A stretch of 32,669 nucleotides of DNA from a virus, in the IMG/VR virus record IMGVR_UViG_3300045918_000046, positions 1-32,669 of that record, one strand, 5' to 3'. The notes under the pieces are model-generated. The model saw only the letters and a program-made list of their open reading frames with translations, ran no database searches and was not told where the DNA came from. This document shows positions 1 to 32,669 of the stretch, piece after piece (position 1 is the stretch's first letter; every line of letters starts with the position of its first letter). Position numbers and translations under genes: made by a program.

Positions 1-1054
1 CCATTTCAAAACGAGTCGTAAGTGCTTGTACTAATTGTTCTGGACTTAGTTTTTTATGCTTACGTTCTATAAAATCATATACGTCATCTAAATAATCATC
101 AAACTTATCTTCTTTAATGGTAGATTCGCCGCCGGTTGCATAAGTATGATCACCCTGTGATATCGATGTTAATATTTCTTTCAACCTACTAACTGTCATA
201 GAACCATTATTTAAAGCCAAAATTTCATTATTGTTGAATTTACCACTTTTCGCAACCAAATCCGAAACTTGTTGCAATGATGCTAAACTATTTTTTGCAC
301 TTCCTTCTGCTTCCCCAGCCTTATACACTTGTTTAACTGCACCAGCAGCTTTACCAACTACTTGACTTGCATTATTATATGCACCCGAAATAGCATTACC
401 GGCTGCATCAAACTTTTGACCGACTTGATTAGCTACATTTTGTACGTTTGCTTTAAGAGCATTTGCACCCTGTGCTACTTTATTTCCCACAGCAGCAGAT
501 GCATTTTGTACTGCACCACCAACAGCGTTACTTACTGCTTTTGCACCGTTAGCTACCTTATTACCTGCCCATCCAGCAACTTTTGATAATCCACTATATA
601 CACCTTCGCCTAATTTGTCAATTTGTTGCTCGTTTAATTTACCTGTTTTAATCATCGAAATCACTTTAGCTGATTCAACAACGTACATCTTACGATATTT
701 TGCCTCCATGTCAGTTGATTTAGCAATAGAAATAATTTTTTGTGCTTCTTCTACAACAATCTTTTTCTTGGATGCTATACGATCTGTTTTTGATTCCATT
801 AAATTTAACTTAGCATAAGCTGGATTAATTGATTCATTTACATCTTCGGCTTCTTTAATAATATCCGAATACTTACGAAAGAAATCAGCTCCGGATTCTT
901 TTACGTTTGATGCTTTTTTAGTTACTACTTGTTTTGTATCCCCAGCACACGCACATGGTTCTTTTTTACATTTTTTGCAAAGATCAAATTTAATCTCATC
1001 TTTGGCTTCAACTAATGTTTTAAAATTTTTGAAAAATTCCGCCGAGTTACTCAT
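1..1054 (-). CDS. Prohead scaffold-like protein (gp22 position), partial
   Basis: Open from an ATG at 1054 to the window edge (351 codons, no stop). The ATG lies one base after the gp21 stop, and the GGAG at the end of gp21 serves as ribosome binding site, so the two are translationally coupled. The N-terminus begins MSNSAEFFKNFKTLVEAKDE and has a small Cys cluster (CKKCKKEPCAC, about residues 26-36). The middle (about residues 140-220) is an Ala/Asn/Val-rich run of imperfect helical repeats (GNKVANGAKAV, GNKVAQGANAL), as expected for an elongated helical core protein. In T4 the gene after 21 is 22, the main scaffold protein, which gp21 degrades during maturation. The assignment rests on position and helical composition; I do not recognise the sequence itself. 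The C-terminus is missing. Confidence 0.55.
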   Translation of the reverse strand, partial: MSNSAEFFKNFKTLVEAKDEIKFDLCKKCKKEPCACAGDTKQVVTKKASNVKESGADFFRKYSDIIKEAEDVNESINPAYAKLNLMESKTDRIASKKKIVVEEAQKIISIAKSTDMEAKYRKMYVVESAKVISMIKTGKLNEQQIDKLGEGVYSGLSKVAGWAGNKVANGAKAVSNAVGGAVQNASAAVGNKVAQGANALKANVQNVANQVGQKFDAAGNAISGAYNNASQVVGKAAGAVKQVYKAGEAEGSAKNSLASLQQVSDLVAKSGKFNNNEILALNNGSMTVSRLKEILTSISQGDHTYATGGESTIKEDKFDDYLDDVYDFIERKHKKLSPEQLVQALTTRFEM

Positions 1055-1055
1055 A

Positions 1056-1709
1056 TTATCTCCAATTTAGCTCTTTAATAGCTTTAATCATTTCTTCTTT
1101 TACAAACTTTTGTACCTTACGATCTTGAATTGCTTCGGCTGACATTTCAAACAATTTATGTCCGTGTTTCCTATTAGCTAAACCTTCATAAATTGCACTT
1201 GGCCAAGCATTAGGCGCTGAAGGTTGTGCTACAATATCCACAGTTACTATTTCAAAGTCGCTTACGTATCCTGTGGCTTCATTAACATTGCCCGAACCTC
1301 TTGAACTTACACCTAGTTTTACTCCTGCCTCTAATATTGACTTAACAATATTCCCCATTGGCGTTGGTAATACTTTTAATTTACCTAGTCCATTAGCCCC
1401 ATCCATTTGCATCTTTACTATGACATGACTTGCTCTATCTAATTCAATTTTTAGATCATCCGGATGATCTAAAGCACCGAAAATTGGAATACTCTGTTCA
1501 ATCTGTTCTTGAATCATATCAACAGCTTTTTTTATTTCATGAACTGGATATATGCGTTGATTTGCATTTTTTACATTTCCTTGGATAAAAATTCCAGACA
1601 TGTGTAACGTTTTTCCGGGATTACCTAATGCATCAGTGGAATCTTCAAGAAATACTTTACTCTGTCCTAAATTAGGATTAACATATTCATGTAATGCTAC
1701 TTTTGACAT
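1056..1709 (-). CDS. gp21: Prohead core protease gp21
   Basis: A 217-aa serine protease of the T4 gp21 / herpesvirus assemblin type, which cleaves scaffold and capsid proteins inside the prohead. It has the family order of motifs: SGIFIQGNVKNANQRIYP (residues 38-55), the catalytic His in ALDHPDD (His82), the Ser motif GVSSRGSG (residues 133-140, nucleophile Ser135 or Ser136), and VDIVAQPSAPNAW (residues 157-169), where a third catalytic residue (Asp158) is expected. Length matches T4 gp21 (212 aa). It starts at an ATG preceded by AAGGAAATTAT. It sits between an acidic core protein and the scaffold candidate, as in the T4 head operon. Family assignment is confident; the exact catalytic Ser is inferred. 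Confidence 0.93.
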   Translation of the reverse strand: MSKVALHEYVNPNLGQSKVFLEDSTDALGNPGKTLHMSGIFIQGNVKNANQRIYPVHEIKKAVDMIQEQIEQSIPIFGALDHPDDLKIELDRASHVIVKMQMDGANGLGKLKVLPTPMGNIVKSILEAGVKLGVSSRGSGNVNEATGYVSDFEIVTVDIVAQPSAPNAWPSAIYEGLANRKHGHKLFEMSAEAIQDRKVQKFVKEEMIKAIKELNWR

Positions 1710-1793
1710 ATAATTTCCTTAACTACCTCAACGAACCCATTTTATAATCACTTCCATAACCACGGGGTGTCATATTATTCTAAAGTACGTAAC

Positions 1794-1819
1794 AAGCGGA
1801 TAAGTTTCCAAACCCGCTT
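1794..1819 (-). terminator. Hairpin between acidic core gene and gp21
   Basis: AAGCGG (1794-1799) pairs with CCGCTT (1814-1819), with an inner GTTT/AAAC stem and a four-base bulge. It lies 14 bases past the stop of the 1833-2834 gene. There is no T-run on the minus strand, so it could be an RNA-processing or attenuation hairpin rather than a true terminator. Confidence 0.3.
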
Positions 1820-1832
1820 TATCGTATTAATA

Positions 1833-2834
1833 TTACTTACGTGTTACTTTCTTAGCTACTGGTTTACGACGTGCCGACTCAATTACGCTTGTCTTATTTT
1901 GACTAGCTGGGTCTGTATTTTTCGCACCTGCTGGAGAACCATCTTTAGCTGTTGGTTTCGAAACCTTAGCTAATGATTTAACACCTGCTTTAGAACCTGG
2001 TGTATTTTGGAACTTACCTGCTCCTGGCAAATCACCACGTTTCTTTGAATACTCGTTGCTTGGTTGTGGTACTGCTTTTCCGTCTGGAGATGCGTTAGAA
2101 CCTCCACGAGCGATATTAGCGGAAGTTCCACCCATATCGTTTTTACCACCGATAGAAGTTGATTTTTTATTAACTGGAACTGAACCCTCTGTACCAACTA
2201 ATTTACCATCTTCTGTTTTTGCGTTAGGCAATGTAACTTTTTCTACGTATTCACGCATTAGATCTGCAGGAGATTTACGTCCTTCAGAATATATTGAGTT
2301 ACTTTCTTCTATTTCTTCTTCAGAATCTGTATCGCTTAGGTCTTCTTCAGAATCTGTATCGCTTAGGTCTTCTTCAGAATCTGTATCATCGCCTAGATCC
2401 ATACTATCTTCTTCAGAATCGTCGCCTAAATCTGTTCCATCTTCGTCTGCCATCAACTGATCAAATTCAGCTTTAAGTTCGTCGATTGCGTCTTCTAAAT
2501 CCATAACGCGGTCTTCTAACTCTTCTCCGTCAGCTTCTATACTATCATCTCCGCCTGAATCCACTGAGTCATCGTCTAGATCCATGCTACCTTCCTCGTC
2601 CTCAATGTCGTCGTCTTCTTGGAAATGATCCCCGTCAATAACATCTTCGTCATGTTCTAATTCATCTGCAAAGCGATCACCTGTTTCAAGTCCGCTTTGG
2701 ATGTTATCTTCTTCAGCCAAGCTCTCATAAATATCGCGAGATTTACTGATTACGATCTGATGGAAAAGCGCCTTAGCTTTTGCTTCATCTTCGTTAATAA
2801 TATACTCAATTAATTTTTCAAATTTACTGGCCAT
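1833..2834 (-). CDS. Highly acidic prohead core-like protein
   Basis: A 333-aa protein in the slot of T4 genes 67/68, between portal and protease. The N-terminus (MASKFEKLIEYIINEDEAKA) is helical, followed by LFHQIVISKSRDIYESL, a pattern I associate with core proteins of T4-like phages. Residues about 45-185 are extremely rich in Asp/Glu, with tandem DSEEDLSDT units encoded by a 27-bp direct repeat. The C-terminal half is Gly/Ser/Lys-rich, low in predicted order, and ends in a basic tail (ARRKPVAKKVTRK). A polyanionic, disordered internal head protein fits the role of T4 gp67/gp68: shaping the core and being cut by gp21. The ATG is preceded by AAAGGAG. Function is inferred from position and composition only. 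Confidence 0.6.
   Translation of the reverse strand: MASKFEKLIEYIINEDEAKAKALFHQIVISKSRDIYESLAEEDNIQSGLETGDRFADELEHDEDVIDGDHFQEDDDIEDEEGSMDLDDDSVDSGGDDSIEADGEELEDRVMDLEDAIDELKAEFDQLMADEDGTDLGDDSEEDSMDLGDDTDSEEDLSDTDSEEDLSDTDSEEEIEESNSIYSEGRKSPADLMREYVEKVTLPNAKTEDGKLVGTEGSVPVNKKSTSIGGKNDMGGTSANIARGGSNASPDGKAVPQPSNEYSKKRGDLPGAGKFQNTPGSKAGVKSLAKVSKPTAKDGSPAGAKNTDPASQNKTSVIESARRKPVAKKVTRK
2314..2387 (-). repeat. 27-bp tandem repeat in acidic core gene
   Basis: A 27-bp unit occurs at 2314-2340 and 2341-2367 as identical copies, followed by the first 20 bases of a third copy (2368-2387). It encodes the repeated peptide DSEEDLSDT. Perfect identity suggests recent duplication or ongoing slippage. Confidence 0.9.
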
Positions 2835-2878
2835 TTTTTACTACTCCTTTATATTTAAATTCTTTTACCATGTAATGT

Positions 2879-2893
2879 CTAGCCGCTTGCTAG
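2879..2893 (-). other. Short perfect hairpin CTAGC/GCTAG
   Basis: CTAGC (2879-2883) and GCTAG (2889-2893) form a perfect five-base stem with a five-base loop in the leader of the acidic core gene, 45-60 bases upstream of its ATG. Its role is unknown; it could be a leader or processing element. Confidence 0.3.
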
Positions 2894-2930
2894 GTACGCT
2901 TAGTATATAGTTATTTAGTATTGTGTTTCA

Positions 2931-2956
2931 GAAAGGTGCTATTTGGAGCACTTTTC
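2931..2956 (-). terminator. Terminator-like stem-loop after gp67-like gene
   Basis: GAAAGGTGCT (2931-2940) pairs with AGCACTTTTC (2947-2956) around a six-base loop. On the minus (sense) strand there is one A:C mismatch and TTTC follows the stem; on the plus strand the stem is complete with one G:T pair. It lies 36 bases past the stop of the small gp67-like gene, so it may separate that gene from the acidic core gene. Confidence 0.45.
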
Positions 2957-2991
2957 AGCGCCATTGGTTAAAAAGAATACTTAAATTTATA

Positions 2992-3237
2992 TTACATGCC
3001 CATTCCACCGCCGGATTCTGCTGGGCGATATTGCGCAGAAACACGTTTTAAATCAGACTCATGTTCTAATGATCTAACGTCATTTAAACGTCGTAACTTA
3101 TTTAATTGCATTAGTGTTAAACGTGTTTTTCTTACATCCGATATCTTTGTAATAGATTGGTCATCTTCTTCAGATGCATACCCAGACGGTAACGCTTTAA
3201 TTGTATCATCGGTTTCAAAAAGTTCGTATATAAACAT
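2992..3237 (-). CDS. Small prohead core-like protein (gp67 position)
   Basis: An 81-aa protein starting at the ATG at 3237 (MFIYELFETDD). The frame extends to a TTG at 3264, but that would add an atypical leader, so the ATG is preferred. The N-terminal third is acidic; the centre (DVRKTRLTLMQLNKLRRLND, about residues 34-53) is a basic amphipathic helix; the tail is Gly-rich (ESGGGMGM). It lies directly after the portal gene, as T4 gene 67 does, and is followed by another acidic core candidate. A GATAAATA late-promoter-like box overlaps its upstream region (3246-3253). No obvious Shine-Dalgarno is seen. The assignment is positional. Confidence 0.6.
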   Translation of the reverse strand: MFIYELFETDDTIKALPSGYASEEDDQSITKISDVRKTRLTLMQLNKLRRLNDVRSLEHESDLKRVSAQYRPAESGGGMGM

Positions 3238-3245
3238 TGTAATTT

Positions 3246-3253
3246 TATTTATC
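3246..3253 (-). promoter_or_regulatory. Late promoter-like GATAAATA
   Basis: The minus strand reads GATAAATA nine bases before the ATG of the gp67-like gene, at the end of the portal gene. It matches the late box used elsewhere here, but the transcript would start at or inside the small gene, so it could serve only downstream genes or be chance. Confidence 0.3.
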
Positions 3254-3266
3254 CAAATAACCAAAT

Positions 3267-6200
3267 TTACATTGGGCCTTGCGCTGGAGGCGCTACAGCT
3301 CCAGCGCTCCTTCCTTGGCCTGCATCAACTGGGGCACCTTCTCCTCCCATATCTTCTCCACCACTCATATCATCTATATTACCTAAATCTGACGAAATTC
3401 CACCAGATGATATACCAACACTACGTAGACTTGAATCTACTGGTTCTGATACCCCTAAGTCTGCATGTTCTTCTGCCCACATTTCCTCATTCTCTTGCAT
3501 TTCTTCTTCGCTTAAATCTAAATATCGTTTAAGTATAAACCGCTTTGACAAATAAGGTACTTGCTCTACTTGTTGGAAAGCTTGAATGCGTTCGGTATCT
3601 ATTTGCACTTGACGGTATTTAGTAAAATTTTGTGGCTCATTAAATTGTAAATCAAATACACTATTATCAATATTAATACCACGGAAACGCATAAACATCT
3701 TAAATTCTTTATCTAACGTGGAAGCAATTAAACTCTGCAAACGTTTACAATACTGATTAAAACGCCATTCTTGAATCATTGCTTGACCTACTTTACCATC
3801 GGTATAGTTATTTGACGATTCTTCTTTATCGCCAGCAGGTAAATAACTTGTTGGAATTCTTAAACCGCGGAATAATCTATTTGAGAAGTACCTTAAATCC
3901 GTAATTTCCCCCAAATTACTGTTTTTAGTGAATATCCCGCTTTCCAGAGCGAAGGTATGGTAATTATGATATTTTTCATCTACGTCAATAGTTAACGTAC
4001 CTACTTCTATTGGCTCTTTTAGATATTCTATTGATACAATCTTATGGTTATATAATTCTACTTCTTTTCTAAATTGTTTCCAATTTTTATATCCGTGTCG
4101 AGTTACGCCCATTGTTAATTGGCTTTCTGTAATTCCCTCTTTATTCCAATTGGCACACACAGTATTATTATTAAGATTCAAATAATAGTTTAAGAATTCA
4201 GAATCTGAATTTAAAATATTAACAATCATTGCACATGTCATTTGATGCGTAGATTTACCTTTTGCAATAGATTGCACCTTATCTAATACATACTTGTCTA
4301 TAATAACTCTTTGATGACCATAATATTTTTCTCGCACACCAGGCGAATTCATAAATTTTGATGACTTTGCTCCAATTTTAGCATTACGTTCAAAATATTC
4401 AGGTGTGTCTTTGAACTTTGCCCAACCTTCTTTTTGTGCGGTTGTATATTTTTCGTAATATTCTAGGTCTTGCAATAACTCATTATGAGTATCAGATGCA
4501 ATAATAAATGCTTTTCTAGAATTATCTGCTCGAATTTCTCGTTCTTCATCTGTATAATTTTCCCAAACTTCAGATGAACGTTTAGCTAAATAATCCGTAT
4601 ATTTTTTCCAAATAATTGGATCTTTCTTCATTTCTTCTAATTTTGCTTTTGCGGCTGCTGTTCCTAATTTTTGCGCTTCTGTTGAAAATCCTATAGATTG
4701 ATGATATTCCTTATGATCAAGCCAATTCATACGCACTAAATTTTTAGGAGAATTATTATATCTATTAACATCCTTATGATGTGTAACATCTTTACCTAGA
4801 TTTGAATATTTTTCATTAAAGATCATAGGTTCTATAATACCAGAATCCTTTAATTCACGAACCACCATACGATGAACAAATTCCCACTTTCTAGTATCAT
4901 TTTGATATACTTGGGTATATTCACGCTTTTTATTCTGACCTAAATCGGCATTTTGAATATTAAATGGTATCATACTCTCACCAACCAACAGATCTTTTGA
5001 TTCAACAAATCCTTTTCCGATAATTGGAAATTTATGATCTGGCGTTACGATAAGTTCTTTACCATTATCTAAAGTAATTTTTAATACTTTAGCAGATTTT
5101 TGAGTTATGCCTGCCCACGAAATAATACCAGGAACAACATGCCCAGTCTCTGGGTCACAAGAATAGACCCAATTTTCTTTTCCATCTTTATATTCTTGTG
5201 TTAATTCTGTTAGATTTAAAGTTCTACCATCTAATAATGGTACTTTGGAGTCCATAGCTAAACATCCGCCTGGTAGTATCTCAACTGATGATCCTCTACC
5301 GTTTTCGGTTTGTGGAAAGAAAAAGTCCTCGTTCATGGAGATCGGATTATATGATGTATCCATCATTGAATTTCCATTTCCAGATTGACTTGGCATTCTA
5401 CGTTGATGTACTTCGTTTTTAACACGTTCAACAAACGCCATAGCTAAATGACTTGGCATATTGCCTACATCAACTTTAAATACACGTCTTTCTGGAGCAC
5501 GTTGCAAACGATAAATTATTACAGCATCTTCTAATAATTCTATTTGTTTGAACACCTTAAAAATAGTTTCAAGCACAGAATTACCAAACGGCCAGGCTAT
5601 ATCTAAACCTTCTGCTAAACTAAGATGTACAATATGTTCTGCATTTATTACAGCTTCGTTTTTACTATTTGAGAATCTAGACCCGCCGGTTTGCACCGAA
5701 GCTTGGGAAGGAGATGTATACGAATCGGTTGCCCCACCAATCTGTGGCTGGTTCATGTAAGTATCAGAGGTTGTTACTGCCGTAACAGTTAGATTTTGCA
5801 GATTGGGATTAAGGTCCTTGATTGCATATTGTTCTGGAGATTTTCCGTCTGATTCATTTACTATAACCTTAGTAACTTTTGACATCTCAACCCATAATAA
5901 TTTAAATGTTTCTGGATCACGCACAAATACTTGATCTCCATATTTTATAACATTACGGAATAACTTAAATATACGCTTGTCAAATTGGTTTAATTTATAC
6001 CATTGTTTAAGTTGGTCTTTGATTATTTTAAGCTCATTGTCGGTTGGTTTTTCATTAAATACTAAGTCAAATGCTGTTCCGTTTTCAATATTAACTTGTG
6101 TGGAGAACTCAGCTAGAATATCTAATGCTGCATTTACTAATTCGTGGGCATCCATCTGTTCATATTGATTATATCTAGTTACTCTATTTGGATGCCCTAT

Positions 6201-6335
6201 ATAAACATCAGGTAGATTACTTTGATAATTTTTCATACCAAAGGATCCTCCTGTTGCACTACTAAATCCATTTATCGGACTAATGTTGCCATTAGACCCA
6301 AAATTTGGCGACTTGAAGTGTTTTTTCCATGACAT
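3267..6335 (-). CDS. gp20: Portal vertex protein gp20, interrupted by an intein
   Basis: The 1022-aa precursor contains a portal protein of about 574 aa (T4 gp20 is 524 aa) and a 448-aa intein. Extein 1 (residues 1-357) has portal motifs such as KYGDQVFVRDPE, HLSLAEGLDIAWPFGNSVLE and LEDAVIIYRLQRAPERRVF, and ends in VEILPGG. Extein 2 (from residue 806) resumes with SNLGEITDLRYFSNRLFRGL, giving the uninterrupted family motif LPGGSNLGEI after splicing. The C-terminus is Gly-, Asp- and Pro-rich. The portal dodecamer forms the head's DNA entry vertex, nucleates prohead assembly and docks terminase and neck. The gene starts six bases after the stop of the upstream homing endonuclease with AAGGA as ribosome binding site, so it may depend on read-through from that gene. 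Confidence 0.96.
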   Translation of the reverse strand: MSWKKHFKSPNFGSNGNISPINGFSSATGGSFGMKNYQSNLPDVYIGHPNRVTRYNQYEQMDAHELVNAALDILAEFSTQVNIENGTAFDLVFNEKPTDNELKIIKDQLKQWYKLNQFDKRIFKLFRNVIKYGDQVFVRDPETFKLLWVEMSKVTKVIVNESDGKSPEQYAIKDLNPNLQNLTVTAVTTSDTYMNQPQIGGATDSYTSPSQASVQTGGSRFSNSKNEAVINAEHIVHLSLAEGLDIAWPFGNSVLETIFKVFKQIELLEDAVIIYRLQRAPERRVFKVDVGNMPSHLAMAFVERVKNEVHQRRMPSQSGNGNSMMDTSYNPISMNEDFFFPQTENGRGSSVEILPGGCLAMDSKVPLLDGRTLNLTELTQEYKDGKENWVYSCDPETGHVVPGIISWAGITQKSAKVLKITLDNGKELIVTPDHKFPIIGKGFVESKDLLVGESMIPFNIQNADLGQNKKREYTQVYQNDTRKWEFVHRMVVRELKDSGIIEPMIFNEKYSNLGKDVTHHKDVNRYNNSPKNLVRMNWLDHKEYHQSIGFSTEAQKLGTAAAKAKLEEMKKDPIIWKKYTDYLAKRSSEVWENYTDEEREIRADNSRKAFIIASDTHNELLQDLEYYEKYTTAQKEGWAKFKDTPEYFERNAKIGAKSSKFMNSPGVREKYYGHQRVIIDKYVLDKVQSIAKGKSTHQMTCAMIVNILNSDSEFLNYYLNLNNNTVCANWNKEGITESQLTMGVTRHGYKNWKQFRKEVELYNHKIVSIEYLKEPIEVGTLTIDVDEKYHNYHTFALESGIFTKNSNLGEITDLRYFSNRLFRGLRIPTSYLPAGDKEESSNNYTDGKVGQAMIQEWRFNQYCKRLQSLIASTLDKEFKMFMRFRGINIDNSVFDLQFNEPQNFTKYRQVQIDTERIQAFQQVEQVPYLSKRFILKRYLDLSEEEMQENEEMWAEEHADLGVSEPVDSSLRSVGISSGGISSDLGNIDDMSGGEDMGGEGAPVDAGQGRSAGAVAPPAQGPM
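3921..5264 (-). mobile_element. Intein in portal gene, with HNH endonuclease domain
   Basis: Precursor residues 358-805. Block A starts at Cys358 (CLAMDSKVPLLDGRTL), block B is LIVTPDHKFPI (His434), and blocks F/G are VDEKYHNYHTFALESG then IFTKN with terminal Asn805; the +1 residue is Ser806. The penultimate residue is Lys instead of the usual His. Between blocks B and F is a roughly 330-aa insert with an HNH-type nuclease motif (VTHHKDVNRYNNSPKNLVRM, residues 518-537), then several helices and a probable DNA-binding region. This makes it a full-length, potentially homing-competent intein. It sits at a conserved portal site, where a homing element is hardest to lose. Confidence 0.93.
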
Positions 6336-6341
6336 ATATTT

Positions 6342-8054
6342 TTAATCCTTTAGTTTAGTACCATTGTCAACAATGCTAGGAGAATACACCCAAGACGATT
6401 GTCCACAATCCCATATACGGTCGTATCCAAGTTCTTGCATCATTTCCCACCCTGTTAAATTTTTATTTTCTATAAGATTAGATATCTTATGTTTTTGAAA
6501 TTTCATACGATTAAACCTATTTTTATAATCTGTGTAAGTATACCCTATGGTAGTTGCTACGTTAACAAATTTAAGATCTTCATATAATTTCCCATTACTC
6601 CATCTCAAATCGCAATAACTAATAATATTTTTTGGATTAAAATGCTTAACGTAATATTTAAATAGTTTACTGGCACCACCAACTATAATATAACTTAGTT
6701 TATTGCAGAAACGTAGTAATTCTATAGACTCTTCATTTTTAAACCTAGCTTTACCAAAAGACATAAACGACACTATTTGATCTTCATAGTATAAACCTAG
6801 TGCTATTGTAGATCCTACTGAACCCTGTAAATGATTAGCATTTAAAAACTCTGTTTGCTCTTTTTTACCTACTACACGGATTTGACATTTACGTGCGTAA
6901 ATTTTTGTAGACATACCTAGAGCATTTTTTATTTTACTTATTACAATATCTTTCTTATATATCCATTCATCGCTAAAAATAGTAAGCAACGTAATACCGC
7001 GTTTGATACACTCTATGCGCTTTAATGAATGATATTTTGAGTCTCTCCCAGAAGATAATTCGGAATGCCAATAAAGGCCGTCGTATTCAATAGCTAAATT
7101 AAATTTTGGTATAAAAATGTCTAATTCTTTAGGTGCTATAATATTTCTACTATTAGAAATATATTCCACTTGTAAGGAATCTAAAAATCGACATAATTCT
7201 TCCTCCTCTTTGCTTTTATCCGGCTGTTTATATAAATGATGCACCTGATGTTTTTTATTAAAATATCTCAAATATGTATCCCCAATACCTAACTTTTCAC
7301 AAGCTTCAGCTCTGGTTAAACCAGTAATAATTTTTGAAAACATTGCATAGTCATTTAAACAATCCATTACTTCTTTTCCAATATGTATCTGCATAGACGC
7401 AGATACACCGTGCAATTTTAATAAAGAACTTCTTCTATTATTAGTAATAGCTATTATCTCTTCTTCTGATCTTTGTGCTAACGTATTCCTAAACTTCTTA
7501 TTTATTGTAGTAGCCTGCAGCGGAAACTCTGCACCGTACTTCTTTAAGTTAGTCGCTTTGACCTTTTCTTGCTGTGCCTTTACCTTCATATGATGTATTT
7601 CGCCGTATTTTTCTAAACAGGCGCGTTGTCTATTTTCTTTAGATTCTCTACTATATGATTTACAATTAACCCCTAACTTACATGTTCGTCTATACCCAAC
7701 ATCAACCGAGGTGAATACACAACTATTACCGCAGGCACATATATGTTTATTATTACCGATCGATAAGTAGTATTCTTCAGATAATTTATACCTTGCCGAA
7801 GACTTACACTTACTCCCTAGTTTACAATAATCATGATATCCAGACGTATATGTATAAAATTCTCGTTTATTGCCACATTTGCATTTAAGAGGACGTCCAT
7901 TTTTAACTATATATACCATTTCTGACATATTTTTTGGGTTATATTCTATAGTGATAGTAGATAACCAATGTAATAATTCTTTATTATTACGTATTGACAT
8001 CATTGCAGCACCAATCGGTTTTGATTCTAAAATAAAGTTTAAAATGTGTTCCAT
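6342..8054 (-). CDS. Free-standing homing endonuclease, Vsr/EDxHD-like
   Basis: A 570-aa protein. N-terminal: two zinc-ribbon-like modules (CKCGNKREF...YCKLGSKC, residues 58-83; CACGNSCVF...CKLGVNC, residues 106-131). Middle: LEKYG/LKKYG repeats (Tyr150 and Tyr173, 23 residues apart) and a helix-turn-helix-like stretch (LTRAEACEKLGIGDTYLRYF, 246-265). Nuclease core: KELDIFIPKFNLAIEYDG then LYWHSE (309-332), with Glu310, Asp312, Glu323 and His330 fitting the Vsr-related EDxHD homing endonucleases. C-terminal: ARKCQIRVV...NHLQGSVGS...GKARF...VGGASKLFKYY, a domain seen in related phage proteins, possibly GNAT-like. It is paralogous to the protein at 18239-19972. It lies between tape measure and portal genes with short gaps. 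No good ribosome binding site is visible, so expression may be low. Confidence 0.82.
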   Translation of the reverse strand: MEHILNFILESKPIGAAMMSIRNNKELLHWLSTITIEYNPKNMSEMVYIVKNGRPLKCKCGNKREFYTYTSGYHDYCKLGSKCKSSARYKLSEEYYLSIGNNKHICACGNSCVFTSVDVGYRRTCKLGVNCKSYSRESKENRQRACLEKYGEIHHMKVKAQQEKVKATNLKKYGAEFPLQATTINKKFRNTLAQRSEEEIIAITNNRRSSLLKLHGVSASMQIHIGKEVMDCLNDYAMFSKIITGLTRAEACEKLGIGDTYLRYFNKKHQVHHLYKQPDKSKEEEELCRFLDSLQVEYISNSRNIIAPKELDIFIPKFNLAIEYDGLYWHSELSSGRDSKYHSLKRIECIKRGITLLTIFSDEWIYKKDIVISKIKNALGMSTKIYARKCQIRVVGKKEQTEFLNANHLQGSVGSTIALGLYYEDQIVSFMSFGKARFKNEESIELLRFCNKLSYIIVGGASKLFKYYVKHFNPKNIISYCDLRWSNGKLYEDLKFVNVATTIGYTYTDYKNRFNRMKFQKHKISNLIENKNLTGWEMMQELGYDRIWDCGQSSWVYSPSIVDNGTKLKD

Positions 8055-8059
8055 GTAGT

Positions 8060-8067
8060 TATTTATG
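8060..8067 (-). promoter_or_regulatory. Late promoter-like CATAAATA before homing endonuclease
   Basis: The minus strand reads CATAAATA in the short gap between the tape measure stop and the endonuclease ATG, six bases before that ATG. The predicted start site would fall near or inside the start codon, so it might make a leaderless message for the endonuclease or mainly serve the portal gene. Confidence 0.4.
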
Positions 8068-8072
8068 CATTT

Positions 8073-11015
8073 TTAAGCCACACCTATATTAATTTTATTC
8101 AACATACTATGTTGATCTTGGTTTACATCCAATAATTTCTTAAATATAGTAGAATGTTCTTCAACTACCTTCATTTGTTTATTTAACAATTCTGTTACCT
8201 TTTTCAATTCGGATAACATTTGACTTTCTATCTTCTTAGATTCTATATCTCTAGTATTCGCTGTATTTTTACTATCTGTCGTAGTAGTATCATTACTGGC
8301 AGACGGGCTAGACATCATATTATTAACTTTAGAAGCAATAGATTTTGATTCTACTACAGGGTTAACCCCACCTAATACACCCGAAGAATTACTTGTTGTG
8401 GGTGTTGATCCTGTAACAGCATTGGATAATTTATCCCAAAGCCCAGTAGCCGATGCAGCAGCCATTTGTGTAATACTTGGCATACTGTCTGACACTTTTT
8501 TCATAGCTTCTGCCACTTTTACTAACTTTATAGGATCTAATGCCTCAAATTGTTTTAAACCATCGGTTACATTAGAGAAACCTCCCTTGCCCATTAATAA
8601 GCTAGCTAATGCACCTCCCATGCCAAACGGCAACATTGATGCTCCTAACGCTGTCATACCAATAGCTAACCCTGCAAGTTTTAATGGATTCACAACCGAT
8701 AAAGACAAAATACTAGATGCTAAAGATTTAATTACTGTGGATGCTGATATACCTATATCTACTATAACTTGTCCTATTCCTGTAAAAATAGAATTAAACA
8801 TTTTACCTAAAGGTTCTAGTGCAGGCCCTGCCATTTCTAATCCTTTTCCTAGCGATAGGAAGAATGCCGACGTTGCTACTGTTAACGCTAATATTACAGG
8901 AATGGCAGGTGTGAATGATGTTAAACCAGATGCAATACCCGATAATATTCCTCTAATACCACCTCCTGCCCCTGCACCAGCAGCACCTATACTTTCCGCT
9001 TCTTTAGCAATATTTCCTAACGCTCCTGCACCCGCCGATGCAGATTTTCCTGAGCTTACTGTTGAAGCAGCTACATCCCCCACAAGTGTCGGAGCTTTTT
9101 TACCTTTACTGAGCATACCTCCCATTATAACAGGCAATAATAACGTCGTAGGGTCTAATGATGAAATTAATCCAAGTAACCCATCTTTTACAGTTTTAAC
9201 AACATCGCTCTTACCAGAAAACGCATCATGTAAAGCCGTAAATGCTTTTGACATTTCTTCTGTTGCTTTTGTAACTGCAGATGCAAACAATGGTAGAGCC
9301 TCTATTACTAATTGCTGTTGTTGCAGTAACATGTTTTGTGAAGCAGACATTAAACCAGCGGCCATATCTGATCCTTCTTTACCTGCTTTTACACGATCAT
9401 CTATTACGTTACTTGCATCCTCTATGTTCTTAGTATATTGCATCGATGATTTATTTAAGTCGAGCAATACTGCATTTACTCCATCTGCCACACCTCCCGA
9501 TGCTATTGATATAGCGGTATTATTCATAGTTTGTTCGTGTATGGTCGCTGCGGCATCTTTTTGTATTTGAGCTCCTTTTATTGCAGACATTGTGCCATCT
9601 TTTACCGCTCTATATTGTGCATCCCATTTTGCTTGGATAGCAGGCGATAGTGCTGATGCGGCAGCCAAGTCAGTACTAATAACATGGCCATATTTCATCT
9701 TTTCTGTTAATGCTCGCATATCTGTTTCACTCATAGAATGCTGCATTTCTTGAAATTTCATCCTATCAGTTTCTGACATAGCATTTATTTGTTGTTGCAT
9801 AAAAAGATTATCGTTTGCCTTTTGTATTGATGCCTGTTTTGTTTTTGCATCTTCCCCTGTCAAACTTGATAGTAATTTTAGATTTTTAGCATATTCTTGT
9901 GTTTGTTCTGCTATCTCTTTAGGTGCAGCATTTAATTTACCGCTAGACCCTGCCATTATTGCCATTGTTTTAGCTGTTAAATCTGCTTGATCTTCCATAC
10001 TTAAACCCAATGCAAACATGCTATTTCTAAAACCTTCTCCTCCCGCTTTCATAGAAGCGGCCATCTTCTTACTACCTTCTGCTACCGTTAACCCAGAATT
10101 AGCAAAGATTTCTTTATTTGCTGACACAGCATGTGAGAACTGATCCATAGTCATACCACCATCAGAAGCAGCCGTAATCATTCCTAGCATACCTTCGGTA
10201 TAAACAGCACCAACATTGTTCATTGTTTTAAAACTATCAAGTAATTGATTAGTCTTTGTAACCATAATATTAATAGCGGTAATAGCTAATTCCGATAAAG
10301 CTTCAGTAGCTTTTCCTGTAGCTTCACTAAATTTTGTTATCACTACCCCTATTACACCTGTAACACCTTTCATATGAGATAATGATGTGCCTAAACTTGC
10401 GCCAGCTGAGGTAATACCTTGAACTGCGCCACTAGCAGCTTTAACACTAGCAACTAATACCTCTCCTCCTATAGAAACACCGCTACTACTGTCCATAAAA
10501 TGCTTGGTTAGAGATAACACTGTATTCCCTAAACCTTTTAATGTCCAGCCTAATCCATATACCATTAATGATGCATGTTGTGCTTTTTTGTGATTCTCTA
10601 ATTCATTTTCTGCAGTATTTATATTATTCTGAAGATCTCTTTTTTTTGAGGAATCAGTTTCGTCAGAATACGCTTTTTGTAATTTCTTTATATTATCAAT
10701 TTGATTTTCGCTTTCCCTACTGGCGGCATTAATTGCTTCTGACCATGTCCCAGTATGTAATGCTGCTGTTTTAAATTGAGCATTTAATTTCTTTAAATTT
10801 ATTTGAGCATCGTACTGCTGTAACAAGAGCTCTTTCTGTGCTAAAAAGGCGGATTTAGATAGCTTGTTATCTTTTAATTTTTCTATATTACTTTCATGAT
10901 TGAGCTTTGCTTGCTTTGCCATTTCTCCTGACAGGCGAGAATAAACAGCGTCAAAAGCTATTTGAACTTCTTTAATACTTTGTATAATTTCGTCACTAGA
11001 CAGTGTGTCAGCCAT
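8073..11015 (-). CDS. Tail tape measure protein
   Basis: A 980-aa protein starting at the ATG at 11015 (MADTLSSDEII), preceded by AGGG eight bases upstream; an in-frame ATG 12 codons earlier lacks such a site. Residues 1-160 are charged helix or coiled coil. The centre is Ala/Gly/Ser-rich with hydrophobic segments (VSIGGEVLVASVKAASGAVQ, VIGVVITKF, PAIPVILALTVATSAFFLSL, PLKLAGLAIGMTALGASMLP) and Met-rich helices. The C-terminus returns to coiled coil (SQMLSELKKVTELLNKQMKV). This is the profile of tape measure proteins, which set tail tube length and reach the host envelope. It is transcribed divergently from the gp26/gp51-like gene, as if structural protein and assembly factor share one control point. 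Longer than T4 gp29 (590 aa). Confidence 0.82.
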   Translation of the reverse strand: MADTLSSDEIIQSIKEVQIAFDAVYSRLSGEMAKQAKLNHESNIEKLKDNKLSKSAFLAQKELLLQQYDAQINLKKLNAQFKTAALHTGTWSEAINAASRESENQIDNIKKLQKAYSDETDSSKKRDLQNNINTAENELENHKKAQHASLMVYGLGWTLKGLGNTVLSLTKHFMDSSSGVSIGGEVLVASVKAASGAVQGITSAGASLGTSLSHMKGVTGVIGVVITKFSEATGKATEALSELAITAINIMVTKTNQLLDSFKTMNNVGAVYTEGMLGMITAASDGGMTMDQFSHAVSANKEIFANSGLTVAEGSKKMAASMKAGGEGFRNSMFALGLSMEDQADLTAKTMAIMAGSSGKLNAAPKEIAEQTQEYAKNLKLLSSLTGEDAKTKQASIQKANDNLFMQQQINAMSETDRMKFQEMQHSMSETDMRALTEKMKYGHVISTDLAAASALSPAIQAKWDAQYRAVKDGTMSAIKGAQIQKDAAATIHEQTMNNTAISIASGGVADGVNAVLLDLNKSSMQYTKNIEDASNVIDDRVKAGKEGSDMAAGLMSASQNMLLQQQQLVIEALPLFASAVTKATEEMSKAFTALHDAFSGKSDVVKTVKDGLLGLISSLDPTTLLLPVIMGGMLSKGKKAPTLVGDVAASTVSSGKSASAGAGALGNIAKEAESIGAAGAGAGGGIRGILSGIASGLTSFTPAIPVILALTVATSAFFLSLGKGLEMAGPALEPLGKMFNSIFTGIGQVIVDIGISASTVIKSLASSILSLSVVNPLKLAGLAIGMTALGASMLPFGMGGALASLLMGKGGFSNVTDGLKQFEALDPIKLVKVAEAMKKVSDSMPSITQMAAASATGLWDKLSNAVTGSTPTTSNSSGVLGGVNPVVESKSIASKVNNMMSSPSASNDTTTTDSKNTANTRDIESKKIESQMLSELKKVTELLNKQMKVVEEHSTIFKKLLDVNQDQHSMLNKINIGVA

Positions 11016-11040
11016 TTTATAATACCCTATGTTTATGCGG

Positions 11041-11048
11041 TATAAATA
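11041..11048 (+). promoter_or_regulatory. Late promoter TATAAATA (rightward)
   Basis: A perfect T4-type late box TATAAATA, 36 bases before the ATG of the gp26/gp51-like gene. It sits in a small inverted repeat (GCGGTATA ... ATATGCCGC). It faces, and slightly overlaps in transcript terms, the leftward late promoter at 11067-11074. Confidence 0.8.
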
Positions 11049-11066
11049 CAATATGCCGCATTACTT

Positions 11067-11074
11067 TATTTATA
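11067..11074 (-). promoter_or_regulatory. Late promoter TATAAATA (leftward)
   Basis: The minus strand reads a perfect TATAAATA, 52 bases upstream of the tape measure ATG. It lies downstream of the rightward box at 11041-11048, so the two promoters cross and their transcripts have complementary 5' ends. Confidence 0.8.
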
Positions 11075-11083
11075 GGAAAAAAT

Positions 11084-11932
11084 ATGTCAGAAATAGCATT
11101 TAATCCACTAACACGTCATTTTCGTCAACCAGCATTATATATAGAACTTACAAGTAAAGGTAAGTTTTGGAAAGAAGGTTCACTTATACCAACCGAAACC
11201 GACAAATATCCAATTCTACCTATGACCGCTAAAGACGAGATTATTCTTAGGACACCCGATGCATTAATTAATGGCACAAGTGTAGTACAGGTTATTCAGT
11301 CGTGCTGTCCTAATATCAAAAATGCATGGGATATGCCAAGCGTAGATGTCGATACTACACTTATTGCTATACGTTTAGCAAGTTACGGCGAAGGAATGAC
11401 GGTAACAGCAAAATGTCCTAAATGCAATGAAGAACACGATTATGATATTGATTTAATGAAAGTACTTGCATCTGTTAAAATGCCCGATTATAGTCAAACT
11501 ATTACTACTAATGACGGACTAATTATTACATTCAAACCATTGTCGTATGCACAAGTAAGTAAATCAGGCAATATACAGTTTGAAGAAGAAAAGTTAATAC
11601 AAGCATTATCTAATCCGGATTTAGACGAAACTATACGAACAGTTGAATACGAAAAACATGTAGCTAAAATGATACAGATGAATAACGATAATGTAACTAA
11701 TTGCACGTTTAGCATTACTGCTGACGGAATCGAGGTAACCGACCCTGCATTTATCGCTGAGTATTACCAAAATGCCGAATCTACAGTACTAAGGAAAATA
11801 CAAGAAAAGATTAAAGAATTTGCAGACATAGTAAGTATTAAGCCAGTAGCTACTTTATGTACTGCATGTGATACAGAGTTTAATCTTAATGTAGAGTTTG
11901 ATTATTCTCATTTTTTCGCCAAAGGCTTCTAA
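11084..11932 (+). CDS. Baseplate hub / tail assembly protein, gp26/gp51-like
   Basis: A 282-aa protein from the ATG at 11084 (MSEIAFNPLTRHFRQPALYI), with AGGA seven bases before it; an upstream in-frame ATG (11003) lies before the late promoter and is rejected. Motifs include LPMTAKDEIILRTPDALING, VIQSCCPNIKNAWDMP and DTTLIAIRLASYGEGM, typical of the T4 baseplate hub-assembly family. Two Cys pairs, CPKCNEEH (about residue 108) and CTACDTEF (about 265), look like a zinc-binding site. The frame ends just after a T TTT TTC heptamer and a second conserved-looking domain follows in the -1 frame. In phages with tape measures, such arrangements make two chaperone forms (lambda gpG/gpGT), and the divergent neighbour here is the tape measure gene. 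Confidence 0.85.
   Translation: MSEIAFNPLTRHFRQPALYIELTSKGKFWKEGSLIPTETDKYPILPMTAKDEIILRTPDALINGTSVVQVIQSCCPNIKNAWDMPSVDVDTTLIAIRLASYGEGMTVTAKCPKCNEEHDYDIDLMKVLASVKMPDYSQTITTNDGLIITFKPLSYAQVSKSGNIQFEEEKLIQALSNPDLDETIRTVEYEKHVAKMIQMNNDNVTNCTFSITADGIEVTDPAFIAEYYQNAESTVLRKIQEKIKEFADIVSIKPVATLCTACDTEFNLNVEFDYSHFFAKGF
11911..11917 (+). promoter_or_regulatory. Predicted -1 ribosomal frameshift site (T TTT TTC)
   Basis: In the zero frame the codons are CAT TTT TTC GCC, giving a canonical X XXY YYZ heptamer T-TTT-TTC, 12 bases before the zero-frame stop (11930-11932). The -1 frame is open from 11902, after a TGA at 11899-11901, to 12147, so the overlap is only about 30 bases and contains this heptamer. 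Downstream pairing is weak: GCC/GGC at 11918-11926 and TAACG/CGTTA around 11939-11963. Confidence 0.72.
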
Positions 11933-12147
11933 CTCTCACTAACGACGAAATTATCTCCGCGTTAAATCGGTACGAGAAAGATATAAAAGCCATAAAAGAT
12001 GAGATACTTAGATTGTGTTGGGCAATGAGAGGAGCAGTTACATATGATGATGGTATGTTACTTAGTACTCAAGAACGTGAACTAATAGGTAAGATTATAG
12101 AAGATAATATGAAAATCACGCAAAAGAGTGGTTTACCATATTTTTAA
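11911..12147 (+). CDS. -1 frame extension of hub/chaperone protein (gpGT-like C-terminal domain)
   Basis: After a -1 shift the frame reads FFRQRLLTLTNDEIISALNR and continues as a helical domain with WAMRGAVTYDDGMLLSTQER and ending KITQKSGLPYF. The pattern MRGxxTYxxxxxLSxxERxxIxxII...KxGLPxF is one I associate with tail-assembly or hub chaperones of T4-like phages. No ATG, GTG or TTG occurs in this frame before the conserved part begins; the first is inside it, near ILRLCW. A separate start is therefore unlikely. Shifted product length would be about 354 aa against 282 aa unshifted. Nearby tape measure gene and lambda/P2/Mu precedents support a tail chaperone pair. An assembly error deleting or inserting one base is the main alternative. 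Confidence 0.72.
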   Translation, partial: FFRQRLLTLTNDEIISALNRYEKDIKAIKDEILRLCWAMRGAVTYDDGMLLSTQERELIGKIIEDNMKITQKSGLPYF

Positions 12148-12165
12148 TCCATTTAGAGCAGAAAA

Positions 12166-12188
12166 CCCTGTGATCTTTAGACGCAGGG
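12166..12188 (+). ncRNA. Omega-RNA-like terminal hairpin 1
   Basis: CCCTGTG (12166-12172) pairs with CGCAGGG (12182-12188) around ATCTTTAGA, followed by ATGAATGCG. The stem with a TCTTTAGA loop and GGGATGAATGC tail resembles the 3' ends of IS200/IS605-type elements, where the omega-RNA scaffold of TnpB ends and the guide begins. It lies 18 bases past the hub/chaperone stop and would be on the same transcript. Similarity is from memory of the pattern; no search was possible. Confidence 0.4.
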
Positions 12189-12399
12189 ATGAATGCGAAT
12201 TTTAATTGAACAATAATTTTACTTACTCTTTTATGAATCATAAATTCATATAGCAATCCGTCTACGGATTAGTATTATTTCGTGGCCATACTTGGGCGAT
12301 CGATAGCACAACTAATGACAAAAGCGACACAGCACCTAATTAAATTATACAATACATCAATTACTTGATGAGCAATACCAGTTTTGTAACAAATATCAC

Positions 12400-12545
12400 A
12401 CGCAACCGGTGATATAGGAATAAAATACCACCGGCCTTACAGAAAATGACTGTTAAAATCGAGAGATCTGGTATATGTTTGCCAGTTAGACATGGGAGTA
12501 GGCAAGCCGCACGTGATCTTTACAGTCGTGCGATAGTTGACAAGT
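12400..12545 (+). pseudogene. Possible decayed tnpB fragment
   Basis: One frame reads ATGDIGIKYHRPYRK then a stop (from about 12401); an overlapping frame continues KMTVKIERSGICLPV. TnpB proteins carry a motif of the form IGxIKIxxHRPL...KxVTIxRxxGxW, so the two pieces together look like a frameshifted remnant. Stops occur in every frame and no zinc ribbon or RuvC motif is seen, so if real it is a short relic. The match is brief and could be chance. Its support comes mainly from the omega-RNA-like hairpins on either side. Confidence 0.28.
12508..12532 (+). ncRNA. Omega-RNA-like terminal hairpin 2
   Basis: CGCACG (12508-12513) pairs perfectly with CGTGCG (12527-12532). The loop starts TGATCTTTA, as in hairpin 1 at 12166, and the tail is ATAGTTGACA. 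AAGCC before the stem and TAGTTGAC after it match the right ends of many IS605-family elements. The next bases (AAGTTAACAACC) would be guide if this is a working omega-RNA. No intact TnpB or IscB gene is in the window. Confidence 0.4.
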
Positions 12546-12565
12546 TAACAACCATGTAATATTAA

Positions 12566-12598
12566 AACCTGTAAATTAATTTTTATGGGTTCTTTTTT
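12566..12598 (+). terminator. Rho-independent terminator after hub/chaperone transcript
   Basis: AACCTGTAAA (12566-12575) pairs with TTTATGGGTT (12582-12591), ten pairs including two G:T, with a six-base loop, followed by C and six T (12593-12598). The G:T pairs exist only on the plus strand, so it terminates rightward transcription from the gp26/gp51-like gene through the omega-RNA-like region. Confidence 0.75.
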
Positions 12599-13191
12599 GA
12601 TATTTGCAATTTAGAAAACCAAGATAAGGTATGCCAAAATACATTTAATTTCTAATACTTCTTTGTTGAGCTTACGCTCAACAGCAATTTCATTCCGCTT
12701 TCGCTTACACTCAGCTACATTTATTGCTTATTTTTCTTTCTTATTATATTTTAAATACTTTATTAATATATGTTATATTTTGTTTTGCTTTTGCTTTGCT
12801 TTTGCCTGTTGTTGACGACTCTCTGTGGAGAATTGCTCATAATTTGCCCATTTAGAGCAAATTATGATTGGGTTACCTCTCTCTGTAGGAGTCATCACCA
12901 TACTCAACTAAAAGAGATTATAAGGACGACTTCCTTACACGGAGGTGGTTGACCGGTACCCCCGAATTACTCTAGACTTGTCATATCAACGGTTGCTAAT
13001 AACCCCTAGTTGGCGAAGTTATATCACATGTGGTTGCTTTTTCTCAGTGCCACAATCGTTTGGTTTTTTACGTTAAAACCTGTCGTGTTCCACCTAAGAA
13101 TCCGACGGCACAGCCTAACTGTACAGCCTCAATAGGAGATAGCCAACGCTACCCACACCTGGGAACTTTTTCTAACTAAGCTAATGTTCAG

Positions 13192-13199
13192 GATAAATA
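13192..13199 (+). promoter_or_regulatory. Late promoter-like GATAAATA inside noncoding block
   Basis: GATAAATA identical to the box in front of gp6. The predicted start (about 13206) coincides with the first base of a perfect hairpin (13207-13229), and a terminator follows, so it could make a small RNA of about 60 nt. Confidence 0.45.
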
Positions 13200-13206
13200 C
13201 TTGTAG

Positions 13207-13268
13207 CTGACATTGTCTGTTAATGTTAGAGCTGTTGGATACTGATTATATCGCGAACAGCATTTTTT
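13207..13268 (+). ncRNA. Two-hairpin small RNA candidate with terminator
   Basis: CTGACATT (13207-13214) pairs with AATGTTAG (13222-13229), eight pairs with one G:T present only on the plus strand. Directly after, GCTGTT (13231-13236) pairs with AACAGC (13256-13261), with an inner GATA/TATC stem, followed by A and six T (13263-13268): a good rho-independent terminator. It may be a separate small RNA from the box at 13192 or the 3' end of the larger RNA. Confidence 0.5.
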
Positions 13269-13276
13269 ATGACTTG

Positions 13277-13360
13277 GAGATGGTCTCAAGGGTAAAACTT
13301 AGAAATGTTGTAAAGAGTTGGTCTCAATGATTATTAGTATGATGCTTAGAGTTGGTCTCT
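13277..13360. repeat. Three palindromic GAGTTGGTCTC repeats
   Basis: GAGATGGTCTC (about 13277), AGAGTTGGTCTC (about 13314) and AGAGTTGGTCTCT (about 13348) are near copies, with GGTCTC starting at 13282, 13320 and 13354 (spacing 38 and 34). Each folds as GAG/CTC with a loop of 3-5 bases containing TGG. They lie between a plus-strand terminator and the minus-strand box at 13375. Too short for CRISPR; a protein or RNA binding array is possible. Confidence 0.6.
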
Positions 13361-13374
13361 GTTGTATGTGTAAC

Positions 13375-13382
13375 TATTTATA
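13375..13382 (-). promoter_or_regulatory. Late promoter-like TATAAATA reading into repeats
   Basis: A perfect TATAAATA on the minus strand, directly after the stop of the nuclease gene (13383). It would transcribe leftward through the three GAGACCAACTC repeats and antisense to the terminator at 13268. It might be chance in AT-rich DNA, but the match is to the strongest form of the box. Confidence 0.4.
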
Positions 13383-13898
13383 CTACTGCGAATCTAAAAC
13401 GAAGAACATATCGTCCGTTTGGTTAAGAAAGTCTTTAAATCTATATCCAAACATTCCGTTATATAATAATATAGGTTGTAGATGTGGTACATTATTACTT
13501 ACGAAACATATTATATCTGTACCGTTGTATTTAATTATTAACAATACAGCTAACTTTGCATTTTTTGCGTCTTGTGTTGCTTGAGAAATCCATTCATCCC
13601 ATTGTGTTACTTTACCTTTAACTATACTTGCAAACGAAGGGCCTGATTTATATGCCTTACATTCTACGGAAAATTTAAAATTTTTAGGACATAATAAATC
13701 TCCAAAATTGGCATGATCTGTATCATGCGTTTCTATACGCTTTTGATTTGTGGCTCCCCAATACGATCCGGAATCCGGATTACGTCGAAACGATTTTTCT
13801 ATTCTGGTAACTGTTTTAAACCGTTCAGATAGAGTTAAGCTTACTGCTCTTTCAAAGGAATTCCCCTTATTTTTTCCGTTGACTTTTGTAGAAGTCAT
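13383..13898 (-). CDS. PD-(D/E)XK nuclease, possible Holliday-junction resolvase
   Basis: A 171-aa protein with resolvase-like motif order: KNKGNSFERAVSLTL (residues 9-23, Glu16), FRRNPDSGSYWG (37-48), NFGDLLCP (64-71, Asp67) and FSVECKAYKS (76-85, Glu79-Cys-Lys81). These fit motifs of PD-(D/E)XK enzymes of the Hjc/resolvase type that cut branched DNA. Its start overlaps the stop of the upstream 93-aa gene (ATGA), and it ends the operon containing gp46-gp47 recombination genes. T4 uses endonuclease VII (gp49) for junction resolution before packaging; no gp49 homologue is visible here, so this may replace it. A restriction-like nuclease is the alternative. Confidence 0.7.
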   Translation of the reverse strand: MTSTKVNGKNKGNSFERAVSLTLSERFKTVTRIEKSFRRNPDSGSYWGATNQKRIETHDTDHANFGDLLCPKNFKFSVECKAYKSGPSFASIVKGKVTQWDEWISQATQDAKNAKLAVLLIIKYNGTDIICFVSNNVPHLQPILLYNGMFGYRFKDFLNQTDDMFFVLDSQ

Positions 13899-14176
13899 TT
13901 CTTAATATTAACTCTATTAGAATAAGGAGCATTTATTTTGGTAGTAAGTGTACGAACTTTACCAGATAACTTTATTTGCCACTTACCGAAAGATAATATA
14001 GCATCGGCAATACGATCAATAAACTTAACCGACTTACACTCTGATTTATCTTCGATATTATTTAATTTTAACCAAATATCTTTGGTAGCTTTAACATTGC
14101 CTTGCTGTAGTTCTGTTGTTAACTGTGCTTTATTAGCTTCCAGTTGAACTTCATACGCAGATAGTTGTTTTGACAT
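13895..14176 (-). CDS. Small protein of unknown function
   Basis: A 93-aa protein that I do not recognise. The N-terminal half is an amphipathic, Gln/Glu-rich helix (SAYEVQLEANKAQLTTEL); the C-terminal half is basic (WQIKLSGKVRTLTTKIN ... NRVNIKK), suggesting nucleic-acid contact or a small chaperone-like fold. The ATG is preceded by AAGG seven bases upstream, and the gene overlaps the nuclease start by four bases, so the two are translationally coupled and probably act together. The frame is conserved-looking and lies in a continuous minus-strand operon. Confidence 0.7.
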   Translation of the reverse strand: MSKQLSAYEVQLEANKAQLTTELQQGNVKATKDIWLKLNNIEDKSECKSVKFIDRIADAILSFGKWQIKLSGKVRTLTTKINAPYSNRVNIKK

Positions 14177-14193
14177 AGTAAACCTTAATTTAT

Positions 14194-14229
14194 AATAAGA
14201 TATAACGGCGTGAGCCGTTATATCTTATT
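14194..14229 (-). terminator. Perfect 16-bp inverted repeat at end of basic protein gene
   Basis: AATAAGATATAACGGC (14194-14209) and its exact complement (14214-14229) enclose GTGA; the loop reads TCAC on the minus strand. The stop codon of the 67-aa gene lies in one arm. T-rich sequence follows on the plus side (TTTTG) but not clearly on the minus side. It may be a two-way terminator, or an mRNA 3'-end stabiliser between this gene and the next. Confidence 0.65.
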
Positions 14230-14428
14230 TTGTGGCTTTTGCTTCTTTAGCTGAATTTTTAGCTTCTTGAATTTCAGCACGACGAGATTTGGTTAATTTA
14301 CCAATTTCCCCAAGTGCCTTTCTAGCTCTGGCACCAGCGGCTGCTACGCCTTTTACTGTAAACTTTTCATGTTCTGCTTTATATTGCTCTACAGCATCGA
14401 GTATATCTTGATGTGTTGTTGTATTCAT
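14225..14428 (-). CDS. Small basic Lys/Ala-rich protein
   Basis: A 67-aa protein, MNTTTHQDILDAVEQYKAEH, then FTVKGVAAAGARARKALGEI and GKLTKSRRAEIQEAKNS, ending in KEAKATK. The C-terminal two thirds are Lys/Arg/Ala-rich like a histone H1 tail; similar small proteins (xGVxAAGxRARKALxE) occur in T4-like phages. It probably binds DNA or RNA. The ATG is preceded by AAAGGACAATAAAT. The gene follows the late box at 14593 and the 20-codon ORF, and ends in a strong hairpin. Abundant late expression is plausible but not shown. Confidence 0.72.
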   Translation of the reverse strand: MNTTTHQDILDAVEQYKAEHEKFTVKGVAAAGARARKALGEIGKLTKSRRAEIQEAKNSAKEAKATK

Positions 14429-14500
14429 ATTTATTGTCCTTTTAAAAATCTTTACTTGTTTGTAACATTAGTTATCCGTAGATTGCGGAAGGGTAAAACT

Positions 14501-14563
14501 TTAAATAAACTCACCCCCTTTTTCCTGGGATTTTTGAAACGGTAAGTTTGATACTATTGTCAT
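14501..14563 (-). CDS. 20-codon ORF with strong ribosome binding site
   Basis: ATG at 14563 preceded by GGAGGATAT, the best Shine-Dalgarno in the window, encodes MTIVSNLPFQKSQEKGGEFI and stops at 14501. It starts about 25 bases downstream of the predicted start site of the CATAAATA late box at 14593-14600 and precedes the small basic protein gene. It could be a real micro-protein or a leader peptide that controls the next gene. No homologue is recognised. Confidence 0.45.
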   Translation of the reverse strand: MTIVSNLPFQKSQEKGGEFI

Positions 14564-14592
14564 ATATCCTCCATTGGTTGTTACGACATAAG

Positions 14593-14600
14593 TATTTATG
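14593..14600 (-). promoter_or_regulatory. Late promoter CATAAATA
   Basis: The minus strand reads GGCATAAATAC downstream of the gp46 stop. It is positioned to drive the 20-codon ORF and the basic protein, unknown protein and nuclease genes separately from gp46. The same GGCATAAATA sequence precedes the gp48-like gene. Confidence 0.65.
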
Positions 14601-14625
14601 CCGCAAATGCAGGAGAAAAATATTT

Positions 14626-16635
14626 TTACTTATCCCTTTCTAACGTTTCGTCAGTGTCAATCCACGACGTAAATCCACCCGATTTTACTACACGCAAAAT
14701 ATTTCCAACACGACTAGTTAGTTCGTCCCTATGTGAGATTAACCATATACCTTTAAATGTATCTCGTGCCATACGTTTTAGTATACCCATGGCGTTCTCT
14801 ACACCGTTAGGATCCAAACCCCCGTCCAATATTTCGTCGATCATTAACAGATTAATCGGTTGATACAATGACTCGTATACGTCACGGAATGCTAACGATA
14901 ATGAGATTATAATACGTGTTGCTTCTCCTCGACTACAATTATCGAAATCTAAATCTCTACCAAGTTCTTCTATAGTTACAGACAAATCGTTCTCGAAGAC
15001 TACAGTGTGAGGTAAACCCATCTTATCTAGATAATGCGATAACCGAGAGTTTAAGTAGGTTAAATTTTGATCAATAATACGCTTACGTATAAAACTATCT
15101 TTGTTAGTTAGTAATTTAAGTAAAAACTCTTGATGATCCTTTAACTTAGTAGTATCGTTTATAATTTGATAATTTACTTCGGCTAATGCGGTAGTTTCCA
15201 TTTCTGTAATTTGTTCTGAGAAAGGATTATCGGTTGAAACTTTATCCTCCAGTTGGCGTTGTAAATGACTTACTGTTGTTTTATGATGTGTTGCTTCCTC
15301 AACTTTGTTATAATATGTTTTTGGTTTTGCGCATAAAACACCTATTGAGTTTAATCCCTCTTTAACTTCAGAAATATATAACGTATGTTCTTTAGACTTA
15401 GATTGGTGTTCTTCTAATAGAGATATCTTAGAAGATAATAACTGTTCTTGCGTGGTATTATGTATATCCTGACCGCAAGAGTGACACTTATGATTCATTA
15501 GATTTTCTATCTCAGGCAATAATTTAGTTAGACCTTTCTCTTCTCGATCAAGGTCTTTTTGTGCCCTAGATAAAGCAATATCTAGATCTGTAATGTCCTT
15601 TTTCTTTTGATTATATTCGTTTAGTAATTGATGAGAAGTAAGTTCAGCGTCAATATCAACTTTAATTAATTCTTCTAATTCAATAGACAAGGCGTTAATT
15701 TCTGTATTATGCTTTGCTTGCCAAGATTGTTGTCTACGTTTTAATGATTCTATTTGCTCGTCTATTTTCTTGTTTGCTTCTACAGTAGCAGAAATACGAT
15801 ATTCTTCACTTGTTATTAAATCTTTAGATTTTTTAACCTGCTCTTTAATTAACTCTGCTTTTTCGCTTAGTGCTGTAATTCCAAGTAATTGTTCTATAAT
15901 AGAACGTTGTTCGCTTACTTTTAAGCGTAAAAAGGGTTCAGTATAAGTGTTTAGAGCAACAATATGTCTAAACATGTCGTGAGACATATCTAATATCTTA
16001 TTGATCTCATGTTGAGTTTCTCTAGAGTCTCCTTGTGCATCGTCGTCTTTAGCTTCAAATGCTGTATCCCCTTTGTATAGTTTTAATATACCGGGTCTAC
16101 GTCCGCGCTCAATCCTATATATAATACCATCTTTTTCAAACTCAACTGTAACTAACATATTCTTACCGTTAGTACGATTTATTAAGTTGTCTTTTTTGAT
16201 ATTTGATATAGCTTGGCCATATAAAGCATAACTAAGAGTTTGTAAAATAGTTGAGTTGTGCGACACAATGTCATTGGCATAAAATTCATGTACATCAGCT
16301 ACTTGAAGATCATATAGATCTTCGACTAAATCTAATTTACGTAACGTTTGAATTTGTTCGTATCCAGTTGTAGTTTTAATAGATGAACTTAGATCTAACT
16401 TATATGTTTCGACCCACTTATCATCAGACAAAAGTAGATGATTAGGGGAACATTCTATGAGTTTATTATTTACCGTTGTTACTTGCATGACTGCAGAGTC
16501 ATATGCAGTAACATCTGCAAACTCAATAGTTTTATACCCAAATTGTGTCCGAACATCTAATTGGCCTATTTCATCTGGATAAGAATTATAAAAATCTACT
16601 ACGTCTTTAATTGTGCATTTCATCATGTAACCCAT
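14626..16635 (-). CDS. gp46: gp46 recombination ATPase, C-terminal part with C-intein
   Basis: A 669-aa product: 127 aa of C-terminal split intein, then 542 aa of gp46. The extein begins STILQTLSYALYGQ, the rest of a Walker A helix whose first half is encoded at 16892-17146. It then has long coiled coils, a zinc hook CHSCG (residues 384-388), the ABC signature region CSRGEATRIIISLSLAFRD, Walker B LLMIDEILDGGLDPNG, and the switch His in GIWLISHRDEL. With gp47 it forms the SbcCD/Rad50-Mre11-type nuclease for recombination-dependent replication and host DNA processing. Ligated length is about 595 aa (T4 gp46: 560). Neither part can bind ATP properly without trans-splicing. The start ATG is at 16635, or 16626 nearby; neither has a strong ribosome binding site. 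Confidence 0.93.
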   Translation of the reverse strand: MGYMMKCTIKDVVDFYNSYPDEIGQLDVRTQFGYKTIEFADVTAYDSAVMQVTTVNNKLIECSPNHLLLSDDKWVETYKLDLSSSIKTTTGYEQIQTLRKLDLVEDLYDLQVADVHEFYANDIVSHNSTILQTLSYALYGQAISNIKKDNLINRTNGKNMLVTVEFEKDGIIYRIERGRRPGILKLYKGDTAFEAKDDDAQGDSRETQHEINKILDMSHDMFRHIVALNTYTEPFLRLKVSEQRSIIEQLLGITALSEKAELIKEQVKKSKDLITSEEYRISATVEANKKIDEQIESLKRRQQSWQAKHNTEINALSIELEELIKVDIDAELTSHQLLNEYNQKKKDITDLDIALSRAQKDLDREEKGLTKLLPEIENLMNHKCHSCGQDIHNTTQEQLLSSKISLLEEHQSKSKEHTLYISEVKEGLNSIGVLCAKPKTYYNKVEEATHHKTTVSHLQRQLEDKVSTDNPFSEQITEMETTALAEVNYQIINDTTKLKDHQEFLLKLLTNKDSFIRKRIIDQNLTYLNSRLSHYLDKMGLPHTVVFENDLSVTIEELGRDLDFDNCSRGEATRIIISLSLAFRDVYESLYQPINLLMIDEILDGGLDPNGVENAMGILKRMARDTFKGIWLISHRDELTSRVGNILRVVKSGGFTSWIDTDETLERDK
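16255..16635 (-). mobile_element. C-terminal half of naturally split intein
   Basis: Residues 1-127 of the downstream gp46 gene. Recognisable are block B, KLIECSPNHLLLS (residues 58-70, His66), and blocks F/G, EDLYDLQVADVHEFYANDIV and SHN (about 105-127), with terminal Asn127, penultimate His126 and +1 Ser. It includes the region normally in the N-terminal part (TIKDVVDFYNSYP, QFGYKTIEFADV), so the split is very early. No endonuclease domain is present. Confidence 0.92.
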
Positions 16636-16891
16636 TCAAATAATTATCAATTTCTGTTGTGGTTTTTAACAGTATATAGCATTAAATAGTTGTTGTTTCT
16701 TTAGCATTTTAATTTGATACTCTTTATTGTTAGTAAACATCGGATATATCTCGATATGTCATTAATAAAAAATCGTACCGCATATTAGAGTTAGGGTAGT
16801 ACTCGACAATCTTTATTATAGCCATCTTCTTCTGTTTGTGTAGAAGAAGTGAAATAGCATAATTTTCACTAACCGTAACGATGCGGAAAAG
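16636..16891 (-). other. Spacer between the two gp46 genes
   Basis: A 256-base gap that breaks gp46. It holds a hairpin CTTCTTCT/AGAAGAAG (16826-16849) and a 31-codon ORF directly after it on the minus strand (16825 to 16730, MAIIKIVEYYPNSNMRYDF...), without a good ribosome binding site. The two gp46 frames differ and stop codons intervene, so this is not an intact intein with one sequencing error. Unlike many reported fractured genes, no homing endonuclease gene lies in the gap. Confidence 0.6.
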
Positions 16892-17146
16892 CTATAAATT
16901 TTTCTTATTTTGCATAAATAGTTTAAATTTTTCTTCAGTTTTAATATTTTTAAACGTAATGTCTATATTAGTGCCTCCACGAAGGCATTTTCCGGTACCA
17001 TTTCGACTTCCAGAATCTTCCCCACCCAAGTCAACATTTTCGCCTAAGACTAGCGTTAATTCGTTACGGTTTAAAGTTATAGCTTGCGAGCAATTTCCAA
17101 TAGATAGGAAATTCTTTGATGTTATTGATAAGATATTTAGTGCCAT
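16892..17146 (-). CDS. gp46: gp46 N-terminal part with N-intein
   Basis: An 84-aa product. Residues 1-53 are the gp46 N-terminus: ITSKNFLSIGNCSQAI, then LTLVLGENVDLGG and SGSRNGTGK, which is the Walker A loop up to its Lys. Residues 54-84 are a 31-aa N-intein starting at Cys54 (CLRGGTNIDITFKNIK) and ending at a TAG. Splicing would restore NGTGK-ST. The ATG at 17146 follows the gp47 stop by three bases, so it is coupled to gp47. The gene is separated from the C-terminal part by 256 bases and lies in a different frame. Confidence 0.92.
   Translation of the reverse strand: MALNILSITSKNFLSIGNCSQAITLNRNELTLVLGENVDLGGEDSGSRNGTGKCLRGGTNIDITFKNIKTEEKFKLFMQNKKNL
16895..16987 (-). mobile_element. N-terminal half of naturally split intein (31 aa)
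   Basis: CLRGGTNIDITFK matches intein block A: the catalytic Cys1 is followed by the usual short turn and beta strand. The remainder is Lys/Phe-rich (KTEEKFKLFMQNKKNL). The piece is far shorter than the roughly 100-residue N-inteins of canonical split inteins and resembles the atypically split class with 25-35 residue N-parts. Confidence 0.88.
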
Positions 17147-17149
17147 TTA

Positions 17150-18166
17150 TTATAGGTTCCTATATATACTAAGTAAAAACTTTGGGTCGTAATGATCGCT
17201 AACAATATTAGTTAATTCCTCACTTACTATAGTGTCCACAGATTTGAACTCTATATTTCCGGGCTGTATATCACCTCCCTCAGTGGCTTTCTTAATAGGT
17301 AGTAATGATATTTCTCGTAAGCTGTATTTCCCTGCAAACTCTTCTTTAATAAAGTTTGATTCTTCGTAAGAAATGTCAATATCTACATTGACGCGAACAT
17401 GCATCTGTGGTTTCAATATGGTTTCGGCATTCTGTATAAGGTTACTTAACGTAAATACACGATATTTAGGTTGATCTAACCAAGAATGAAACTTTGGTTC
17501 CTTACCCCATTCTAATATCATACAACCGCGCTCATCATCGCCAGCATCTCCGTAATTATGCGGAAAACAATTGCCAATATATGTGATATTGGTTCCTGTT
17601 TGACGTTTATGAAAATGCCCACTATACACAGATTCAACACCTTTGAAGTGATCTTGTTGTATCTCTCCTGAGTCTGGCATTTGCACCATAGCATTCATAT
17701 AAAAGTGCGGTAACTCAAAATGCCCAAAACAATACTTAGCACTTATCTTTTCTATCTTTTTATGCTCGTCTTTAACTAGCCAAGGTACTATAGATACATC
17801 TCCTTGTTTGAAGAAATTATTAACAATGTTAATATTTGGTATATGTTTTGCCCATTCTGCGCTTTGGATGTCTCTTCTATCCCTAAAAAAGAGATCGTGG
17901 TTACCAGGTATAAAATAAGTTTGGTTAAATGTTTTTGATAGTAACTCTAAACCTTGTACTGCATAATTCATAGTGCGTAGGTTCATTGTAGAACGGTTAT
18001 TATGGTAATCGCCTAAAAAGAAACAAGTTTCACAACCTTGTTCTTTACCTAATTTACACATCCAATTAATAAAATCAATACAGTCTTTATTATGAAGCTC
18101 ACTATTGGTCTTCAAACCTAAATGTATATCTGTGAAAACTATAGCTTTTTTGAATAAATTACTCAT
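17150..18166 (-). CDS. gp47: gp47 recombination endonuclease subunit (Mre11/SbcD-like)
   Basis: A 338-aa calcineurin-like metallophosphoesterase with the full motif set: FTDIHLG (Asp13, His15), LGDYHNN (Asp53, His55, Asn56), IPGNHDLF (Asn89, His90), FGHFE (His149) and SGHFHKR (His184, His186). T4 gp47 is 339 aa. It is the nuclease partner of gp46 in DNA end processing and recombination-dependent replication. It starts at an ATG with GGGAG close upstream, and its stop is three bases from the gp46 N-part start. No intein is present. The gene follows the free-standing homing endonuclease across 72 AT-rich bases holding a TTGATAT/ATATCAA hairpin (about 18205-18223). Confidence 0.96.
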   Translation of the reverse strand: MSNLFKKAIVFTDIHLGLKTNSELHNKDCIDFINWMCKLGKEQGCETCFFLGDYHNNRSTMNLRTMNYAVQGLELLSKTFNQTYFIPGNHDLFFRDRRDIQSAEWAKHIPNINIVNNFFKQGDVSIVPWLVKDEHKKIEKISAKYCFGHFELPHFYMNAMVQMPDSGEIQQDHFKGVESVYSGHFHKRQTGTNITYIGNCFPHNYGDAGDDERGCMILEWGKEPKFHSWLDQPKYRVFTLSNLIQNAETILKPQMHVRVNVDIDISYEESNFIKEEFAGKYSLREISLLPIKKATEGGDIQPGNIEFKSVDTIVSEELTNIVSDHYDPKFLLSIYRNL

Positions 18167-18238
18167 TTATCTCCCGTTAATAACATTACTATAATATATT
18201 ACATTATTGATATACTAGATATCAAGATTTCTGGTAAC

Positions 18239-19972
18239 TTATTTAGTCATCTTAAATACTAATTGCCCACAATCCCATCCTCGATAATAACCATTATTGT
18301 TCATATTGTCATTGGCTGTTAGATTGGCATCAAATATTGGTAACCGGTCTTTCAACAAGTGTTTTTGCCATTGTTGTCTAGATCCAACAGGATAACCATT
18401 ATGTATATATACATATCCGGGTGAAGTAATATGCGTTTGTTTGAAATTTAATCGAGTATATACGTTCCCATTTGAGAAACGTCGTTGACAATAACTAATT
18501 AAAGTATCTCCGTCAACCATAAAATTCTTTTTAAAGTAAGATAGTATTTTTGAAGCACCACCAATTACAGCGTTACCTCTTTTTGCAGCTAACCGTAATA
18601 ACTCCCAATTAACATTTTTGTTATATCTACTTCTACCAAAAGTACCAATTATTAATAATTGATTAGTAGAATCATATAGTCCAATATTAACTTTACTCTG
18701 ACATGATCCTTGTATGTGATTATTGATTAGGAATAATTTTTTGTCTTCATTATTAACAACGTCAATAGATAATTTTCGTGCAAATACTTTAGACGCTAAT
18801 CCTAACTTATGTTCAACCTTGCTAATAATTAGATCCCAGTTTCCGTTTAGTTCCCAATCCCAGAAGTGCCATAACTCATACCCTGCCGCATTTGCTAATA
18901 TTGTTTTATTCAGATGATAGTTTGGGTCGGACTTCATTTCTTCGGAATGCCAATACGCACCGTTGATTTCAATACCCAACTTGATATCAGGAAAAACTAT
19001 ATCTATTTCTAATGGTTTAATTATTAACCTATTTTTAAGTTGTATATTGATTCCTAAAGCTGTGAAATGTGATAAAAACTTTTTCTCTAAGTATGTAGTA
19101 TTATACCTTTTAATATCTATGTTAAAATGTCGAAAAATATTACATAAGTAACTAGGCGAAATATTAAGCACATCACTCAGCTCGCCAATGCATAAAGATT
19201 GATTTTGTTCATATAACCAATCTTTATTTGTGATTTTATCATATACACCAGGAGCCCAATGTTGATCTTTTCTAGTTTTGATTGATTTAGATTTAATACT
19301 ATTATCTTGCATAACAAAATCAACACCGTAACGATCTTGACATGTATTCTTTGCTTTCTGTTGAGTTTCTTGTAATTGCATAGGAAATTCCGTGCCATAT
19401 TTCTGTAAACATGAATTTCTTATTGTCTGGATTACTGTTGGCGCAGAAAATGCTTGATCTACACCATAACGTTCTTGACACGTGTCCTTCATTTTTTGCC
19501 GTATAACGTCTGATTGAGCAGGGCGTTCAACACCATACCTCTCTAAATTTGTTTCTTTAGATTTTTGTAAATATTCTTCTGTTTGACTATAGTGTGTCTT
19601 GCCAAATTTTTCTAAGGAGGTGTTTTCTACCTTATCCTTCCATTCAGCTGTCTGAGAAAACCATTCAACGCCGTATTTTTCTAATGATGTTTCTTTTCGT
19701 TGAACTTCGGTATATACCGCAGTACATCTTTTAGAACAGTATTTTCTATAATCTCTTTTATCTGGATGCCATTCTAATAAGTTACCACACTTACATGTTG
19801 GTATAAGGTCTGTCCGAAGCTCGTAATGATGTAATATTTGACGAGGTAGAATAATACCTTTTTGATAATAATGTTCTAAATCTAACCATAAGATTGATTT
19901 TTTAAGTATCTGTAGATTAAGATAATATAGAGATTTTAATCTAGTTAATTCGGTTTCATTAATAAATGTCAT
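18239..19972 (-). CDS. Free-standing homing endonuclease, Vsr/EDxHD-like, with 23-aa repeats
   Basis: A 577-aa paralogue of the protein at 6342-8054. A zinc ribbon (CKCGNLLEWHP...YCSKRC, residues 60-83) is followed by six repeats of the form LEKYGVExxxQ; the Tyr/Phe-Gly pairs fall at residues 100, 123, 146, 169, 192 and 215, an exact 23-residue period. Next is a helix-turn-helix-like segment (LCIGELSDVLNISPSYLCNI, 260-279). The nuclease core is LEIDIVFPDIKLGIEINGAY then WHSEE (321-345), with Glu322, Asp324, Glu335 and His342. The C-terminus carries FARKLSIDVV, NHIQGSCQSK, GRSRYN and VIGGASKILSYF as in its paralogue. It lies between gp55 (mini-intein) and gp47-gp46 (split intein), neither of which has its own endonuclease. 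Confidence 0.84.
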   Translation of the reverse strand: MTFINETELTRLKSLYYLNLQILKKSILWLDLEHYYQKGIILPRQILHHYELRTDLIPTCKCGNLLEWHPDKRDYRKYCSKRCTAVYTEVQRKETSLEKYGVEWFSQTAEWKDKVENTSLEKFGKTHYSQTEEYLQKSKETNLERYGVERPAQSDVIRQKMKDTCQERYGVDQAFSAPTVIQTIRNSCLQKYGTEFPMQLQETQQKAKNTCQDRYGVDFVMQDNSIKSKSIKTRKDQHWAPGVYDKITNKDWLYEQNQSLCIGELSDVLNISPSYLCNIFRHFNIDIKRYNTTYLEKKFLSHFTALGINIQLKNRLIIKPLEIDIVFPDIKLGIEINGAYWHSEEMKSDPNYHLNKTILANAAGYELWHFWDWELNGNWDLIISKVEHKLGLASKVFARKLSIDVVNNEDKKLFLINNHIQGSCQSKVNIGLYDSTNQLLIIGTFGRSRYNKNVNWELLRLAAKRGNAVIGGASKILSYFKKNFMVDGDTLISYCQRRFSNGNVYTRLNFKQTHITSPGYVYIHNGYPVGSRQQWQKHLLKDRLPIFDANLTANDNMNNNGYYRGWDCGQLVFKMTK

Positions 19973-19999
19973 AATTATAGTGATTCCTCAAAAGACTTT

Positions 20000-20037
20000 A
20001 GAGCAAGCGTAAAGGTTAGATACTTGCGGCTTGCTCT
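20000..20037 (-). terminator. Strong stem-loop between gp55 and homing endonuclease
   Basis: AGAGCAAGC (20000-20008) pairs perfectly with GCTTGCTCT (20029-20037) around a 20-base loop. It lies just after the gp55 stop and upstream of the endonuclease start at 19972. It may end the gp55 message or shield the endonuclease, as hairpins do for some T4 homing genes. A clear T-run is lacking. Confidence 0.5.
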
Positions 20038-20049
20038 ATTATCTAAAAA

Positions 20050-21477
20050 TTATTCTTCGTAATGCCCGCCGCCGTCCGATGAAATATGTCCCCCTCCAGA
20101 CATTTGTCTACTAAAACTAGGCGATAATCCATTTGCTTCTAATATATCATCACGTATGTTTTGGCTTTTCTTTTCTACATTTAATACTCCGCAGAATGAA
20201 TTCTGTAGTATCCGTGTGAAATAAGCAAATGGGTTATTAGACATCGCCTCATTAAATTGTAAGCCAACCATAGTTAGTTGTAGTAATGATTGTGATCTCA
20301 TCTCCTCTACATAAGTGTTGCCAGTTAAGTAAATCGTATTGTTACGTCGAGCCATAAAGCAGCCGTATTCGGTTTTGGGGCACCATACCATACCTTTATA
20401 ATCAACGGTTGGTTGATTTTGATCTCCGTTTAAGTTGCTTAATGTAACATTGTGTCCGAAACTTATAGAACTTGCTTTAGATGAAATTGCAACTTTAGAA
20501 AGAGCTAAACTAAGATTTTCATCAAGCTCCAATTGTGAATAATTGCCTGATAATATAATAGTGTCGGTGTTTAGTATGTGATTAACTTTAATTAAGCCTC
20601 TATCTGTTACAAATTTATGTTCTGGTGTAACTAGAGCATCAATAACGTCCGACGTTAGATGGTGCATTTTGCCATCAAACTCGTCACGAAAAATTGATTT
20701 TATACTTGACCATTTTAAATCACCTTCCGAATAAGATAGTATGGTATCATCTTCGTTAATTTGATCAATCCCTAACCAACCACGTTTAGTTAATGCTTCG
20801 GTTTGGTCGTCAACACAGTACCCTCTCCAGTTAGATCTAGTTGAATAGCGTTCGCACAGTTTTATAAACATAAGAGCTAGTTTATTAGTAATCTGCCCAT
20901 GATCTTTAGAAAATTTTCCAGTAACTAAATCACCTTGCCAATGACTTTTTCCTATTAGCTCAGGTACAAAATTCTCATCTAAACGATAATGATGATAGGG
21001 AGGGAAATTAACACGGATGTACTTAGTTGGTGCAGGAGGAAGAATATCTGGAATAGCTGCATCATATTCGGTTTCTGTAATAATTAAATCCTCAACAACG
21101 TCGTCGAAGATAATCTTGTTCTTTTTACCCTTAGCTGCCTTTGGCTTTGCTGCAGGCGCCTCTGGAATATGATCCCAAGTCATTACTCTAAAAACAACAT
21201 CGTGAGGAGATACATATTCTGGACCAATGACAGTTACATCTGATTTAGATGCATTAGCATTTACTAATAAATATTCTGCTTGAGCAATCTTAGTTAGTCT
21301 ATCAGCGCGTGCTAGTCTACCTTCATCTACGTTACGTAACACGTCATCTATTGTTTTAACAATAATATCGTAGTCGGCGTATTCGGGTTTATTATAACTA
21401 CTGTAAGAGGACTTACTTTTATGTATTTCTTTCATTAAATCTTTATTATTTAAGTAATTTTGTCTTTTGACAACCAT
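20050..21477 (-). CDS. gp55: Late-transcription sigma factor gp55 with mini-intein
   Basis: The 475-aa precursor consists of a 308-aa extein and a 167-aa intein (residues 221-387). The N-terminus (NYLNNKDLMKEIHKSK) and the core KLALMFIKLCERYSTRSNW, RGY then TYVEEMRSQSLLQ and NPFAYFTRILQNSF match the sigma region-2-like core of T4 gp55, which with gp33/gp45 directs RNA polymerase to late promoters. T4 gp55 is only 185 aa; the extra length is mostly residues 75-190, including a Lys/Ala-rich linker (AAKPKAAKGKKNK). The ATG at 21477 has AAGGA upstream. Its promoter targets are presumably the ATAAATA boxes in this window. Until the intein is spliced out, the core is interrupted, so late transcription may depend on splicing. 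Confidence 0.9.
   Translation of the reverse strand: MVVKRQNYLNNKDLMKEIHKSKSSYSSYNKPEYADYDIIVKTIDDVLRNVDEGRLARADRLTKIAQAEYLLVNANASKSDVTVIGPEYVSPHDVVFRVMTWDHIPEAPAAKPKAAKGKKNKIIFDDVVEDLIITETEYDAAIPDILPPAPTKYIRVNFPPYHHYRLDENFVPELIGKSHWQGDLVTGKFSKDHGQITNKLALMFIKLCERYSTRSNWRGYCVDDQTEALTKRGWLGIDQINEDDTILSYSEGDLKWSSIKSIFRDEFDGKMHHLTSDVIDALVTPEHKFVTDRGLIKVNHILNTDTIILSGNYSQLELDENLSLALSKVAISSKASSISFGHNVTLSNLNGDQNQPTVDYKGMVWCPKTEYGCFMARRNNTIYLTGNTYVEEMRSQSLLQLTMVGLQFNEAMSNNPFAYFTRILQNSFCGVLNVEKKSQNIRDDILEANGLSPSFSRQMSGGGHISSDGGGHYEE
20317..20817 (-). mobile_element. Mini-intein in gp55
   Basis: Residues 221-387: block A CVDDQTEALTKRGWLGI, block B ALVTPEHKFVT (His287), block F PTVDYKGMVWCPKTE and GCFMARRNN, block G TIYLTGN with terminal Asn387; the +1 residue is Thr388. 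The penultimate residue is Gly instead of His. At 167 aa there is no room for a homing endonuclease, so it must be moved by another endonuclease or be a degraded, fixed element. Confidence 0.93.
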
Positions 21478-21680
21478 ATGGATGATTCCTTATTTTAGGT
21501 GGTATGATTTTGAACCTTTCTTCAGACACATATCATTGTGTGTCATGAGGTGGATATTGATTGTTTGATACTTTACTATTTATTAGGAATACATGTTGAG
21601 GTCTTTAATATATGTATTTTAATATACGTATATTATATATGGCATAAATATATAAAAGCAAGTAAAAGGATTAAAATATT
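21478..21680. promoter_or_regulatory. Divergent control region gp55 / baseplate operon
   Basis: 203 bases between divergent genes. On the plus side a late box (21643-21650) serves the baseplate operon. On the minus side no perfect late box is seen; an AATAAATA-like sequence lies at 21577-21584, 100 bases before gp55, which is expected to be expressed before the late phase. The remainder is very AT-rich. Confidence 0.5.
21643..21650 (+). promoter_or_regulatory. Late promoter CATAAATA for baseplate operon
   Basis: GGCATAAATATAT, 30 bases before the ATG of the gp48-like gene. AAAAGGATTAAAATATT follows as leader with ribosome binding site AAAGGA. Confidence 0.75.
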
Positions 21681-22550
21681 ATGGATTTTGGTAATCTTGG
21701 TAGTTCAATAAATACTACCTTATCTAGTGTTAAAGATAAGGTAGCGGGGTCTCTAGGTGATGTTGCTAGCAAGGCTAGTGCATCATTATCTAACCTTGCC
21801 AAGGGATTAGGATCAATGCCCCCCAATTTAAGTTCGGCTAGATTAGCAGCTTCTGGGTTATTAAATGGTGCTAGCGCAAGTAAAAAGACAAGTTGTGGAA
21901 CTCCGTCGTATTATACTACCAATAGTAAATCAGAAGTAACTCCTACAGATTGGCGTTTAACAGTAGGTATATCAGGAGAGTTTAATTATTTTTATAATGA
22001 TGATAATAACCTACTAATGGAACCATTACAAGCAACGCAAGGGGTAACTTTTCCAGTAACACCTCAAGTACAATTAACTCATACTGCTAAGTACTCCCCG
22101 CAGTCGTTAGTTCATAGTAATTATGCGATGCAATTTTACGAAGGTAGCGAAATAGGCGCAATTAATATAACAGGGGAATTCCCTATACAGAATATTATAG
22201 AAGGTCAATACTTACTAGCATCTATCTATTTCTTTAGATCAGTTTCTAAGATGTTTTGGGGTTCAGAAGACCTAGCCGGAACTCCTCCGCCGATGTTATA
22301 TTTAAGCGGATACGGGGATAGTTACTTGCCGGACGTGCCGTGTGTATTAACCTCGTTTATGCATTCCATGCCAGAAGATAAGGATTATATAGAAATACCA
22401 ATGTCTTACGATAAAACATCTACTACTTGGTTGCCTACATTGAGCACTATACAAATTACGCTTCAACCGATATATAGTAGGACTGCTGTTTCTGACTTTA
22501 ATATGAAAGATTTTTCCAATGGAGAGTTGTTGTCAGGGGGATATATTTGA
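21681..22550 (+). CDS. Baseplate tail-tube junction protein, gp48/gp54-like
   Basis: A 289-aa protein. Residues 1-65 are Ser/Ala/Leu-rich and low in complexity (SSVKDKVAGSLGDVASKASA); residues 90-280 form the structural domain: DWRLTVGISG, TQGVTFPVTPQVQLTHTAKY, LVHSNYAMQFYEGSEIGAIN, ITGEFPIQNIIEGQYLLASI, YFFRSVSKMFWG and GTPPPMLYLSGYG. This pattern belongs to the T4-like baseplate tube-cap/initiator proteins on which tail tube polymerisation starts. It is first in the baseplate operon and overlaps the gp53 start. gp48 versus gp54 cannot be decided from sequence alone, and only one such gene lies in the window. Confidence 0.72.
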   Translation: MDFGNLGSSINTTLSSVKDKVAGSLGDVASKASASLSNLAKGLGSMPPNLSSARLAASGLLNGASASKKTSCGTPSYYTTNSKSEVTPTDWRLTVGISGEFNYFYNDDNNLLMEPLQATQGVTFPVTPQVQLTHTAKYSPQSLVHSNYAMQFYEGSEIGAINITGEFPIQNIIEGQYLLASIYFFRSVSKMFWGSEDLAGTPPPMLYLSGYGDSYLPDVPCVLTSFMHSMPEDKDYIEIPMSYDKTSTTWLPTLSTIQITLQPIYSRTAVSDFNMKDFSNGELLSGGYI

Positions 22551-22852
22551 TGAAAACACAATATACAGCTTCTAGTCCGTATTATACAACTGTTAAACAT
22601 GGGCAATTCTTAGATGTATTAAATTATAGACCTATTTCTAAAAAAGCATCCGATCAACTGTTTACTATTAGTCATGTTTATAATTTAAGACCAGATTTAC
22701 TTGCATACGACCTATATAAAAACGCGGGGCTATGGTGGGTATTTGCAGCTAGAAATCCAAATTCATTAAAAGATCCGTTATTTGACTTTGTAACGGGAAA
22801 TTCTATATACTTACCGCAATTATCTACATTGAACGCTGATTTAGGAATATAA
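22550..22852 (+). CDS. gp53: Baseplate wedge protein gp53
   Basis: A 100-aa protein from the ATG at 22550, with AGGGGG eight bases upstream; the preceding in-frame TTG is not needed. Motifs VLNYRPISKKASDQLFTISH, YNLRPDLLAYDLYKNAGLWW and VFAARNPNSLKDP match gp53, whose LysM-like fold clamps wedges around the hub in T4. It is shorter than T4 gp53 (196 aa), as in other marine T4-like phages. The start overlaps the previous stop (TTGATGA) and its stop overlaps the next start, so three genes are coupled. Confidence 0.88.
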   Translation: MKTQYTASSPYYTTVKHGQFLDVLNYRPISKKASDQLFTISHVYNLRPDLLAYDLYKNAGLWWVFAARNPNSLKDPLFDFVTGNSIYLPQLSTLNADLGI

Positions 22853-25800
22853 TGGAATATCAGAATGAAATTAAAGCAAGTGCAACAGGGCTATCTTCTC
22901 CAGTAACATTAGACACCTACGATCAAGGAAAAACATTACAATATAGTACTTATGACCCGGTAACCGGAGTAGGAGTATCCGGTACTGTAGGGGATACAGC
23001 ACAAGCTGAAAAAAATAATGCACGAGACCAAAGATATATATCTGAATGCATTGCAGACAGTGCAAATATACAAGCTAGAATAGACGCAACACCGGACAAG
23101 AAACATGCAGGTGACCAAGCATTGCTTGAACGTAATAACAATCTAATCGCTGAATATACGGGTTCTATCAACACCCGTAATAAAGTAGTTGCAGATTTTC
23201 CAAATATACAAAAACAGTGGGACGATTCACACGCTGCACCACAAGTACCAATAGTACCTATTACTGCCGCAAATAATATATCCACGGCGACAGATCAAAC
23301 CTCTAATACTACCGCGGGTACAGCAACAAAGAATGCAGATGGGACAACATCTACCCCTATGCCAACAGATGCGGTTGCTAAATTATCAGATACTAATGCT
23401 GTTGTATACGTAGCACCAGACCCATCTACTAAATCTAACCCAGTAGAATTAAAGCCTGCAGAAGCTACCCCTATTGTTACAGAAGACGTTGCATCTACTC
23501 CTATCAATAATAAAACAAAAATTGGTTCAACTGATTCTAATCTATTAGATTTATCTAATGTTACAACTAATGTATTACATGATTATGCATCATATACTTA
23601 TGGCTTAACATTAGCTGCAATGACTAAGGACGAGTATAATACATTTGTGGATAGTCCCACTGGCGATTATACGCTAAACAATGTTATGATAGCAAGTGCT
23701 GGTAAATGGTGGGGCGACACAAAAGAATCGGCACGTAGTCCATGGTTCAATGAAGACTTTTTCTTTGAGAAGTTAGAATTTGAAACTGTAATAGGGGGAG
23801 ACCCCAGAGCACGAAATACCAACGTATTAACTGTGAATTTCTCTATTATAGAACCATATGGTGTTACATTTCTAAACAGATTAATGGCTATGTCTGATGA
23901 AATAAATGATAACGTTACTGGTAACAAGTCTACTGATAACCCATATATGTTACAGATAGACTTTTATGGGTACTCAGATCAAAATTTCAGTGATCCGGGT
24001 GCGCCAAAACAAGGAGTTCCAGAATTAATACCGGGGATATCTAAGAATATAATAATACAGCTACTATCAATTAAATTTAAAGTTAATACTAAAGGTGCAG
24101 AGTACGAAATTGCTGCTGTTCCCTATTCACATCAAGCATATAGCGAAAGTGTAGGAAACACGCCTATTAGATTAGAAGTATCAGCAAAAGATTTACAGGA
24201 GTTCTTTTTAACTAAGTCTGGTGCTCCGGCTTATGAACCCCTTGCTGTTGAAAAACTTACTATTAAGAATAAAGTAGTCAATGATGCACAAACAAGAACA
24301 ATCACTACCTTACAAATACAAGATAATAATCGTGCTAAACTAACTGATCCAGAAGCAATAAAACGTAACTTAGCTGAGCGAGCTGTTATGGAGAAACAAC
24401 TTAAATCTGGTCCTGGAGGAGAGGATTCAGCTAAGGCAATTTCAGAACATAATTCAACAGATACGTCAGTTAACAGTTATACTGGTGCTGTTAATTCCTG
24501 GTGGAGGTCTACATATCCAAAAGAAAAACAAAAATATGCTGATATTATTCGGTTTGTATTTAGTCCGCCGGCCAATAGCGAAACCTCAACGAATGCAGAG
24601 GCGTTATCTCAATTAACAGAGGCATTTAAACAATTAACTGTTGCAAAGTTTCCGAATAATGAATTAGTTAACAAAAGTTCAAGAGCATTTGATAAAATAG
24701 ATACTACCAAACCTATAGAATCTCAAAGCGGGTTAAAGCCTAATATGAACGACGAGAAAAACCCCAGACTACAGATGACTATCGCACAAAATATGCCAAT
24801 TACTGACGTAATTAATTTAGCGGTCATTAATAGTTCTTATATATATGAACAAATTATAGATTATACGTTGGATAAATTAACAGTAGATGAATTAGAAAAA
24901 AAGATGAGTAAACCTTTAAATTGGTTTAAAATTAGCCCATCTATTAAGTTGGGAGATATTGACCCTGCGTTAAATAGAAGACAAAAGATAATAACATATT
25001 CTATTAGCCCATCGTTAGTTTACAATTCAAAGAGTATAGATGCACCAATGGGTGCGCCTACTATGGTTTTTAAAGATTATCAGTATATCTTCACTGGACA
25101 AAATAAAGATATATTGAACTTTGATCTAAACTTTGATACACAGTTCTTTGTGATTACACAGCCTACTATTAAACAACAAGAACAAGCTAACGCATCTCCT
25201 ACTATGACGCCCGCTAAAGATAAAAGTACAGAGACAGCAACACTAACTAGAGACGAAGCGATAGAACTAATTAATAAGAAGAATAAGAGCAGACCAGAAC
25301 TTAAAGCAAAACAACAACCAGCCGCCGGTTCACCTGGACAAACGCTTAATCAAGATTCTAAAAGTGCTGCATCAAAACAATTACAGAAAAATATATTTGG
25401 TGAAGCGGGTAATACGGGTGATCAATTACAGGTTAATTTGAAAATAATAGGTGACCCGGATTTTATTAAACAAGACGACGTAATTTACGGTCCGGCAGAC
25501 GTAAACCCAGATAACCCTTTATTAACTCCTAATGGCAGTATTAGGACAGATAATGCAGAGATACACGTTAGATTAAGTTTTAAGAGTCCGTCTGATTATA
25601 ATACTAGAGGGTTAGCTATTCCAGGTAACGACGGCAATGCATCTAACTTCAACGAAACGTACAATTCTAGTGTATTTTCTGGTGTGTATAGGGTAATTAC
25701 TGTAAAAAATATCTTTTCTGGTGGTAAATTCGAACAAGAGCTAACCTTAGTTAGAATAGCAAATCAACCGGTAGATGGATTGCCAAGTAAAGCTGTAAGT

Positions 25801-26556
25801 TCAACTGAACCTACTATTAACGATGATAAGACAGTTAACTCTGATGCAACTACTATTCCTAATACAGCTACATCAGTTAATATGGACGTGCCAACGTCAA
25901 TGCCTACATCTACTACGTTGGGATTGCCACCAGTCACTACGGCGAATATTTTAGGTAATAATTCATTAACTAATAATGCAATACAAAATCCTGTTAATGT
26001 AGACCTAACATGTAAACTAGGTACACCTTCATTGACTAATAGTGCTTTAGCAAGTGCCACAACACCAGCAATAGTAATAACAGGGGAAACTAAATCTATA
26101 ACAGCTCCAGCTAACGCAGATGCTACAGCGAATACAGCAGTTCCTATAGCAACGCCTACTCCCCCCCCACCAGCAGATCAAGCTCCAACGCCCCCTGCTA
26201 AAACACAGAGGCAACAGCAAGAAGAGTTTTATGCTACTGTCAATGATTTACAAAAGCAAATAGATGCTAAGGATGCAATAGCGGCTGATTTAGTCAAACA
26301 GCAGCAAGCATCGTTTAACGATGCAGAGTCATATGAATTTACATTAGGGCCAAGAAATTCTTGGACAGCAGATCAAGCTGCTAAATTAAAACAAATGTAT
26401 AATACTGCCAATGGGTACGCTCCACAAATAGATGCTATTAAAGCTGAACTGATTAGTATAGCTAACTCTGTACCAACACCGCCAGTGGGTGCAGGAGCAT
26501 CCATAAGGTATATGCCTCATGGACAGTATTCAACACCACAAATTACTCCTAACTAG
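22852..26556 (+). CDS. Large baseplate hub-associated structural protein
   Basis: A 1234-aa protein between gp53 and gp5. An N-terminal helical part (residues 1-120) leads to a Thr/Ala/Pro-rich linker (120-225). The domain at about 230-450 has NVLHDYASYTYGLTLAAM, WFNEDFFFEKLEFETVIGG, EPYGVTFLNRLMAM, LQIDFYGYSD and IIIQLLSIKFKVNTKGAEYE, a beta-rich pattern common in virion proteins of T4-like phages. A second structured part (600-980) is followed by a Thr/Pro/Ala-rich, low-complexity C-terminus (980-1234) with a PTPPPPADQAPTPPAK stretch. In T4 the hub partner of gp5 is gp27; this may be its enlarged counterpart, but I cannot show it. It overlaps the gp53 stop by one base. Confidence 0.7.
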   Translation: MEYQNEIKASATGLSSPVTLDTYDQGKTLQYSTYDPVTGVGVSGTVGDTAQAEKNNARDQRYISECIADSANIQARIDATPDKKHAGDQALLERNNNLIAEYTGSINTRNKVVADFPNIQKQWDDSHAAPQVPIVPITAANNISTATDQTSNTTAGTATKNADGTTSTPMPTDAVAKLSDTNAVVYVAPDPSTKSNPVELKPAEATPIVTEDVASTPINNKTKIGSTDSNLLDLSNVTTNVLHDYASYTYGLTLAAMTKDEYNTFVDSPTGDYTLNNVMIASAGKWWGDTKESARSPWFNEDFFFEKLEFETVIGGDPRARNTNVLTVNFSIIEPYGVTFLNRLMAMSDEINDNVTGNKSTDNPYMLQIDFYGYSDQNFSDPGAPKQGVPELIPGISKNIIIQLLSIKFKVNTKGAEYEIAAVPYSHQAYSESVGNTPIRLEVSAKDLQEFFLTKSGAPAYEPLAVEKLTIKNKVVNDAQTRTITTLQIQDNNRAKLTDPEAIKRNLAERAVMEKQLKSGPGGEDSAKAISEHNSTDTSVNSYTGAVNSWWRSTYPKEKQKYADIIRFVFSPPANSETSTNAEALSQLTEAFKQLTVAKFPNNELVNKSSRAFDKIDTTKPIESQSGLKPNMNDEKNPRLQMTIAQNMPITDVINLAVINSSYIYEQIIDYTLDKLTVDELEKKMSKPLNWFKISPSIKLGDIDPALNRRQKIITYSISPSLVYNSKSIDAPMGAPTMVFKDYQYIFTGQNKDILNFDLNFDTQFFVITQPTIKQQEQANASPTMTPAKDKSTETATLTRDEAIELINKKNKSRPELKAKQQPAAGSPGQTLNQDSKSAASKQLQKNIFGEAGNTGDQLQVNLKIIGDPDFIKQDDVIYGPADVNPDNPLLTPNGSIRTDNAEIHVRLSFKSPSDYNTRGLAIPGNDGNASNFNETYNSSVFSGVYRVITVKNIFSGGKFEQELTLVRIANQPVDGLPSKAVSSTEPTINDDKTVNSDATTIPNTATSVNMDVPTSMPTSTTLGLPPVTTANILGNNSLTNNAIQNPVNVDLTCKLGTPSLTNSALASATTPAIVITGETKSITAPANADATANTAVPIATPTPPPPADQAPTPPAKTQRQQQEEFYATVNDLQKQIDAKDAIAADLVKQQQASFNDAESYEFTLGPRNSWTADQAAKLKQMYNTANGYAPQIDAIKAELISIANSVPTPPVGAGASIRYMPHGQYSTPQITPN

Positions 26557-26591
26557 TAGTAATGCTTAAATATGACATATAAGGATAAACA

Positions 26592-28724
26592 ATGCCAAGT
26601 GATCGTAGAATAGGTACTCGTGTATCAAGTTATTTAGATAAAGATAAAGCATCTGGACAAAAACGAGACCCTGGACCATATATAGGAATAATTAAAAATA
26701 ACGCTGATCCTATTAGATCGGGGCGTGTACAAGTTTATATACCTGATTTTGGGGGAGATGAAACAGATCAATCACATTGGATATCAGTTTCGTATGCTAG
26801 TCCATATATGGGTGCTGCTCGTACACCTCAAATTACATCTAAAAAGTCAAAAGAGAATGATTATAAACATGTGAATCATTCTTATGGTATGTGGTTTACA
26901 CCCCCGGATATAGGTAACCAAGTGCTAATTACCTTTGTGGGTGGAGATGTTAATAACGGATATTGGTTTGCATGTATAATGCCAGATATAAGCCACTGGG
27001 CTATACCTGCTCAAGCAGGTGCTCAGAACTTAGAAACACCTATAGATGGTAACTTAGCCGCAGCGTTGTCTAAACCTCCTTATCCATGTGTAGAGTTTAA
27101 TGAAGATAATGATAAACTAAAACCTAATTGGACTAATTTCCTAGAAATTAATAAACCAGTACACGAAAACCAAGTTGAAGTCTTATTAAATCAAGGGTTA
27201 GAGGACGATAAGATCAGAGGTGTAATATCTAGTAGTTCGCAACGCGAAAGCCCAAGTAGGGTGTTTGGTATTAGTACGCCTGGTGTGGATGGCAAGACAT
27301 TAGACCCTAATACAGGACAAACAACTTATAGATTAGGCGGGCATACATTTGTAATGGATGATGGCGACATTAAAGGTGTAGATCAGTTGATTAGATTAAG
27401 GTCAGCGGGTGGTCATCAGATATTAATGAATGATAGTCAAAATATCCTATATATAGGCAATGACCAAGGTACTGTATGGATGGAATTTATGGGAGATGGG
27501 ACTCTTAACCTATTTGCCGGGTCAGATATTAATATTAGGTCGCAATCTGACATTAATTTACATTCGGATAATGACATTAATATGTTTGCTAATAACGACA
27601 TTAATATGTATTCTGGCAAACACATTAAACAACAGTCTGATGTCATTACACAAAAAGCTATCACTGAATATAAACTATACGGAGGTAAAGTAGGATTAGG
27701 GTCTGGCAGTACACTTAATTTAGCAGCAGCAACTGAGGGTACGTTTGGGTCTGGTACTAATTTAGTATATTCATCTGGTATGATATATTTAAATACACAA
27801 GGCGCCCCATCAGTAACTCCCCCAGATAATATCCCAGTTCAAACTTATACAGACGCTGATTCAACAGCTTATGGAAAGTATATTAAATGGACACAGAAAG
27901 GTAAAGTATCTTCTACTATTCCAACACAAATTCCTACACATGAACCTTCACCTACACATATAACTTCTCCGGCAGGTAAATTCTCTAAAACGCCAGGTAC
28001 TAGTCCAGGCACACCTGCAACACCGTCTAATAGATTATTAACTTCGACTATGGCATCAGATACAGCGCCTGGTCCAGCAAGTGCAAAAGGTCAAGGTGTA
28101 TGGAAACCGATGACAGCAGCTGATTTAGCAGCACAGCCGCCTAATGCGTCGGGTATAGGAACGTTAAGTGCAGCAGAAACTACTGCCTTAAAAGCACAAA
28201 TAGCTAAGACAGAATCTGGAGGTAATTATGCAGCTACAGGCGGTGCAGGAGGCAATTATTTGGGCAAATATCAAGTTGGCGCTGGTGTTTTAATAGATCA
28301 AGGGTTTGTTAAACCAGGAACTACTAATTCACAACTAAGTGACCCATCTTCCTGGACTGGTAAAGATGGTATTACTAGTAAGTCTGCATTTTTATCATCG
28401 CCCAATGTACAAGAATCTGTAATGGATAAGAATTTATTAGCAAATTTTAAAACACTTAATAACATAGGTGCTTTAGATGCAAATTCTATATCGTCCGATG
28501 TTGCAGGAAAATTAGCAGCATCACATCTTGTAGGTGCAGGAGGAGTTAAGAGTTGGGCTGCTGGAAATCCTTCGGCAGACGCTTTTGGTACAACCGCCTC
28601 AACCTATTATAATAATGGGCGATTTGCTGTTGCTATGTCTTCTAAAGAATCTCCTTCTTCTATTATAACAAGTGCATCACAAGTAGCTACAGTAGTTGAC
28701 GGAGTAGTTAAGCCGATCGCATAA
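26592..28724 (+). CDS. gp5: gp5-like baseplate hub needle with C-terminal muramidase-like domain
   Basis: A 710-aa protein. An OB-fold N-terminus (GPYIGIIKNNADPIRSGRVQ then VYIPDFGG, with MWFTPPDIGNQVLITFVGGD) is the gp5/VgrG hub fold. Residues 245-350 contain RLGGHTFVMDDGD and repeating NDINMF/SDINLHS units at 8-10 residue spacing: the triple beta-helix needle. A Pro/Thr linker follows (410-480). The C-terminal domain (about 525-690) carries IAKTESGGNY (Glu541) and NYLGKYQVGAGVL, a lysozyme/lytic-transglycosylase-like pattern. In T4 the lysozyme lies before the needle; here the enzyme appears after it. ATG with AAGGA six bases upstream; the end overlaps the gp25 late box. Confidence 0.86.
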   Translation: MPSDRRIGTRVSSYLDKDKASGQKRDPGPYIGIIKNNADPIRSGRVQVYIPDFGGDETDQSHWISVSYASPYMGAARTPQITSKKSKENDYKHVNHSYGMWFTPPDIGNQVLITFVGGDVNNGYWFACIMPDISHWAIPAQAGAQNLETPIDGNLAAALSKPPYPCVEFNEDNDKLKPNWTNFLEINKPVHENQVEVLLNQGLEDDKIRGVISSSSQRESPSRVFGISTPGVDGKTLDPNTGQTTYRLGGHTFVMDDGDIKGVDQLIRLRSAGGHQILMNDSQNILYIGNDQGTVWMEFMGDGTLNLFAGSDINIRSQSDINLHSDNDINMFANNDINMYSGKHIKQQSDVITQKAITEYKLYGGKVGLGSGSTLNLAAATEGTFGSGTNLVYSSGMIYLNTQGAPSVTPPDNIPVQTYTDADSTAYGKYIKWTQKGKVSSTIPTQIPTHEPSPTHITSPAGKFSKTPGTSPGTPATPSNRLLTSTMASDTAPGPASAKGQGVWKPMTAADLAAQPPNASGIGTLSAAETTALKAQIAKTESGGNYAATGGAGGNYLGKYQVGAGVLIDQGFVKPGTTNSQLSDPSSWTGKDGITSKSAFLSSPNVQESVMDKNLLANFKTLNNIGALDANSISSDVAGKLAASHLVGAGGVKSWAAGNPSADAFGTTASTYYNNGRFAVAMSSKESPSSIITSASQVATVVDGVVKPIA

Positions 28725-28727
28725 ATA
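28720..28727 (+). promoter_or_regulatory. Late promoter CATAAATA for gp25
   Basis: GCATAAATATATG overlaps the gp5 stop codon (28722-28724) and lies 24 bases before the gp25 ATG, giving gp25 its own late start site within the operon. Confidence 0.65.
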
Positions 28728-28751
28728 TATGTTTAAAATAGGGTAAACGTG

Positions 28752-29108
28752 ATGACATCATACGTTGGAATGAGCACGCTTAATAGAACAAAGAAATTTA
28801 GAGTAACAGACTTTGAATTAGCGAAACAGGATCTTTATAACAATCTCCATATACGCCAAGGAGAAAAGTTGATGAATCCTGGATTTGGAACTATTATTTG
28901 GAGTTTATTATTTGAGCCATTTACTCCAGAAGTTAAAGATGCTATGACTAAGGACTTACAACGCATTATTAACTATGATCCTAGGATTGTAGCCGATAAT
29001 ATCGTTGTTACTCAATTTGATTATGGTATTCAAATTCAAATTGATCTACGTTACATTGTGAATAATCATTTAGACACAATGCTAGTACAGTTTGATAGAC
29101 AAAAGTAG
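28752..29108 (+). CDS. gp25: Baseplate wedge protein gp25
   Basis: A 118-aa protein from the ATG at 28752 (MTSYVGMSTLNRTKKFRVTD), with AGGG eight bases before; the GTG directly before it is an alternative. It has the gp25 family motif NLHIRQGEKLMNPGFGTIIW and SLLFEPFTPEVKDAMTKDL, and the ending VNNHLDTMLVQFD. gp25 is the sheath-initiating, lysozyme-fold wedge component conserved in contractile injection machines. Length is close to T4 gp25 (132 aa). It is followed by gp6 as in T4. Confidence 0.95.
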   Translation: MTSYVGMSTLNRTKKFRVTDFELAKQDLYNNLHIRQGEKLMNPGFGTIIWSLLFEPFTPEVKDAMTKDLQRIINYDPRIVADNIVVTQFDYGIQIQIDLRYIVNNHLDTMLVQFDRQK

Positions 29109-29254
29109 AGACTACTAGTGTCGTTTTGTCAAAATTCTTAAAAATCTATTAAATACATAGTTAATTAACTTGCGTTCATCCATAGGACTAAAGATTCTAA
29201 GGTTTTTCGCTCGAATTTGATGAATACAAGTTATAACCGTGTATTCGACAACAG

Positions 29255-29262
29255 GATAAATA
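29255..29262 (+). promoter_or_regulatory. Late promoter GATAAATA for gp6
   Basis: AGGATAAATACG, 28 bases before the gp6 ATG, in the 181-base gap after gp25. The remainder of the gap shows no gene or strong hairpin. Confidence 0.6.
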
Positions 29263-29289
29263 CGTTAATAACAAAGGTAATTATAACAG

Positions 29290-32200
29290 ATGACTGCTTC
29301 TACCAGACAGAATTCGCTTTTAGTTTCGCAAAATTGGACCAAAATCTATCAGACGTTCCAAAATGCCGATTTTACATCTTACGATTTTGCGACGATTAGA
29401 GCATCGATGATAGGTTATTTAAAAACTTATTATAGTGAAGATTTCAATGATTTTATAGAGTCCAGCGAGTATGTTGCTCTAATAGATTGTATAGCATTTA
29501 TGGGTCAAGCATTAGCGTTTAGAACAGACTTAAATGCTCGCGAAAATTTTATAGATACCGCAGAACGACGAGATTCAATACTTAAATTAGCACGCCTAGT
29601 TAGTTATAACCCTAAAAGAAGTAATCCGGCTTCTGGATTCTTAAAGGTAACTTCTATTAGTACATCAGAATCATTAACAGATTCTACTGGTAATAACTTA
29701 AAAAATACAGTAATATACTGGAACGACGTAGCAAATTCTAATTGGTCAGAACAATTCTCAATATTGTTTAATGCTGCATTAGTTAATAGTCAACTAATAG
29801 GTAAACCGGGCAATTCACAGATTATAAATGGCATTAATAATCAAGAATATTCTATTAATACTATGCCTAATAATGTTGCTGTATTCCCTTTCAATGCGGC
29901 AATAGAAGGAAGTAACATTAATTTTGAAGTAGTTAGTGCTACTAGCGTAAGTCAACCATATATATACGAAGTACCTCCTGCACCAAGAAGTAAATTTAAT
30001 ATATTATTTAGAAACGATAATCAAGGTAATGATTCGGTTAACACGGGTTTCTTTTTGTACTTTAAACAAGGTTCATTACAGCACACAGACTTTAATATAA
30101 CTGACGCTATTCCTAATAGAGTATTAACAGTAAGCTATAATAACATTAATAACTCTGATGTTTGGTTATACGATTTAACTACACAAATGTCTGAGAATAA
30201 TTTATGGACACAAGTTCCAGCAGTGGGGGGTGTTAATGTAATTTACAATAATTTGGTTGATAGAAATTTATATCAAGTTAATTCATTGGCGGGAGATCAA
30301 GTTGATTATGTATTTGGCGATGGATCTTTTGCTAATATTCCCCAAGGTAATTTCCGAACGTACTTTAGAACAGGAAATGCACTGTCCTATAAAGTGACAC
30401 CAGACGAGATGCAAAATATTACAATTTCTGTTAATTATATATCTAGGTCTGGCAACACTGAAACGTTAGTAATACGAGCTGCATTGAATTACACTGTATC
30501 TAATGCTACTGCTAGCGAATCATTAGTAAGTATTAGGCAAAATGCACCACAACAATATTATACACAAAGTCGTATGATCACAGGAGAAGATTATAATATC
30601 TTCCCTTTGACGACATTCAATGACATTTTAAAAGTAAAAGCATTAAATCGAACTAGCTCGGGTATATCTAGGTACTTAGATATATCTGATACAAGCGGAC
30701 TATATTCAAGTACTAATATATTTGCTGAAGATGGTTATTTATACTTAGACAATACTTTAAAATCGTTAAACTTTACTTATGTTACTACAGCTAACGTTCA
30801 ACAGATGATTCAAAATGATCTTATTAAGATATTAAATACTCCAGAATTGTTGCAATTTTATTATAGATACGGTGTTAGATATGCGCGAAGGTATGATATA
30901 TTTTCAGATATCACTACGCAAATGCCATGGCTATCTGCAGGACAAGAAACATCTATTAGATCATTTCCCATATTATGGAACCAATGTACTACTATTAGTA
31001 ACGGTAGTACTGGCTTATTTTATTTTTCTTATTTGTTAAATGCTAATACTCCATATTTAAATACCAATAAGGATAAAGGGATTGAACTTGGTTATGGTGC
31101 GTCAGGGGGAGGTCAAGTTCAATCTAATATAGGTCAATTTGTACATCCTAACGCTATCATTAAGTTCGCAGCTGGGATGGGTTCAACTGGTAACCGGTAC
31201 TGTTTTAATAGCAAGAATCAAATTGCTAAACGAACACCATCTAGACCAGGTGATAGATTATACATTTATGCAACTATTATTTCTATAGACGGTTATGGGT
31301 CAAGTACTAATGCAGTAACAGGCGCTGGACCAGTGACGTTAAATCAAATTGTACCATCTGATGCCGTTATGCTTGAAATTCTACCTGCGTTTAGTAATAA
31401 TATTCCTACACTTGGCGCCACTAATAATATACCTAATTATATACCAGCATCTACTTTTAATATGACGCAGTATGTATTACACAATAATAGCTTTGGATTA
31501 AGATTTGACTCTCCTAACCAAACATGGGTTATAGTTAATGCAGCTGATTTAAATACTACGTCGTCTTTTAGTTTAACTAACGCAGGAAATACTAGTCAGA
31601 CACAGTTAGATAGTAGTTGGCTAATATGGTTTTCCTACAATGTAGGCACGGGATATGCTATTTACTGGCGCAGTTTATTATACATATTCGGTAGTCAACT
31701 AGAGACTACGTTCTATTTCGACGATAATGTTAAAGTATTTGATAGTACAACAGGAACTACTATTATAGATTCAGTTAACGTGTTAAAGGTTAATTCCGAC
31801 CCTATTACAGCTCACCCATTGGGGATAGATGTTACATTCAACATATATAGTAGTATAGTAGATGTTGATGGTTACCAAGACCAAAGTAACATATACGTAA
31901 CTTATACTGACAGTAACAACGATGGTATACCCGATAACCCAGATATATTTAATATGGTTGTTAACTCAAACTTGTCAGATATATCTCGTTCAAATAACTT
32001 TATGCTATCTAATTTACAATCCGAACAACCATTAATATCACTAGTATTCTTTAAACAAAATAATAGTTACGACAGCTTTAACTCTTATTCTTTGTTAGAT
32101 AGTAACGCTATTGCTCCTGTGTCCTCTCTATTCTTAACAAATGCTAAATCAACATCAGATATGTATCCGTACATTGTAGGACAGATATTCTACGTATACG

Positions 32201-32669
32201 ATAACGATCCTACAATTGATGTAACCAATCAAGTATTTTTTAAATGGGATGGGAATTTTACTGCATTAAAACAACCTAACTTAGTTAAATTATTAGGTTA
32301 TGTAGCTAAAATTGGTAGACAGGATTTGTATTTCCAGTATAGGCATAATAGTCCTAATTACCGTAGAATTGATCCTAGTCCAAGTAACTTGATTGACGTA
32401 TATTTGTTAACACAGGCTTATGCTATTGATTATAAGAACTGGATTCAAGATTCTACTAATACGTTATCTGAACCTATATCTCCATCTGTTGATCAATTAA
32501 GTCAAAGTTACGGGACATTAAATAACTTTAAAGCTATAAGCGATGCTCTAATATTCAGCAGTGCTGTATTTAAACCTTTATTTGGTAATAAGGCTAGTAC
32601 TTCGTTACAAGCAACTTTTATGGTAGTTAAAAATCCATTAATTAATATAAGCGATAATGACGTTAAAGC
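29290..32669 (+). CDS. gp6: Baseplate wedge protein gp6, partial
   Basis: Open from the ATG at 29290 to the window edge (1126 codons, no stop). The N-terminus MTASTRQNSLLVSQNW, IYQTFQNADFTSYDFATIRA, SEYVALIDCIAFMGQALAFR and TDLNARENFIDTAERRDSIL is characteristic of gp6, the wedge protein that forms the inner ring of the baseplate with gp7 and gp25. A later segment (NAPQQYYTQSRMITGEDYNI, about residues 413-435) is typical too. It is already far longer than T4 gp6 (660 aa), with a beta-rich C-terminal extension including a calcium-loop-like DSNNDGIPDNPD (about residue 875). AAGG lies about 13 bases before the ATG, a long spacing. Confidence 0.9.
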   Translation, partial: MTASTRQNSLLVSQNWTKIYQTFQNADFTSYDFATIRASMIGYLKTYYSEDFNDFIESSEYVALIDCIAFMGQALAFRTDLNARENFIDTAERRDSILKLARLVSYNPKRSNPASGFLKVTSISTSESLTDSTGNNLKNTVIYWNDVANSNWSEQFSILFNAALVNSQLIGKPGNSQIINGINNQEYSINTMPNNVAVFPFNAAIEGSNINFEVVSATSVSQPYIYEVPPAPRSKFNILFRNDNQGNDSVNTGFFLYFKQGSLQHTDFNITDAIPNRVLTVSYNNINNSDVWLYDLTTQMSENNLWTQVPAVGGVNVIYNNLVDRNLYQVNSLAGDQVDYVFGDGSFANIPQGNFRTYFRTGNALSYKVTPDEMQNITISVNYISRSGNTETLVIRAALNYTVSNATASESLVSIRQNAPQQYYTQSRMITGEDYNIFPLTTFNDILKVKALNRTSSGISRYLDISDTSGLYSSTNIFAEDGYLYLDNTLKSLNFTYVTTANVQQMIQNDLIKILNTPELLQFYYRYGVRYARRYDIFSDITTQMPWLSAGQETSIRSFPILWNQCTTISNGSTGLFYFSYLLNANTPYLNTNKDKGIELGYGASGGGQVQSNIGQFVHPNAIIKFAAGMGSTGNRYCFNSKNQIAKRTPSRPGDRLYIYATIISIDGYGSSTNAVTGAGPVTLNQIVPSDAVMLEILPAFSNNIPTLGATNNIPNYIPASTFNMTQYVLHNNSFGLRFDSPNQTWVIVNAADLNTTSSFSLTNAGNTSQTQLDSSWLIWFSYNVGTGYAIYWRSLLYIFGSQLETTFYFDDNVKVFDSTTGTTIIDSVNVLKVNSDPITAHPLGIDVTFNIYSSIVDVDGYQDQSNIYVTYTDSNNDGIPDNPDIFNMVVNSNLSDISRSNNFMLSNLQSEQPLISLVFFKQNNSYDSFNSYSLLDSNAIAPVSSLFLTNAKSTSDMYPYIVGQIFYVYDNDPTIDVTNQVFFKWDGNFTALKQPNLVKLLGYVAKIGRQDLYFQYRHNSPNYRRIDPSPSNLIDVYLLTQAYAIDYKNWIQDSTNTLSEPISPSVDQLSQSYGTLNNFKAISDALIFSSAVFKPLFGNKASTSLQATFMVVKNPLINISDNDVK

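What the first reader, a model, noticed from the sequence alone, without database searches (positions are those of the whole stretch)
16255..17146. gp46 is a fractured gene joined by an atypically split intein inside its Walker A loop
Seen: two separate genes in different frames, 256 bases apart; the first ends NGTGK + a 31-aa N-intein with Cys1, the second begins with a 127-aa C-intein ending SHN, followed by ST and the rest of gp46. Known: split inteins with very short N-parts are rare and were found mainly in environmental phages. Inference: the ATPase can only form by protein trans-splicing, and the split lies exactly between the P-loop Lys and Ser/Thr, so the unspliced halves should be inactive. 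No endonuclease gene lies in the gap.
Basis: partly seen in the sequence, partly recalled or inferred. Interest (0 to 1): 0.88.

Follow-up and report, generated by a model that had tools for sequence, protein, structure and literature searches.

The report
Phage repair gene split by intein
An uncultured T4-like phage makes its DNA-repair ATPase gp46 from two separate genes whose products almost certainly stitch themselves together through a self-removing intein split exactly inside the ATP-binding loop, and related phages show the unsplit, endonuclease-carrying and endonuclease-less stages of the same arrangement.

Summary
Two genes (84 and 669 aa, 256 bp apart) encode gp46, a Rad50/SbcC-like ATPase, interrupted between the Walker A Lys and the next Ser by a 31-aa intein N-part (Cys1) and a C-part of at most 127 aa ending SHN. 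It is not an error: the gap has at least five stops in every frame, and relatives repeat the arrangement. In IMG/VR, 78 related gp46 genes are uninterrupted at exactly this point, and 45 further stretches have a short intein N-part there. The window's own intein lineage contains contiguous mini-inteins (142 and 147 aa), split forms with a free-standing ~370-aa endonuclease gene in the gap, and split forms with it decayed or gone. The window is an endonuclease-less split form. Its IntC is about 50% identical to copies in gp46 genes sharing only 19-25% with its own, so the intein moved horizontally. The two lineages at this site are split on opposite sides of one helix, suggesting two independent splits. 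The kind (fractured gene, atypically split intein) is known; no gp46 case was found in the papers held. Splicing itself is inferred.

The parts
16988..17146 (-). gp46 N-extein, 53 aa, ending in Walker A ...RNGTGK
   Evidence: PHROG 77 columns 295-333; exact register with uninterrupted relatives
16895..16987 (-). IntN, 31 aa, Cys1 at 16985-16987 (Cys54 of the N-gene product); stop codon 16892-16894
   Evidence: CLRGxTNIDIxF...TxEKFKxFM shared with L134
16636..16891 (-). 256-bp gap between the two genes; no intact endonuclease ORF
   Evidence: stops in all frames
16637..16816 (-). decayed reading frame homologous to an open frame in the L134 gap (IKIVEYYPNSNMRYDF...ILLKTTTEIDNYL); identity unknown, perhaps the 3' end of a lost inserted gene
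   Evidence: score 74 vs at most 47 in 500 shuffles; no parent found
16255..16635 (-). IntC, up to 127 aa (123-124 if Met4/Met5 is the start); block B His66 at 16438-16440, penultimate His126, Asn127 at 16255-16257
   Evidence: Pfam PF14890; VidaL in PDB E 6.7e-7; lineage-B alignment
14626..16254 (-). gp46 C-extein, 542 aa plus stop, beginning with Ser+1 (16252-16254)
   Evidence: PHROG 77 columns 334-954, E 2e-85
17150..18166 (-). gp47 (SbcD/Mre11-like partner nuclease), directly upstream, same strand
   Evidence: PHROG 100 E 6e-63

Best explanation
The two genes are a fractured gp46 joined by protein trans-splicing. The N-gene product carries gp46 residues 1-53 plus a 31-aa intein N-fragment; the C-gene product carries the intein C-fragment plus the remaining 542 residues. 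The fragments associate into one HINT fold. Cys1 attacks the Lys-Cys bond, the chain moves to Ser+1, Asn127 cyclises, and a 595-aa gp46 with an intact Walker A loop (NGTGK-ST) is released. The insertion is a horizontally acquired mobile intein of a VidaL-like lineage whose relatives at the same site are contiguous, or split with a free-standing, probably Vsr-like endonuclease gene between the halves. In the window the element is split and has no endonuclease gene. Shown: anatomy, homology, insertion register, conserved catalytic residues, horizontal transfer, endonuclease loss in relatives. Inferred: that this allele splices, and that its own ancestor carried an endonuclease.
For: PHROG 77 matches meet at columns 333/334. 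In 78 uninterrupted relatives the reading runs straight through NGTGK|TT. 45 stretches with Cys after the P-loop Lys are all gp46, and the N-part ends within 16-39 aa wherever its end is held. 35 have the complete insert: 31 carry an open 336-369-aa endonuclease ORF overlapping the half genes, 2 a frameshifted one, 2 (L091, L125) only remnants. The window's own lineage includes contiguous inteins L139 and L144, split with endonuclease L131 and L145/L146, split with decayed endonuclease L147 and L143, and split without one L134 and L140. Cys1, block B His, block F HEFYAND and SHN|S are conserved. Nearest solved structure by sequence is VidaL, a natural atypically split intein, and the AlphaFold model of L139 (pLDDT 93.3) matches VidaL best (E 5e-10, TM 0.77/0.83). 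The window IntC groups with lineage B (96/90) while its extein pairs with intein-less L002 (100/100). Its +1 residue is Ser as in lineage B, whereas all 78 uninterrupted relatives have Thr.
Against: No splicing assay. The window's two fragments could not be folded together, so their fit was not tested directly. There is no clear Shine-Dalgarno sequence before the IntC start. After endonuclease loss the element could be decaying, though all catalytic residues are present. The record is a fragment, so an intact second gp46 cannot be excluded.
Confidence: 0.91

Rival explanations
1. A defunct pseudogene: gp46 was broken by an intein whose middle was deleted, the halves no longer splice, and gp46 function is supplied elsewhere or not needed.
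For: The gap contains a decayed frame and the IntC start lacks a clear ribosome site. The rest of the genome is unseen.
Against: Both halves are open, in register and keep every catalytic residue and the full extein. Split forms without an endonuclease recur with intact halves (L091, L125, L134, L140, L143). 10 related contigs of 64-289 kb have a single gp46.
Confidence: 0.06
2. An RNA-level element (group I or II intron) or programmed frameshift joins the halves.
For: The coding sequence is interrupted in a T4-type phage gene, a setting where group I introns are common.
Against: No Rfam match in the window. The insert encodes intein motifs at both ends, homologous to contiguous inteins at the same site. 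Stops in all frames rule out a simple frameshift.
Confidence: 0.01
3. Assembly error or chimera created the split.
For: Single metagenomic record; one relative, L102, does look frameshifted.
Against: The same split is found in dozens of contigs, and no single base change opens the window frame.
Confidence: 0.01
4. Splicing is real but serves as a conditional switch on gp46 activity rather than being only the by-product of a selfish element.
For: Insertion in the P-loop means unspliced halves should be inactive; conditional splicing has been reported for other inteins, e.g. the mycobacterial DnaB intein as a redox sensor (abstract of PMC6195587, listed).
Against: No evidence of regulation here. 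The pattern of transfer and endonuclease gain and loss fits a selfish element.
Confidence: 0.12

Closest known systems
VidaL atypically split intein (PDB 6vgv)
   Same: Nearest solved relative of the window IntC by sequence (E 6.7e-7) and of the lineage-B model by fold; Cys-dependent; short IntN; split before the first long helix of the fold
   Different: Reported VidaL IntN is 16 aa, ending right after strand 2 (PMC13014065); here IntN is 31 aa with an extra short helix, and the host gene is gp46
AceL-TerL / GOS-TerL atypically split inteins
   Same: Short IntN (25 and 37 aa); split after helix 1 as in gp46 lineage A; lineage-A IntC matches the TerL-derived consensus CatC weakly and the contiguous TerL mini-inteins of Ackermannviridae at 41-48%, which sit at the same GK|TT position
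   Different: Host gene is terminase; the window's own intein is lineage B (21-31% to lineage A, 24-28% to TerL) and is split before that helix
Fractured genes of Dassa et al. 2009 (cited in held papers; full text not held)
   Same: Gene broken by a split intein with a free-standing, Vsr-related endonuclease gene between the halves, mainly in phages (as recalled from the abstract)
   Different: gp46 not found as a host gene in the papers held; the window lacks the endonuclease
Contiguous Ala1 intein in gp46 of Salicola phage SCTP-2
   Same: Same insertion point, NGIGK|TTIING
   Different: One open frame, Ala1, larger (about 330 aa), not recognised as a relative by search with the window intein
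Split PolB intein of Pseudomonas phage MIJ3 (PMC6892783)
   Same: Fractured phage gene with an endonuclease gene between the halves
   Different: Different host gene; motif blocks A to N4 lie in the N-part (canonical split); block A begins with Ser

Membership tests
Class 1 intein (HINT splicing domain) | Cys/Ser/Thr at 1, block B His, C-terminal His-Asn, Cys/Ser/Thr at +1 | tested here: met
   Cys1, His66, His126-Asn127, Ser+1
Class 1 intein (HINT splicing domain) | HINT fold | tested here: met
   On the contiguous relative L139, about 55% identical to the window IntC: pLDDT 93.3, best match VidaL. The window pair itself could not be folded as one chain
Class 1 intein (HINT splicing domain) | Excision with ligation of exteins | not testable with these tools
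   Needs co-expression
Atypically split intein | Two genes; IntN of about 15-37 aa; long IntC | tested here: met
   31 aa and at most 127 aa; published range 15-37 (PMC13014065)
Fractured gene (Dassa type) | Conserved enzyme gene broken in two by a split intein | tested here: met
   gp46 in exact register
Fractured gene (Dassa type) | Free-standing endonuclease gene between the halves | tested here: not met
   Absent in the window; present in most relatives. The window is described as an endonuclease-less relative, not a full example
T4 gp46 / SbcC-Rad50 | Walker A in the N-part, C-terminal ATPase part, adjacent gp47 | tested here: met
   PHROG 77 E 2e-85; gp47 directly upstream, PHROG 100 E 6e-63
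VidaL subfamily | Common descent and same split site | tested here: inconclusive
   IntC similarity and fold support kinship; the exact split position differs and VidaL was not in the tree

The most novel reading that the evidence does not exclude
One insertion point, the P-loop Lys|Ser/Thr of gp46, has been colonised by two intein lineages that were split independently on opposite sides of the same helix, each associated with the same endonuclease family. The surviving stages (contiguous, split with endonuclease, split with decayed endonuclease, split without) form a natural series showing that atypically split inteins arise when a free-standing endonuclease gene breaks a mini-intein and is later lost.
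Probability: 0.5. Interest if true: 0.8.

Novelty: new member of a known kind. Interest (0 to 1): 0.72.

Why it matters
Naturally split inteins with short N-parts are few and are prized for protein labelling; this adds a large, diverse set with two split sites. It also gives a near-complete evolutionary series at one site, which makes the origin of split inteins directly testable (contiguous L139 against the split window intein, 56% identical in the C-part). The broken enzyme, gp46, is half of the T4-type recombination nuclease that may itself take part in homing (gp46 and gp47 are listed as possible homing functions in PMC2988022).

Tried and rejected
Intron: no Rfam match. Endonuclease remnant in the window gap of the family seen in relatives: none (E 0.5 or worse with the broader profile), although the same test finds remnants in L143 and L147. 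Identity of the decayed gap frame: no hit in Pfam, two chance-level hits in phages, only itself in viral contigs, a weak unknown PHROG 29170 (E 0.002). Search of bacterial and archaeal genomes with the lineage-B alignment: 17 pattern matches, none a relative. Isolated phages: no gp46 split intein of either lineage seen; lineage A finds terminase inteins in the rows shown and the window IntC only weak, distant inteins. L135 from the GTNGTGKC pattern is an unrelated frame. The lineage-A readthrough model (L091) is of moderate quality (pLDDT 69) and is used only for the order of strands and helix. Literature: no paper held combines gp46 with 'split intein'; five contain both 'intein' and 'gp46', of which the two read do not describe a gp46 intein. 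Dassa 2009, Bachmann 2015 and Aranko 2014 are not held, so gp46 in the Dassa list cannot be excluded.

Full report
Observation. The N-gene (16892-17146, minus strand) encodes 53 residues of gp46 ending RNGTGK followed by CLRGGTNIDITFKNIKTEEKFKLFMQNKKNL and a stop. After 256 bp the C-gene (14626-16635) encodes up to 127 residues ending HEFYANDIVSHN followed by STILQTLSYALYG and the rest of gp46. PHROG 77 (SbcC/gp46) covers the N-gene to column 333 and the C-gene from column 334. Pfam's intein splicing domain matches the end of the C-part. The gap has 5, 6 and 7 stop codons in the three frames and the insert is 733 bp, so no single base error could have produced the picture. Rfam finds no intron.

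Empty sites. Of 80 viral loci nearest to the C-gene, 78 read straight through NGTGK-TT at exactly the predicted junction. The closest, L002, is 67-68% identical in the C-extein and uninterrupted.

Lineage A. The other two loci, L018 and L019, hold gp46 fractured at the same point with a 33-aa IntN, a 368-aa free-standing ORF and an IntC of 124 aa. A degenerate DNA pattern for G[S/A]RNGTGK-Cys recovers 45 stretches, all gp46. The N-part ends within 16-39 aa wherever its end is on the DNA held (in two the piece ends first; the 16-aa case, L102, is frameshifted). 35 hold the whole insert: 31 have the ORF open, two have it frameshifted (L102, L116), and two (L091, L125) have lost most of it but keep its last codons. 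The ORF matches the REase MTES_1575 family weakly (E 0.0026) and has an IIEYNGDFWH core; by resemblance it belongs to the Vsr-like endonucleases, but this was not proven. The cassette is mobile: between L018 and L093 the insert is almost identical (dS about 0 in IntN, ORF and IntC) while the C-extein has dS 2.2. The ORF is under purifying selection (dN/dS 0.09-0.20 in the diverged pairs where it could be computed). The lineage-A IntC is 41-48% identical to contiguous mini-inteins in the terminase of Ackermannviridae, which lie at the same position of that enzyme's P-loop, QSGK|TT.

Lineage B, the window's own. Searches with the window IntC and with an alignment of relatives gave further gp46 loci. 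L139 and L144 are contiguous mini-inteins of 147 and 142 aa in one open frame. L131 and L145/L146 are split with 366- and 375-aa ORFs in the gap, of the same family as in lineage A (E 2e-109 and 5e-63). L147 and L143 are split with remnants of that ORF (E 5e-37 and 1.5e-8). L134 and L140 are split with gaps of 195 and 35 bp and no detectable endonuclease. The N-part of L132 is not on its contig. The window gap has no trace of this endonuclease but shares a decayed reading frame with the L134 gap (score 74 against at most 47 in 500 shuffles). In L134 this frame ends across the IntC start codon, as endonuclease genes do in lineage A, so it is probably the tail of a lost inserted gene; that is inference.

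Origin. In an IntC tree the window groups with lineage B (96/90) and next to the contiguous L139 (97/90). In the extein tree it pairs with intein-less L002 (100/100), among the hosts of lineage A. Its IntC is 44-56% identical to most lineage-B members (33-35% to L145 and L147), while the C-exteins share only 19-25%. The intein therefore came from a distant gp46. The +1 residue fits: Thr in all 78 empty sites, Ser in the window and in the lineage-B hosts.

Fold and split position. The L139 model (pLDDT 93.3) is a HINT domain whose best solved match is VidaL; VidaL is also the best sequence match of the window IntC. In the model the window's split falls after a short helix (residues 20-26) and before strand 31-33 and helix 34-43. 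In lineage A the corresponding helix (28-41 of the L091 model, pLDDT 69) lies in IntN and the break follows it. Published natural short-N splits lie after strand 2 (VidaL, PolB16) or after helix 1 (AceL-TerL, GOS-TerL) (PMC13014065). The two gp46 lineages thus correspond to both types, which points to two separate splitting events at one insertion site.

Mechanism. By the established chemistry of class 1 inteins, the fragments assemble, Cys1 takes over the N-extein, the chain transfers to Ser+1, Asn127 cyclises and a 595-aa gp46 results. Since the break lies between the P-loop Lys and Ser, unspliced halves should be inactive. Splicing was not tested. The claim that gp46 activity depends wholly on splicing is likely, given a single gp46 in 10 related contigs, but unproven for this fragmentary genome.

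Novelty. Fractured genes and atypically split inteins are known kinds. No paper held was found to describe a gp46 case, and neither lineage's gp46 split intein was seen in isolated phages. The key 2009 survey could not be read. I file this as a new member of a known kind, with an unusually complete evolutionary series. The tree and the shared gap frame conflict on whether L139 is ancestral or re-fused, so the order of events is open.

Noticed in passing
window 20317-20817 (-), inside 20050-21477: The late sigma factor gp55 homologue carries a contiguous intein of about 167 aa (CVDDQTEAL...YLTGN) at RGY|TY; relatives such as L018 lack it.
   Followed up: partly
window 3921-5264 (-), inside 3267-6335: The portal protein gp20 carries a contiguous intein of about 448 aa with an HNH-like region (weak HNH_3 match).
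   Followed up: no
window 18239-19972 (-) and 6342-8054 (-): Two large free-standing homing-endonuclease genes (577 and 570 aa, PHROG 3339, DUF7487 repeats, Vsr/MTES_1575-like core), one beside gp47 and gp55 and one beside gp20; both lie next to genes with inteins. They do not match the gp46-gap endonuclease profile.
   Followed up: partly
L126:1918-4683: Salicola phage SCTP-2 gp46 has a contiguous intein with Ala1 at the same P-loop point (NGIGK|TTIING), a third occupant of the site.
   Followed up: partly
L129:2249-4219: SCTP-2 UvsX-like protein (record 204) carries two contiguous inteins, one just before the SGKS P-loop.
   Followed up: no
L134:468-2366: A helicase-like (UvsW-type) gene upstream of gp47 carries a contiguous mini-intein ending IIHHN|SGKS, again at a P-loop.
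   Followed up: no
L002:1269-1871: HNH-type endonuclease-like gene directly upstream of an uninterrupted gp46 in the window's closest relative.
   Followed up: no
L018 versus L093 (insert): The IntN-endonuclease-IntC cassette is nearly identical between phages whose gp46 C-exteins have dS about 2.2, a clear sign of recent homing.
   Followed up: yes
L132:1-7941: IntC half of gp46 without a matching N-half on the 17.4-kb contig; a GIY-YIG-like gene on the other strand and a TnpB-like ORF lie upstream.
   Followed up: partly
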